This document shows positions 1-55,605 of a stretch of 55,605 nucleotides of DNA, one piece after another. The translations under genes and the position numbers were made by a program. Within the stretch, counting starts at the first letter, position 1. The number at the start of each line of letters is the position of its first letter. Location: the NCBI GenBank assembly GCA_019358975.1, contig JAHHIL010000035.1, positions 1 through 55,605 of the forward strand, in the 5' to 3' direction. Under the pieces are notes generated by a model. The model had not been told where the DNA came from and made no database searches. It saw only the letters and a list, made by a program, of their open reading frames with translations. The stretch comes from Trichocoleus desertorum ATA4-8-CV12 (GTDB taxonomy: Bacteria > Cyanobacteriota > Cyanobacteriia > FACHB-46).

Positions 1-105
1 AAAAAGTCTGTGTTGTGGAATGAAGCCTACTTCATTGCTAGCTGTGGTGGAGTAACAGTTTCCCAATTGAAGCAGTATGTACAGGGGCAAAATACTCCTG
101 ATTAG
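1..105 (+). CDS. IS200/IS605-family transposase TnpA, C-terminal end (partial)
   Basis: The window opens inside an open frame that ends with a TAG at 103-105. It reads as the last 34 residues of a Y1 (HUH) transposase: LWNEAYFIAS, then GGVTV, then LKQYVQGQ. The tyrosine of KQYV sits where the catalytic tyrosine of IS200/IS605 TnpA lies. Only the C-terminus is present, so completeness upstream cannot be judged. A hairpin typical of an IS200-type right end follows. Family assignment rests on motif recognition. Confidence 0.75.
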   Translation, partial: KKSVLWNEAYFIASCGGVTVSQLKQYVQGQNTPD

Positions 106-138
106 CGATTCCGTTTCACTCCATCACGGACTCCCTAT

Positions 139-170
139 CCCGACGTTCACACTGGCGGGTAGAACGCGGG
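139..170. repeat. Imperfect hairpin, probable right end of the IS200-type element
   Basis: The arms CCCG-a-CGTTC (139-148) and GAACG-CGGG (162-170) form a nine-pair stem with one bulge and a 13-nt loop, 33 nt after the transposase stop. IS200/IS605 elements carry such subterminal hairpins instead of terminal inverted repeats. The exact end of the element is not visible. The neighbouring SLH gene ends, on the opposite strand, at 203. Confidence 0.45.
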
Positions 171-202
171 GCTTCCGTCCCTAGCTAAAAATTGCAACCC
201 AG

Positions 203-1609
203 TTATGGCCCAGTAATATAGCCAGTTTTCCGCAGAAAATCATTGAGGTCAATGAAGTACTGGCGGCGATCGCTGTACTGATAAGCCTGCTGCACCAACT
301 GCCAACCCTCTTGGCCCTGACCAATCAAGTACTTGTCCGCTAAATAAGCAGCTAAAAACCCACGAACAGCACTGGCTCCTGAGTCTTTACTGTAGGTGTA
401 GTTTTGCCACTGTTGAACGGCATTTTCATAGATCAATTGAGGATAGTTGCGCGTCACATTCTGCATTTGCGATCGCCGATATTGCCAAATTTGGATGGGC
501 AATCCAGAAGCTGCATGTGCCGTAAATTGAGCATCAAAGCGGTAATCACCACTGACAAATTCAGGCAAATTATCCTGGTCTAAATCTTCCAATTTGTAGC
601 TAGGACTGCCCCAAAACTGCTGAATGGGCTGGTAGGTACGTTGGGCGGCGTTGTAGCCATAGATGTAAGAAGACGTGCAGCAGTAAGCCCCACCACTGAA
701 CAAATCCAGAATGACCTCCGGTTCCTGATCTCCATCGAGATCTCGTACTTCTAGATTAGAAAAGCGCTGCAATCCTTCCTCCGCAGGTACCGCCGCTGCT
801 AAAACTGCCTGACCCGCACGACTAATCTGAATCCGGAAATTATCAGCCAAACTTTCACGCGGTCGGTAAGTGAGCTGAGCTTGCACATTTCCTGCTTCAG
901 CCGTTTGTGTCTCCGTTGAGAATTGCTGAGTATTAGCAATATATTGCGTTGACACCAATCCGGGCTGAATCGCTTGACATAAAAACGTCGCAATCTCTGC
1001 TCGACTCGCCACGCGGGCAGGCTCCAACTGCTGAATTTTAGGATAGTTCACGACCAAACTTTTCTCCGTTGCCGCAGCCACAGCATTGCGCCCATAGTCT
1101 GGTATGGCTCCCGCATCTGCATAAGCCCCATTCAAAACCTGTGTGGTTGGCTGGGTCGGGCTGTAGCTCAAACCACTGGCTAGCGCCACCACCGCCTGCA
1201 CACGAGGAATCGACTGATTTGGCATAAACTTGCGATCGGGATACCCAGAAAGAAATCCCCGACGATAAGCTTCCTGAATGGCCGTTGCCGCCCAATAGTT
1301 ACTCGGCACATCCGTAAAAGTTGTTGCTTCCCGCACCGGAGCTTGATTAGAAAACGCCTGCCGCAACAGCGCTGCATACTCCGCCCGCGTCACTGGATCA
1401 GCTGGACGAAACCGACCATCCGGATACCCCTTGATAATCTGCCGTTGCGCCAGTTCGCCAATGCAAGAGCCAGCCCAATAGTTTTGCGGGACATCACTAA
1501 ACTGAGGCGTTTGGGCGATCGCAGCAGGCATTCCACCCAACAGCGCGATCGTACCTACCCCCAATCCTACCGATCGCCAACATGCAATATCCACACCCAC
1601 ACCTCTCAT
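203..1609 (-). CDS. SLH-domain envelope protein with C-terminal VCBS-like region
   Basis: A 468-residue exported protein. An N-terminal signal peptide ends near AAIAQ (about residue 33). Three S-layer homology repeats follow: FSDVPQNYWA (about 37), FTDVPSNYWA (about 97) and a degenerate third ending TFLCQAI (about 215). SLH repeats normally anchor proteins to secondary cell-wall glycan, so an envelope location is inferred. The C-terminal half has an acidic DLDGDQEPE stretch next to a CC pair and a second LEDLDQDNLPE stretch. These resemble calcium-binding FG-GAP/VCBS repeats, but no enzymatic function can be named. The triplet is paralogous to that of the SLH protein at 11124-12980. The ATG at 1609 is chosen because it gives a complete signal peptide. 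Confidence 0.85.
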   Translation of the reverse strand: MRGVGVDIACWRSVGLGVGTIALLGGMPAAIAQTPQFSDVPQNYWAGSCIGELAQRQIIKGYPDGRFRPADPVTRAEYAALLRQAFSNQAPVREATTFTDVPSNYWAATAIQEAYRRGFLSGYPDRKFMPNQSIPRVQAVVALASGLSYSPTQPTTQVLNGAYADAGAIPDYGRNAVAAATEKSLVVNYPKIQQLEPARVASRAEIATFLCQAIQPGLVSTQYIANTQQFSTETQTAEAGNVQAQLTYRPRESLADNFRIQISRAGQAVLAAAVPAEEGLQRFSNLEVRDLDGDQEPEVILDLFSGGAYCCTSSYIYGYNAAQRTYQPIQQFWGSPSYKLEDLDQDNLPEFVSGDYRFDAQFTAHAASGLPIQIWQYRRSQMQNVTRNYPQLIYENAVQQWQNYTYSKDSGASAVRGFLAAYLADKYLIGQGQEGWQLVQQAYQYSDRRQYFIDLNDFLRKTGYITGP

Positions 1610-1630
1610 AGCATCTACTCGGTATTTTAG

Positions 1631-1752
1631 AAGTGAAGCGGGAGCAGTGAGGAGGGAGAAGTGAGGAGGGAGAAGTGAGGAGGGATGAGGGATGAGGGAT
1701 GAGGGATGAGGGAGAAGTGAGGAGGAATGAGGGATGAAGGATGAGGGATGAG
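1631..1752. repeat. Purine-rich tandem repeat tract
   Basis: About 120 nt of interleaved short units based on GAGGGAGAAGT, GAGGAGGGA and GATGAGG on the + strand, almost devoid of pyrimidines apart from spaced T residues. Copies are imperfect and mixed in order, as produced by slippage. It lies upstream of the SLH gene's start codon. Confidence 0.85.
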
Positions 1753-1851
1753 GAGACAGACCTTAGGAAACAGGGAGTAGGAGCTAAGACCTAACAGCTC
1801 AAAACCAATCGCTAACGCAACCAAGACTCGAAGCACTCACACCTTAACTCG

Positions 1852-1921
1852 TTTGGAGGGAGTCTGAGGGACGCAACCGTCTCTCAGCGGGGGTTTGGGG
1901 GCAAGCGCCCCCAAGGCTCGG
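1852..1921. repeat. Dispersed intergenic hairpin repeat, copy 1
   Basis: About 70 nt starting TTTGGAGGGAGTCTGAGGGA, with a core stem TTGGGGGC-AAGC-GCCCCCAA, ending in GCTCGG. A near-identical copy is at 9435-9505. The two copies differ at only a few positions and both lie between genes. Confidence 0.9.
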
Positions 1922-1973
1922 ATTCTCACCAAATAATTGATTCAGAATAGAAAAAGCAACCTTAAAATATCCT

Positions 1974-2378
1974 ATGCCCTACACCGTAATCTACGACGGC
2001 AAATGCAACCTCTGCGTCACCCTAGTCCAACTTCTAGAAAGCCTCGATCAAGGCGATCGCTTCCAGTACATCCCAATGCAAGACCCAGAAAGCTTGCAAC
2101 ACTGGAACGTCACCCCTCAAGACTGCGAACTAGGCATGATCTTAATTGACGCAGAAAACCCACAACAACGGTGGCAGGGGAGTGATGCCGCTGAAGAAAT
2201 TGGTCAACTGTTTCCCCTGGGCAGTGTATTTGTCGCCGCTTATCGTACCCTCCCTGGCCTAAAATGGAGTGGCGATCGCATTTACGAACAAGTGCGTGAC
2301 AACCGCTATACCCTCTTTGGTCAGCGTACAGCTGTTTACCATTCTGTCTATCCTGTTTGCGATGACTGTTTGCGATGA
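1974..2378 (+). CDS. DCC-family thiol-disulfide oxidoreductase-like protein (DUF393)
   Basis: A 134-residue cytoplasmic protein. The family signature DGKCNLC lies at residues 8-14, immediately after the opening beta strand, giving the thioredoxin-like CxxC pair. The length is normal for the family, and the tail has another Cys pair (VCDDC). DUF393 members are predicted to exchange thiols and disulfides, but partners are generally unknown. The gene appears monocistronic, followed by about 290 nt without a gene. No enzymatic substrate can be inferred from context. Confidence 0.85.
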   Translation: MPYTVIYDGKCNLCVTLVQLLESLDQGDRFQYIPMQDPESLQHWNVTPQDCELGMILIDAENPQQRWQGSDAAEEIGQLFPLGSVFVAAYRTLPGLKWSGDRIYEQVRDNRYTLFGQRTAVYHSVYPVCDDCLR

Positions 2379-2667
2379 CACCTGCGATCGCTATACCGCT
2401 ACAACCGCCTCACCCAAACGAGAGTCTTGAAAACTAGAGCGAGTTTGGAGTCAAGTCTGACAGTTTGAACACAGTTAGAACGAATGCAACTAAAGTATCC
2501 TAAACTTCGACCCTAGATTCAGTTTGGGATCGTGCCAACTCCTAGAACGAATTAGGGAAATTTAGTATATAGTGAATGATCCCATTGTGGTTGATCATCA
2601 GCGGGCGATCGCACTCTGGCTTAAGACTGCGCTCTCCTGGTTGTCTTGCTTAGGATGATTGTGCAGC

Positions 2668-3435
2668 ATGTTGTTTCCTCTTCCATCCCCCAACTCCATC
2701 ACGAAGCCGCCAATTATTGGCATCACGACTTCCTGCAAAAATGAAACAGGGCACTATTCTCTATTCAGCAACTACATAGATGCAGTCAGACGGGCTGGAG
2801 GGGCGCCTATATTACTCACTCCTGGTGAAATGCATCAGGCTCGAATCCTCGATTTTGTTGATGGCTTGCTCTTTTCGGGGGGTGGTGATATTGACCCAGC
2901 CGAATACGACGGTTCGTCCCATCCCAGCATCTACCGTGTTAATGCCGAGCGAGATGCCTTTGAACTCGGACTCGCTAACCTGGCCTTGAAAACATCCATC
3001 CCAATGCTAGGAATTTGCCGAGGGCTAGAGATTTTTATGGTTGTGAGTGGTGGCCAGTTGATTCCTCACATTCCCGATGAGTTTGGTGACACAGTTATTC
3101 ACCGAGCCGATCAGTCTCACTGCGCTGAGCACCCCGTGCAACTTGTGCCTAGAACGCGGCTTGCGACTTTGTTCCATCGGGAAACAGAAATTAATGTAGT
3201 GTCTTGGCATCACCAAGCAGCCCGAAGTGCAGCTCCTGGTTGGCGGATTGCCGCTCAAGCCCCAGATGGTGTGATTGAAGCGTTAGAACATCAGCATCAT
3301 CCTTGGGCGATCGCAGTGCAGTGGCATCCAGAACTCGCACCAGAAGATCCCGGACAACAGAGGATTTTTAAGGCATTTGTCCAAGCGGCTAGCCAACCAC
3401 AGGCCGTAGCTCTGCGATCGCCCGCCTCAAACTAA
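2668..3435 (+). CDS. Gamma-glutamyl-gamma-aminobutyrate hydrolase family protein (peptidase C26)
   Basis: A 255-residue class I glutamine-amidotransferase-like hydrolase. The opening IIGITTSC, the LFSGGGDIDP motif (near 70), the nucleophile elbow LGICRG with Cys near residue 117, and WHHQ and VQWHPE with the catalytic His-Glu near 217-219 form a complete triad. Family members cleave gamma-glutamyl amides, as PuuD does in putrescine breakdown. No other putrescine gene is nearby, so the physiological substrate is not assigned. The frame is open from a TTG at 2659. The ATG at 2668 is preferred because it puts a normal short N-terminus before the first strand. Confidence 0.85.
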   Translation: MLFPLPSPNSITKPPIIGITTSCKNETGHYSLFSNYIDAVRRAGGAPILLTPGEMHQARILDFVDGLLFSGGGDIDPAEYDGSSHPSIYRVNAERDAFELGLANLALKTSIPMLGICRGLEIFMVVSGGQLIPHIPDEFGDTVIHRADQSHCAEHPVQLVPRTRLATLFHRETEINVVSWHHQAARSAAPGWRIAAQAPDGVIEALEHQHHPWAIAVQWHPELAPEDPGQQRIFKAFVQAASQPQAVALRSPASN

Positions 3436-3482
3436 AAGCGAAGAGTGCCAACTGACAACTCTTCGCCTAATCTAGCCCTAGT

Positions 3483-3662
3483 TTAGTGAAAGCGATGTTT
3501 GCGACGTCTGGCTAGCGCTTTACGCTTCTCCTTGTCCTGAGGAGTTTCAAAGAAGCGTTGACGCTTCACGTCAGCGAGAATTCCAGCTTTAGAAACTTGA
3601 CGTTTGAAGCGACGTAGCGCTGACTCAATTCCTTCGTTTTCGCCCAGAACAATTTGGGTCAT
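3483..3662 (-). CDS. rpsU: 30S ribosomal protein S21
   Basis: This 59-residue reading frame is too short for most ORF lists. It begins [20 protein letters not shown] and ends in a strongly basic tail (RRRKHRFH), diagnostic of bacterial bS21, a small-subunit protein near the anti-Shine-Dalgarno region. A GAGGGA ribosome-binding site precedes the ATG. It lies 104 nt downstream of the RRM gene on the same strand. The rbpA1-rpsU pairing is established in other cyanobacteria, so co-transcription is likely. Confidence 0.95.
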
Positions 3663-3766
3663 TCTGTATATCCCTCAGCTTGCCTCTGAATTGTGATGAG
3701 TATTGTTTACCAGGATTACCGCAAATTCAATCCACTTAAGCCAATGCTTCAGTCTCTAGGAAATGA

Positions 3767-4111
3767 TTAATAGCGGGAGTAGCCTCTGCCGCCACCGCCG
3801 CCACCGCCGCTGTTACCCCAGCTATTGCGATCGTCACGACCTCTACCACCACCGCTGCCGCTACGCTCTTCACGGGGCTTAGCTTTATTAACTCTTAGAT
3901 CCCGACCCATCCACTCAGCGCCATCAAGAGCCTCGATTGCTGCTGTTTCTTCTGCTTCTGTGGACATTTCGACAAAGCCAAAACCACGGGGGCGTCCCGT
4001 TTCCCGGTCTAAGGGAAGTTGAACTCGCTTAACAGTGCCGTACTCTGCAAAAACGGCATTTAAATCGTCTTGCGTGACATCGTAAGACAGATTACCGACG
4101 TAAATGGACAT
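3767..4111 (-). CDS. Cyanobacterial RRM-type RNA-binding protein (Rbp family)
   Basis: A 114-residue single-RRM protein with RNP2 IYVGNL at 3-8, RNP1 RGFGFVEM at 42-49, and a glycine-rich C-terminal tail from about residue 92 ending GYSRY. This is the architecture of the cold-inducible Rbp proteins of cyanobacteria, which bind RNA. The frame extends six codons upstream to 4129. The ATG at 4111 is chosen because GGAG stands six nt before it and it places RNP2 at the family position. The long AT-rich 5' region would suit cold control, but this is inferred from the family. rpsU follows in the same direction. Confidence 0.93.
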
Positions 4112-4546
4112 GAAACTCTCCAGAATCAAAGAAATTGCAGAGATTTAAATTCGGAGAGATGCCTGTCGAAATGAGAAAACAAACCCTACAGCCGAATAAA
4201 ACTCTTCGAGTCCAGCTTACCATACCACTGTTCGATTTAACAGGACTTTGAGCGGCTCAAATGTCTCTGCATAGATCCAATAATCCTGTTGCAATTAATA
4301 CCAAAAAATGCAATGTTACTGAAATTTTGATCGACTAGGAAATCAATTCTTAAAGCAAGCTTGAAGAGATAGTTTTTCTAACCTACGCACTAATTCCAAT
4401 TAAATTGTTTCTAAAAAAATTAGCTTAACAAAGTGCTAAACGGCTAACCTTGTAGTTTTTTATCTATTAAAGCAGGAGTTGTGTCGGGGAAAGGTAGGGC
4501 GATCGCCCTGATCGCTTTATGGCATTCGCCACAATCAAGCTACTCT
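4112..4546. other. AT-rich gene-free region upstream of rbp
   Basis: About 435 nt between the rbp start and the stop of the GH57 gene, both on the minus strand. It is noticeably AT-rich and probably contains the rbp promoter and 5' UTR plus the 3' region of the GH57 transcript. No open frame with recognisable features, no strong intrinsic terminator and no confident promoter hexamers were found. Confidence 0.6.
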
Positions 4547-6085
4547 TTAGAAATTATTAGAGATACTTTCTTTACCTCGACTGTAGAGCGTACGGGCATA
4601 TTCAGTCCACATTCCCTGACCCCAATAATGAAAACAACTGGTTTGGACTAACAGGTTGTAAAGGAGAGCTTGGCGGTAACGGGGCTGCTGAGTTAAGGCA
4701 GAGCTTAACGCACTAGGGTGAGGGTTAGCTTCGCCATTGCTTGATTGAGCTTCCAGGAGAGGATCAAGGGTTTGATGAAACAATGCACTGAGTTTCTGCA
4801 TGGAAGCCGAAACAGGCTCGTTGCCTTGGCCCCAGCGCAGGGCATGAGCCGAGGAAATCCCCTTTACCTGAAAACTAGGATTTTCTCGCTTGAGTTCGGT
4901 AATGGCTCGCGCGATCGCCTTGGGAGTCGCAGTTTCGGAGACTCGTTGCCAAATTTGGTACTGACCCTTGGCCTGACAAACTGGGTAATTCTCTGGGCTG
5001 CAACCTGCCGCCTCTATGAGTTCTAGATATTCGGTGCCCGTGAGGCCGACGACACCAAAGTGACCTTGGTTTTGGGCGCTCATGTCATACCAGGCATTTC
5101 TGAAAGTACTGGGAAACTCATTCATCATCATGCCGCTATTTTCGCCATCACCCATTTGAGCAACCAATGGCGGGATCATGACTTGACCCACGAGTTGCGG
5201 GTTGAGAGTTCTAGCTTCTTGGTAGGGCTGCATCTGCCCGACTAACTGATTGTCAGCACCTTGAGCTTTAATCAGGGCTGTGATGCTGACCGTTTCTCCC
5301 TCAGCGCTGCGGGCTACCAGTTGATGGGGGAGATGGGGCTGCGATAGCGGTTGGCCTGTGGTGGTTTCTACGGTATCTGCTTGGACGAGGAGCCAGCGAT
5401 AACCCGCTTCCTTTAGAGCTTTTACTAGTTCAAATAGCGTGTCAGGATGATTGGGGAGGTGCATTTCTGGTAGAGAAAATCCCTTCACTCGCGCTAAAGC
5501 ATCCCAGCCAAAAATAGCCGCAAAGTGATGTTGCCAAGCTTGAATATGCAGCTTCAAATCAGGAATTGGGGTAGTCGAGGCTAGCGCATGTCCCCAGAAA
5601 GTGCCGAGCCACTCCACATAAGGGTGGTAAGTGCGATCGCAAGTGATGCGCTTGAGGTTTTCTAAAATGTCTCCCCGACCCATCTGCCGCAACCCCCACA
5701 AAAGAGTGCCAGAGTAATCCAGCATGATGCGAGGATTGCAACCTTGACGCACCAGATCAATCATGAAGTCGGCAATGCGGCTGTAGCAGTAGGCAAAGGG
5801 ACCAGCATTGTGGTTATCTCCTTCATAAGGATGCTCAAACATATACTGCAAATTGCTGATCAGTTCTCCCTCTCGGCCTGCCGGAATCATGGGCTGGTGC
5901 ATGTGGAGGGCGATCGCAAAAGCAGCGGAGACATCCTGAAGGCGAATATTGGTTGTAGGTAGAAAAATTGGGCGATCGTGCTTCACCACCGATCGCACTT
6001 CTGCCTCCCAGCCAGAAATATTGGGCAATCCATCAATCAGTTCTGGAAGCAGCGGCAGACTAGCTGCTTGACTGAGGGCAGGCAT
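4547..6085 (-). CDS. Glycoside hydrolase family 57 protein
   Basis: A 512-residue protein of the GH57 alpha-glucan family. The conserved HMHQP motif is near residue 61, followed by NHNAGPFAYCYSRIADF. The GFSLPEMHLP segment near 205 contains the likely catalytic Glu. GH57 enzymes are retaining amylases, 4-alpha-glucanotransferases or branching enzymes, so a role in glycogen metabolism is plausible. The exact activity cannot be told, and no glg gene is close. It lies 108 nt downstream of DAHP synthase on the same strand with no clear terminator between, so some read-through is possible. Confidence 0.85.
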   Translation of the reverse strand: MPALSQAASLPLLPELIDGLPNISGWEAEVRSVVKHDRPIFLPTTNIRLQDVSAAFAIALHMHQPMIPAGREGELISNLQYMFEHPYEGDNHNAGPFAYCYSRIADFMIDLVRQGCNPRIMLDYSGTLLWGLRQMGRGDILENLKRITCDRTYHPYVEWLGTFWGHALASTTPIPDLKLHIQAWQHHFAAIFGWDALARVKGFSLPEMHLPNHPDTLFELVKALKEAGYRWLLVQADTVETTTGQPLSQPHLPHQLVARSAEGETVSITALIKAQGADNQLVGQMQPYQEARTLNPQLVGQVMIPPLVAQMGDGENSGMMMNEFPSTFRNAWYDMSAQNQGHFGVVGLTGTEYLELIEAAGCSPENYPVCQAKGQYQIWQRVSETATPKAIARAITELKRENPSFQVKGISSAHALRWGQGNEPVSASMQKLSALFHQTLDPLLEAQSSNGEANPHPSALSSALTQQPRYRQALLYNLLVQTSCFHYWGQGMWTEYARTLYSRGKESISNNF

Positions 6086-6193
6086 AAAGCTGAAGTCTCA
6101 TTTCAGGAGAATAAAGGCATATTCCTCCATATGCTGATCATGAGGCAAGTCTTTAGGGCAAGTCTTTGAAGTAAGTGTTTGGAATCTGTTTTG

Positions 6194-7072
6194 TTACTTA
6201 ACGCCCACCATTCCCGCCAAAACCGGAACTAGAGGACGGGTATTCATTTCTGCAATGCTTCGCCCAACCGCAGTCGCGATCGGTTTCAAGCTCGCTACTA
6301 GTTCCGCTATCTCTTCTAAGGAGAGGGCTTGGCGAGCATCTGAGACTGATTGCTCTGGTTCTGGGTGGCATTCAATGATCAGGCCATCAGCACCACAGGC
6401 GATCGCAGCTCTCGCTAGATCTGCCACTAGTTCTCGCTTTCCAGCGGCATGGCTGGGGTCAACAATGATCGGCAGATGGGTGATTTGCCTTAGGGCAGCA
6501 ACCGCACCCAAGTCGAGAACGTTACGGGTGTAGGGGTCGAAGCTGCGAATCCCGCGTTCGCACAACACGACATCGGGATTGCCGTGAGCCAGGATGTATT
6601 CTGCTGCCAGAACAAATTCCTCAATCGTGGCGGAGAGACCCCGCTTCAGCAAAATCGGTTTGCCTGCTTGACCCAGTGCTTTGAGCAAGTCGTAGTTCTG
6701 CATGTTGCGGCTACCAATCTGCAACATATCGGCATGAGCCGCAATTTCCTCGATCTGAGAAATGGCCATTACTTCAGTCACGACGGGCAAGTGGTAGCGT
6801 TGCCGCACTGCCTTCAGAATCTCCAACCCTTCCGCTCCCATGCCTTGGAAAGCGTAGGGAGAGGTACGAGGCTTGTAAACCCCACCCCGTAGCGCTTGAA
6901 TCGGAGCTGTGAGTAGGCGGCTAGCCACAGCTTCCATCTGGGCTAGGTTTTCCACAGTGCAAGGACCACCGACAATCAGCAGATCCTTACCTCCAACGGT
7001 CACGTGATCAGATAGTTGAATCACGCTTTTGTGGTTGGCGTGGGCTTTGCTAGCGAGTTTGGCATTTAACAT
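6194..7072 (-). CDS. aroF: 3-deoxy-7-phosphoheptulonate (DAHP) synthase, type I-beta
   Basis: A 292-residue enzyme that condenses phosphoenolpyruvate with erythrose 4-phosphate, the first committed step of the shikimate pathway. GGPCTVEN is at 35-42, RGGVYKPRTSPYAFQG near 61-76, LLKRG near 160, CERGIRSFDPYTRN near 190 and the VDPSHAAGKR metal/substrate site near 220. Only about 30 residues precede the barrel, so neither an N-terminal ferredoxin-like/ACT regulatory domain nor a fused chorismate mutase is present. The frame runs open to 7186, but the extension translates the terminator region, so the ATG at 7072 is used. The upstream RNA carries two aromatic leader peptides and terminators, suggesting attenuation control. 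Confidence 0.95.
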   Translation of the reverse strand: MLNAKLASKAHANHKSVIQLSDHVTVGGKDLLIVGGPCTVENLAQMEAVASRLLTAPIQALRGGVYKPRTSPYAFQGMGAEGLEILKAVRQRYHLPVVTEVMAISQIEEIAAHADMLQIGSRNMQNYDLLKALGQAGKPILLKRGLSATIEEFVLAAEYILAHGNPDVVLCERGIRSFDPYTRNVLDLGAVAALRQITHLPIIVDPSHAAGKRELVADLARAAIACGADGLIIECHPEPEQSVSDARQALSLEEIAELVASLKPIATAVGRSIAEMNTRPLVPVLAGMVGVK

Positions 7073-7108
7073 GGTGGGTCTCCGAGAGAGTAAGGATGGG
7101 TGGATAAC

Positions 7109-7140
7109 AAAAAACCCGGAACCTTGTGGAAGTTCCGGGT
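7109..7140 (-). terminator. Terminator T2 of the aroF attenuator
   Basis: Read on the minus strand, ACCCGGAAC (7132-7140), a nine-nt loop and GTTCCGGGT (7114-7122) form a perfect nine-pair stem followed directly by a T6 run. It stands 40-70 nt before the aroF ATG, so it can only be an attenuator and not the end of a gene transcript. The same left arm can pair instead with an upstream copy of GTTCCGGGT at 7167-7175. Confidence 0.88.
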
Positions 7141-7175
7141 CGTGCAGTGAGCAGCATAGCCACTTTACCCGGAAC
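7132..7175 (-). promoter_or_regulatory. Antiterminator pairing of the aroF attenuator
   Basis: The minus-strand segment AGTTCCGGGT (7167-7176) pairs without mismatch with ACCCGGAACT (7131-7140), and two more pairs including one G-U can be added. This excludes terminator T2, whose left arm is the same ACCCGGAAC. The first arm overlaps the stop codon of leader peptide 2 (7165-7167). A ribosome that reaches the stop would mask it, and one stalled on the aromatic codons would expose it. Pairings are read directly from sequence. The mechanism is inferred from the trp/phe/his attenuator paradigm. Confidence 0.75.
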
Positions 7176-7329
7176 TCCTGGTCCAAAAGTAAAAGCTATA
7201 AAACCAGCTACCCCAAAAAGAAAGACGCAGGTAGGAAATACGCTGCGTCTTCAAGGAGTCACCAAAGCTGCTGACACACAGGCTAGCTGCGGCCACTTGA
7301 GAAATTGCTTGGGTGCGGGGAGTCGTCAT
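7165..7329 (-). CDS. Aromatic leader peptide 2 of aroF
   Basis: A 54-codon frame from ATG 7327-7329 to TAA 7165-7167, upstream of aroF and on the same strand. Residues 38-49 read FWGSWFYSFYFW, nine aromatic residues in twelve, covering Phe, Tyr and Trp, the three end products of the aroF pathway. The last Trp codon is five codons before the stop. The stop overlaps the antiterminator arm, and terminator T2 follows. The N-terminal part has no recognisable domain. No strong ribosome-binding site precedes the ATG. A GTG at codon 12 or a TTG at 7383 could be the real start, so only the C-terminal half is secure. Confidence 0.72.
   Translation of the reverse strand: MTTPRTQAISQVAAASLCVSSFGDSLKTQRISYLRLSFWGSWFYSFYFWTRSSG
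7222..7251 (-). promoter_or_regulatory. Hairpin with U-rich tail inside leader 2
   Basis: On the minus strand AAGACGCAG (7243-7251) and CTGCGTCTT (7222-7230) form a perfect nine-pair stem with a 12-nt loop, followed by TCTTTTTGG. It lies within leader 2, immediately before the aromatic codon run. It could pause RNA polymerase so the ribosome catches up, as in the trp leader, or terminate untranslated transcripts. Function is inferred. Confidence 0.6.
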
Positions 7330-7373
7330 GAGTCTGGGTGCTGTCTGTATCTTATGTGAGTGAAATCTGTCCT

Positions 7374-7411
7374 TAAAAAGCAAAAGACCGCAGAGCCTCT
7401 TGTCTGCGGTC
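7374..7411 (-). terminator. Terminator T1 between the two aromatic leaders
   Basis: On the minus strand GACCGCAGA (7403-7411), an eight-nt loop and TCTGCGGTC (7386-7394) form a perfect nine-pair stem followed by CTTTTGCTTTTT-like tail sequence. It lies about 28 nt after the stop of leader peptide 1 and before leader 2, so it would interrupt the aroF leader transcript. A second, UUCG-capped stem lies just upstream at about 7413-7448. No duplicated arm equivalent to that of T2 was found. Confidence 0.75.
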
Positions 7412-7412
7412 C

Positions 7413-7448
7413 ACCTGGAGAATCAGCCGAAGCTGGATTCACTCCAAG
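7413..7448 (-). promoter_or_regulatory. UUCG-capped composite hairpin after leader peptide 1
   Basis: On the minus strand CACTTGGA pairs with TCCAGGTG (one G-U), enclosing GAAT/ATTC and CAGC-TTCG-GCTG. This gives a long stem interrupted only by small bulges. Its 5' arm covers the last codons and stop of leader peptide 1, and its 3' arm ends two nt before terminator T1. Translation of leader 1 to its stop would open it. Whether it favours or blocks T1 cannot be decided by eye. Confidence 0.6.
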
Positions 7449-7498
7449 TGAACCTCCATAAACCAAAAATAAAAGTAGCTGCTGCGAAGAGATAGCAT
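7439..7498 (-). CDS. Aromatic leader peptide 1 of aroF
   Basis: A 19-codon frame, ATG 7496-7498 to TGA 7439-7441, encoding MLSLRSSYFYFWFMEVHLE. Residues 8-13 are six consecutive aromatics (YFYFWF). It lies about 35 nt downstream of the predicted transcription start of the aroF leader and before terminator T1. An isolated six-aromatic run in a 19-codon frame upstream of an aromatic biosynthesis gene is hard to explain by chance. No clear ribosome-binding site is visible, which is common in cyanobacteria. Confidence 0.72.
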   Translation of the reverse strand: MLSLRSSYFYFWFMEVHLE

Positions 7499-7540
7499 CT
7501 GCGAAAAAATTTTTTGCTAGTTTTTAAGCTTTATGCCATG

Positions 7541-7570
7541 ACGCTAACAGAGAAAAACCAGCATCGTCAA
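7541..7570 (-). promoter_or_regulatory. Probable promoter of the aroF leader transcript
   Basis: On the minus strand TTGACG (7565-7570) is separated by 18 nt from TAGCGT (7541-7546). The -35 match is good and the -10 match moderate. Transcription would begin near 7534, about 35 nt before leader peptide 1 and about 460 nt before aroF. The HD-domain gene upstream ends at 7641, so an independent promoter is expected here. Confidence 0.5.
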
Positions 7571-7640
7571 CCCCTCATTTGGGGTAATTACTTTTGAGCT
7601 TGATGGAGGGGGGCGATCGCTCCTCTTCTAAACTCCTTCC

Positions 7641-8477
7641 TTAAATTGCTGCTGGGCCATGTTCTACAACAAAAACATTAGCGTAAAGATTGGCGATAAT
7701 TTGTTGGCCTTGTTGCGTTAATCGCAGATACGTGAGGGCGTTTTCTACGTAGCGGTAGACCACATTCCAGAAGAACTTTGGGTAGCCTTGCCGCAAGTCG
7801 CCAGGATGGTGATAACCCAAGTGTTTGTTGGTGCCGTTTTCTTCAAATTCGTAAAACAGCGCATTGATTTTTTGCAAATAACGAACATCACTCAGTTGAC
7901 CAATTAAATCTGCGGCTCTGAGCAAACCAGGGTAGTTAATTGTATCTTGATGGTCGCTATCGTTTGGCACCGGGAACCGGGTAAGTTCGATATTGCGCTT
8001 AATTTCTTCAGCGTCAATTAGTGGGTGTCCGCCGAACCGCTCCTCAATAAATAGCTTGCCGCGATCGATGTGGTAAGGCGTGAGACTGGCATCCGTGGCT
8101 CCGGGTGGTAGAGCAATCATCGTATCTCCGATGCCTGTAGCGTAGAGACCTGGGCGATCGCGACGGCAAACCCCTTTGATATAGCCAATGTCGTGGCAGA
8201 GCAGGGAGACCATGCAGTGCAGCCAATCGTCGCAAGAAACACCACCATCCCGGATATGCTTGCCCCGGAGAATTTCTTGCCCTACCAACGTAACCAGAAT
8301 CGTGTGCTCCACATTGTGATAGAGCGCATCGCTGTTGGCAATATTCTCCAGCGCCATACTGCCCACCCAGGCAATGATCTCCTGGTATTCAGATTTCCAA
8401 CTGCCATAGGTGCGTTGGTAGGCGCTTCTGAGTTGTTCTAAAAAGTTCTCAATTAAAAGTTCTGTGGCATTAAACAT
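7641..8477 (-). CDS. HD-domain metal-dependent phosphohydrolase
   Basis: A 278-residue cytoplasmic protein. The HD superfamily metal ligands are visible as YHNVEH (near 53-58) and the HD dyad in CHDIGYIKG (near 94). HD proteins hydrolyse phosphoester bonds of nucleotides or signalling molecules. The substrate is unknown here, and no partner domain is fused. It precedes the aroF leader on the same strand, but that leader has its own promoter. The SDR gene lies 120 nt upstream, also on the minus strand, too far to assert an operon. Confidence 0.82.
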   Translation of the reverse strand: MFNATELLIENFLEQLRSAYQRTYGSWKSEYQEIIAWVGSMALENIANSDALYHNVEHTILVTLVGQEILRGKHIRDGGVSCDDWLHCMVSLLCHDIGYIKGVCRRDRPGLYATGIGDTMIALPPGATDASLTPYHIDRGKLFIEERFGGHPLIDAEEIKRNIELTRFPVPNDSDHQDTINYPGLLRAADLIGQLSDVRYLQKINALFYEFEENGTNKHLGYHHPGDLRQGYPKFFWNVVYRYVENALTYLRLTQQGQQIIANLYANVFVVEHGPAAI

Positions 8478-8597
8478 GCTAGATTGCTATCTCCCAAACC
8501 CGCGATCGCCTTAGTGTCATTAAGCAGCCATGTCCTAAGTTTGCCCCAGCGATCATGGGTGAGCACAGAAATGGCTAAATCTCATCTGCAAGATGCC

Positions 8598-9308
8598 TTA
8601 CCAGGGAATGGGTTGGCGATCGCGAAAGAATCCGCCTGTAGGAGCACCATCTGGTAGAGTGGCTAACCAGGCGATCGTGTCTGCTCCTTGCTCTGGCGTA
8701 CGAGGGGCATCAGGGCCACCCATATCTGTTCTTACCCAACCGGGGCACACCGAATTCACTAAGATATTGCTCCCTTGCAACTCATCCGCCAGAATGCGGG
8801 TTAAAGCATTGAGAGCCGTTTTCGACATCCGATAACTGGGATAGCCACTGTTCATCTCGCTCAACTGCCCTGCTCCAGAAGCCACATTCACAACACGGCC
8901 ATATCCCTGCACCTGCATCAGCGGAATTAATGCTTGGGAAAGCAGAATCGGGCCATAAAGATTAGTCTGTAAGGTTTGTGTCAGTGTCTCGATTTGCAGA
9001 TTAAAGAGACTGCCATTGTCAAAATCAACGCCAATGCCAGCATTATTGACCAGAATTTCTAGATGACCAAACTGATCACGAACAAACTGGGCGAGTTGTT
9101 GCACACTGGCCGCATCAGTCACATCTAAGGAATGATACCCAACCTCCAAACCCTCAGACTGCAACCGCTCGACAACAACTTGCCCTTTGCGCTGATCACG
9201 ACTCGTGAGAATCACATAAACACCTTCCTTCGCTAATTGCCGCGACGTTTCCAAACCCAAACCTCGATTTGCACCCGTCACCACGGCAATTTTGCGATCG
9301 CTAGCCAT
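8598..9308 (-). CDS. Short-chain dehydrogenase/reductase (SDR)
   Basis: A 236-residue classical SDR. The Rossmann motif TGANRGLG is at 12-19, NNAG near 88, and the catalytic Ser and Tyr-x-x-x-Lys as VASGAG and YRMSK near 143-163. The length is typical. The family reduces or oxidises carbonyls and alcohols with NAD(P)H. The TGxxxGLG motif and missing fused domains resemble carbonyl-reductase-like members, but the substrate is unknown. The ATG at 9308 has AGGAGGGG three nt upstream, the strongest ribosome-binding site in this part of the window. Confidence 0.9.
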   Translation of the reverse strand: MASDRKIAVVTGANRGLGLETSRQLAKEGVYVILTSRDQRKGQVVVERLQSEGLEVGYHSLDVTDAASVQQLAQFVRDQFGHLEILVNNAGIGVDFDNGSLFNLQIETLTQTLQTNLYGPILLSQALIPLMQVQGYGRVVNVASGAGQLSEMNSGYPSYRMSKTALNALTRILADELQGSNILVNSVCPGWVRTDMGGPDAPRTPEQGADTIAWLATLPDGAPTGGFFRDRQPIPW

Positions 9309-9434
9309 AAACCCCTCCTATTGCCATCCATCAGCACTGCCCACATTACACAAGCAAATAGCGATTGGTAAACTCACACCACAGACGAGGATCGCAACAA
9401 AACCAGAGAAAACTGCAACAAACCTAATCTCACT

Positions 9435-9505
9435 TTTGGAGGGGGTCTGGGGGACGCAACCGTCCCTCAGCGGGGGTTTGGGGGCAAGCGCCCCCAAGGG
9501 CTCGG
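9435..9505. repeat. Dispersed intergenic hairpin repeat, copy 2
   Basis: This is the counterpart of 1852-1921: TTTGGAGGGGGTCTGGGGGA followed by CGCAACCGTC and the TTGGGGGC-AAGC-GCCCCCAA stem, ending GGGCTCGG. It lies between the SDR start and the GNAT stop, in the same orientation as copy 1. Confidence 0.9.
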
Positions 9506-9525
9506 TTTTCGCACCTAAAATACCG

Positions 9526-10038
9526 CTAAAAGCTCACAGGCTTATAAATGGCATAAACTCGAATCGGCTTGTCCGACAAAATCACATCTTTTTCATAAGT
9601 TAACCCCACCCGCAGCGCCACCTTCTGCGAAGCCAAATTGTGAGGATCGATCAAAGAAATCAAGCGATCGCACCCCACCGTATTGAACCCATAATCTCGA
9701 ATCGCCGTAGCTGCCTCCGTCGCTAATCCCTGCCCCCAATAAGCGTGGGCAAGTAAATAGCCAATCTCAACCTCCGCTTGTCCCTCGATCGTTTGCGGAA
9801 TCAATCCACAGCGTCCCATTAATCGGCGATCGCCCTTATGGATCACAGCCCAAAGCCCAAAACCGTAGTCCTGATAGTTTTGAATAATGCGCTCAATATG
9901 CTGCTGTGTCATCTCATAAGAGCGAGGACCGCCTAAAAAGGTCATTACAGCAGGATCGGCATACATCGCAGCCAAACCATCCACATCATCCAGGGTGAAT
10001 TGCTGCAAAAGCAGACGTGGCGTTTCAAAAACCGTCAT
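9526..10038 (-). CDS. GNAT-family N-acetyltransferase (RimJ/RimL-like)
   Basis: A 170-residue protein starting VFETPRLLLQQFTLDD, the usual opening of the RimJ/RimL subgroup. It has an acetyl-CoA-binding segment around AHAYWGQGLATEAATAI (near 96-112), containing the QGLA turn, and the closing SQKVALRVG helix. It transfers acetyl groups from acetyl-CoA to an amine, probably a protein N-terminus or a small molecule. The substrate is not inferable. It lies 30 nt downstream of the alpha/beta hydrolase on the same strand and may be co-transcribed with it. Confidence 0.85.
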   Translation of the reverse strand: MTVFETPRLLLQQFTLDDVDGLAAMYADPAVMTFLGGPRSYEMTQQHIERIIQNYQDYGFGLWAVIHKGDRRLMGRCGLIPQTIEGQAEVEIGYLLAHAYWGQGLATEAATAIRDYGFNTVGCDRLISLIDPHNLASQKVALRVGLTYEKDVILSDKPIRVYAIYKPVSF

Positions 10039-10068
10039 GAGTTTAGGGCATGAGTTGAGGACATGAGC

Positions 10069-10974
10069 CTAGAGGGACATCTGAGCGAGCCAGTCTAGCA
10101 TCAGAGCATTCACCACCTCAGGCCGCTCATCGTGAGGACAGTGACCCGTGTCAGGAATGGCGACAAAACGCACCGGAGGCACATCTTCTCCCGGTTCGCG
10201 ATCGCTCAGCTTCCGGTAAACCTCGGCTCCTCTGATCGGAGTCCAAGGGTCACGCTCTCCCCAGAGCACCAGCAAAGGACACTGGACTTGAGGCAACAAT
10301 TCCGCTGGAGTGGGACCAGGAGGAGCCGTGAGAATAGACGCAAATACCCGCTGGGCTCCTTCATCGCAAGAGGGAGTGTAAAGCAAGTCTACGAGTTCAT
10401 CCGTGACAGCTTCAGCATTGCGATAAACCTGGCGCAGCGTATTCCGAATCCGATGCTTTTGGCGAATGCGATTAAACACTAAAGGGCCGAACCGTGGCGA
10501 ACTGACGAGTTTGGTGAAAGTGGCCATCACGAGTCGTAGAGGTAGCACCAATTCATCTGGGCGATGGTTGAGTCCCCCCGCACAGTTGAGCAACACACCT
10601 CCAGCGGCAATTTCTGGATGGTTGGCTAGCACCATCAAACTCAGCAAACCACCAATGGAGTTACCGACAAATACGGCAGGCTGCTGTATCTGCTCTTCCC
10701 AAAAGTCTTTGAGCAGCGCTTGCCAAAGTTCTAAGTTGTACTCAATATCCGGCTTGGCTGAGCTACCAAACCCCAGTAGATCCAAGGCAAACACTCGGTA
10801 GCCACCCGCTGCCAAAACTGGAATATTGTTGCGCCAGTGGCCAATGGAAGCTCCAAAACCGTGGATGAGCACTAGGGGTTGTCCAGTGCCCATCACGGTG
10901 TATTGAATAGGGTAGCCGCGCCAAGTCCAAGTCAGTTTCTCAAAAGTGCTGGTCTTTGTTAACTGCTGGGTCAT
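10069..10974 (-). CDS. Alpha/beta-fold hydrolase
   Basis: A 301-residue single-domain hydrolase. The oxyanion-hole motif HGFGAS is near 38, the nucleophile elbow GNSIGG near 104-109, the acid in LWGERDPWTP near 240, and the catalytic His in DTGHCPHDE near 275. The sequence resembles the chloroplast/cyanobacterial group related to pheophytinase-type esterases, but that is only a resemblance. No signal peptide is seen. Together with the GNAT it forms a likely two-gene unit. Confidence 0.88.
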   Translation of the reverse strand: MTQQLTKTSTFEKLTWTWRGYPIQYTVMGTGQPLVLIHGFGASIGHWRNNIPVLAAGGYRVFALDLLGFGSSAKPDIEYNLELWQALLKDFWEEQIQQPAVFVGNSIGGLLSLMVLANHPEIAAGGVLLNCAGGLNHRPDELVLPLRLVMATFTKLVSSPRFGPLVFNRIRQKHRIRNTLRQVYRNAEAVTDELVDLLYTPSCDEGAQRVFASILTAPPGPTPAELLPQVQCPLLVLWGERDPWTPIRGAEVYRKLSDREPGEDVPPVRFVAIPDTGHCPHDERPEVVNALMLDWLAQMSL

Positions 10975-11123
10975 TCCCGCTATCTTCTTAAGATTTGTAA
11001 ATAGTCTTTTTCATCATATATTTTTTGACCTACGCTCAGCGAAAAGACCTCTAAGGCATCAATCAGGGAACATATACCAGTTAAAAACTGTCACTTTAAC
11101 CGTTTACGTGAGTGTGAGGATCT

Positions 11124-12980
11124 ATGAATCAAGGCGTTTTGGCTTCGTTGGGCAAGCTGTTTCTAGCTGCCACGATTTTGTCGATGACTGCCTTTGCTCC
11201 AGCCAATGCTCTCAATGCAGAAGCCGATGCAACGAATTCACCTGTTTCTAGCCAGCAACTTTCTACAGAGCAATCTGGGGAGCAATCTGGCGAGTTGATC
11301 ATCAGTCAGTCAGATGACGACAGCGACGACGATGATGGCGATGATGGTGGGGACGACGATGATGATGGTAGGGACGATGATGGTGGGGACGATGATGGTG
11401 GGGAAGCTGAACTATCTACAGGCGTTTCTAGAACTATCCTCCAGCAAATCTCTACCAGCCAGAATTTATCACTTGCTAGCCTGCGAATCGCTAGAGCAGA
11501 ACGAGTAGAGTGGTCCAATGGTTGCTTGGGTCTAGGTGGTCCTGGTGTGGCTTGCACACAGGCGATCGTTCCAGGTTACCGAGTTTTTGTAGAAGGTGAT
11601 AACAAAACCTGGGTGTTCCGTACCAATGCGACTGGCTCTCAAGTCGTGTACGACGAGACCGCGACGCAGCAAATCGTCAGCCAGACTACAGGCTCCACTC
11701 AAACCAGTGGCTCCAGTCAGACCACCCAAACTCAAACTAGTCAGACCACCACAACCAGTCAATCTAGCAGTAGCCAAGTTAGATTTACTCAAGCGATCGC
11801 CACTTCTGTATACCAAGCAATCACCACTCGCAGCCAAGTCCAAGCTACTCAACTGCGGGTAGTTTCTGTCCAGCAGGAAACTTGGTCTGATAGCTGCTTA
11901 GGTGTCCCTGGTACTGCATCCACTTGTACCGCTGGTGATGTCCCAGGTTTCCGAGTGGTTGTTGCTAGCACCGATGAAGTTTGGGTTTATCGCACCAATG
12001 CGACTGGCTCAGTGGTAGCGTTTGATGAAACTGCTACCCAAACCTTGATGGCTCGTATAACTAGCCAATCTACCACTAGTCAAGGCACTACCTCCGGTGG
12101 CCAGCAAACCACTGGTCAGCAAACCACTGGTCAGCAAACCACCACCAGCACCACTCAGGTTAGCTTTACGGATGTTTCCCGTAGCTACTGGGCGTATGAA
12201 TTCATCTCTCGCTTAGCGCAACAAAATATTGTTGAGGGCTTCCCCGACAATACATTCCGTCCTAGCGAAGCAGTAACCAAGGCTCAATTTGCTGCAGTGC
12301 TCCGCAAAGCCTTTAACCAGACAACCGTTCGAGAAGCGCTCGATTTCCGCGATGTCTCCAGTGGCTACTGGGCTTACACCGCGATTCGCGAAGCTTACAC
12401 AATGGGCTTCTTTGGCGCTGATAGCGATCGCCTCTTCAACCCCACGGCTCGCCTGACTCGTTTGGATGTGTTAGTAGCCTTAGCCAGAGGCTTAAACTAC
12501 ACCTCGGTCACCAGCACCACCTCAGTTGATACGATTCTGCAAGGCTATAGCGATGCGGCGACAATTCCTGCTGATGTCCGGACGCTGATTGCAGCTTTGG
12601 CACAACGAGGAATCGTGGTGAACTATCCCAACACCAATCGCTTGGAACTCAACCGCGTTGCAACCCGTGCAGAAGTCTGTTCTTTCTTGTACCAAGCTTT
12701 GGTGAGCACAGGTAGAGCGCAGAGCTTCTCGTCTCCCTATGTGATTCAGCAGGGTGGCACGACCCAAACTGAACAGCAAACTGAACAGCAAACTGAACAA
12801 GAAACTCAAACTGAGCAAGAGACTCAAACTGAGGAACAAGACGACGAGAACAGTGGCAAGCAGAACTGTAACCAAGGCATCGGAAACGGCGCTGAAGGTT
12901 GCGACCCAGGCAACTCTAGCCCCCGTGGTGGCAGTAATGACGAAGGTGGCCGCACCCCTGGTCAGCCTCCTGCCCGCTAA
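11124..12980 (+). CDS. Large SLH-domain protein with Asp-rich region and duplicated N-terminal module
   Basis: A 618-residue exported protein. A signal peptide ends near ANALNA (about 32). A block of almost pure Asp/Gly (about 64-95) follows. Two copies of an approximately 85-residue module come next (about 98-185 and 225-305), each with a CLG pair, a second Cys and the shared RTNATGS. A Gln/Thr linker leads to SLH repeats starting FTDVSRSYWA and FRDVSSGYWA plus a degenerate third, then a Gln/Glu/Thr tail. The acidic block may bind divalent cations. Envelope anchoring is inferred from SLH. It is monocistronic with its own terminator. ATG 11124 has GTGAGGA upstream. Confidence 0.88.
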   Translation: MNQGVLASLGKLFLAATILSMTAFAPANALNAEADATNSPVSSQQLSTEQSGEQSGELIISQSDDDSDDDDGDDGGDDDDDGRDDDGGDDDGGEAELSTGVSRTILQQISTSQNLSLASLRIARAERVEWSNGCLGLGGPGVACTQAIVPGYRVFVEGDNKTWVFRTNATGSQVVYDETATQQIVSQTTGSTQTSGSSQTTQTQTSQTTTTSQSSSSQVRFTQAIATSVYQAITTRSQVQATQLRVVSVQQETWSDSCLGVPGTASTCTAGDVPGFRVVVASTDEVWVYRTNATGSVVAFDETATQTLMARITSQSTTSQGTTSGGQQTTGQQTTGQQTTTSTTQVSFTDVSRSYWAYEFISRLAQQNIVEGFPDNTFRPSEAVTKAQFAAVLRKAFNQTTVREALDFRDVSSGYWAYTAIREAYTMGFFGADSDRLFNPTARLTRLDVLVALARGLNYTSVTSTTSVDTILQGYSDAATIPADVRTLIAALAQRGIVVNYPNTNRLELNRVATRAEVCSFLYQALVSTGRAQSFSSPYVIQQGGTTQTEQQTEQQTEQETQTEQETQTEEQDDENSGKQNCNQGIGNGAEGCDPGNSSPRGGSNDEGGRTPGQPPAR

Positions 12981-13023
12981 AGAGTCCTAGTTAGGGATAG
13001 CCTCTCTGTCCCTGCTTAACAAG

Positions 13024-13065
13024 ATGCCCCTCCCAGTTCTACTCTCTGGTGAGGGGCATTTTTTA
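13024..13065 (+). terminator. Intrinsic terminator of the large SLH gene
   Basis: ATGCCCCTC (13024-13032) pairs with GAGGGGCAT (13051-13059) across an 18-nt loop, followed by a T6 run. It stands 44 nt after the SLH gene stop and separates it from the convergent minus-strand gene at 13088. Confidence 0.9.
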
Positions 13066-13087
13066 TGGTTGAGGAGGCGAGTGATTT

Positions 13088-13477
13088 CTAGCCGATGGGC
13101 ACCTCTAACCACTCTTGCAGGTGCGATCGCAGTTTTTGGCAAAATTCTGGACGGCGCTCAAAGCGTTCGGTACGGACAGGTTTGCGCTCGGTATCTAAGA
13201 TCCAACCGTAGTCGCTACTGAGGCGCAATTTGTCTTGCCAATCTGCCACTGACACAACCAACTGATTCGCGGGGCTGTTGTCATAGTCATGCACGCGAAA
13301 CACGTAGTTAAACGTATTTTGCTTGGCTGCGGCCACGGTGGAAGGCTGACCAAACTTGTCCTTGAGACGCGATCGCATTTGCTCTATTAGCTCTGCATCG
13401 GGGATATCTTCGAGGGTACGAACCGCTAAGGTCAGAGCGAAATAGAAATCTTCAACAGGCACAAATTCGAGTTGCAT
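13088..13477 (-). CDS. Conserved-looking hypothetical protein
   Basis: A 129-residue protein not recognised as a named family. It is soluble, begins MQLEFVPVEDFYFALTLAVRTL, and has a charged middle (MRSRLKDKFGQ) and an aromatic, basic C-terminal half. No signal peptide or membrane segment is seen. Codon use resembles the neighbours, and the frame fills the space between the SLH terminator and the EAL gene, so it is probably real. It lies 92 nt downstream of the EAL gene on the same strand. Confidence 0.65.
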   Translation of the reverse strand: MQLEFVPVEDFYFALTLAVRTLEDIPDAELIEQMRSRLKDKFGQPSTVAAAKQNTFNYVFRVHDYDNSPANQLVVSVADWQDKLRLSSDYGWILDTERKPVRTERFERRPEFCQKLRSHLQEWLEVPIG

Positions 13478-13568
13478 GGATCGTCGCAGGGCTTGGACTC
13501 CATCTACTATGCAAGCTGAGGGGTCTTAATGCAAGCCAAAAACGCCAGCTAAAAAGGTCAGCTACAAG

Positions 13569-14720
13569 CTAGCTAATGGCATGGGTCAGGCGAGGCTTGC
13601 GGCTGTCAAAGCTGGCTGACTTGGCAGGAAACAAAGGCGCGATCGCAGGTCGGCGATTGATCGGAGGGGAGCGGAAATTAAGAATATCTAAGCTGTGCTG
13701 TTGCAGCGTTACTTCTGGTTTGGCTAGCCCAAAGCCTTGGCCTAAATCAACCCCTAAGTCTCGACAGAAAGCAATGTCCTCCAGAGTTTCTAAGCCTTCT
13801 GCCACCACTAAAACATCCATTTCGTGAGCGGAATAAAGCAGGCTTTTGAGCAGAATTTGTTGCAGAGGATGACGGCTACAACCTTGGATCAGTTGTCGAT
13901 CTAGCTTAATCACATCGGGGCGCAGAGCCATGAAATAGTGATCGATCGCCACTTGACCGCCCAAATCATCGATCGCCACACCAAATCCGTACTCCCGTAT
14001 TTGCTGGATTAAATGCACAAGTTCTGGATGTTGCATCAGAGCTTCGACTTCGGTTAGCTCAAAAACAATTTGCTGTGGCTGTAGACCCAGATTGAGTACT
14101 TGCTCCAAGTTGCGCTCTAAGGATTGTGGCCCTTGCAGAAGTGCATTCGGCAGAACGTTGATAAAGAAGGTTTGGCCATTGCTCACTTGGGCGATCGCAT
14201 TGATGCAAGTTTCACGGGCTAGCTCATCAAATTCATGAGTGCAATGAGTTAAGAGCGCTGCATCTAAAATTTGTTTGCCATTGAAGTATTGGTCTTGGCC
14301 CTGAGCCGTCCGAGCCAAGCACTCGTAACCCATCACGTCACCGGAAGCCAGATTGTATATAGGCTGATACTTGAAGACAAAAGCGCGATCGGCCAATGCC
14401 TGAAAAAACCACTGATGCTTAATGGGAACTGTAACCTGGCTCAGGGGTTGAGCGTTTAGAAACTCAATCAACAAGGCTTTGGAGTGGAGCGGCGATCGCG
14501 TTAGGATAAAGCGCGAATCCATCTGTCCCGTTTCCGAGAGTTGCTGACTAATTTGGCAAAACACCTCTGGCAGATGGCTTTCATCGAGCACCAAACAGAG
14601 CAGTTCTGGGACATCAGGAATCGGGTGTAACCCTAGCTTGCAGAAGAAAGCATGCGCTTCTATATCGCTGGGCTGAACCACCAGGTGGAGTACTTCAGTT
14701 AGTAGGCTGGTATCACGCAC
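13569..14720 (-). CDS. EAL-domain protein, probable cyclic-di-GMP phosphodiesterase
   Basis: A 383-residue protein. An N-terminal region of about 110 residues is unrecognised. An EAL domain follows (about 115-345): YECLAR in the EAL position, FFINVLP, FELTEVEAL, the loop-6 IDDLGG, KLDRQ and VVAEGLE. Metal- and substrate-binding acidic residues are retained, so catalysis of c-di-GMP hydrolysis is plausible despite ECL for EAL. No GGDEF domain or membrane segment is present. The start is a GTG at 14720 and is uncertain. Confidence 0.85.
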   Translation of the reverse strand: MRDTSLLTEVLHLVVQPSDIEAHAFFCKLGLHPIPDVPELLCLVLDESHLPEVFCQISQQLSETGQMDSRFILTRSPLHSKALLIEFLNAQPLSQVTVPIKHQWFFQALADRAFVFKYQPIYNLASGDVMGYECLARTAQGQDQYFNGKQILDAALLTHCTHEFDELARETCINAIAQVSNGQTFFINVLPNALLQGPQSLERNLEQVLNLGLQPQQIVFELTEVEALMQHPELVHLIQQIREYGFGVAIDDLGGQVAIDHYFMALRPDVIKLDRQLIQGCSRHPLQQILLKSLLYSAHEMDVLVVAEGLETLEDIAFCRDLGVDLGQGFGLAKPEVTLQQHSLDILNFRSPPINRRPAIAPLFPAKSASFDSRKPRLTHAIS

Positions 14721-15024
14721 TACTCAGATCTTCCCTTGCTTTACGCACTATCCTTGGAGGAGGCAACAATCGTCCTTTAACGTAAGCGAATCGATTGCTT
14801 CTGAAGAGTGTTAGAAAACACAATTAACAAATAATAAAAGTGATTTTTCAAGAAAATGGCAGAAATCACCAATAACCCTACTTCCAGAACGCTCTAGCCT
14901 GCCATTGCTAGTTCTACCTCCAGCAGAGGCACCCTCATCATACCCAGAATCACGAGCCTGTAAACCGTAAAGTCGAAATTAGATCACAACTATGCTGTGA
15001 TCTAGAGCACACAAAAAGAATAAT
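14721..15024. other. Gene-free region between crtB and the EAL gene
   Basis: A stretch of 304 nt containing the 3' end of the crtB transcript, with the hairpin at 14980-15004, and presumably the promoter of the EAL gene. A GGAGGAGG run at 14756-14763 is on the + strand and has no start codon in range. No other element was recognised. Confidence 0.55.
14980..15004 (-). terminator. Hairpin 20 nt after crtB, possible terminator
   Basis: TAGATCACA and TGTGATCTA form a perfect nine-pair stem with a seven-nt loop just after the crtB stop. On the minus strand the following sequence is ATTTCGACTTT, only weakly T-rich, so it may stabilise the mRNA end more than terminate transcription. Confidence 0.5.
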
Positions 15025-15951
15025 TTAGAGTGCTTTAGAGCGCAGCCAAGCCACGGGTAGACACATTAGTTTACGAGGGCCTTTGACATAGGCTCGCTGT
15101 CGAAATACGTCGTACTGGTTGCTCTCAATCGCGTTAAGAATCTGGCTATACAGTCCGGTTGCTGCCCAAACAGGCCAACGAGCATCAGGACTGAGCCGAC
15201 TAATGCCGCGCTCGGCTTGGGTATAAAACTTGCGAGCCCGCTGAATTTGGAAGCGCATCAATTCTCGCCAGCGCTCGTCTACCACCCCATTAAATAGATC
15301 TTGCTCGGTGTAGTTGAATAAAGCTAAGTCTTCTAGGGGCAAGTAGATTCTGCCGCGACGGGCATCTTCACCCACGTCGCGCAAAATATTAGTGAGCTGG
15401 TTTGCCACCCCCAGCGCGATCGCTTCTTCAATCGGTCCTGGAGGCGTGCTGCGGTCCCAAGGGGCGGTGCGATAGGTGGTATCTATGCCCATCACCGCTG
15501 TAGACATCAGCCCCACGGTACCTGCAACTCGATAGCAATAGAGATTTAGCTCTTCAAACGTCTGATAGCGGCTGCGATACAAATCCATCTGCTGCCCCGC
15601 AATCATGTCGCGGAACGGCTGAATATCCTGGGGAAACCGCTCTAAAGTATCCACTAAGGCGACATCTGGGTCTTCCAGTGGATGTCCGGCGAAAACCGAC
15701 TCTAGTTGCTGCTCCCAGCGATCGAGCGTTTCTGGCGTCGTCTGTGCTGCCTGTGGCCCATCGACTAACTCGTCAGTGCGACGGCACCAGACATAAATTG
15801 CCCAGATTGCACGACGCTTTGCCTCTGGCATCAAGAGCGTGCCGAGGTAAAAGGTTTTGGAATACTTTGCCGTAATTTGGCGGCAAAATTCGTAGGACTC
15901 CTCTAAAGAGGCCAGAGTTCTCACGCGAGGGGAATCAGGCAGTTGCAGCAT
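15025..15951 (-). CDS. crtB: Phytoene synthase
   Basis: A 308-residue trans-isoprenyl diphosphate synthase-type enzyme joining two geranylgeranyl diphosphates into phytoene, the first carotenoid-specific step. The first Asp-rich motif is in RRTDELVDG (near 58-66) and the second in NILRDVGEDARRGR (near 188-201), both intact for Mg2+ binding. The early YSKTFYLGT motif is also present. It follows crtP by 31 nt on the same strand, the desaturase-synthase operon seen widely in cyanobacteria. Expected at the thylakoid or plasma membrane periphery. Confidence 0.96.
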   Translation of the reverse strand: MLQLPDSPRVRTLASLEESYEFCRQITAKYSKTFYLGTLLMPEAKRRAIWAIYVWCRRTDELVDGPQAAQTTPETLDRWEQQLESVFAGHPLEDPDVALVDTLERFPQDIQPFRDMIAGQQMDLYRSRYQTFEELNLYCYRVAGTVGLMSTAVMGIDTTYRTAPWDRSTPPGPIEEAIALGVANQLTNILRDVGEDARRGRIYLPLEDLALFNYTEQDLFNGVVDERWRELMRFQIQRARKFYTQAERGISRLSPDARWPVWAATGLYSQILNAIESNQYDVFRQRAYVKGPRKLMCLPVAWLRSKAL

Positions 15952-15982
15952 GTCCTTCAGGGCGCTTCGCTAACGTCGCAGG

Positions 15983-17425
<1,443 letters not shown>

Positions 17426-17436
17426 TCAGAATTTTT

Positions 17437-17476
17437 TAACGGTTTCCCGCTCCTCATTATACGTTGCAAACCGTTA
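17437..17476 (-). promoter_or_regulatory. crtP promoter -10 box inside a perfect inverted repeat
   Basis: On the minus strand a consensus TATAAT occupies 17456-17461, placing transcription start about 40 nt before the crtP ATG. It is bracketed symmetrically by TAACGGTTT (17437-17445) and AAACCGTTA (17468-17476), a perfect nine-base inverted repeat with 22-nt spacing centred at 17456.5. The upstream half would not be transcribed, so an RNA hairpin is unlikely and a protein-binding operator is more plausible. The -35 region is weak. Confidence 0.6.
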
Positions 17477-17586
17477 CATATTGAAGTCTTAGTAAAGTTA
17501 ATCGCTCAAATCGCCGTTTTCTATCCTCTGGTCGTTGATCACTATCCCGGTAGGGGGGATCGCTTGCATTAGGGGCGATCGCCATC

Positions 17587-18048
17587 TCATTCAGCCTCAG
17601 AGCCTTCAGGGTTCTCGCTCTTGGGCTTGTCTAGAATAAGGGCGATCGCTTCATCCACGATCGCTTGTTGATCCACTAGTGCAGCAATCTCTTCTGTTTC
17701 GTAACGCCCTTCAAATGCTTCTAGCGCTGCCTGCCGTAGTGCAGATTCATAAGCATCTTGCAAAGTTTCTAGCAGTTCATCTTCTGTTAAATAAGTGCCT
17801 TTTGTTTTATGGCGCTTGTTTACACGTTGGATTTGCTTGACTGCGTTGAAGATAGAGGTTTCCCAAGAGCGAGTGGTGTGTTGATCAGCAGACTTTTTAA
17901 TTAAATGTAAAAGCAAGATGATGCCATAACTAAAAATTTTATTTAATTTATCCGATTTACTCATTTCTTCTAGTTCTTCAACTAGTTCCAAGGCTTCAGG
18001 AATTTTGCCTTGATAAAGTAGTTCTTTTAGAGTTACTAATTCTTCCAT
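17587..18048 (-). CDS. DUF29-like hypothetical protein downstream of the NACHT gene
   Basis: A 153-residue acidic, mostly helical protein. It contains LELVEELEEMSKSDKLNKI, then HLIKK, TRSWETSI and ALEAFEGRYETEE, which I recall from a widespread cyanobacterial family grouped with DUF29. That assignment is from memory and tentative. The function is unknown. The start codon lies 27 nt after the NACHT gene stop on the same strand, so the two are probably co-transcribed. Like the NACHT gene it is AT-richer than its flanks. Confidence 0.7.
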   Translation of the reverse strand: MEELVTLKELLYQGKIPEALELVEELEEMSKSDKLNKIFSYGIILLLHLIKKSADQHTTRSWETSIFNAVKQIQRVNKRHKTKGTYLTEDELLETLQDAYESALRQAALEAFEGRYETEEIAALVDQQAIVDEAIALILDKPKSENPEGSEAE

Positions 18049-18075
18049 TGGGAGTCATTCCTCCACTGCTTAATC

Positions 18076-20430
18076 TTAAGGATTATGTTGCTGCTTTCGC
18101 TTTTCAATTTCCGCGATCGGTAGGAGCAGGGTGCCTTCTATTTCTTGTCTTACTGCTTGGCTGGCGTTACTTACTGCTAAACAATCTATTAACAATTTGT
18201 TTGCATCGTAGTAGTTTCCAAGCAATCTCTTTTGTTCGCCTGTAAAGCGCCAAGTATATCCTACTTTACGGCATTTAATCATTATATTTCTGAACTGATT
18301 TATCCAACTCTGCCCCTTGCCAAACCACCATTGTTCAAACGTATCTTCTACAATGTCTGATTTTGGTAGTTGTTCTCTTAGTTGTTTTAGTTCTTCCTGA
18401 AATACAGAAACTTTAGTTTGGCTAATAGCATCATCAAGGATTGGACACAAGTCAATTTTATAGACAAAACTTCTAGAAAAACTCATAGGAATAGGATACG
18501 CAAAATCCTCAAAAATTGATATGAGGGCATTATCGGTTGCAAGTTCGGGAGAGCGAGCATTTCCAAGATTTATATGGCGACCCATACCCTCAAAAGAAAC
18601 ACAATCAGAAGCGAGAGCTGGATCAAGCTTGAAAGCAAAATCTCTTGGAATTCCAGAAACCAAGTGATCATCTTGAAAAGTGAAATCGAAATATAGAGCA
18701 CGGATGGCAGCAGATTTATAAGAAGTTGACAACTGACTTGCTTTTTCTTTCACCCATGTCATAAATTCGTATATCTCCGGATTTCTTTCTAAAGCTAGGA
18801 TTTTATCAACTTCACTCTTTATTGCCTTGAAGAATTTACTCACTTCGTCCGCATCTACCATTTCAGCTACCAATAAAAATATCTCTCGCCAGTACTTTTC
18901 ATTAATTTGCTTAAGTAAAATTTTCCAATCCCCACTCTCATGAATTTGCCTTGCAACAAAATATTCTTGAAAAGTGAGATGAGAAAAAGACCAAATACCT
19001 TGTGCCCTTTCGATCAATAATCCATGTTGCACTTCAATAGAACTCAAAACAGTCTTGGAGTCCAATTTTAGTAAATCCTCTGGGGGAATACCTGACAAAC
19101 TCTCAAAGTATTCTCGAATTAGTTTGCCTATTTCTCTTTGTCTAAAAAAATAGGTTCCATTCTCAAATGTTCTCCATGCAATATAGCCGAGTAGATCTTC
19201 GCGATAATCCGATGAAAGCTTTTTATAGATAGGATCATATTCTCGTTCTTGTAGATTCCACTTTCTAAGTAGCCTGTCGATGCCCCGTTCGTACAATCTT
19301 GTGCGATTATCAGGAAAGCTGCTAGAGTCTTCAAAAACTAGACATAAAAGTGCCAATAGTAATGGGCTATTCGCTAGTTCTCGAATCGGTGCATTCCTTC
19401 TCAGTTTCTGTAAAAATTGATTTACTTTGATTGAATTGCTTTTCTTATAAAACCATCTGCTTGCAAAATGATAAATTTGCTCGTCATTAAAATCAGCAAT
19501 TTCAACTTCTGTGAACCGTTCAAAAGTGTATTCTTGTGCAGCGATACGGCAGGTAATGACAAATTGATTTTGAGGAAATTGTTCAGAAAATTCTCTAATC
19601 TGTCGTAAAACTCGATTGTTATCCGCTTCTCTAACCTCATCCAGCCCATCTAATAAAATCAATGCCTTGCCTGCACGCAGAATGTTGTGTAGGGGCGCAG
19701 CATTTGGGCGATCGCCTCCTAAATCTGGTAAAAGTAAACGCTCGATGTAGGTGAGTAGATTAGGCTTTTCGTCTGCTTCAGCAAAATCCTTCAGGGTAAT
19801 GAAAATTGGAACGCGATCGCGCTGGAATTTGCCACCAATGCACTGCATCGCCAAATGTTTGAGGAAGGTAGTTTTTCCCGCCCCAGGTTTGCCCAAAATC
19901 ATCAACTTGGAAAACTTCTCAACCGCTTCTAAACCTGGAACCCGCTTTTCTCGCACCTTTCCTAAACAAAAGCGATCGAACTGTTCTGGGTCGGCATTCT
20001 GCATTAGCTCAGATATATCTAGCCCTCTACGTCCGGTAATTCTCTCCAGAATGTTGACGCTGGTGTAAATGTCACCCAACCCGATCGGCTGCTCCATATC
20101 CAGCACCCTCATCATGCCGCATCTCTCTTGGATGTACGGTCTGATGCTTTCGCGTATTGCTTGAACGAGAGCGTCGATTTGTTCGCCGTTATCTTGTTCT
20201 GGCTCAGTTATTTCTGGTTCTGCAATTTCTTCCTGCTTCATCCCTAACTGATTGCAGACTTCCATAAACACATCGCAATCGGTTGGATTGCCTTGTAGCA
20301 AGCTCCAAATTGTTTGGCGAGAGCAACCAGCAGCCCCAGCAAGGTAAGTTTGTGACCATTTCTTGCCTTTCAGTGCTTTTTTGATAGCTTGAATGCCTTG
20401 CTTAGAGGCTTGGAGCGATCGCCGTCCCAT
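18076..20430 (-). CDS. NACHT-domain NTPase with N-terminal HTH and NCH2-like C-terminus
   Basis: A 784-residue STAND-class NTPase. The N-terminal helix-turn-helix (about 25-48, WSQTYLAGAAGCSRQTI) is followed by the NACHT core: Walker A GKPGAGKTT near 180-188, Walker B LILLDGLDE and FVITCRIAA. A helical region follows, then an NCH2-like C-terminal block containing YDANKLLIDCL and VRQEIEGTLLLP. Bacterial NACHT proteins of this kind are known anti-phage defence genes. Defence is inferred here, not shown. The MGRRSLQASKQG start at 20430 matches the family better than the ATG at 20451. The gene is AT-rich relative to neighbours, suggesting transfer. Confidence 0.88.
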   Translation of the reverse strand: MGRRSLQASKQGIQAIKKALKGKKWSQTYLAGAAGCSRQTIWSLLQGNPTDCDVFMEVCNQLGMKQEEIAEPEITEPEQDNGEQIDALVQAIRESIRPYIQERCGMMRVLDMEQPIGLGDIYTSVNILERITGRRGLDISELMQNADPEQFDRFCLGKVREKRVPGLEAVEKFSKLMILGKPGAGKTTFLKHLAMQCIGGKFQRDRVPIFITLKDFAEADEKPNLLTYIERLLLPDLGGDRPNAAPLHNILRAGKALILLDGLDEVREADNNRVLRQIREFSEQFPQNQFVITCRIAAQEYTFERFTEVEIADFNDEQIYHFASRWFYKKSNSIKVNQFLQKLRRNAPIRELANSPLLLALLCLVFEDSSSFPDNRTRLYERGIDRLLRKWNLQEREYDPIYKKLSSDYREDLLGYIAWRTFENGTYFFRQREIGKLIREYFESLSGIPPEDLLKLDSKTVLSSIEVQHGLLIERAQGIWSFSHLTFQEYFVARQIHESGDWKILLKQINEKYWREIFLLVAEMVDADEVSKFFKAIKSEVDKILALERNPEIYEFMTWVKEKASQLSTSYKSAAIRALYFDFTFQDDHLVSGIPRDFAFKLDPALASDCVSFEGMGRHINLGNARSPELATDNALISIFEDFAYPIPMSFSRSFVYKIDLCPILDDAISQTKVSVFQEELKQLREQLPKSDIVEDTFEQWWFGKGQSWINQFRNIMIKCRKVGYTWRFTGEQKRLLGNYYDANKLLIDCLAVSNASQAVRQEIEGTLLLPIAEIEKRKQQHNP

Positions 20431-20455
20431 TGCGAAACCCAAATCGTTCACTCAA

Positions 20456-20482
20456 TTCTGACAAATCTGACAACTTTGACAA
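20456..20482 (-). repeat. Three 9-bp direct repeats upstream of the NACHT gene
   Basis: On the + strand TTCTGACAA, ATCTGACAA and CTTTGACAA stand head to tail with a constant TGACAA core and exact nine-nt period. On the minus strand this is a triple TTGTCA, 26-52 nt before the NACHT start. It could be an operator for an HTH protein or a product of repeat expansion. Confidence 0.7.
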
Positions 20483-20560
20483 CAAGCCGAACACCAGGTC
20501 TGACCATACTCTAAGCCACTTTGGAGATGCTGAAAGGGTAAATGTTCACCGCAAAAAATC

Positions 20561-20797
20561 ATGAACAGCTTCAAAATCACCCCTGCCTTCCAGCAAATTT
20601 TCTTCACCGTCGTTTCTCTCACCCTACTGTCCGGTAGCGCTTCATTCTGGTTAGCAGCTAACGAACACCTATCACCTCAACAAGCTCGTGTATTTGAAAC
20701 CTGTAACACTACTTGGAGTATGGGAATTGGGGCAATCTTCGGATTGCTGGGCAGTAAGGCAACCGATCTGTTCCAAACCGAAGAAGGCGACGAATAA
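20561..20797 (+). CDS. Small two-helix membrane protein, hypothetical
   Basis: A 78-residue protein with two hydrophobic segments: IFFTVVSLTLLSGSASFWL (about 13-31) and MGIGAIFGLLGSK (about 54-66). The tail is short and acidic (TEEGDE). An inner-membrane hairpin is likely. The start is divergent from the NACHT gene with about 130 nt between, so a shared regulatory region is possible. Not recognised as a named family. Possible roles in a defence locus (membrane effector) are speculation. Confidence 0.6.
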   Translation: MNSFKITPAFQQIFFTVVSLTLLSGSASFWLAANEHLSPQQARVFETCNTTWSMGIGAIFGLLGSKATDLFQTEEGDE

Positions 20798-20891
20798 ATC
20801 GATTCAGGCGATCGCCCTCTAGCTGACTGGAGTTGGAGGGCAGATGTCTATCTCAACAAAGTGCTAACGATATAATCGTTCTACAACACGC

Positions 20892-21173
20892 GTGTCTAGT
20901 TCCGTGACTATACCCTTATTGCCAAAACTCGATCGCCTACCTGCGAGCCTCCCGATAGAAGGAGCTGTGCGGATTGAGTTAGAAGAAGGGATTCCGATCT
21001 TTCGAGCGACTGCCACCGTCCAAACTCGGATTGAAGAATTGTTGGTGAAGCAGCAACAATCTTCACTCAGTGAAGAAGAAGATCAGGAGCTAGACTGCTA
21101 CGAGGAAATTGATGACTATTTGAGTTTGGTGAACCGCACCGTTCGCAATCTTTTCCTTACTCAAAATCAGTAA
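20892..21173 (+). CDS. Small protein encoded directly before an HNH endonuclease
   Basis: A 93-residue soluble protein starting at a GTG. The C-terminal half is strongly acidic (LSEEEDQELDCYEEIDDYL). Its stop is 11 nt before the GTG start of the HNH gene, so the two form an operon. This small-protein plus HNH pairing recurs in cyanobacteria as I remember it. An antitoxin or DNA-mimic role is possible from the acidity and position, but unproven. Confidence 0.7.
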   Translation: MSSSVTIPLLPKLDRLPASLPIEGAVRIELEEGIPIFRATATVQTRIEELLVKQQQSSLSEEEDQELDCYEEIDDYLSLVNRTVRNLFLTQNQ

Positions 21174-21184
21174 GGTCTGTAAGC

Positions 21185-21634
21185 GTGTCTCGCAACAAAA
21201 TACCTGAGGCTGTCCAGGAACAGGTACGTCAACGAGCAAGTGGTTTATGTGAGTATTGCCACGCCTCAGAGCAGTGGCAGTATGTGCGTTTTACAGTTGA
21301 TCATGTAATTCCTTTGGCCAAAAGTGGAGCAGATAGCCTTGATAACTTAGCTTTAGCCTGCTTCCACTGCAATCGCCGCAAAGCTGCTAAAACAACTGCC
21401 ATTGATCCTGACTCTAATCTTGAAGTCCTATTATTCAATCCTCGACAAGACGTTTGGAGCCATCACTTTATTTGGTCTGCAAGTGGCCTGTTGATTCTTA
21501 GCCTCACACCCACAGGTCGAGCCACTGTGGCAGCGTTAGATCTCAACCGCGATCGCGTTATTAATATTCGGGCAGCCGATCAAGAAATAGGTCGCCACCC
21601 ACCACCCAATGATCCAAGACAGGTTAATAATTAA
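21185..21634 (+). CDS. HNH endonuclease
   Basis: A 149-residue protein. The CEYC pair (near 19-22), VDHVIPLAKSG with the HNH His (near 38-48), DNLALACFHCNRRKA (near 52-67) and a KAAKT end form a complete Zn-ribbon-associated beta-beta-alpha metal nuclease fold. About 80 further residues follow with no recognised domain. It begins with GTG. Such nucleases cut DNA and occur as restriction, toxin or homing enzymes. The adjacent acidic partner and NACHT gene suggest a defence context. Confidence 0.85.
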   Translation: MSRNKIPEAVQEQVRQRASGLCEYCHASEQWQYVRFTVDHVIPLAKSGADSLDNLALACFHCNRRKAAKTTAIDPDSNLEVLLFNPRQDVWSHHFIWSASGLLILSLTPTGRATVAALDLNRDRVINIRAADQEIGRHPPPNDPRQVNN

Positions 21635-21901
21635 CGTGTCAGCTTGGGGTTAGGCAACCTTGCAACCTGAAGCGGCTATATAGTGTCCTGAAACTTCAGA
21701 TTGTCGTGTTGTATTTAGATTGGCAGCTAGCGCGATCGCAAATGGCCGATCCTGAAGGGGGAGAAATAGGGCGGAAACCCGAACCTAGCCTATCGATGGA
21801 TTGATGGGTACCCTAGCACTGAGCAGCCTCGCTAGCAAGATAGAATGAATCCAGCAAATGATCTCAACAATAGTTAAGATACGCGGGGAGAATTTCAACG
21901 C

Positions 21902-23914
21902 ATGGGTAAAGTAGTCGGCATTGACCTGGGTACGACAAACTCAGTGGTCGCCGTCATGGAGGGCGGGAAGCCAGTGGTCATTGCCAATGCCGAAGGCATG
22001 CGGACTACCCCCTCAGTGGTTGGCTTTAGCAAAGAAGGCGAATTGCTGGTCGGGCAAATGGCTCGGCGGCAAGCCGTGTTGAACCCACAAAACACCTTTT
22101 ATGGAGCAAAGCGGTTCATTGGACGGCAATATGCTGAGTTGAGCCCAGAGTCGAAGCGAGTTCCCTACACCATTCGCAAAGACGATCGCGGCAACGTCAA
22201 AATTAAATGTCCCCGGCTGGATAAAGACTTTGCAGCTGAAGAAATTTCAGCGAAGGTTCTGCGGAAATTAGCCGATGATGCGGGGCGCTACTTGGGTGAG
22301 TCTGTGACAGGAGCGGTGATTACGGTTCCTGCCTACTTCAATGACTCCCAACGCCAAGCCACTCGTGATGCGGGACGGATTGCGGGTTTGGAAGTGCTGC
22401 GGATTCTCAACGAACCCACTGCGGCATCCCTCGCCTACGGTTTAGATCGTCAACAAAGCCAAACGGTACTAGTGTTTGACTTGGGTGGCGGCACGTTTGA
22501 TGTCTCCATCTTGGAAGTTGGGGAGGGTGTGTTTGAAGTCAAATCCACTAGTGGTGATACCCAACTGGGCGGTAACGACTTTGATAAAAAGATTGTCGAT
22601 TGGCTAGCCGAGCAGTTTTTAGAAGAGGAAGGCGTAGATTTACGTCGCGATCGCCAAGCCCTGCAACGTCTCACTGAAGCAGCCGAGAAAGCCAAGATTG
22701 AGCTGTCTGGTGTCACCGTCACCGAAATCAACCTACCTTTCATCACTGCTACCGCTGATGGCCCGAAGCACCTAGAAACCAAACTGACGCGATCGCTGTT
22801 TGAGGGACTGTGTGGCGATTTGGTCAGTCGTCTGCGGATTCCCGTAAAGCGGGCGCTTTCCGATGCCAGTATGTCTCCGGCAGAGATTGATGAAGTGATT
22901 TTAGTGGGTGGCTCCACTCGCATCCCAATGGTGCAACAACTGGTGCGTGGGTTGATCGATCGCGAGCCAAACCAGAACGTCAACCCGGATGAAGTCGTGG
23001 CGGTTGGAGCGGCGATTCAAGCAGGCATTTTGGCAGGGGAAGTCAAAGATATTTTGCTACTGGATGTAACCCCGCTCTCCCTCGGTCTGGAAACCATTTC
23101 TGGAGCGATGAAGAAGCTAATTCCGCGTAACACCACGATTCCCGTCCGCAAGTCTGACATTTTCTCCACTGCCGAGAACAATCAAACCGTGGTGGAAATC
23201 CATGTGCTGCAAGGTGAGCGCGAGATGGCCTCGGATAACAAATCTCTAGGGCGGTTCAAGCTGAATGGCATTCCCCCAGCTCCTAGAGGACTGCCCCAAG
23301 TGCAGGTATCTTTTGATATTGATGCCAACGGGATTTTGCAAGTGACCGCGCTCGATCGCACCACAGGCCGCGAGCAAACCATCGTGATCCAAGAAGCCTC
23401 GAATCTCAGCGAAGCAGAAGTGCAGCAGATGATTCAAGAAGCGGAGCAATTTGCCGATGCCGATCGCCAACGCCGCGATCGCGTGGAGAAGCGCACCCGC
23501 TCAGAAGCGCTGACCTATGAAGCAGAGCGAGAACTACGACAAGTAGCACTCGACTATGGCATGTACTTTGCCAGCGACAAGCGCCGCCGGATCGAAGTCT
23601 TGATCCAAGAACTACGGGAAGCGCTGGAATCTAATGACGAACGCAGCGTGGATCTAGCTCAGGCGAATCTGCAAGATGCGCTGTACAATCTCAAGCGAGA
23701 AGCGTATCAATACGCCCAGACCGAGGAGGAAGAGGACGACTTCTTCGGGTCGATTCGCCGGACGATTACGGGTGACTCACCCCGCCGAGATTACGATGAT
23801 AGCTTTGATACGCCCTATCGCAGACCTAGTTCTAGTTATGGTGTGGGTGCAGGCCGTTCTGGGCCTAATTACCAGAATGACAATTGGGACGAGGATGACG
23901 ATGACTGGCTCTAA
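21902..23914 (+). CDS. dnaK: Chaperone DnaK (Hsp70), DnaK1-like
   Basis: A 670-residue Hsp70. The ATPase motifs [10 protein letters not shown] (near 4), [11 protein letters not shown] (near 170), [11 protein letters not shown] (near 195) and LVGGSTRIP (near 335) are present. The substrate domain begins around [10 protein letters not shown]. The C-terminal tail is unusual: FFGSIRR, then Tyr/Arg/Ser-rich sequence, then an Asp-rich end (DEDDDDWL), not the EEVD-like or short acidic tail of the main bacterial DnaK. Cyanobacteria carry several DnaK paralogues. The adjoining zinc-finger-less DnaJ suggests the DnaK1 type. No CIRCE element was found upstream. Confidence 0.95.
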
Positions 23915-23931
23915 ACAGTTTTTGGGTGTGG

Positions 23932-23963
23932 GGAGCTAGGTTTGAACGCCGACTGCTAGCTCC
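23932..23963 (+). other. Hairpin between dnaK and dnaJ
   Basis: GGAGCTAG and CTAGCTCC form a perfect eight-pair stem with a 16-nt loop, 17 nt after the dnaK stop. No T-run follows, so it is better read as an mRNA-stabilising or processing hairpin within a dnaK-dnaJ transcript than as a terminator. Confidence 0.5.
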
Positions 23964-24008
23964 TTACAGTCAACAACGGACGATTAATCATTGAGTGTTA
24001 ATTTCCTT

Positions 24009-24995
24009 ATGCAAAACTTTCGGAACTACTACGAAATTCTGGGAGTTTCCAGAGATGCTTCTATAGAAGAAATCAAAAAAGTTTATCGGCGGCTAGCAAG
24101 GCAATATCACCCCGATCTGAATCCGGGGAATAAAGAAGCTGAGGAAAAATTCAAAGATGTCGGAGAAGCGTATGAAGTGCTTTCCGACACGACCAAGAGA
24201 GCGCAGTACGACCAGTTCAGTCTTTTTTGGAAGCAGAAAGGCTTTCAAGGGGGAAATGCGGCGCGGGGGACAGCGGCATGGAGCGATCGCAACAATGGTC
24301 GCTCCAACGATGACCTAGATTTTGGCTCCTTTCCAGATTTCAACAGCTTTGTAGATCAGTTGCTCAATCGGCGCACCACCGCTAAAACGGCGACCACTGG
24401 CACAAATTCCCGCACTACCACTGCCACCCAAGAATATTACCGCCCAGGCACCACCAAGACCACTTATACAGTGCGGACAGGTCGCCGGGATGCCGAAGCC
24501 AAACTAAGCGTGCCGCTCGATAAAGCTTATACAGGTGGGCGCGAACGAGTGCGGCTCGAAGATGGGCGATCGCTAGAAGTGAACATGCCCGGTGGGATGT
24601 TTTCTGGGCAGCGAATTCGGCTCAAGGGTCAAGGCGTTAATGGGGGCGACCTGTACCTGAAGATCGAAGTCACCTCTCACCCTTACTTCAAGTTAGAAGG
24701 GACTGATATTCTATGCCATCTCCCGATCACCCCAGTAGAGGCGGTTTTAGGGGGGCACATTGAGGTGCCAACTCTAGATGGACTGGTGAAAATGCGAATT
24801 CCCCCAGCAGTGCGTCCCGGTCAGCGCCTCCGGTTAGCAAGTAAAGGGTATCCCAATGATCAGGGGGTGCGGGGAGACCAGATTGTGGAAATCCAGATTG
24901 CAGTGCCGAGAGACCTGACTGCCGAAGAACGTGATCTCTACGAAAAGCTGCGTCAGATTGAAAGTTTCCATCCCCGCGCTGACTTGCCCGTTTGA
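24009..24995 (+). CDS. dnaJ: DnaJ-type co-chaperone without zinc finger (CbpA-like)
   Basis: A 328-residue J-protein. The J domain spans about 5-70 with HPD in QYHPDLNPG near 34-36. A Gly/Thr-rich linker (about 80-155) leads to the C-terminal substrate-binding domains, which start [14 protein letters not shown] and contain a [10 protein letters not shown] turn. No CxxCxGxG repeats are present, so it is a type II (CbpA-like) J-protein that would stimulate the DnaK encoded 94 nt upstream. The frame opens at 23991, but the ATG at 24009 gives the normal [12 protein letters not shown] start. Confidence 0.92.
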
Positions 24996-25016
24996 TCCGA
25001 AGTGGCGGATCTTTTT
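24994..25016 (+). terminator. Intrinsic terminator of the dnaK-dnaJ unit
   Basis: GATCCG (24994-24999) pairs with CGGATC (25006-25011) across a six-nt loop, followed by T5. The first arm overlaps the dnaJ stop codon, so transcription should end immediately after the gene. Confidence 0.8.
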
Positions 25017-25168
25017 AGCTAAACAGGCGGATTTCAGCAGCATTTTTTGCTGTCAAACTAGACTTATTCAAACCTTACTGAAGTTTTGAAAGTTGGTTTT
25101 TGCTAGGCAGAAGCCAACCTTTTAGTTATGGCTGCGATCGCCTATCCGCATACAGGAAATCCAACGAT

Positions 25169-25522
25169 ATGATGACGCTCCAGGAGCTGAAGTCCAAAAC
25201 TGACGTACCTGTGCTAATCACGGATCATCAAGGCTTCATTACCTTCGTAAATAGTGCTTTTCAAGCGACTTTTGGCTGGCAGACTGAGGAGATTCTGGGC
25301 CAACCGCTCACAGTAGTTATTCCGACCAGTTACCATGACGCCCATCACCTCGGATTTGCTCGCTTTGCCCTGACTGAGCAACCTACTGTGATGAACCATC
25401 CCCTGCGATTGATGGCAATCACCCAGGATGGCAGAGAAATTCTATCCGAGCATTTTATTACCGCAGAGCAGCAGCTTGGCCAATGGATGTTTGGTGCTGT
25501 CTTACGGCCTTTGGAGCCCTAA
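25169..25522 (+). CDS. Stand-alone PAS-domain protein
   Basis: A 117-residue protein made almost entirely of one PAS domain: VLITDHQGFITFVNSAFQ, FGWQTEEILGQP and a HDAHH segment typical of PAS domains in sensory proteins. It has no output domain. Its stop lies 26 nt before the start of the PAS-PAS-GGDEF-EAL gene, so the two are probably co-transcribed and it may modulate that enzyme. The open frame extends upstream, but ATG 25169 has AGGA in front and begins just before the first PAS strand. A frameshift-split of one longer gene is possible. Confidence 0.75.
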   Translation: MMTLQELKSKTDVPVLITDHQGFITFVNSAFQATFGWQTEEILGQPLTVVIPTSYHDAHHLGFARFALTEQPTVMNHPLRLMAITQDGREILSEHFITAEQQLGQWMFGAVLRPLEP

Positions 25523-25548
25523 CTACCCCTCACGGAGCAAAAGCCCCA

Positions 25549-27732
25549 ATGCTAGGTGATCCCACCATCCTGCTCAATCAACTGCGCTCCACATTAGGGA
25601 AGATGGAAGTGGCTTTAGGGGCCATTGTCGATTCCATTGTTTGGACGGACGAGGATGGCAGAATTCAATGGTCTAATACTACGTTCGACCGTTTAGTGAA
25701 TCGGCAACGTTTTGAAGTGTTGGGTACGCCGCTTCTAGATTTGTTGCGTCTGGAGCAGCAGAATCAACCACTTACGCCTGAGGAACACCCAGTCAATCGA
25801 GTGTTACACGAACGACTGAATGTGACTGGCGTTTACGAATTTCAACAGGCTGAAACTAGGCAAGTTCTAGAAATTTATGCCACCTGTATCCAATTTAAGG
25901 GTCAGGGAACCAGTGCTGTCTTAGCAATTCGAGACCTAACAGAGCGCGATCGCCTAGATGCAGAACTGAAGCAATCCAAGCAAAAGCTCTCACTCCATGT
26001 GCAGCAAACTCCCCTAGCCGTAATTGAGTGGAACCTAGATTTTGAAGTGGTGGACTGGAACCCAGCCGCAGAAAAGATTTTTGGTTATTCCCAAAAAGAG
26101 GTGCTAGGCTGTCACGCTTTAGATTTGATTGTGCCAGTTGCTGCTAGAGATCAGGTCAAGCAGGTTTGGGTGGAACTCTTGGCTCAGAGGGGAGGCACGC
26201 GTAGTACCAATACTAACCGGACGAAAGATGGTAGAACTATTTTCTGTGAGTGGTACAACACACCTCTAGTTGATCAAAACGGGAACCTGATTGGTATTGC
26301 CTCGTTGGCTCAGGATGTAACGGAGCGAAAGTGGGCAGAAGAGCAGTTGCTGCATAGTGCGCTCCATGATGCGCTGACGCATCTACCCAATCGAGCTTTG
26401 TTTATGGACCGCTTAGAGCATGCCATGCAACGAGCGAAGCGGTCTACAGGGCATTTATTTGCAGTTTTATTCATAGATTTAGATCGCTTCAAACTGATCA
26501 ATGACAGTTTGGGGCATTTAGTTGGAGATCAACTGCTAGTTGCGATCGCCCGCCGATTAGAAGCCTGCTTACAACTAGGTGATACAGGGGCACGGCTAGG
26601 CGGTGATGAGTTTGCCGTTTTACTAGAAGACATTCCAGACTTAGGCTATGCCACTCAAATTGCCGAGCGGATTAAGCAGGCTCTGACCCTACCCTTCAAC
26701 CTCAACGGCTACGAAGTCTTTACGACTGCCAGCATTGGGATTGCGCTATATACCCGCAGCTACGTTCAATCAGAGAATTTGTTGCGAGATGCTGATATCG
26801 CCCTGTATCGCGCCAAAGCCCTAGGTAAAGCTCGTTATGAAGTCTTCAACCTGAGTATGCATGCTCATGCGGTGGAGCGATTGCAACTGGAGACGGATCT
26901 GCGGCGAGCGATTGATCGTCAAGAGTTTCAGGTTCGCTATCAACCCATTGTGGCCTTAGCCACAGGTGCAATTGTGGGGTTTGAAGCTTTAGTGCGTTGG
27001 CACCATCCTCAGCGCGGCTTGGTTGCTCCGACGGAATTTATTGCCGTTGCTGAAGAAACAGGCTTGATTGTGCCACTGGGGCATTGGGTGTTGCAGGAAG
27101 CTTGCCAACAGGTAGCGAACTGGCAAGTACGGTTTCCTTTCTGCCAACCCCTGACGATCAGTGTCAATATTTCGGGGCGGCAGTTCTCCCAGACGAGTTT
27201 GATGACCCAAGTCAGTCAAATTTTGCAGACCACTCAGCTAGCGCCTGGGAGCCTGAAACTGGAAATTACTGAAACTGTGCTGATGGAAAATTCGGAACTC
27301 GCGATCGCCATGCTACTAGCCCTGAAAGCGATGAACATTCAGCTATACATGGATGATTTTGGTACTGGGTATTCGTCTTTGAGCTATTTGCACCGCTTTC
27401 CGATTGATGTCCTCAAAATCGATCGCTCTTTTATCACCACAATAGACACGAATAATAAGAATTCAGAAATTGTCCAGACGATCATCACGCTAGCCCACAA
27501 CTTGGGGATGCAAGTCATTGCCGAGGGCGTAGAAACGGCAGTTCAACATACTCAACTAAACCAGATGGGATGTGAGTACGGGCAGGGTTACCTATTCTCT
27601 AAACCTGTGTCCGCTGCTGTCATCACCACCCTGCTAACTCAGCAATATCATTGCCGCGCTCTCCAGCTCAGTCCTCAGCCGCAGCATCAGCGCCAATCAT
27701 CAAAAGCTGGCAAGGTCTTACCTGGAAACTGA
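25549..27732 (+). CDS. PAS-PAS-GGDEF-EAL cyclic-di-GMP turnover protein
   Basis: A 727-residue protein with two PAS sensor domains (about 22-140 and 150-265), a GGDEF domain with an intact LGGDEFAVLL active site near 350, and an EAL domain with GFEALVRWHHP near 477, DDFGTGYSSLSYL, KIDRSF and IAEGVET. Both catalytic signatures are intact, so it could make and degrade c-di-GMP. Which activity dominates cannot be read from sequence. No transmembrane segment is seen, so sensing is cytoplasmic. The ATG at 25549 follows a CGGAG, and the earlier open frame to 25483 overlaps the PAS gene. Confidence 0.92.
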   Translation: MLGDPTILLNQLRSTLGKMEVALGAIVDSIVWTDEDGRIQWSNTTFDRLVNRQRFEVLGTPLLDLLRLEQQNQPLTPEEHPVNRVLHERLNVTGVYEFQQAETRQVLEIYATCIQFKGQGTSAVLAIRDLTERDRLDAELKQSKQKLSLHVQQTPLAVIEWNLDFEVVDWNPAAEKIFGYSQKEVLGCHALDLIVPVAARDQVKQVWVELLAQRGGTRSTNTNRTKDGRTIFCEWYNTPLVDQNGNLIGIASLAQDVTERKWAEEQLLHSALHDALTHLPNRALFMDRLEHAMQRAKRSTGHLFAVLFIDLDRFKLINDSLGHLVGDQLLVAIARRLEACLQLGDTGARLGGDEFAVLLEDIPDLGYATQIAERIKQALTLPFNLNGYEVFTTASIGIALYTRSYVQSENLLRDADIALYRAKALGKARYEVFNLSMHAHAVERLQLETDLRRAIDRQEFQVRYQPIVALATGAIVGFEALVRWHHPQRGLVAPTEFIAVAEETGLIVPLGHWVLQEACQQVANWQVRFPFCQPLTISVNISGRQFSQTSLMTQVSQILQTTQLAPGSLKLEITETVLMENSELAIAMLLALKAMNIQLYMDDFGTGYSSLSYLHRFPIDVLKIDRSFITTIDTNNKNSEIVQTIITLAHNLGMQVIAEGVETAVQHTQLNQMGCEYGQGYLFSKPVSAAVITTLLTQQYHCRALQLSPQPQHQRQSSKAGKVLPGN

Positions 27733-27823
27733 TTCAGAAGTTTTGGTCTGAGCGCTACGGCAAACCGATCGCGGATCGAGCTAGCAGTTGATATGCTGGA
27801 ACTCTAGGTAATAATGCGATCGC

Positions 27824-27854
27824 ATCCTATCAAGCCAGAAGACCCTGATAGGAT
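27824..27854. promoter_or_regulatory. Inverted repeat upstream of sufU
   Basis: ATCCTATCA and TGATAGGAT form a perfect nine-base inverted repeat with a 13-nt spacer, ending 35 nt before the sufU start. It could be an operator or a 5'-UTR hairpin. It does not match the CAAC-N6-GTTG site reported for SufR. Confidence 0.5.
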
Positions 27855-27889
27855 CGAGAATAGACGGAGACACACATCATTAACCCATC

Positions 27890-28360
27890 ATGACTCTGGG
27901 CAACTTACGTGATCTATATCAACAAGTGATTCTGGAGCGTTATAAAAAACCTCGTAACAAGGGTACAACCTCTCCAGTCCATCGCTATCAAAAAGGCCAT
28001 AATCCCTCCTGTGGGGACACGATCGAACTGACCTTGCAACTCAACGAGAGCAGCGATCGGATTGAGGATGTCAAATTTGAAGGGGAAGGCTGCGCGATCG
28101 CGATCGCCTCTACAGATCTAATGGCTGAGGCTTTACGAGGTCGCACCGTTGCCGAGGCCCTAGAAATGGTGCAGCGCTTCCAAACCATGATGAAAGGGGA
28201 CGCAGAGTTCCCCCAAGAATTGCGGAAGTTAAACGTAATGCAAGGGGTTTCTCAGTTTCCTGTGCGAATTAAATGTGCCAATCTTTCTTGGCATACCTTA
28301 AAGGCAGCCTTAGAGCTCTCTGAAGCGTCTCAGCCTGCGGGCTTTGTGAGCAACGAATAA
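27890..28360 (+). CDS. sufU: SUF-system Fe-S assembly protein, SufU/NifU-like
   Basis: A 156-residue protein of the SufU/IscU fold. The ligand residues are present: Cys41 and Asp43 in NPSCGDTIEL, the Cys in FEGEGCAIAIAS (near 66) and the Cys in RIKCANLSW (near 128). The GC insertion region before the third Cys resembles SufU, which acts as a zinc-dependent sulfur acceptor from a cysteine desulfurase. The cysteine desulfurase at 43098-44276 is a possible partner but lies far away. ycf51 follows 65 nt downstream. Confidence 0.9.
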   Translation: MTLGNLRDLYQQVILERYKKPRNKGTTSPVHRYQKGHNPSCGDTIELTLQLNESSDRIEDVKFEGEGCAIAIASTDLMAEALRGRTVAEALEMVQRFQTMMKGDAEFPQELRKLNVMQGVSQFPVRIKCANLSWHTLKAALELSEASQPAGFVSNE

Positions 28361-28425
28361 CCGAGGAAATTCCCACCTTTCCCTCAGCCTTATTGATCTC
28401 TCGTTAGTCTTAGTTTGCCACCGTC

Positions 28426-28959
28426 ATGCCTACAACTGCTGATTTTTTAATTGCTACTAAGTGGTCGGGCATTCTGACCTTAGTTTGTGCTGCTTTAACA
28501 GTTTTAATGTTTGTGCTCCAGTGGGGCGTGCGGTTCCGATTTGTAGGAGTCACAGGCTTTATGGGGGTTCTAACCGTTGGCTTCTTTGCTCTTGGTTTGG
28601 TGCCTCTGACCCATACCATCATTCCGGGTGCCGCTCCTTTCTCACTCATCTATGACTCTGGAGCCAGTCAGGCTGTTATTTCGGTTTCACCCAAGATCAA
28701 GCAATCTGAGTTAGATGCCACTCTGCGCCAAGCAGCTTCCGATTTGTTCTCCTTTGGTCGCTTAGGGGACGCGGACGAGAAACTCACGATTCGGGCTCGG
28801 AGCGTTATTCACCCAGAACCAGGGCAATCGGTACCCCTCTATTTAGGTGAGGTCAAGCGATCGCTGGCATCGCGAGACGACAGCAATTTGGCGGTGACGA
28901 TCTATGACCAAAATTTTGCTCGTTTGCCTCAGGTACAGACAGCATCTAGCTCGTCTTAA
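28426..28959 (+). CDS. ycf51: Ycf51 family protein (DUF2518)
   Basis: A 177-residue membrane protein. Two N-terminal hydrophobic segments (about 18-35 and 43-62) are followed by a soluble domain with RSVIHPEPGQSVPLYLGEV near the end. It is a member of the conserved cyanobacterial/plastid Ycf51 family, whose function is unknown. It shares the sufU direction with a 65-nt gap and could be co-transcribed, but nothing ties the functions together. Confidence 0.85.
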   Translation: MPTTADFLIATKWSGILTLVCAALTVLMFVLQWGVRFRFVGVTGFMGVLTVGFFALGLVPLTHTIIPGAAPFSLIYDSGASQAVISVSPKIKQSELDATLRQAASDLFSFGRLGDADEKLTIRARSVIHPEPGQSVPLYLGEVKRSLASRDDSNLAVTIYDQNFARLPQVQTASSSS

Positions 28960-29095
28960 CCCCCCAGTAAAACCTAGGTAGTGAGTTGCCAACTGAGTGA
29001 TCTTTACACCTCGCTTTCAGTGCAAACTAACCTAGAAATAGTAGTAAAGTTGTCCTTACCCTACGTAAATCTCAACGACTCTGCGATCGTGCCCT

Positions 29096-30280
29096 ATGCC
29101 TCATTCCTCTTTACCGGATTCATCGTCAACCCCAACTAAAACAGCTCCTGTACTGCTCTCGCTCATGGTTGCGCCCGCTCAAGTGATTCGAGGCGAGCAA
29201 GCGTTGGCTCAAGTGGGGGAGGCAATTGGTCGCTTAGGACAACGGCCTTTAATTATAGGGGGCGATCGCACCTTGGCAGCGGTGCAACCTTGGCTACAAC
29301 CCGTCTTGCAGCAAGAAAAACTGCTCTTTGCTCAGGCTGCCTATGGTTTAGATTGCAGTGAGTCAGGACTGGCAGCGCTCCGAGAAGCAGTCGCGACTCA
29401 CCAAGCTGACGTCATTATTGGCGTTGGTGGCGGCAAAGCCCTAGATGCGGCTAAATTGATTGCCTATCAATGCCAATTACCGATTGTGACTGTGCCCACT
29501 TCGGCGGCAACCTGTGCGGCTTGGACTGCCCTCTCCAACGTCTATTCCGATCAAGGTGCCTTTTTGTACGACGTAGGTTTACCCCGCTGTCCCGATTTGT
29601 TGGTGCTTGACTACAGCCTGATTCAGACGGCTGAGCAGCGGACTTTGGTGGCAGGGATTGGGGATGCTCTAGCCAAGTGGTACGAAGCGTCCGTCAGCAG
29701 CGGTCACTCAGACCAAACTTTGTTGATTGCCGCAGTTCAGCAGGCCCGCGTCTTGCGCGATATTCTCTTTCAAAAATCCGTTGCTGCTTTGCAAGAGCCA
29801 GGAGGCGCTGCTTGGCGAGAGGTGGTAGATGCTGCTGTGTTATTGGCGGGGGTGATTGGTGGTCTGGGCGGGGCCCAATGCCGTACTGTAGCTGCCCATG
29901 CAGTACACAATGGCCTTACCCACTTGTTGGCGAGCCATGATGCCTTACACGGAGAGAAGGTGGCTTATGGCATTTTGGTGCAACTGCGCCTAGAGGAAAT
30001 GCTGCAAGGAAATCAACTAGCAGCGACAGCACGACAGCAGCTCCTAAGGTTTTATGCGGAAATCGGCTTGCCCCAAACCTTAGGGGATTTGGGTTTAGGA
30101 CAGATTTCGCTGGCAGATTTACAACATGCTAGCGAAGTGGCTTGCGCTAAAGGCTCCGATATTCACCGTTTGCCATTCCCAGTTGTGCCTTCACAACTCA
30201 TGGCAGCTATGGTTTCGACCACGGCTCCGGTTGAAGTCAGCCGTACCACTCTGACTCAGGCAACCAGCAACGAGGTGTAA
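29096..30280 (+). CDS. Iron-containing alcohol dehydrogenase family protein (GldA-like)
   Basis: A 394-residue group III dehydrogenase. The NAD-binding GVGGGKALDAAK is near 103-114 and TVPTSAATCAAWTALS near 132-147. Metal ligands are Asp in GIGDALAKWYE, His in AAHAVHNGLTH and His in DALHGEKVAYG. The arrangement is closest to glycerol-dehydrogenase-like members, which often bind zinc and not iron. The substrate is unknown. Its stop is three nt before the aminotransferase start, indicating translational coupling and a shared pathway that cannot be named. Confidence 0.88.
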   Translation: MPHSSLPDSSSTPTKTAPVLLSLMVAPAQVIRGEQALAQVGEAIGRLGQRPLIIGGDRTLAAVQPWLQPVLQQEKLLFAQAAYGLDCSESGLAALREAVATHQADVIIGVGGGKALDAAKLIAYQCQLPIVTVPTSAATCAAWTALSNVYSDQGAFLYDVGLPRCPDLLVLDYSLIQTAEQRTLVAGIGDALAKWYEASVSSGHSDQTLLIAAVQQARVLRDILFQKSVAALQEPGGAAWREVVDAAVLLAGVIGGLGGAQCRTVAAHAVHNGLTHLLASHDALHGEKVAYGILVQLRLEEMLQGNQLAATARQQLLRFYAEIGLPQTLGDLGLGQISLADLQHASEVACAKGSDIHRLPFPVVPSQLMAAMVSTTAPVEVSRTTLTQATSNEV

Positions 30281-30283
30281 GGA

Positions 30284-31495
30284 ATGGAACTGGATTGGAT
30301 TACCCCTGCCGAACGCCTGCGGGCACTCCCCCCCTATGTATTCGCGCGCTTAGATGAGTTAAAAGCTCACGCTCGCGCCCAGGGTCTAGACTTGATTGAC
30401 CTAGGAATGGGTAACCCAGATGGCCCCACACCTCAGCCTGTCGTAGATGCAGCGATCGCGGCTTTGCAGAACCCCGCCAATCATGGTTATCCACCTTTTG
30501 AAGGCACTGCAAGTTTCCGCCGCGCCATCACCAGTTGGTATCACCGTCGTTATGGGGTCAGCCTTGATCCTGACGGAGAAGCTTTGCCGTTGCTGGGTTC
30601 CAAAGAAGGCTTGGCTCACTTAGCGATCGCCTACGTCAATCCCGGTGATGTGGTTCTCGTTCCCAGCCCCGCTTACCCAGCTCATTTCCGGGGGCCACTC
30701 ATTGCAGGTGGCAAAATTCACAACCTGATCCTGAAGCCAGAAAATGATTGGCTAATTGACTTGGCAGCCATTCCAGATGATGTGGCTAAGCAAGCCAAGA
30801 TACTCTATTTCAACTACCCCAGCAATCCAACGGCAGCTACAGCTCCACGCGAATTTTTTGAAGATATTGTGGCTTTTGCCCGCAAGCATGAAATTTTGCT
30901 GGTGCACGATCTTTGCTACGCGGAACTCGCCTTTGATGGCTACCAACCCACAAGTTTGCTAGAAATCCCAGGCGCGAAGGACATTGGAGTAGAGTTTCAC
31001 ACCATGTCCAAAACCTATAACATGGCGGGTTGGCGTGTGGGCTTCGTCGTTGGCAATCGTCACATTATTCAAGGATTGCGAACCTTAAAAACCAACTTGG
31101 ACTATGGGATTTTTGCGGCCTTACAATCTGCGGCTGAAACTGCCTTGCAACTGCCCGATGTTTATTTGCATGAAGTTCAAGCTCGCTACCGCACCCGTCG
31201 AGATTTCCTGATTCAAGGATTAGAAGAGCTGGGTTGGAGCATTCCTAAAACCCGCGCCACTATGTATCTCTGGGTGCCTTGCCCGCCGGGGCAAAACTCG
31301 ACTGACTTTGCTCTGTCGGTACTGCAACAAACAGGTGTCGTTGTGACTCCAGGTAATGCTTTTGGACCAGGAGGCGAAGGCTACGTTCGCATTAGCTTGA
31401 TTGCCGACTGCGATCGCCTTGGAGAAGCTTTACAACGATTGAAGCAAGCTAACATCCGTTACCAAGCTGAAGCTGTGGTGTCTCATTCCGAATGA
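30284..31495 (+). CDS. Class I/II PLP-dependent aminotransferase
   Basis: A 403-residue fold-type I aminotransferase. The opening DLGMGNPDGPTP, NYPSNPTAAT (near 180), the DLCYAELAFDG segment and the PLP lysine in TMSKTYNMAGWR (near 241-252) are intact. The C-terminal Arg for the substrate carboxylate lies in YVRISLIAD. It resembles enzymes annotated as aspartate or LL-diaminopimelate aminotransferases. The amino acid used cannot be fixed by eye. It is coupled to the upstream dehydrogenase with AAGGA as ribosome-binding site. Confidence 0.9.
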   Translation: MELDWITPAERLRALPPYVFARLDELKAHARAQGLDLIDLGMGNPDGPTPQPVVDAAIAALQNPANHGYPPFEGTASFRRAITSWYHRRYGVSLDPDGEALPLLGSKEGLAHLAIAYVNPGDVVLVPSPAYPAHFRGPLIAGGKIHNLILKPENDWLIDLAAIPDDVAKQAKILYFNYPSNPTAATAPREFFEDIVAFARKHEILLVHDLCYAELAFDGYQPTSLLEIPGAKDIGVEFHTMSKTYNMAGWRVGFVVGNRHIIQGLRTLKTNLDYGIFAALQSAAETALQLPDVYLHEVQARYRTRRDFLIQGLEELGWSIPKTRATMYLWVPCPPGQNSTDFALSVLQQTGVVVTPGNAFGPGGEGYVRISLIADCDRLGEALQRLKQANIRYQAEAVVSHSE

Positions 31496-31526
31496 CCTTC
31501 TGAACAACCACCCTTTAAAGCATCAA

Positions 31527-31553
31527 TGGGTCTAGTTGCAATTACTAGACCCA
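31527..31553. other. Perfect hairpin between convergent genes
   Basis: TGGGTCTAGT and ACTAGACCCA form a perfect ten-pair stem with a seven-nt loop, 32 nt after the aminotransferase stop. Neither strand has a strong T-run after it, so it may protect the mRNA end or act as a weak bidirectional terminator. Confidence 0.5.
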
Positions 31554-31673
31554 CGAGAAATTAAAGCACTTGTAATGCTCCTAAATGCTTTGCACTTGTA
31601 GTGTGTTTAAGGGCTTTGCATTACAGAGTTGGCGTTGGGTTAAGTCAACAGTTGCATGTCAGCTTCGATGGAG

Positions 31674-32486
31674 TTAAGGGTTATTTGTACCTGCTCCAGT
31701 TGTGCCTGTACCCGTGGTATCAGTACCCGTTGTGCCTGTGCCCGTAGTATCAGTACCCGTTGTGCCTGCTCCAGTTGTGCCTGTACCCGTGGTATCGGTA
31801 CCCGTTGTAGCAGGTGCATTACCAGACTGGTTGCCCGTGTTGAAATTGCTGGTTGCAGGTGCAGTATTAGTGGTAGTACTTGGAGTGTCTTGGGTAGAAG
31901 TTGCGTCATTCCCCGTTTGAGGCTGAGTAGACGTAGGCGCAGGATTGCTGGGCACTGTAACGTTGACATCAGGAGCGGGTGCAGGTGCTACATTCACCGT
32001 AGGTGCAGGAGCGGGTGCCTGAGGCGCTGGAGCTTGAGTTTGGGGAACGGGCACCAATCTCTCTCGCTCAATGATTTGAGTCTCCGTTCTCGTAGTTGGG
32101 CTAGGAGAGGGTGAGGCAGCAGGAGCGACTGAGCGGTTGGGAACAATAATAGGTGCTACAGGGGCGGGGTCTTCTCGCTGGTTTAGAAAAAACAGGGTGC
32201 CAAGAATTAAACCCAATACCGAGGTCGCGATGACCCCAATCAACAGTCCACGAGCTGCATTATCATTGTCACGAACAATCTGATTTTCTTCGCGAAGCTC
32301 TCGTTCGGTAACTTGACCACTCACATAACCATCGCGATAAGCAGTAGGGTCATCTACTGTCGGTCTCTGAGTGTGAACGGTATCGGCAGTGCGAGTCACG
32401 CGAGTATGAGTGTTTCCTTGAGCGTCTTGATACGTCTCTTGATTCACTTCTGAGTTGCGGGTTTCACGGTCGTCTCGGTTGTACAT
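31674..32486 (-). CDS. Single-pass membrane protein with Pro/Ala/Thr-rich tail and TTGTG repeats
   Basis: A 270-residue protein. The hydrophilic N-terminus (about 1-90) is rich in Asp, Arg and Thr. One membrane segment (GLLIGVIATSVLGLILGTLFF, about 99-119) follows. The rest is low-complexity Pro/Ala/Thr/Val sequence. The last 45 residues are five-residue TTGTG/TDTTG/AGTTG repeats. No catalytic motif is present. The architecture suggests an inner-membrane anchor with a flexible extracytoplasmic region. Function unknown. Confidence 0.75.
   Translation of the reverse strand: MYNRDDRETRNSEVNQETYQDAQGNTHTRVTRTADTVHTQRPTVDDPTAYRDGYVSGQVTERELREENQIVRDNDNAARGLLIGVIATSVLGLILGTLFFLNQREDPAPVAPIIVPNRSVAPAASPSPSPTTRTETQIIERERLVPVPQTQAPAPQAPAPAPTVNVAPAPAPDVNVTVPSNPAPTSTQPQTGNDATSTQDTPSTTTNTAPATSNFNTGNQSGNAPATTGTDTTGTGTTGAGTTGTDTTGTGTTGTDTTGTGTTGAGTNNP
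31683..31809. repeat. Tandem repeat within the TTGTG-repeat gene
   Basis: The + strand repeats a 30-nt unit GTTGTGCCTG-TACCCGTGGT-ATCAGTACCC with 15-nt half units (GTTGTGCCTGCTCCA) interspersed. It encodes the pentapeptide repeats of the minus-strand gene and is likely variable in copy number. Confidence 0.85.
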
Positions 32487-32872
32487 TTTTATTGCCAGAA
32501 CGCTTTCAAAACAAAAGGATTTTAGAAAAAGAAAAAAGAGATTTTGGAATCGCTAGAAACTAACAGATGAACTCTAAAATCAGTAGATTCAAATAGTGAC
32601 TTCTGAAGTTTTGAGTCTAATTTTTTACCAGCTCTACGTGAACTCTGTATACAAAAGATACTTGGTTGAAAGAGATAAACAGTTCTACCTGAGGAGTGGA
32701 TTATTTACTCTGCCTCTGGGTAGATCTAGACACTCTATTTTTTAGATCTTATTTCTTAGAAAAATTTTAATCTTCTACATCTGCTTGTTTATAGTTTGAG
32801 GTCATAAAAAAGTGAAGGCAAACGTTGCCTCCATGTCATTTGAACCTAAATTTTGCCCTGAGGAAGTACGAA
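32487..32872. other. AT-rich gene-free region with a terminator
   Basis: A stretch of 386 nt between two minus-strand genes. It contains the terminator at 32806-32830 and an interrupted inverted repeat (TCTACC at 32684 with GGTAGA at 32719). The promoter for the gene at 32486 probably lies here. No open frame with recognisable features was found. Confidence 0.6.
32806..32830 (-). terminator. Terminator of the peptidoglycan-binding gene
   Basis: On the minus strand AGGCAA-CGT-TTGCCT (32816-32830) is followed by TTCACTTTTTT. It lies about 43 nt after the stop codon at 32873. Confidence 0.75.
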
Positions 32873-33757
32873 TTAACGCAGCAAAGCGCTCCACGTAGCA
32901 GGCCCAACAATACCGTCTGCTTCTAATTGATACTGACGCTGAGCAGCTTTCACGGCTGTTTGAGTTTCAGATCCAAAAGCACCGTCTACCACACCTTGGA
33001 AAAATCCTGCTGCTTGCAAGCGCTCTTGTAATCTGGAAACGGCAGAACCCTGCATGCCCAATCTCAGCACTGGTAGCTCTACGCTAGAGGCAGCAATATC
33101 AGTAGAGCTCAAAGAATCACTGGGCTTCACAGAGTTGTTATTGGAACCTGAACTAGCACTAGTCGCAGTGAGAGCGGTTGGGCGGCTAGAGTTCGTGTTG
33201 CTTGCAGCAATTTGGGGAACTGGGAAGGCAGCGGCAGAAGTATCCGCAGTGGATAGAGCAGTGGCAGGAGCTGGGCTATTGGTGGTAGCAGCAGTATCGA
33301 CGGATCGGGCTGTAGGTCTGGTGGTAGATGAAATAACGTTGGAGGCAGGGGGTGGAAAAAGTTGGTTCCAGGTAGCAGTTCCTACAATGCCATCCACCGA
33401 TAGCCCCGCCGCCGTTTGAAACTGAGAGACGGCGATCGCAGTACTTTCGCCATAAAAGCCATCTACCACTCCAGCATAAAAGCCTAATAGCTTCAAAGTG
33501 GCTTGCAATTCTGAAACATCTCGGCCTCGACTACCCAGCCGCAAATTTGCTCGGTTGAGCAGGCTACCTGGCGTTTTAATTAATGTACTTTCTGAGGAGC
33601 TTGAGCTTAGCCCTTGGGCAAAGGTTTTTTCTGCTTCGCTAGCTGAAATAAGGAGGCTGAGTAAACTAGCCGTTAACAAGCTGATGGTATTCCAGCGAAT
33701 AATCTGGCTGCGCATGATGTGGGGAGCGGCTAAACCTTGATCTGGGCTACTTTGCAT
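32873..33757 (-). CDS. Peptidoglycan-binding-domain protein (two PG_binding_1 repeats)
   Basis: A 294-residue exported protein. A hydrophobic signal (about 23-42, ISLLTASLLSLLISASE) is preceded by a short polar stretch. Two peptidoglycan-binding repeats follow: LRLGSRGRDVSELQATLKLL (about 72) and LRLGMQGSAVSRLQERLQAA (about 229). Both contain the G-x-x-V-x-x-LQ core and end in the GIVGxATW motif. A Ser/Thr/Ala-rich linker joins them. No catalytic domain is present, so it is probably a wall-associated scaffold. The ATG at 33757 with GAGG upstream is chosen over a TTG at 33766. Confidence 0.85.
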   Translation of the reverse strand: MQSSPDQGLAAPHIMRSQIIRWNTISLLTASLLSLLISASEAEKTFAQGLSSSSSESTLIKTPGSLLNRANLRLGSRGRDVSELQATLKLLGFYAGVVDGFYGESTAIAVSQFQTAAGLSVDGIVGTATWNQLFPPPASNVISSTTRPTARSVDTAATTNSPAPATALSTADTSAAAFPVPQIAASNTNSSRPTALTATSASSGSNNNSVKPSDSLSSTDIAASSVELPVLRLGMQGSAVSRLQERLQAAGFFQGVVDGAFGSETQTAVKAAQRQYQLEADGIVGPATWSALLR

Positions 33758-33889
33758 AGACCTCAATCCTCTGTCAACTCAGTCACCTGCGATCGCAGGC
33801 CAAACTCCCCTGAGTTTATCTCATGTCCAATCTGATTTAGCTGTAGCGCTGAAGATCGCCTGAGGCTAAAGATCGCCTGAGAGGAAGAT

Positions 33890-33932
33890 AAAAAACAAAA
33901 TTGCCCCACTGCATTGTAGTGCTGTAGGGCAA
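33890..33932 (-). terminator. Minus-strand intrinsic terminator in a gene-free region
   Basis: On the minus strand TTGCCC pairs with GGGCAA, with CACT/AGTG pairing inside, followed by TTTTGTTTTTT. The nearest upstream gene on that strand ends at 34325, about 390 nt away. It may therefore end a separate short transcript or a long 3' UTR. Confidence 0.65.
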
Positions 33933-34115
33933 GAGGACAGTTAAGCGCTTTTCATAGTGTCCTTAAATTCCCTCACAATCTTATGCAACCGTGTGACGCT
34001 TTTTGCAGTGTCCATCCGGTGGCTTTAGATGGTTTTGAGAATAGGAAGCATAGAAACCTTGCCCAGCGTGCCCTTGGAGCGATCGTATCAAAAACTGTAA
34101 CTGAATCGTAATGGC

Positions 34116-34189
34116 TATAAAACTGCTTTAGTCTAGAGATAACAAATCCTCACGCACCACACTAGCAGCCCTCTCAGGCTGCTTTTTTC
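34116..34189 (+). ncRNA. Candidate small RNA with Yfr1-like layout
   Basis: A TATAAA box (34116-34121) would start a transcript near 34126-34128. The RNA would have a short 5' stem (CTTTA-GTC-TAGAG, 34126-34138), an unpaired C/A-rich stretch with AATCCTCACGC, and the terminator AGCAGCC-CTCTCA-GGCTGCT-T5 (34164-34188). Length is about 62 nt. Two stem-loops around a pyrimidine/A-rich single strand describe Yfr1, whose conserved motif is ACTCCTCACAC; this sequence matches 9 of 11 positions. Yfr1 identity is therefore tentative, but a small RNA is likely because the terminator has no other gene. Confidence 0.5.
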
Positions 34190-34324
34190 TTGCAGTTTTT
34201 TAGGTGGATAGGCTCCGAGAGCGTGGGGGCAGAGCTGCTGCGCTCACCTGGCTTCACTGAAATTAGACTGTAGCTTACGTGTGCAATGGGTTCTATCATT
34301 TACAAGCTCCTAGGTATGATGCCC

Positions 34325-34750
34325 CTAGATGTAATGGTTGAGAATCCAGCCTAATTCCAAACCAATTAGCGAAACCGTTGACAAGACCCAAAAAGCTTGC
34401 CATTGTTGCAGTCCAGCTGTCTGCATGTCTAGTCTGACCAACATGCATGCGGAGATTGTGACCAGAATGTGAATAAAAACATGAGCCATGTAGAGAACTA
34501 TAGCGGTTAGAGAAGCGCTGCAAAGTACTAAAACAAATCTGCCCACACTGGAGACAGACCAAGTGAAAAATCGCACTCTCAAACTGCGTTCGGGTGCTGT
34601 AAGAAGTCCTGCTACAGTCAACGCAAAGACGGCGGCAAATAGCAAGCTCAACCCAGAGTCCTCAGGGGCGTAGAGAAACCAGCCGAAGGTACAATAGGCA
34701 GCTACCAGAAAGGCCAGAGATAGCCAAGGAAGTTTTTTAAGAAATGACAT
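34325..34750 (-). CDS. Four-helix membrane protein, hypothetical
   Basis: A 141-residue protein with about four hydrophobic segments (near 8-26, 33-49, 69-93 and 118-138). The order is short N-terminus, helix pair, basic loop PERSLRVRF, helix pair. No charged motif suggesting transport or catalysis is seen. Its start lies 29 nt after the stop of the NIL-ferredoxin gene on the same strand, so the two may be co-transcribed and the ferredoxin could serve a membrane process. Family unknown. Confidence 0.7.
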   Translation of the reverse strand: MSFLKKLPWLSLAFLVAAYCTFGWFLYAPEDSGLSLLFAAVFALTVAGLLTAPERSLRVRFFTWSVSSVGRFVLVLCSASLTAIVLYMAHVFIHILVTISACMLVRLDMQTAGLQQWQAFWVLSTVSLIGLELGWILNHYI

Positions 34751-34779
34751 TCCTGTAATTGACTTGCCGTTTATTCAGT

Positions 34780-35184
34780 CTACAGATTTGTTGAGATGGC
34801 TTGAACTGGGCAAGTGGGAATGCACTGTTCGCAGACAATACAGCGCGATCGCGTGAAGGTGAGCCGAAAAGATTGTGGGTCTAGGGTCAGGGCTTCCGTC
34901 GGGCAGACTCCAGTACAGAGGCCACAATGGACACAGACCTCTTCGTCAATTAGAAGTTCTCGGCTCGCCAAGGAGACACCGATGTCTTGCGATCGCATCC
35001 AGTCCACAGCTGCGTCTAGCTGATCGATATCGCCAGAAAGCTCCACAACCAACGTACCAATCTGATTCGGGGCAACTTGGGCACGAATAATGTTAGCAGC
35101 AACATTAAAGTCTTTGGCCAGTCGATACGTCACTGGCATTTGGATAGAACGTTTAGGGAAAGTCAGGGTTACCCGTTTCTTCAC
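34780..35184 (-). CDS. NIL-domain ferredoxin with two [4Fe-4S] clusters
   Basis: A 134-residue protein. The N-terminal NIL domain (about 1-77) resembles the regulatory domain at the end of MetN-type transporters, a small-molecule-binding fold. The C-terminal 8Fe ferredoxin carries CVHCGLCTGVCP (about 83-94) and CIVCEQCIPTCP (about 114-125), both complete. The fusion is a known cyanobacterial and archaeal arrangement associated with sulfur metabolism, but the partner enzyme is unknown. A TnpB relic lies directly upstream, at its 5' side. Confidence 0.88.
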   Translation of the reverse strand: MKKRVTLTFPKRSIQMPVTYRLAKDFNVAANIIRAQVAPNQIGTLVVELSGDIDQLDAAVDWMRSQDIGVSLASRELLIDEEVCVHCGLCTGVCPTEALTLDPQSFRLTFTRSRCIVCEQCIPTCPVQAISTNL

Positions 35185-35190
35185 AGCTTA

Positions 35191-35460
35191 TCAATGATAA
35201 AGGTCGCCTCTTCGTACTGACATTTTGACATCCTCTCCCAGCAACCCTAACGGGTATGCAAAAAGATTCCTTGAGTTGCCCCAGATTTCCTGCTTCACAG
35301 CCAGCCAGCTAGACTGAGTGACCCCAGTCCCCGCTGCATCGGCTCCACAGGCAGTTTCAACTACCCGTTGCCCACGGGCAGATATGACTTGAGCTGTGGC
35401 AATATCCCTCGGTTTAACCGATCCGCATTCGGAACATTGATGCACCCTCACGCTACATTG
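35191..35460 (-). pseudogene. Relic of an IS605/IS1341-type TnpB
   Basis: About 85 residues matching only the C-terminal end of TnpB: SVRVHQCSECG, then RDIATAQVI, RGQRVVETACGAD, and VKQEIWGNSRN. The zinc-ribbon second half and the final RuvC aspartate region are recognisable, but the preceding 300 or so residues are missing. The end reads through TTGACATCCTCTCCC (about 35236-35250), the usual right terminus of these elements. The start codon assigned by an open frame is not biological. Confidence 0.75.
35236..35275. mobile_element. Right terminus of a decayed IS605/IS1341-type element
   Basis: TTGACATCCTCTCCC followed by CAACCCTAACGGGT resembles the terminus beside ligA at 55481 (TTGACATCCTCCC). 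It is read in the same orientation relative to a minus-strand TnpB. No left end or TnpA was recognised upstream. Confidence 0.6.
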
Positions 35461-35582
35461 CAACACACATCTAAAATGCGTTCAATCTCTGAAGCCTGCT
35501 CAGCAATTGGCTCTAGGGCATTGCTTACCCTAACATAGGCAAAACACGGACAAAAATTGGGTTCTTGGCGGGAAATATTCAT
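35448..35582 (-). CDS. Small hypothetical ORF upstream of the TnpB relic
   Basis: A 44-codon frame, ATG 35580-35582, reading MNISRQEPNFCPCF at the start and IAEQASEIERIL in a helical middle. It ends about where TnpB homology begins, in another frame. It might be the truncated front of a gene disrupted by the element or a chance frame. Not recognised. No strong ribosome-binding site. Confidence 0.3.
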   Translation of the reverse strand: MNISRQEPNFCPCFAYVRVSNALEPIAEQASEIERILDVCCNVA

Positions 35583-35677
35583 GAAACTCTAGGCGATCGC
35601 GGAAATTTGCTGGAATGGGTTGAGCCAGCGCCGACAACATGAGACGTTAAGACTGTAGCGAAGAGAGTCATCTAATA

Positions 35678-37309
35678 ATGTTGCAGCAGTGGCAGAAACA
35701 GCCGGAGTTGCGGTGGGTGCTGGGCATGGCGATCGCTTTTTTTGTCGTGCTGTCCGCGATCGCGCTGCATCGGTATTACAACTTCTATCCGACCTATGTC
35801 GCCTTCGACCAAGGCATTTTTAATCAAGTGTTTTGGAATGGCTTGCACGGTCGTTTCTTCCAAAGCTCACTCTCTTCCACGCTCTCGGCAGCAGTGACTC
35901 AAGACGGCCAAGTGCCGGAAGTGTTTTACCACCGCTTGGGCCAGCACTTCACGCCTGCTTTGCTGCTCTGGTTGCCAATCTATGCCCTGTTTCCCTCGCC
36001 TGCACTACTGTCAATACTGCAAGTGGCGTTGATGACGGCGGCTGGTTTGGTGCTGTATGCCTTGGCGCGACACTATCACAACCCACCGCTAGCCGTGATG
36101 ATTGCGGCCAGTTTCTATGGGGCAGCAGCGGTGATTGGGCCAACCGTAGCTAATTTCCATGATTTGTGCCAGATTCCCCTGTTTATCTTGGGGCTGCTGC
36201 TAGCAATGGAAAAACGCTGGTGGTGGCTGTTCTGGGTGCTGGCAGGGCTGACGCTGCTGGTACGAGAAGATGCGGGAGTCGTCTTATTTAGTGTGGGGTT
36301 TTATCTCGCTGTGAGTCGGCGGCATCTCCGGGCTGGGTTGGGAGTGTGTGCGCTGAGTGTGGTTTACATACTGCTGGTGACAAACTGGGCTATGCCGCTG
36401 TTCTCGCCTGATATTTCTCGGCGGTTTATGGTGGAGCAGTTTGGGCACTTTGTGGGCAACCGGGAAGCGTCTTCATTACAGGTGATTGGGGCGATCGCCA
36501 CTCAGCCGCTGCGGTTAATTCAGGAAATCGTTACACCTGCCGATCGCACGATCAGCTATTTACTGGCCCATTGGCTACCCTTGGCGTTTGTGCCTGCGGT
36601 GGCTCCGACGGCTTGGCTAGTGGCTAGCTTTCCGTTATTGCAAAACTTTATGCGGCAAGACCCGACCGCGCTCTCGATTGACCTGCGCTATGCCCTCACA
36701 GTGATTCCGGGGTTCTTTTATGGGGCAGTGATTTGGTGGGCCAAGCATCCAGGGGCGTTTACTCGGCGGTTTCGGCGCTTTTGGATTTTTTGCCTCAGTG
36801 TGTCGCTGATTTTAACGATTGTCTCGAATCCCAATCGAGCTTTGTCTTTTTTAATCCCCGATTCTTTCCAACCTTGGGTTTACTCGGCTCCTCAAACTCA
36901 ATGGCAACATGCGGCAGCAATTCGTAGCTTGATGGGCCAAATTCCACCGGATGCTAGCGTTTCAGCGACCACTCATATCGTGCCGCATCTCTCGAATCGG
37001 CGGGAAATTGTCCGCTTTCCAGCCCTCCAGGTAAGGAATGATGCCAGGGCCGTGATTTCGGTAGACTATATCATTCTCGATTTCCAACAATTACGGCAGT
37101 ACCAAGTGGTGTTCGATGATGACCGGAGACTTTTGAAGACAATGGTGCCTGTAGTTGATCGGCTTTTGGGCGATCGCTCCTACGGCTTAGTTGGCGTCCA
37201 GGATGGCGTGTTGTTGATGCAGCGTAGTGCTAACTCTGACTCGACTGCGGCAACGGCTTGGTCTACCTTTCGGCAAGAGCTGGAACCGATTCTGCGACAG
37301 CCTGAGTAG
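35678..37309 (+). CDS. DUF2079 membrane protein
   Basis: A 543-residue polytopic protein with about ten hydrophobic segments. The family hallmark YPTYVAFDQGIFNQVFWN follows the first helix. The luminal/periplasmic acidic residues of this segment, and HFTPALLLWLP after the second, resemble the GT-C superfamily of lipid-linked sugar transferases. DUF2079 members are predicted glycosyltransferases, not proven ones. A GT4 gene follows 120 nt downstream on the same strand, supporting a role in glycan synthesis, but both could be independent. Confidence 0.87.
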   Translation: MLQQWQKQPELRWVLGMAIAFFVVLSAIALHRYYNFYPTYVAFDQGIFNQVFWNGLHGRFFQSSLSSTLSAAVTQDGQVPEVFYHRLGQHFTPALLLWLPIYALFPSPALLSILQVALMTAAGLVLYALARHYHNPPLAVMIAASFYGAAAVIGPTVANFHDLCQIPLFILGLLLAMEKRWWWLFWVLAGLTLLVREDAGVVLFSVGFYLAVSRRHLRAGLGVCALSVVYILLVTNWAMPLFSPDISRRFMVEQFGHFVGNREASSLQVIGAIATQPLRLIQEIVTPADRTISYLLAHWLPLAFVPAVAPTAWLVASFPLLQNFMRQDPTALSIDLRYALTVIPGFFYGAVIWWAKHPGAFTRRFRRFWIFCLSVSLILTIVSNPNRALSFLIPDSFQPWVYSAPQTQWQHAAAIRSLMGQIPPDASVSATTHIVPHLSNRREIVRFPALQVRNDARAVISVDYIILDFQQLRQYQVVFDDDRRLLKTMVPVVDRLLGDRSYGLVGVQDGVLLMQRSANSDSTAATAWSTFRQELEPILRQPE

Positions 37310-37431
37310 CCAAGCAAAGCTTTGTGAAGATTTAGGAATCATGCCTGCATTCCTTCGCGGCAATTACAGTGGCCGCTACACTGATATGTGAAGTTCTTAG
37401 GACTTATGTGAAGGTGTGGGAGTAGCGTTTG

Positions 37432-38619
37432 ATGAAAATTCTGGTATTGGCTTGGGAATTTCCTCCTCGCATTGTGGGCGGCATTGCCCGACATGTGGCC
37501 GAGCTATACCCAGAACTCGTCAAGCTGGGCCATGAAGTGCATCTAATTACCGTCGAGTTTGGGCAAGCCCCAAGTTATGAAGTGGTCGATGGGGTCAAAG
37601 TGCATCGGGTGCCTGTGGGCTATAGCCACGACTTTTTCCATTGGGTTGTGAATATGAACGAGAGCATGGGCCGTCATGGTGGCAAGTTGATTCTAGAGGA
37701 TGGCCCCTTCGACCTGATTCATGCCCACGATTGGCTGGTTGGAGATGCCGCGATCGCCCTCAAGCACACGTTCAAAACCCCGCTCATTGGGACTATCCAC
37801 GCCACTGAATATGGCCGCCATAACGGCATTCATACCGATACCCACCACTACATCAGTAGCAAAGAAACCCATTTAGCCTACAATGCTTGGCGAGTCATCG
37901 TTTGTACCAACTACATGCGTTCTGAAGCCGCGCGGGCATTGGGTAGTCCTGAAGCAAAAGTGGATGTCATCTACAACGGCATCCGCCCCGAAAAGAAACA
38001 ACGGCACCCAGATTTTGACTTTGCCAGTTTCCGCCGCCAGTTTGCCGAGGATAGCGAAAAGATTGTTTATTACGTGGGCCGCATGACTCACGAAAAAGGC
38101 GTGGCGGTTTTGCTCAATGCCATGCCCAAGGTGCTTTGGGAGATGGGTGGCTATGCCAAGCTGGTGATCATCGGCGGCGGCAATACCGACCACTTGAAGC
38201 AGCAGGCTTGGAACCTCGGTATCGCTCACAAAACCTACTTCACTGGGTTTATGTCTGAGGAAGACTTGAACAAGTTTCAAACGATTGCTAATTGCGCCGT
38301 TTTCCCTAGCCTCTATGAACCCTTTGGTATCGTGGCTTTAGAAAGTTTTGCGGCGCGGGTGCCCGTGGTGGTTTCGGATACGGGTGGCTTTCCAGAAGTA
38401 GTACATCATACCAAAACAGGCATTGTGACTTGGGCCAATAATTCCGAGTCCTTAGCTTGGGGCATTTTAGAAGTTCTCAAAAACCCTGGTTATGCTCAAT
38501 GGCTCACAGACAATGCTTATGAAGACCTAGAGCGGCGCTTCAGTTGGGCCAAAATTGCCCAACAAACAGAAGTGGTTTACAAACGGGTAGTGCAAGAGCG
38601 ATCGCAAGTTGATTGGTAA
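37432..38619 (+). CDS. GT4-family glycosyltransferase
   Basis: A 395-residue GT-B fold enzyme. The N-terminal LAWEFPPRIVGGIARHV (about 5-21) has the Gly-rich nucleotide-sugar loop. The C-terminal donor domain contains YVGRMTHEKG (near 207) and the GT4 E-x7-E signature in PSLYEPFGIVALE. It transfers a sugar from an NDP- or ADP-sugar with retention. The opening resembles starch/glycogen synthase-like GT4 proteins but is too short for GlgA. ATG 37432 is preferred over the TTG at 37429 and follows a GGGAG. Confidence 0.9.
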   Translation: MKILVLAWEFPPRIVGGIARHVAELYPELVKLGHEVHLITVEFGQAPSYEVVDGVKVHRVPVGYSHDFFHWVVNMNESMGRHGGKLILEDGPFDLIHAHDWLVGDAAIALKHTFKTPLIGTIHATEYGRHNGIHTDTHHYISSKETHLAYNAWRVIVCTNYMRSEAARALGSPEAKVDVIYNGIRPEKKQRHPDFDFASFRRQFAEDSEKIVYYVGRMTHEKGVAVLLNAMPKVLWEMGGYAKLVIIGGGNTDHLKQQAWNLGIAHKTYFTGFMSEEDLNKFQTIANCAVFPSLYEPFGIVALESFAARVPVVVSDTGGFPEVVHHTKTGIVTWANNSESLAWGILEVLKNPGYAQWLTDNAYEDLERRFSWAKIAQQTEVVYKRVVQERSQVDW

Positions 38620-38684
38620 GGTTGATGGTTAAGACAGTAAGTTAGGCAGATCGCGTTCAAACCAAAAACTCAGGGGGCGAGCAC

Positions 38685-41600
38685 ATGGATAGGGCTGAGC
38701 GGATTCAATGGTTAAAAGAGCATACTCAGTTGGCATCGCTCTCGGATGAAACCCTAGAGGCGATCGCCGCTGCTATTGTTGAGGAGCCGTTCCAAGAAAA
38801 TCGCCGTTTGGTTTTGGAAGAAACGCCTCCAGAAGCTCTGTATATCCTCAAGGCTGGGCACTTGGAGAGTTATCACACCAGCCTCAATGGCCCTGCTAAA
38901 GCAGTGGGTCTACTGCCAGGAAGCATCATCCACCTCAAGGAACTGTTGTTAGACCAAGCGGCTGAGCAAACTGTGATCACTCTGGGAGATGGTTTGTTAT
39001 GGCAGATTGCCAAAGAGCCATTTCTGGCCTTGGCTCAGCAATACCCAGAAATTAGCCGTACCTTCTCGCGCCAACTTGCGGCGGAGCTAAACCAGTTAAC
39101 CTCTCAACTCGCCTACGAACAAGAGCGACAGACAGCATTACGGCCTTATGCGATTCCTAGAGTCAGGCGAGGCGTGATTGGTAGTAGTGAAGTGGCTGTC
39201 AGACTTCGTAAACAAGTCCGAGATGCTGCCCGCGATCGCACTCCCGTTTTACTGACGGGTGAAGCGGGAGTTGGTAAAGTCAACTTAGCGGCGTTGATTC
39301 ACTTCAACTCAGCGGCGCGACGGGAACCCCTAATTCGTTTCAACTGTGGCACTCTTTCTAGCAGTGGTGCAGAACTGTTTGGGCGGGTGGCTCAAAGTGC
39401 AAGTGGCAAACAGGGTCTACTGGCCTATCTAGGCAGCGGAACTTTAGTGCTGGATCACCTGCAAGATCTCCTTCCAGAGCTGCAAGCTAAGGTGATTCAG
39501 CTCCTCCAAACCGGGGAGTATCGCTCCATCAGTCGAGAGGGTGAGCCGATAGGTGAATTACAGCAGTGTCAAGCGCGCATCATCGTGACCGCAGAGCGAT
39601 CGCTGGATCAAGTCCACGCGCAACTGAGCCTTGAGCCTGGACAAGCTTTGTGGGGACATGCGATTGAAGTGCCACCCCTGCGCGATCGCAAAGCCGATAT
39701 TAAAGCCAAAGCTGAATATCACATCACTTGTTTTGCTCGTGGCGAAGGAATTTCGAGACCCAAACTCACACCGGAAGCTGCTGAAGTTTTAGCCAGTTAT
39801 GACTTCCCTGGAAATTTACCAGAGCTAGAGAGTCTGTTGGAGCAAGCGATTAGCCAATCGAATGGAGCGGCTGAACTGACTGCCGATCTATTTCGGTCGG
39901 CTCAACAGCTTGCGGTTCAACTGGATCAAGTAGCATCCCAACTTGCCTTTGAGCAAGAGCGTCAAACGGCATTACGGCCTTATTTAGTCCCTAAAGTGCG
40001 GCGAGGCATTGTCGGCTCTAGTCGCTATGCGGTGCGGTTACGGCAGGAAATTAAAAAAGCGGCTAGCGATCGCAAATCGGTATTGGTATTCGGTGAACCA
40101 GGGTTGGGCAAAGACAATACCGCAGCGCTGATTCACTTTGGCTCTCGCGATCGCCACCAACCGATGATCAAAATCAACTGCAATACCCTGCAAGCCAGTG
40201 GTGCAGAATTGTTTGGTCGCGTAGGAGGCAAGCCAGGGCTACTAGAGTGGATTGGTCAGGGCACGCTCCTCCTCAACAATATTCAAGAATTGCTCCCTGC
40301 GCTGCTGGAAAAGATTCTGCTCTTACTCGAAACCGGAACGTATGCTCCAATTAGCCGCGAAGGGGAACCCACACCAGAACCCAAGCAAAGCCACGCTCGG
40401 ATCATGATGGTGTCGGAAAAAAGTTTGCCGCAGCTAGAGCGAAAACATTGCGTCCAGCATGTGATCAAGGTGCCGCCATTGCGTGTGCGGAAGGCCGATA
40501 TTGCTGCCCAAGCTGAGTACTACATCAGTTTGACTTGTCGAACTAAAGATATCGCTCGCCCCCACGTCACCCCAGAAGCTTTACGCCGTCTCCAGGGCTA
40601 TGACTTTCCGGGCAACTTCGCTGAACTAGAAGGACTGATTGAACGAGCGATCGCGCAGTCAAATGGCGCACCTGAACTTACCGAAGAAGTCTTCTGGGCC
40701 GTCAGCAACAAAACCAGACGCTTCCGCGTGAACTTGCTGAATGCCTATCCCAAGTTGCGACAATTTCTGCGGAGTGATTGGTGGCCCGATCGCATCAACT
40801 TTGGCTTCACCTTGGGCTTTTTTGCCGTCATCGTCAGCATTCTGATGCTGGGACCGCAAGCCCGCGACAGCAACATTGGCCTGAATCTATTTTGGGCTTG
40901 GTGGTGGCCGTTGATGCTGGTTGCCTTTCCGTTTGTCGGGCGGTTGTGGTGCTCGGTTTGTCCTTTCATGATCTATGGTGAGCTAGCTCAGAAGCTTTCC
41001 TTGCGGCTGTTTCCTCGCGAATTATTGCCTTGGCCGCGCCAGCAAGCAGAGAAATGGGGCGGTTGGTTTCTCTTTGGCTTATTCACGCTGATTTTGCTCT
41101 GGGAAGAACTCTGGCATCTGGAAAACACGGCTTATCTTTCCGGTTGCTTGTTACTCCTGATTACGGCGGGTGCAGTCATTTTCTCGCTGTTGTTTGAGCG
41201 TCGCTTCTGGTGTCGCTATCTCTGCCCGATTGGGGGGATGAATGGCTTATTTGCCAAGCTCTCTATGACAGAATTGCGGGCGCAGCAAGGCATTTGTTCT
41301 GCCACTTGCACCACTTACCAATGCTACAAAGGCGGCCCTGAAAAAGGCGAAGGCCAAGAAAGCCTCGGTTGCCCGCTCTATTCGCACCCCGCCCAACTGG
41401 AAGACAATCGGGATTGCGTGCTGTGTATGACCTGTCTCAAAGCTTGCCCCCACCGCTCCGTTGAGGTGAATCTGCGACCTCCCGGCATTGAGCTTTGGAC
41501 GACGCATCAGCCCACCTACGCGGAAGTTGCGTTGCTGTTTCTCTTGTTCGGAGCCATTTTTCTGCATCGCCTTCCCGAAATTGAAAATCAGTTGGGCTGG

Positions 41601-42050
41601 AATTTCCATCTAGAGAATTTTGGCTGGCATGCGGGCGTTTCTGCGGTGGCACTATTGCTGCCCGTCGCGATCGCTCTCTTGGCCCAGTTCTTGATTCAGG
41701 CAATCAATCGTACCCTCAAGCCCCGCCCCTTCCTAGAACTAGCTTACGGCTATTTGCCTTTAGTGCTGGGTGGCAGCTTAGCCCACTACTTGCGCTTAGG
41801 CTTAACCGAAGCAGGTCGAGTTCTGCCAATTACACTAGCAACCTTTGGCTATAGCAGCGTCAATGTGCCGATCGCCGTGGCTGAACCCGCAGTGATCGCA
41901 TTCCTGCAAGCGGTGACGCTAATTGCTTCAGTCTGGTTAAGTGTGATTTTGACCCAAAAAATTGCCCGCCAACCCCTACTCAGTTTGCTCCCTCAACACC
42001 TAGCCACGCTCGCCATTGGCTCGCTGTTGTGGAAGTTGATCGTCAGTTGA
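38685..42050 (+). CDS. CNB-AAA-AAA-polyferredoxin membrane fusion protein
   Basis: A 1121-residue multidomain protein. A cyclic-nucleotide-binding-like domain (about 15-135) precedes two tandem sigma54-activator-type AAA+ domains (about 155-400 and 430-665). These have P-loops GEAGVGKVN and GEPGLGKDN and share long identical stretches such as EQERQTALRPY. About eight membrane segments follow, carrying WCSVCPF (near 755), CRYLCPIGG (near 842), and CVLCMTCLKACP (near 911) of NosR/NapH-like polyferredoxins. The GAFTGA sigma54 loop is absent and there is no C-terminal HTH. This suggests a redox-linked membrane sensor and not a transcription activator; cyanobacteria lack sigma54. Confidence 0.85.
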   Translation: MDRAERIQWLKEHTQLASLSDETLEAIAAAIVEEPFQENRRLVLEETPPEALYILKAGHLESYHTSLNGPAKAVGLLPGSIIHLKELLLDQAAEQTVITLGDGLLWQIAKEPFLALAQQYPEISRTFSRQLAAELNQLTSQLAYEQERQTALRPYAIPRVRRGVIGSSEVAVRLRKQVRDAARDRTPVLLTGEAGVGKVNLAALIHFNSAARREPLIRFNCGTLSSSGAELFGRVAQSASGKQGLLAYLGSGTLVLDHLQDLLPELQAKVIQLLQTGEYRSISREGEPIGELQQCQARIIVTAERSLDQVHAQLSLEPGQALWGHAIEVPPLRDRKADIKAKAEYHITCFARGEGISRPKLTPEAAEVLASYDFPGNLPELESLLEQAISQSNGAAELTADLFRSAQQLAVQLDQVASQLAFEQERQTALRPYLVPKVRRGIVGSSRYAVRLRQEIKKAASDRKSVLVFGEPGLGKDNTAALIHFGSRDRHQPMIKINCNTLQASGAELFGRVGGKPGLLEWIGQGTLLLNNIQELLPALLEKILLLLETGTYAPISREGEPTPEPKQSHARIMMVSEKSLPQLERKHCVQHVIKVPPLRVRKADIAAQAEYYISLTCRTKDIARPHVTPEALRRLQGYDFPGNFAELEGLIERAIAQSNGAPELTEEVFWAVSNKTRRFRVNLLNAYPKLRQFLRSDWWPDRINFGFTLGFFAVIVSILMLGPQARDSNIGLNLFWAWWWPLMLVAFPFVGRLWCSVCPFMIYGELAQKLSLRLFPRELLPWPRQQAEKWGGWFLFGLFTLILLWEELWHLENTAYLSGCLLLLITAGAVIFSLLFERRFWCRYLCPIGGMNGLFAKLSMTELRAQQGICSATCTTYQCYKGGPEKGEGQESLGCPLYSHPAQLEDNRDCVLCMTCLKACPHRSVEVNLRPPGIELWTTHQPTYAEVALLFLLFGAIFLHRLPEIENQLGWNFHLENFGWHAGVSAVALLLPVAIALLAQFLIQAINRTLKPRPFLELAYGYLPLVLGGSLAHYLRLGLTEAGRVLPITLATFGYSSVNVPIAVAEPAVIAFLQAVTLIASVWLSVILTQKIARQPLLSLLPQHLATLAIGSLLWKLIVS

Positions 42051-42078
42051 TCAGGTTATCTGCTCTAGCAATTAGAAC

Positions 42079-42282
42079 TCAATCCACTACTTTCAGGAGT
42101 CCCATATCCAAGTGGTCAGAAATCCGCCGAATTTGACTCAACTCCTCAGCACTCAACACTGCGTCTGAAGCGATCGCCATAAAAAATCCGCATTCATCCG
42201 CTTGGGTAATTTTTCCAGAAGTAAAAATGCGCCGAATAATTGGCCCAATCGTAGAACCAGGACTGCTATTGTCAGTATTCAT
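42079..42282 (-). CDS. Small conserved cyanobacterial hypothetical protein
   Basis: A 67-residue protein with GPIIRRIFTSGKITQAD and the C-terminal MGLLKVVD, a short pattern I recall from a widespread small cyanobacterial family with no named role. It is helical, soluble and has one Cys. Convergent with the large fusion gene (29-nt gap) and divergent from rnc. Confidence 0.65.
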   Translation of the reverse strand: MNTDNSSPGSTIGPIIRRIFTSGKITQADECGFFMAIASDAVLSAEELSQIRRISDHLDMGLLKVVD

Positions 42283-42409
42283 GAGGACGATTCTTTAAGG
42301 AACACATGAAGAAGCTCTATTGATATGTATATTCCCTGAATCATTGACCTCTTTGCTCCCTCCAGTTGGCTTACCTAGGTGGGTGAGCTTGAGCCATACC
42401 AACGTAGAG

Positions 42410-43081
42410 ATGCAAAAACTGCCCATCTTCCAAAACAACGCTTTGTTACAACGAGCGCTGACCCACAGTTCTTACACCAACGAGCATCCGGCGTTTGGGG
42501 AAGATAACGAACGCTTAGAGTTTTTAGGCGATGCCATATTGAACTTTCTCAGTGGCGAATTTCTTTACAAGCACTACCCTGAAAAACCAGAAGGAGAATT
42601 AACGCCGCTACGCTCTGCCTTAGTCGATGAGTCACAGCTCGCCAAATTTGCGATCGCCCTCAACCTCGGTTCCCTCATGCATTTGGGTCGAGGGGCGGAA
42701 ATTAATGGTGGGCGAGAAAATCCCAACTTACTCAGCAGCACCTTTGAGGCGGTAATTGGGGCTTATTTCCTAGATACAGATTCCAATATTGAGACAGTCC
42801 GAAACTATGTAAAACCGCTGTTTCAAGCGATCGCGGATACTTTGGTTGATACCGCAACCCAAATTAACTTTAAAAGTCGGTTTCAAGCTTGGGCCTTAGC
42901 CGAAGTAGGTCAGAACCCCAAGTACGCCATCATTGCTCAATCTGGCCCAGATCATGCGCGAGAGTTTACGGCTGAAGTACGAGTTGCCGATCACAAGTAC
43001 GGAGAAGGCAAGGGGGGCAGAAAGCAAGATGCCGAAAAGAATGCCGCCAAACAAGCCCTAGAAACGTTAGGACTGCTCTAG
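42410..43081 (+). CDS. rnc: Ribonuclease III
   Basis: A 223-residue double-strand RNA endonuclease. The catalytic signature NERLEFLGDAIL is near 35-46 and the second acidic site is in STFEAVIGAYFLD near 110. The C-terminal double-stranded RNA-binding domain ends KQDAEKNAAKQALETLG. It processes rRNA precursors and structured mRNAs. The frame opens at a TTG at 42320, but the ATG at 42410 gives the usual short N-terminus before the first helix. Confidence 0.95.
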   Translation: MQKLPIFQNNALLQRALTHSSYTNEHPAFGEDNERLEFLGDAILNFLSGEFLYKHYPEKPEGELTPLRSALVDESQLAKFAIALNLGSLMHLGRGAEINGGRENPNLLSSTFEAVIGAYFLDTDSNIETVRNYVKPLFQAIADTLVDTATQINFKSRFQAWALAEVGQNPKYAIIAQSGPDHAREFTAEVRVADHKYGEGKGGRKQDAEKNAAKQALETLGLL

Positions 43082-43097
43082 AAAATGATTTCACTCG

Positions 43098-44276
43098 CTA
43101 GGCGTGACTAGAAACTGTCGCACCCCGCAAAGATTGAATCGTCGCGATCGCCTGTTGAACCACTCGATCGATCTCAGCTTCTGTATTAAAACGCCCAATG
43201 CCAAATCGCAGCGAAGCATAAGCCAATTCTGGCGATCGCCCTAAAGCAGTTAGCACATGAGAGGGTTTGATTTCTGCTGAAGTGCAAGCGGAACCCGAAG
43301 AAACCGCCACCACAGGTTGCAGCCCCAACAGCAACGCTTGTCCATCTACCCCTGCCACGCTGACATTGAGATTGCCAGGAAGCCGTTGCGTGGGATGACC
43401 ATTCAGGTAGATATTGCCGACTGTGCTGAGTTGCTGCCATAGGCGATCGCGCAGTTGCATGAGCCGTTGAGTTTCTGCTGCTTGTTCTGCCAATGCCAAC
43501 TCTACCGCTTGAGCAAAGCCGACGATCTGCGGTGTGTAAAGCGTGCCCGATCGCATGCCTCGCTCATGCCCCCCGCCATGCGATTGAGGTGCCACCTGTA
43601 CCCTAGGATTTCGTCGCCGCACATACAAAGCGCCAATCCCCTTCGGCCCATATACCTTGTGAGCCGTGAGCGACATCAGATCAATCTGCATCGCTGTCAC
43701 ATCTAAAGGAATCTTGGCGATCGCTTGAGCCGCATCCGTGTGAAAGAGAACTTGATGCTGGTGACAAAGTGCTCCAATTGCAGCCACTGGCTGCAACACT
43801 CCAATTTCATTATTCGCAGCCATCACCGAAACCAAAACTGTATCCGGTCGAAATGCTTGCTCTAGTTCTTTGAGGTCGATCAAGCCATCCGATTGAACCG
43901 ATAAGTAAGTGACTTCAAAGCCCAATGATTCTAAATAGCGGCAGGGATCAAGCACAGCATTATGCTCGGTACTGACCGTGATAATGTGTCGTCCCCTGCT
44001 GATATAGGCTTCCGCCACTCCTTTGATCGCCAAATTATTCGCTTCTGTAGCGCCACTGGTAAAGACGATCTCCTCTGGGCCACAGTTGATCGCAGCGGCT
44101 AAAATCTCCCGCGCTTTCTTCACAGCCGCTTCTGCCTCCCAACCATACACATGAGACACACTCGCTGGATTACCAAAATACTCTGTAAAGTACGGCAGCA
44201 TTGCCTCCAGTACCCTTGGGTCTACCGGAGTAGTGGCCTGACAATCCAGATAAATCGGACGATGAACGTTGGGCAT
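43098..44276 (-). CDS. Cysteine desulfurase (NifS/IscS family)
   Basis: A 392-residue PLP enzyme that takes sulfur from cysteine for Fe-S clusters and tRNA thiolation. YLDCQATTPVDP opens the protein. The PLP lysine is in SLTAHKVYGPKG (near 200-211) and the mobile catalytic Cys in SSGSACTSAE (near 323-332). The Cys-loop sequence is that of the group I NifS/IscS type and not SufS. The gene is convergent with rnc and no other Fe-S gene is adjacent. sufU at 27890 could be a functional partner. Confidence 0.93.
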   Translation of the reverse strand: MPNVHRPIYLDCQATTPVDPRVLEAMLPYFTEYFGNPASVSHVYGWEAEAAVKKAREILAAAINCGPEEIVFTSGATEANNLAIKGVAEAYISRGRHIITVSTEHNAVLDPCRYLESLGFEVTYLSVQSDGLIDLKELEQAFRPDTVLVSVMAANNEIGVLQPVAAIGALCHQHQVLFHTDAAQAIAKIPLDVTAMQIDLMSLTAHKVYGPKGIGALYVRRRNPRVQVAPQSHGGGHERGMRSGTLYTPQIVGFAQAVELALAEQAAETQRLMQLRDRLWQQLSTVGNIYLNGHPTQRLPGNLNVSVAGVDGQALLLGLQPVVAVSSGSACTSAEIKPSHVLTALGRSPELAYASLRFGIGRFNTEAEIDRVVQQAIATIQSLRGATVSSHA

Positions 44277-44305
44277 TTTAACTGAAGAGAACGAGTGAAC
44301 TTGTG

Positions 44306-44336
44306 ACTACAAGAACAAAGCCTGCGTAGGTAGGCT
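44306..44336. repeat. REP-like sequence left of the RAYT gene
   Basis: ACTACAAGAACAAAG followed by CCTGCGTAGGTAGGCT. Its reverse complement closely matches the right-hand REP at 44861-44907, so the transposase gene is flanked by REPs in inverted orientation. Confidence 0.75.
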
Positions 44337-44342
44337 AAAAAA

Positions 44343-44750
44343 ATGCATCAGAATTTTACGCAGTTATATTTACATTGTGTCTGGGGAACTTGGGATCGGT
44401 TGCCTTTGGTAACACCTGATATTGAATCTGCTGTGTGGGCTGCGATCGCTAGGCAATGCCAGCAATTAAACTGCAAAGTTTTAGCAGTAGGCGGTATTGC
44501 AGATCATATCCATTTGCTGACTGTGTTTCCTCCGACTTTGAGTGTGGCAACACTGATCGGTCAGGCAAAAGGTAGCTCTTCTCACCTTGTCACTCATGAG
44601 ATTGCCTGCGATCGCTTTTTCAAATGGCAAGGTGGCTATGGAGCGTTTACTGTAAATCGCCAGGATCTGCCTCAAGTCGCTAATTATATTAAGAATCAAG
44701 CTATCCACCACCAGCAGAAATCAACTATCGCAAACTGGGAGGTTAACTGA
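44343..44750 (+). CDS. REP-associated tyrosine transposase (RAYT), Y1 family
   Basis: A 135-residue intact single-domain HUH transposase. The histidine pair is in IADHIHLL (near 57-64) and the catalytic Tyr in VANYIKNQ (near 117-124). The start YLHCVWGTWDRLPL is typical of the cyanobacterial RAYT-like branch of IS200. It lacks a TnpB partner and has REP sequences on both sides, as expected for a domesticated transposase that mobilises REPs. Integrity of frame and motifs suggests it is functional. Confidence 0.87.
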   Translation: MHQNFTQLYLHCVWGTWDRLPLVTPDIESAVWAAIARQCQQLNCKVLAVGGIADHIHLLTVFPPTLSVATLIGQAKGSSSHLVTHEIACDRFFKWQGGYGAFTVNRQDLPQVANYIKNQAIHHQQKSTIANWEVN

Positions 44751-44812
44751 ATCGGCGCAAATTAGGATTGATTTCAAGGCCCCTCCAGTGATGGCCCGCC
44801 ACCCTAAAGGGT

Positions 44813-44907
44813 GCGGCTATCGATACAAAGGCTACCTACGCAGCCTGAAAGAAGAGATTTTAGCCTGCGTAGGCAGGCTTCGCTCTTGTAGCCGCGAGTT
44901 CTACTCG
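44813..44907. repeat. Inverted REP pair (BIME-like) right of the RAYT gene
   Basis: A left arm GCGGCTAT...AAAGGCTACCTACGCAGCCT (44813-44846), a 14-nt spacer and a right arm TAGCCTGCGTAGGCAGGCTT...TTGTAGCCGC. The arms are imperfect reverse complements, each with its own inner hairpin. A CGAGTTCTACTCG palindrome closes the unit. This is the organisation of bacterial interspersed mosaic elements. Confidence 0.8.
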
Positions 44908-45030
44908 TTAGGCTCATCAGGTCATTGGGCATTTATATATCCCTAATGAACCGATAAATCCATCAAGGAGAGAATGTAAGGCTACAGGCGATCGCGCTAC
45001 TGTTGAGAAAAAATTCTTTTACCTTCTGGC

Positions 45031-45660
45031 ATGGAAATTCTCAGCCTGGTCAAAACATTTATCGATGTTCCGGTTCTCGTCAAAACGTTTGTGGCGGTCT
45101 TTGTCTTGGCTGATGCTTTAGGGAATGCCCCAATTTTCCTGGTGTTGACCAAGGGCATGGAGATAGAGCAAAAAAATAGTGTGGTCGATCGCGCCAGCTT
45201 GACTGGAACAGCAGTGATCCTGGCTTTTGCCTTTGGTGGGCAAACCGTTCTAGATTACTTGCACATCAGCATGGGTTCTTTAGAGATCGCAGGCGGCTTA
45301 TTGTTGCTGATGATCGCCTTAAAAATGCTGGAAGGACATATAGAAGCACCGCTGGTGGAGCAAGGGCGAGATGTGGCGATTACTCCGTTAGCGTTTCCGC
45401 TGTTAGCTGGCCCTGGCACGTTAACCAGTGTGATGCTGTTGATGTCTAATTCAGACACTGCGATCGGTCATCTCAGCGTCGCGCTCGGTATTGTTGGTGC
45501 GATGTTCGTTACTTGGTTTATTGTGCGGCAGTCTTCCCGGATTGATCACTGGTTAGGGGCAGAAGGCGCGATCATCATCACGCAACTTTTAGGGTTCCTA
45601 TTAGCGGCGCTGGCGATCGAAATTAGTAGTTCGGGAATTCGCGACTTATTTCTAAAGTGA
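45031..45660 (+). CDS. MarC-family membrane protein
   Basis: A 209-residue protein with six hydrophobic segments. The family core ADALGNAPIFLVLT (near 27-40), GGLLLLMIALKML and ITPLAFPLLAGPGTLTSVMLL (near 115) are present. MarC proteins were once linked to antibiotic resistance, but that was not confirmed, and their function is unknown. About 280 nt separate it from the RAYT gene, most of it filled by the REP pair. Confidence 0.9.
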   Translation: MEILSLVKTFIDVPVLVKTFVAVFVLADALGNAPIFLVLTKGMEIEQKNSVVDRASLTGTAVILAFAFGGQTVLDYLHISMGSLEIAGGLLLLMIALKMLEGHIEAPLVEQGRDVAITPLAFPLLAGPGTLTSVMLLMSNSDTAIGHLSVALGIVGAMFVTWFIVRQSSRIDHWLGAEGAIIITQLLGFLLAALAIEISSSGIRDLFLK

Positions 45661-45857
45661 ACAGCAGATTTGCTCTTTCTAGCGAAATCTCAATAATCTA
45701 AATCCGAAATTCCACGCAGAGGCCAGTAGGTATTTCTAGCAGTCTGGGTGAACCTGCGATCGCATCTCTGAAGATTCCCAGTTACAACCAAGAAGCTAGA
45801 GCGCGATCGCGGCTCAATCCGTTGACGCTGAAATTCAATTCGCTGGAGTAGAGTTGC

Positions 45858-46130
45858 ATGGAATTTACCACCACACTAGGACTAATTGCAGGCAGTTTAA
45901 CCACGATCGCCTACTTGCCCCAACTAATCAAAACTTGGAAATCTAAGTCAGCCGATGACCTTTCTTGGAGCATGCTGATCACGCTTTGCGTCGGGATTGT
46001 ACTGTGGCTGGTTTACGGCAGTTATGTCCACGATATTCCAGTCATTTGCGCCAATGTGGTGACCCTAATTCTGTCCTCAATCATTTTGGGCCTCAAAATT
46101 CGTTACAAGCGTAGTGGGGAGTTGGGGTAA
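45858..46130 (+). CDS. SemiSWEET-type sugar transporter (PQ-loop)
   Basis: A 90-residue, three-helix membrane protein. The first helix contains the PQ-loop motif TIAYLPQLIKTWKSKSADDLS. The middle helix is SMLITLCVGIVLWLVYG. SemiSWEETs dimerise to move mono- or disaccharides by alternating access. The substrate cannot be told. It lies between MarC and the site-2 protease on the same strand, but the gaps (about 200 and 110 nt) do not force an operon. Confidence 0.9.
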   Translation: MEFTTTLGLIAGSLTTIAYLPQLIKTWKSKSADDLSWSMLITLCVGIVLWLVYGSYVHDIPVICANVVTLILSSIILGLKIRYKRSGELG

Positions 46131-46238
46131 AGGTTCTCATAACCGAACGCTAAAGTGCGGCTTCCGCCCTAGTGAAAGCTGAGAGAATTGTTTACATTTA
46201 TTTACAGTGAAAGTAAACAATTTTTAGAGGTGCCCCGT

Positions 46239-47363
46239 ATGAACGGCACTTTGCGTGTTGGTAACCTGTTTGGCATTCCGTTTTATCTCCATCCATCTTG
46301 GTTTCTGGTCTTAGGACTTGTCACTTGGAGCTATGGCAGTGGCTTGGCCGCTCAGTTTCCTGGTTTGGTTGGTTTATTCCCTTTACTGTTGGGTTTATTT
46401 GCAGCGCTGTTGCTGTTTGCCTCGGTTTTGGCTCACGAACTAGGCCATAGCTTTGTTGCTCTCCGCCAAGGTATTGGGGTGAAGTCAATCTCCCTATTTT
46501 TGTTTGGCGGTCTCGCACAATTAGAAAAAGAATCCGAGACCCCCACCGAGGCTTTTTGGGTAGCGATCGCGGGTCCCGCTGTCAGTCTCGCTATCTTTGG
46601 TTTGCTAAGCCTAGTTCAGATCGTCAGTCCTATTTCGGGTCCAGTATCCGCAGTCTTAGGACTGGTGGCTTCTATTAACTTAGCCTTAGCCCTATTCAAC
46701 TTAATTCCTGGCTTGCCCTTGGATGGTGGCAACGTCCTTAAGGCCTTGGTTTGGAAAATTACCGGAAATCCCTATAAAGGGGTTGCCTTTGCCAGCCGCG
46801 TCGGGCAGGTGATTGGTTGGGTGGCGATCGCCTCTGGTCTCATTCCTCTGTTAGTATTCGGCAGCGCTGCAAACCTTTGGAACCTACTAATTGGCTGGTT
46901 CTTGCTGAAAAATGCAGGTCAATCTGCTCAGTACGCCACGGTGCAATCCAAACTGTCTGGATTTACGGCATCTGATGCTGTTACACCGAATGGCCCAGTC
47001 GTACAAGCTGACTGGACGCTGCGAGAATTTGCCGACTGGTCACTATTCCACCAGATGTCTTGGCAACGCTTTTTGGTCACAGATACTACAGGACAGTTGA
47101 TGGGGGCGATCGCGGTGGCTGACCTACAGCAACTACCCGTAGAGCGCTGGGCTACAACGCAAGTCTGGGATGTGATGCAACCCATTAATCCCGACACAAC
47201 GATTCAAGCAGACCAACCCCTGATTGAAGTGGTGAGTCTACTAGAGCAACAACAACTGTCAGCGTTACCAGTGGTTCGGCCTAATGGTGTTCTTGTAGGT
47301 CTGTTGGAAAAAGCAGCGATTCTACGCCTGCTTCAGGGCAATCTCCAAGCTAATCCTGCTTAA
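46239..47363 (+). CDS. Site-2 protease family (M50) metalloprotease with tandem CBS domains
   Basis: A 374-residue intramembrane protease. The zinc motif HELGHSF (near 66-72) in the second membrane segment and the third ligand in NLIPGLPLDGGNVLKAL (near 155-171) are complete. Five to six membrane segments are followed by two CBS domains (about 245-305 and 310-370), which usually sense adenine nucleotides. M50 proteases cut membrane-anchored factors. The substrate is unknown. The ATG at 46239 with AGAGG upstream is chosen over an earlier start at 46188. A terminator follows at 47412. Confidence 0.92.
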   Translation: MNGTLRVGNLFGIPFYLHPSWFLVLGLVTWSYGSGLAAQFPGLVGLFPLLLGLFAALLLFASVLAHELGHSFVALRQGIGVKSISLFLFGGLAQLEKESETPTEAFWVAIAGPAVSLAIFGLLSLVQIVSPISGPVSAVLGLVASINLALALFNLIPGLPLDGGNVLKALVWKITGNPYKGVAFASRVGQVIGWVAIASGLIPLLVFGSAANLWNLLIGWFLLKNAGQSAQYATVQSKLSGFTASDAVTPNGPVVQADWTLREFADWSLFHQMSWQRFLVTDTTGQLMGAIAVADLQQLPVERWATTQVWDVMQPINPDTTIQADQPLIEVVSLLEQQQLSALPVVRPNGVLVGLLEKAAILRLLQGNLQANPA

Positions 47364-47411
47364 TCCGACTCGCTTGACTCGACTCCTTGCTCTCTATTAT
47401 TCCTACCCATT

Positions 47412-47446
47412 CCCTAGGCCGTCTCTATGGTTCTAGGGGATTTTTT
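47412..47446 (+). terminator. Terminator of the site-2 protease gene
   Basis: CCCTAG (47412-47417) pairs with CTAGGG (47433-47438), followed by GA and T6. It lies 49 nt after the stop and overlaps the 3' end of the convergent gene that begins at 47890. Confidence 0.75.
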
Positions 47447-47890
47447 AGGGCTGAAGAGGGCTGAGGAAATCAGGTCGAACGGCTGAGAATTGGAGTAGAA
47501 ATGTACGCACCAGGGAGTCACGGAGTAGGGCTTGGGAGCAAATTGCGGGAGCCACAGGGGGACAGTGGTTAACCAGCCTAGAATCGTCCCGAAAATCAGA
47601 AAAGCGATCGCCACTTCGCAAAAGCCCACAGCTTGCTCACAGGTTTGGGTTGGGCCAGATCCTGACGGGGTAGCAGGAAGAGTTGGGCGGGCGATCGCAG
47701 CAAATTGAGCTGCTGCTAATGGGTCTTCCGCTTCGGGACTGTCAGCAGTCGGTAACTCAGAAGGCGCGATCGGTTCACCAACCACACCGCCACATGGCAA
47801 CACGATTTGAGTCAGCGGCGTGCCAAGGGGAGCTGAAGGGTGAGTTACAAAAGGCTGATCCTTTGAAAACTCCCGCCGTTTATTTGTCAT
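47414..47890 (-). CDS. Hypothetical single-pass membrane protein
   Basis: A 158-residue protein. A polar N-terminal two thirds is rich in Pro, Ala and Thr. A membrane segment (about 89-113, EVAIAFLIFGTILGWLTTVPLWLP) is followed by an aromatic tail. Not recognised. The frame is open from 47983, but the ATG at 47890 has AGGA upstream and begins the polar domain cleanly. The convergent terminator hairpin lies in its last codons. Confidence 0.55.
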   Translation of the reverse strand: MTNKRREFSKDQPFVTHPSAPLGTPLTQIVLPCGGVVGEPIAPSELPTADSPEAEDPLAAAQFAAIARPTLPATPSGSGPTQTCEQAVGFCEVAIAFLIFGTILGWLTTVPLWLPQFAPKPYSVTPWCVHFYSNSQPFDLISSALFSPKKSPRTIETA

Positions 47891-48354
47891 GATAAAAAGT
47901 AACTCCTGAGAATACAGACTTGGGAGAGCAGCCAGGGTTAAGTGTGGTAGCTGGGCCCTGGTTGCTACCTGGAAGAAATGCAATAAATTCTGAAACCAAG
48001 GCCATCAATATCAAGGCCAAAGCAATATCAAGGCCAAAGCAATATCAAGGCCAAAGCCAGTACCTTAGCTCGTGGCTTGGTCGATCTACCTAATGGTTAC
48101 GTTCAGTTTCAGTGTTTTTACCGTTTTCTCACTTTGGACTATTTTTTCGTGCGACTGGGTGATGACATCTCGATAAATATGTGACCGTAATCGTGCGGAG
48201 CTGTGATAAATATCTAATAAAAATGTGATGACGCTCAAATCAGCCGTTTGATAAAGTACTTCATCAGATTGTTGGACAGGCTCAGGGTGTAGGGTAAATT
48301 TTGAATAGCAGCGGCATCCATTCGGATCAACTATTCACCTAGGGAGGGCAGCCG
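47891..48354. other. Gene-free region with short tandem repeats
   Basis: A stretch of 464 nt containing the 17-nt repeats at 48007-48057 and an AT-rich tract with two GATAAATAT copies (about 48172 and 48205) and two GTGATGAC copies (about 48159 and 48226). These may be regulatory sites for the cupin gene, which has GGGAGGG before its ATG. No small gene was recognised. Confidence 0.55.
48007..48057. repeat. Three perfect 17-bp tandem repeats
   Basis: AATATCAAGGCCAAAGC is repeated exactly three times head to tail. A degenerate partial copy precedes it (ACCAAGGCCATC). Confidence 0.9.
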
Positions 48355-48750
48355 ATGATTGGTAACCAAAATAACGAGCAAACTCCCACCAACGCCCAGT
48401 TGGCGACGACAGCCACCACCCGAATGCGAAACTGGGGCACAGTGACTGCCTTGGAAGAAGGCAAGTGCTACCGGATCAATCGCATTGAACTGCAACCGGG
48501 GCATCACATCAGCACTCAAATGCACTACCACCGCAGCGAGCACTGGATTGTCGTCTCTGGAACCGCCAAGGTAATTTGCGACGGTCAAGAGAAAATCCTG
48601 ATCGAAAAGCAATCTACCTATGTGCCTATGTGTATGCCGCACCGGGTTGAGAATCCGGGAGTGATTCCACTGGTGATGATTGAAGTGCAGAATGGCGAAT
48701 ATTTGGGAGAAGACGACATTATCCGCTTTGGGGATGCGGAAGAGGGATAA
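48355..48750 (+). CDS. Cupin-domain protein, phosphomannose isomerase type II C-terminal-like
   Basis: A 131-residue single-cupin protein. Motif 1 is seen as MHYHRSEHWIVVSG (near 61-74) and motif 2 as MPHRVENPG (near 93-101), giving the His/Glu metal ligands. The sequence matches the isomerase half of type II GMP/PMI enzymes but lacks the guanylyltransferase half. It may isomerise mannose 6-phosphate or be a non-catalytic sugar-binding cupin. Monocistronic. Confidence 0.88.
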   Translation: MIGNQNNEQTPTNAQLATTATTRMRNWGTVTALEEGKCYRINRIELQPGHHISTQMHYHRSEHWIVVSGTAKVICDGQEKILIEKQSTYVPMCMPHRVENPGVIPLVMIEVQNGEYLGEDDIIRFGDAEEG

Positions 48751-48836
48751 ACGGTAGCAGTCATCGGCTTTTTGGCGATTTGTTAGACTGAGCGTACTAG
48801 GCTTTGTCAGTCAACTTTCTGTAAGGACGCCAGCAG

Positions 48837-50321
48837 ATGACGTTATCGATGCCTCCAAGGACTTTGTTGCTCTCTAAAGAATTACCAACTCTCCAATACA
48901 ACTCCACCCGCGATCGCTTTGATGAAACCTGGCAAGCTCCCCTCTCCACACTGTTAGGTCTAGGACGAGCAGCGGGTGCTGACTTTATCGAATTTTTCTT
49001 GGAGCGCACCAACTACATCAGCTGTCTGGCAGAAGATGATGGCATTAGCAGCATTGCGCCTCGCTTATCGACAGGTGCAGGCGTGCGCGTGTTTCGGGGT
49101 AAGTCCGACTGTTACGTCAGCACCAACGATCTGAGCTTTTCGGGCCTGAAAGCTGCTCTGGAAAAAGGCTTATCTATTCTGGGTTTGCACCTGCCTGCCC
49201 CTAGCGCCTTTGTCCCTGAAATTAACCTGGAACTGCTACGCGACTACGCCACCAAGAAAGGTAAGGAAGCTTGGCTCAGTGGTTGCAGCTCCATGCGAGA
49301 AATGGGCGACATTCTCTTAGCTGCTAACGCTCAACTGCAAACCAAAGCCACCCACGTCCAATCTCGTCGGGCTGCTTATTTTCGCGATTGGCAAGAAGTG
49401 TTAGTTGCAGCCAGTGACGGCACTTTTGCCAGAGATATTCGCCTGACTCAATCTGTTGGTTATAGCCTGCTCTGCGCTGATGGAGCTAACCGTTCTTCTA
49501 TCAGCCAGCGAGTTGGAGATACGAGCAATCCTGATTTCCTCCGGGGTTGGGACTACGCCGCTACCGCCGCAGATGTGGCCGAATCCGCAGGCAAGATGCT
49601 CTATGCCGACTATGTGGAATCGGGCACCTACCCGATCATCATGGCGAACAAGTTCGGTGGCGTAATTTTCCACGAAGCTTGCGGTCACTTGCTCGAAACC
49701 ACTCAAATCGAGCGCAAGACTACTCCCTTTATCGACAAAAAAGGCGAAAAGATTGCCCACGAAAGCTTAACCGCTTGGGATGAGGGTCTGTCCACCGATG
49801 AGTTCGGCACCATCGACATGGACGACGAAGGCATGCCCGCTCAACGGACGCTGTTGATTGAAAATGGCATCCTCAAGAACTTTCTGAGCGATCGCACGGG
49901 TTCCATCCGCACCGGACATCCCCGCACAGGCAGTGGTCGTCGCCAAAGCTATACTCACGCGGCGGCATCCCGGATGCGAAATACCTACATTGCCCCCGGC
50001 GAACACTCCGTTGAAGATCTATTTGCCTCGATCGACAAAGGTATTTACTGCAAGAAGATGGGTGGCGGCAGTGTTGGCCCTACCGGACAGTTTAACTTTG
50101 CTGTGGATGAAGCCTACTTGATTGAGAATGGCAAAGTCACCAAACCGCTCAAAGGCGCAACCTTAATCGGAGAAGCCAAGGAAATCATGAACAAGATCTC
50201 CATGTGCTCTCAAGATTTAGGTTTGGCAGCAGGTTTCTGCGGCTCGGTCAGCGGCAGCATTTACGTCACTGTGGGTCAGCCTCACATCAAGGTCGATTCG
50301 ATCACTGTGGGTGGTCGTTAA
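48837..50321 (+). CDS. tldD: Metalloprotease TldD
   Basis: A 494-residue protein of the TldD/PmbA family. The zinc-binding HEACGH (near 279-284) follows [27 protein letters not shown] and the [13 protein letters not shown] turn are family blocks. TldD supplies the active site of the TldD-TldE heterodimer, which degrades unfolded peptides and matures some RiPPs such as microcin B17. pmbA follows on the same strand, so the complete pair is present. No RiPP precursor was recognised nearby. Confidence 0.93.
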
Positions 50322-50332
50322 GTTTGGGAGAC

Positions 50333-50470
50333 CTAACCCCCAGCCCCTTCCCTACTAGGGAAGGGGAGTTAGATTCAAAGCCTACCTAACCCAGCTTCTG
50401 CTCTACTAAGGGAAGCTAGATTCAAAGCCCCTCGCCTCGCAGGAGAGGGGTTTGGGGAGAGGTTTGAGGG
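50333..50470. repeat. Cluster of palindromic intergenic repeats between tldD and pmbA
   Basis: A perfect ten-pair stem CCCCTTCCCT-act-AGGGAAGGGG (50344-50366) is followed by two degenerate relatives. Each carries the flank GATTCAAAGCC (about 50372 and 50419). The third contains CCCCTC and GAGGGG arms. This belongs to a repeat family often seen between cyanobacterial genes. Confidence 0.8.
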
Positions 50471-50520
50471 CTTAATTCAAGATTTTTGCAAAGACATACG
50501 TTAGCCAGTAAGACTGCAAT

Positions 50521-51861
50521 ATGCCAAATATTCAAGAACTAGCGACTTACGCCCAAGCAAGCGCCACAAAACTGGGTATCCAAAAATTTGATATTTACGG
50601 TTCCTCGGTGGATGAAACCAGTGCTCAGGTAGACCAGGGAGAACCGAAGCAGGTTAAGGCGTCGAATCGCTCCAGTGTAACGGTGCGAGTGTGGAACGAA
50701 GAACACCGCGTTGGGATTACCTCCACCACGGATGTTGATCCGGCGGGTGTGGAGTTGGCGCTGAAAACCGCTTACGAAGCTAGTTTCTTTGGCGCTAAAG
50801 AGCATGTGCCTGACTTCAGCCCAGAGGCGACCGCTCCGATTTCCGCAACTTCTCATGAGAAGACTCCGCAAGCTCCAGTTTCCACACTAATTGAGACATT
50901 AGCAAAGGCTGAAAAAGAATTACTAGAGGCGCATCCCGCGATCGCTGGAGTTCCATACAACGGTATGGCCCAGCGAGATTTCGATCGCTTCTATCTCAAC
51001 AGCGAAGGAGCACAGCGGTATGAAGGTGGCTCCTATGCTTCGGTGTATCTCTATAGCAAAACCGAAGAAGAGGGCAAAAAGCCTCGCAGTGCTGGAGCGT
51101 TCAGAGTGGGTTATGGATTTCCAGAGCTAGACGTGCAAGCTTGTATCCAGGAAGCGGCGGAGAAAACCATCAGCCACCTGAACTACAACAAAATTCAGTC
51201 AGGCAAATATCTAGTCGTGTTCTCTCCAGAAGCCTTCCTGAGCTTGTTGGGAGCGTTCTCCAATCTGTACAACGCCCAAAGTATCCTCGACAGACAAAGC
51301 CTCTCGACTCCAGAATCCTTGGGGACACAGATCGCTTCGCCTCTACTGTCCGTCTGTGATGACCCCCATCATCCCGGTAATATCGGTGCGGAAATGTTTG
51401 ATGGCGAAGGCACCCCAACTCGGAAGACTCCATTGATTACCGAGGGTGTGCTGAGCGGATTTCTCCACAGTGCGGGAACTGCCAAGCGAATGAACGCGCA
51501 GCCGACAGGCAATGCCAACATGGGCGCAAAAATTACTGTGGGGCCACATTACTACCACGTTGCTCCAGGTCAGGCAGTAGACACAACTTACAGTCTCGAT
51601 ACCGCTGAAAATGTGGTCTTGATTGACGATTTGCAAGCCCTCCATGCAGGAGTACAGTCCTTGCAAGGCTCATTCTCACTACCATTCGATGGTTGGGTCG
51701 TGAACAAAGGCGATCGCGTCAGTGTAGAGTCGGCCACGGTCGCGGGAGATTTCTTGGCACTACTCAAGGCGATCGTTTACGTGGAGCCAGAAGCCGAAGT
51801 AACTCCCGGTGGAGTCTGTCCTCGAATTTGGGTGGATAGTTTAGCGATTACTGGAGAATAA
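50521..51861 (+). CDS. pmbA: Metalloprotease subunit TldE/PmbA
   Basis: A 446-residue TldE-type subunit. It shares the TldD fold (N-terminal SVTVRVWNEEHRVGI, C-terminal GAKITVGPHYYHVAPG) but has no HExxxH, as expected for the non-catalytic partner. It forms the chamber with TldD. It lies 199 nt downstream of tldD, separated by palindromic repeats that could alter the ratio of the two transcripts. Confidence 0.92.
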   Translation: MPNIQELATYAQASATKLGIQKFDIYGSSVDETSAQVDQGEPKQVKASNRSSVTVRVWNEEHRVGITSTTDVDPAGVELALKTAYEASFFGAKEHVPDFSPEATAPISATSHEKTPQAPVSTLIETLAKAEKELLEAHPAIAGVPYNGMAQRDFDRFYLNSEGAQRYEGGSYASVYLYSKTEEEGKKPRSAGAFRVGYGFPELDVQACIQEAAEKTISHLNYNKIQSGKYLVVFSPEAFLSLLGAFSNLYNAQSILDRQSLSTPESLGTQIASPLLSVCDDPHHPGNIGAEMFDGEGTPTRKTPLITEGVLSGFLHSAGTAKRMNAQPTGNANMGAKITVGPHYYHVAPGQAVDTTYSLDTAENVVLIDDLQALHAGVQSLQGSFSLPFDGWVVNKGDRVSVESATVAGDFLALLKAIVYVEPEAEVTPGGVCPRIWVDSLAITGE

Positions 51862-51986
51862 AGGCAAATTATTTTGTAACGTGGGTCGCTGTGCTTAAGG
51901 CTGGAGTTTAGACTAATCAAGGAAAAGCGCGATCGCTTCAATTGTCCATCCGATGAAGGGCAGCTTAGCGATCGCGTCCTTAAAGC

Positions 51987-53228
51987 CTAAGACAGTTTGG
52001 ACTGAGTACGGCGACGGCGGAGAAACGCGGCGACAGGAATCGCTCCTAGCGCTAAAGCCACACCAGGTTCGGGGACTTCTGTGGTGTCCTTTGGATCACC
52101 AGCAACCCGATTCCTCACTTGCACCCCAGTCCCAGGAAAATCGCTGAAAACACCATCTACCCCCAGCGCGAAGAACTGCTCGTATTCACGTTCAGGATTG
52201 CCGCTGTAATCTTGGGCCAAGAAGATGTTTTCGTTGCGGAACGTGTAGGGATGCACCAACAGACCAGCTGCATGAGCATCAGCCACTAAAGTAGTAGGCG
52301 ATCGCAAGAATCGATCGGCATCGGTGATGACTCCATCCCCATCCAAGTCATCTGGCTTGCCGTCTTGGTTTTGGTCAACGGTGGTCGCAGGCACAATCAA
52401 GCGCTTAGAAGGGCCAATGCCGTTGGCGTAGGAGGTGATCGCAGCCAAAGCATTGGATTGGGTCAAATCGCCATAGGTGCGGGTATCTCCGCTCAACACA
52501 AAGTCGTAGGGTTGGTCAGTCGCACCCCCAAATAGCTGCACCAAAGGCACATCCGTCAGTTGATTGAGTTGCTGGAGGTTGCCCACTTCAAAAGACTGAA
52601 TAAATACCGGAGCATTGAGGCCGATATAACCATTCTGGTTGAGAGTTTCGACCAAAGGTTCTTCAAGTGACAGACCAATCGAGTCAAAGTAGCTAGGGTG
52701 CTTGGTTTCGGGATAAATGCCAATGGTGCGGCCTAGTTCAGCACTCTTGCGCTGCGCTAAGTCAATCACCTCTTGCAGCGTCGGAATTTCAAATTGACCA
52801 TTAAAAGCCGTATTTCCGGGACGTACGTCAGGAATCCGCTCCTTGGCCCGCAGCGTCTTCAGTTCGGCTAAAGTAAAGTCTTCGGTGAACCATCCGGTGA
52901 AGGTCGTACCATCGATGACTTTGGTGGTTTTTCGGGCAGCAAATTCGGACCGCTCAGCTACATCCGTGGTGCCAGAAATCTCGTTTTCGTGACGCGCCAC
53001 CAACACCCCATCTTTGGTTGCAACCAAGTCAGGCTCAATATAATCGGCTCCCTGCGCGATCGCCAACTCATAAGCCGCTAAGGTATGCTCTGGCCGCAGA
53101 CCACTCGCACCTCGATGCCCAATCACAATGGGAGGTTGACCTGTTAAAGTAGCAGCTTTCACTTCATTAATGGGAAACACCGCTAATACGGCACTTGCTA
53201 GCAATCCTAACTTGAACAGATGAAACAT
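51987..53228 (-). CDS. Glycerophosphodiester phosphodiesterase with PEP-CTERM signal
   Basis: A 413-residue exported GDPD. The signal peptide (MFHLFKLGLLASAVLAVFP, cut near VKA) precedes the TIM-barrel active-site HRGASGLRPEHT (near 37) and EPDLVATKDGVLVARHE (near 63-79), giving the His/His/Glu set. The C-terminus has VPEPG, a hydrophobic segment and RRRR, a PEP-CTERM sorting tail. It hydrolyses glycerophosphodiesters to glycerol 3-phosphate outside the cytoplasm. A DLDGDG-like acidic loop at about 300 may bind calcium. ATG 53228 follows GAGGAG, which favours it over the ATG at 53243. Confidence 0.9.
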   Translation of the reverse strand: MFHLFKLGLLASAVLAVFPINEVKAATLTGQPPIVIGHRGASGLRPEHTLAAYELAIAQGADYIEPDLVATKDGVLVARHENEISGTTDVAERSEFAARKTTKVIDGTTFTGWFTEDFTLAELKTLRAKERIPDVRPGNTAFNGQFEIPTLQEVIDLAQRKSAELGRTIGIYPETKHPSYFDSIGLSLEEPLVETLNQNGYIGLNAPVFIQSFEVGNLQQLNQLTDVPLVQLFGGATDQPYDFVLSGDTRTYGDLTQSNALAAITSYANGIGPSKRLIVPATTVDQNQDGKPDDLDGDGVITDADRFLRSPTTLVADAHAAGLLVHPYTFRNENIFLAQDYSGNPEREYEQFFALGVDGVFSDFPGTGVQVRNRVAGDPKDTTEVPEPGVALALGAIPVAAFLRRRRTQSKLS

Positions 53229-53395
53229 ATCATCACTCCTCATACAAGCGTATCAATGGCCCTCCAGTGAAAATACGTGGTTGAGATTAAGCTTGAGTCC
53301 AGCTTTGAGTTAATAGCAGTTTAGGAGTGGGTTAAACCGCGATCGCTTTTGGTCTTCTTTCGTCGTCACACAGAGGAGCGAGAGCGTTAAACTAG

Positions 53396-55605
<2,210 letters not shown>

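Follow-up and report, generated by a model that had tools for sequence, protein, structure and literature searches.

Transcription attenuation by a translated leader is best known from the trp, pheA and his systems of E. coli, in which a short open reading frame (ORF) rich in codons for the end product of the pathway has its stop beside or inside an antiterminator arm, and this arm competes with an intrinsic terminator before a biosynthetic gene. The nearest tandem arrangement is that of Salmonella mgtCBR, where one mRNA leader contains two short ORFs with separate sets of alternative structures; these ORFs, mgtM and mgtP, sense different signals, ATP and proline, respectively (PMC3641672). 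Comparative genomics has also uncovered leader peptides outside Proteobacteria, in Actinobacteria (PMC1262725) and, as histidine leaders of hisS paralogues, in Firmicutes (PMC2965389). Cyanobacteria are not mentioned in a 2010 survey of premature terminators, which states that leader peptides were by then recognized only in Proteobacteria and Actinobacteria (PMC2965389); according to a 2016 paper, attenuation in cyanobacteria lacked reliable data (PMC4833913). The earlier note on this DNA knew of no such attenuator described from a cyanobacterium; a literature search has now found none either, with most subscription journals outside its scope, and an earlier description remains possible.

The region preceding aroF, a gene for 3-deoxy-D-arabino-heptulosonate 7-phosphate (DAHP) synthase, in a 55,605-nt stretch of Trichocoleus desertorum DNA (the window) follows the same layout as the E. 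coli systems. It differs from them in phylum, in having a DAHP synthase gene as its target, in combining all three aromatic residues in each leader and in carrying two units in series; nor does the element match any Rfam family, a cmscan of positions 6000..8600 with E values up to 5 returning no riboswitch, T-box or amino acid leader family. Unlike the two ORFs of mgtCBR, both aroF leaders are aromatic and their target is an enzyme of the aromatic pathway. As with the actinobacterial and hisS-paralogue leaders, the evidence is comparative-genomic and comes from outside Proteobacteria, but those leaders belong to other phyla and other genes. What is new is therefore the phylum, the gene and the pairing of two same-signal attenuators in series, while the mechanism itself is of the trp/his type. 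On the evidence of sequence comparison, we are highly confident in reading the 5' leader of the aroF mRNA as two putative ribosome-mediated attenuators in series that sense charged Phe, Tyr and Trp tRNAs.

The earlier note had described a single attenuator directly before aroF, all elements of which lie on the minus strand. Its 54-codon frame is present and contains FWGSWFYSFYFW, in which nine of 12 residues are aromatic; no other among the ca. 67,500 12-codon windows in the six frames of the 55.6-kb window reaches that number. As had also been stated, GTTCCGGGT (7175-7167) overlaps the first base of the stop of this frame, here called leader 2. In many relatives the leader 2 ORF looks nearer to 20 codons. 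The proposed terminator before aroF (7141-7113) exists, although its stem has 12 pairs rather than the 9 claimed; together with its U-rich tail it lies 35 nt before the aroF ATG. The antiterminator was said to be at least as strong as the terminator, in agreement with its 12 pairs and a predicted −25.8 versus −20.8 kcal/mol. A third terminator-like hairpin, formed by GAAGACGCAG and CTGCGTCTTT and followed by CTTTTT (7252-7215, minus strand), was observed inside the long leader 2 ORF. It is conserved in each of the three genomes of the genus, and among the 176 loci with two leaders no other was seen to have such a hairpin between its units; a role in pausing or as a fail-safe terminator is possible.

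The earlier note missed a second complete unit of leader, antiterminator and terminator, located upstream of the one it described (7498-7375, minus strand). It was noticed on reading the regions upstream of aroF in relatives, almost all of which have a second aromatic leader. A promoter-like site is thus followed by two successive units, each a leader with its antiterminator/terminator, and then by aroF. The hairpin of antiterminator 1 (7454-7442 with 7420-7408) has a predicted energy of −28.2 kcal/mol, its inner hairpin included. The inference of trp/phe/his-type logic in the earlier note is supported by the comparative data but was incomplete, since there are two attenuators in tandem. A TTGAC motif occurs no more than 200 nt before the leader 1 stop in 184 of 190 loci, and this similar distance suggests that one promoter probably serves both units. 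A stricter TTGAC-N15-19-TANNNT-type pattern was observed in 86 of 185 loci against 3.7 expected; the promoter-like site of the window itself misses the strict pattern, its −10 element having been read by eye.

Features of the aroF region in the window, listed in the direction of transcription
Feature	Positions	Strand	Details
Promoter-like site	7541..7570	-	TTGACG (7570-7565), 18-nt spacer, TAGCGT (7546-7541); no mapped start site
Leader peptide 1 ORF	7439..7498	-	MLSLRSSYFYFWFMEVHLE, 19 codons and stop; leader 1 recognized by the script in 190 of the 207 regions preceding aroF
Antiterminator 1, 5' arm	7442..7454	-	GGUUCACUUGGAG; ends at leader 1 stop; 13 pairs
Antiterminator 1, 3' arm	7408..7420	-	CUCCAGGUGGACC; GGACC common to 5' arm of terminator 1
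Terminator 1	7375..7412	-	10-bp stem 7412-7403 / 7394-7385, then T-rich tract 7384-7375; −17.9 kcal/mol
Leader peptide 2 ORF	7165..7329	-	54 codons, MTTPRT...LSFWGSWFYSFYFWTRSSG and stop; aromatic C-terminal part conserved in relatives
Antiterminator 2, 5' arm	7167..7178	-	GGAGUUCCGGGU; ends on first base of leader 2 stop
Antiterminator 2, 3' arm	7128..7140	-	ACCCGGAACUUCC; overlaps nearly all of 5' arm of terminator 2
Terminator 2	7107..7141	-	12-bp stem 7141-7130 / 7124-7113 and U-rich tail
aroF, DAHP synthase type I-beta	6194..7072	-	292 aa, catalytic domain only; NF006421 E=1.7e-118, TIGR01361 E=7.4e-106

Conserved aromatic frames and compensatory changes in relatives had been named in the earlier note as evidence that would support its reading, and both are found. 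The sample comprised 207 usable regions from upstream of aroF orthologues (protein identity 65-98%), gathered from named genomes and from further genomes of the class, with upstream stretches added for the more distant ones. A script recognized both attenuators in 176 regions and a single one in 29 (attenuator 1 in 14, attenuator 2 in 15), leaving 2 regions without either. Both of these last regions show leaders by eye, and several of the single-attenuator cases are misses of the script and not true absences. Aromatic codons occupy fixed positions before each stop: codons −7 to −12 of leader 1 are aromatic in 92% of cases (70 representatives), and for the seven codons counted in leader 2 the share is 88% (non-redundant set). 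Variants that change the residue stay aromatic in 78% of cases for leader 1 and 71% for leader 2, and Phe, Tyr and Trp are all present in 186 of 190 first leaders and 182 of 191 second leaders. An upstream ORF at a conserved place and enriched in codons for the pathway product, as expected of an attenuator, is therefore present. A Shine-Dalgarno sequence precedes leader 2 in just 22 of 191 loci, so that its initiation is uncertain in the absence of an obvious site in most loci; many cyanobacterial genes likewise lack a Shine-Dalgarno sequence. In three Calothrix-related loci (L107, L111 and L201) the leader 2 frame does not end at its usual stop but extends as a longer frame (GIDSGHRNV...), and attenuator 2 may for this reason be altered or degrading there.

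Compensatory changes are seen in both terminators and both antiterminators, with the best covariation evidence for attenuator 1 and the 8-bp core of antiterminator 2. For antiterminator 1 (70 sequences), 90.7% of cells are paired, 9 of the 13 pairs have changed on both sides and the covariation score is 0.306 compared with 0.157 in shuffles. The corresponding values are 98% of cells paired and 5 of 10 pairs changed on both sides for terminator 1 (70 representatives), and 86.3% and 9 of 12 for terminator 2 (85 representatives). Antiterminator 2 (85 sequences) is kept in 79.2% of cells overall and in 93.1% within its 8-bp core, the outer pairs being poorly kept; on one of five measures, that of pairs changed on both sides, it did not exceed shuffles (169/500). 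When arms were swapped among species, the own partner paired better than the partners from other species in both attenuators, and none of 2,000 permutations was as good. The antiterminator is at least as stable as the terminator in 70/70 loci for attenuator 1 and in 64/85 for attenuator 2; by simple folding, antiterminator 2 is weaker than its terminator in the other 21 of 85. It is important to note that kin sequences can beat shuffles even without structure, and because these sequences are related the stem counts support the pairings but do not alone prove them. Sequence and conservation together place an intrinsic terminator between leader ORF and first structural gene, and a mutually exclusive antiterminator is strongly supported for attenuator 1 and, for attenuator 2, by the core and the swap test, not by the outer pairs.

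The element is tied to one gene. Covariance models of the two attenuators find no strong match in the genome of the window other than the aroF locus, the second model giving one more, weak match (E=0.027). Across 390 genomes of the class there is about one copy per genome, in 145 genomes for model 1 and 143 for model 2, representing 72 and 73 of 160 genera, respectively. Six genomes with a model 1 match lack a strong aroF match: in three of them aroF nevertheless follows; in a fourth the contig ends after the match, with leader 2 still visible; the fifth match borders the remnant of a deleted aroF, and the sixth is weak and has no aroF. Copies before other genes were considered and rejected, the inspected off-target matches being aroF contigs, contig ends, remnants or weak matches. 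Aromatic leaders were found in none of 31 regions upstream of paralogous DAHP synthase genes, and the leader 1 model found nothing in 18 genomes of a sister class. Two contigs labelled Candidatus Obscuribacterales/Obscuribacter (L103 and L104) carry both leaders and aroF; if that sister class is indeed theirs, this may reflect misbinning or horizontal transfer. Traces of decay were also seen. In locus L251 (G030:C48) leader 1 passes straight into a deleted aroF remnant, a case of gene decay with the attenuator partly kept, and in L256 (G588:C109) a relic of attenuator 2, its leader broken by a premature stop, precedes an unrelated gene whose product by eye resembles an SPFH-type membrane protein.

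The enzyme was noted earlier to have no visible regulatory domain, and domain searches agree: the aroF product has PF00793 without the Pfam FXD domain, which is present in the paralogue. The nearest solved structure to the aroF product by sequence is 1vs1, of the Aeropyrum type. The paralogue encoded in the same genome, with its ferredoxin-like FXD regulatory domain, is a full-length match to the Thermotoga enzyme 1rzm. The FXD domain confers feedback inhibition in the Thermotoga enzyme. Since FXD is found in the paralogue and not in the attenuated enzyme, the enzyme without a protein switch is the one with RNA switches.

In the proposed mechanism, when aromatics are plentiful the ribosome would reach the leader 1 stop and hide the antiterminator arm that ends there; terminator 1 would then form and RNA polymerase would stop after ca. 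155 nt. When any of Phe, Tyr or Trp is scarce, the ribosome would stall on the aromatic codons some 7-14 codons before the stop and leave the arm free, so that antiterminator 1 would replace terminator 1 and polymerase would continue. The same choice would be made again at leader 2, immediately before aroF. Because each leader holds all three residues, a shortage of any single aromatic should cause read-through, and the responses are inferred to multiply, since read-through of both units would be needed to reach aroF. The geometry is suitable, with arms that end at or on the stop and aromatic codons at −7 to −14; with the usual ribosome footprint, a ribosome at the stop would mask the arm and one at the aromatic codons would expose most of it. 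Both leaders, their terminators and competing antiterminators, their conservation and the tie to one gene are supported by sequence and comparison; translation of the leaders, folding controlled by stalling, termination in vivo, the amino acid response and the two-step series gate are inferences without experimental evidence.

Other explanations of the same elements can be weighed against this scheme. Two stable terminators would, by inference, free short RNAs of ca. 155 and ca. 430 nt, and a trans role has been reported for the leader peptide peTrpL of Sinorhizobium meliloti (PMC7298713). The terminated leaders could accordingly be mainly trans-acting small RNAs or micropeptides, with control of aroF secondary. 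We regard this as unlikely, as selection acts on the alternative pairings and on the aromatic class, within which F, Y and W interchange, rather than on a fixed peptide, and as the element occurs only with aroF and decays once aroF is lost. Free exchange of Phe, Tyr and Trp, together with the varying spacing of the runs, is also unlike the fixed motif of a TnaC-like nascent-peptide arrest, in which a free aromatic amino acid, bound by the leader peptide within the ribosome, would halt translation. The long aromatic stretches close to the stop codon would suit such an arrest, but if an excess amino acid caused it, a biosynthetic gene would be expressed more strongly when its product is plentiful, and we give this possibility slightly less weight still. 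A chance aromatic frame next to unregulated terminators could be imagined because the genome has short aromatic runs at other places too (5 pattern matches, 4 of them without a terminator after the frame). It is hardly tenable, being refuted by conservation and covariation over ca. 200 loci and by the 0/31 result for the paralogues.

Ribosome-mediated attenuation in series thus remains the preferred reading, and in its broader form, a cyanobacteria-wide, gene-specific pair of same-signal attenuators controlling a DAHP synthase without an allosteric domain, we consider it reasonably likely. Ribosome and polymerase must be closely coupled for attenuation to work. Such coupling is uncertain in cyanobacteria, and translation-independent mRNA localisation in these organisms is cited in a review (PMC7858274). 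A search for Rho in the genome of the window gave nothing above the curated cut-off; the single weak match, of 20 bits, is probably a related ATPase, and coupling would hence have to work without Rho.

If the reading is true, cyanobacteria would gain their first solid example of transcription attenuation that senses amino acids. Transcription and translation would then have to be tightly coupled at aroF, in organisms that have no recognisable Rho. The two stages would multiply and give a sharper response than one, and the attenuators would be an easy point of intervention for cyanobacterial engineering aimed at higher aromatic output. It would also point to a division of labour between the two DAHP synthases, in which the paralogue retains a protein regulatory domain and the attenuated enzyme is under RNA control.
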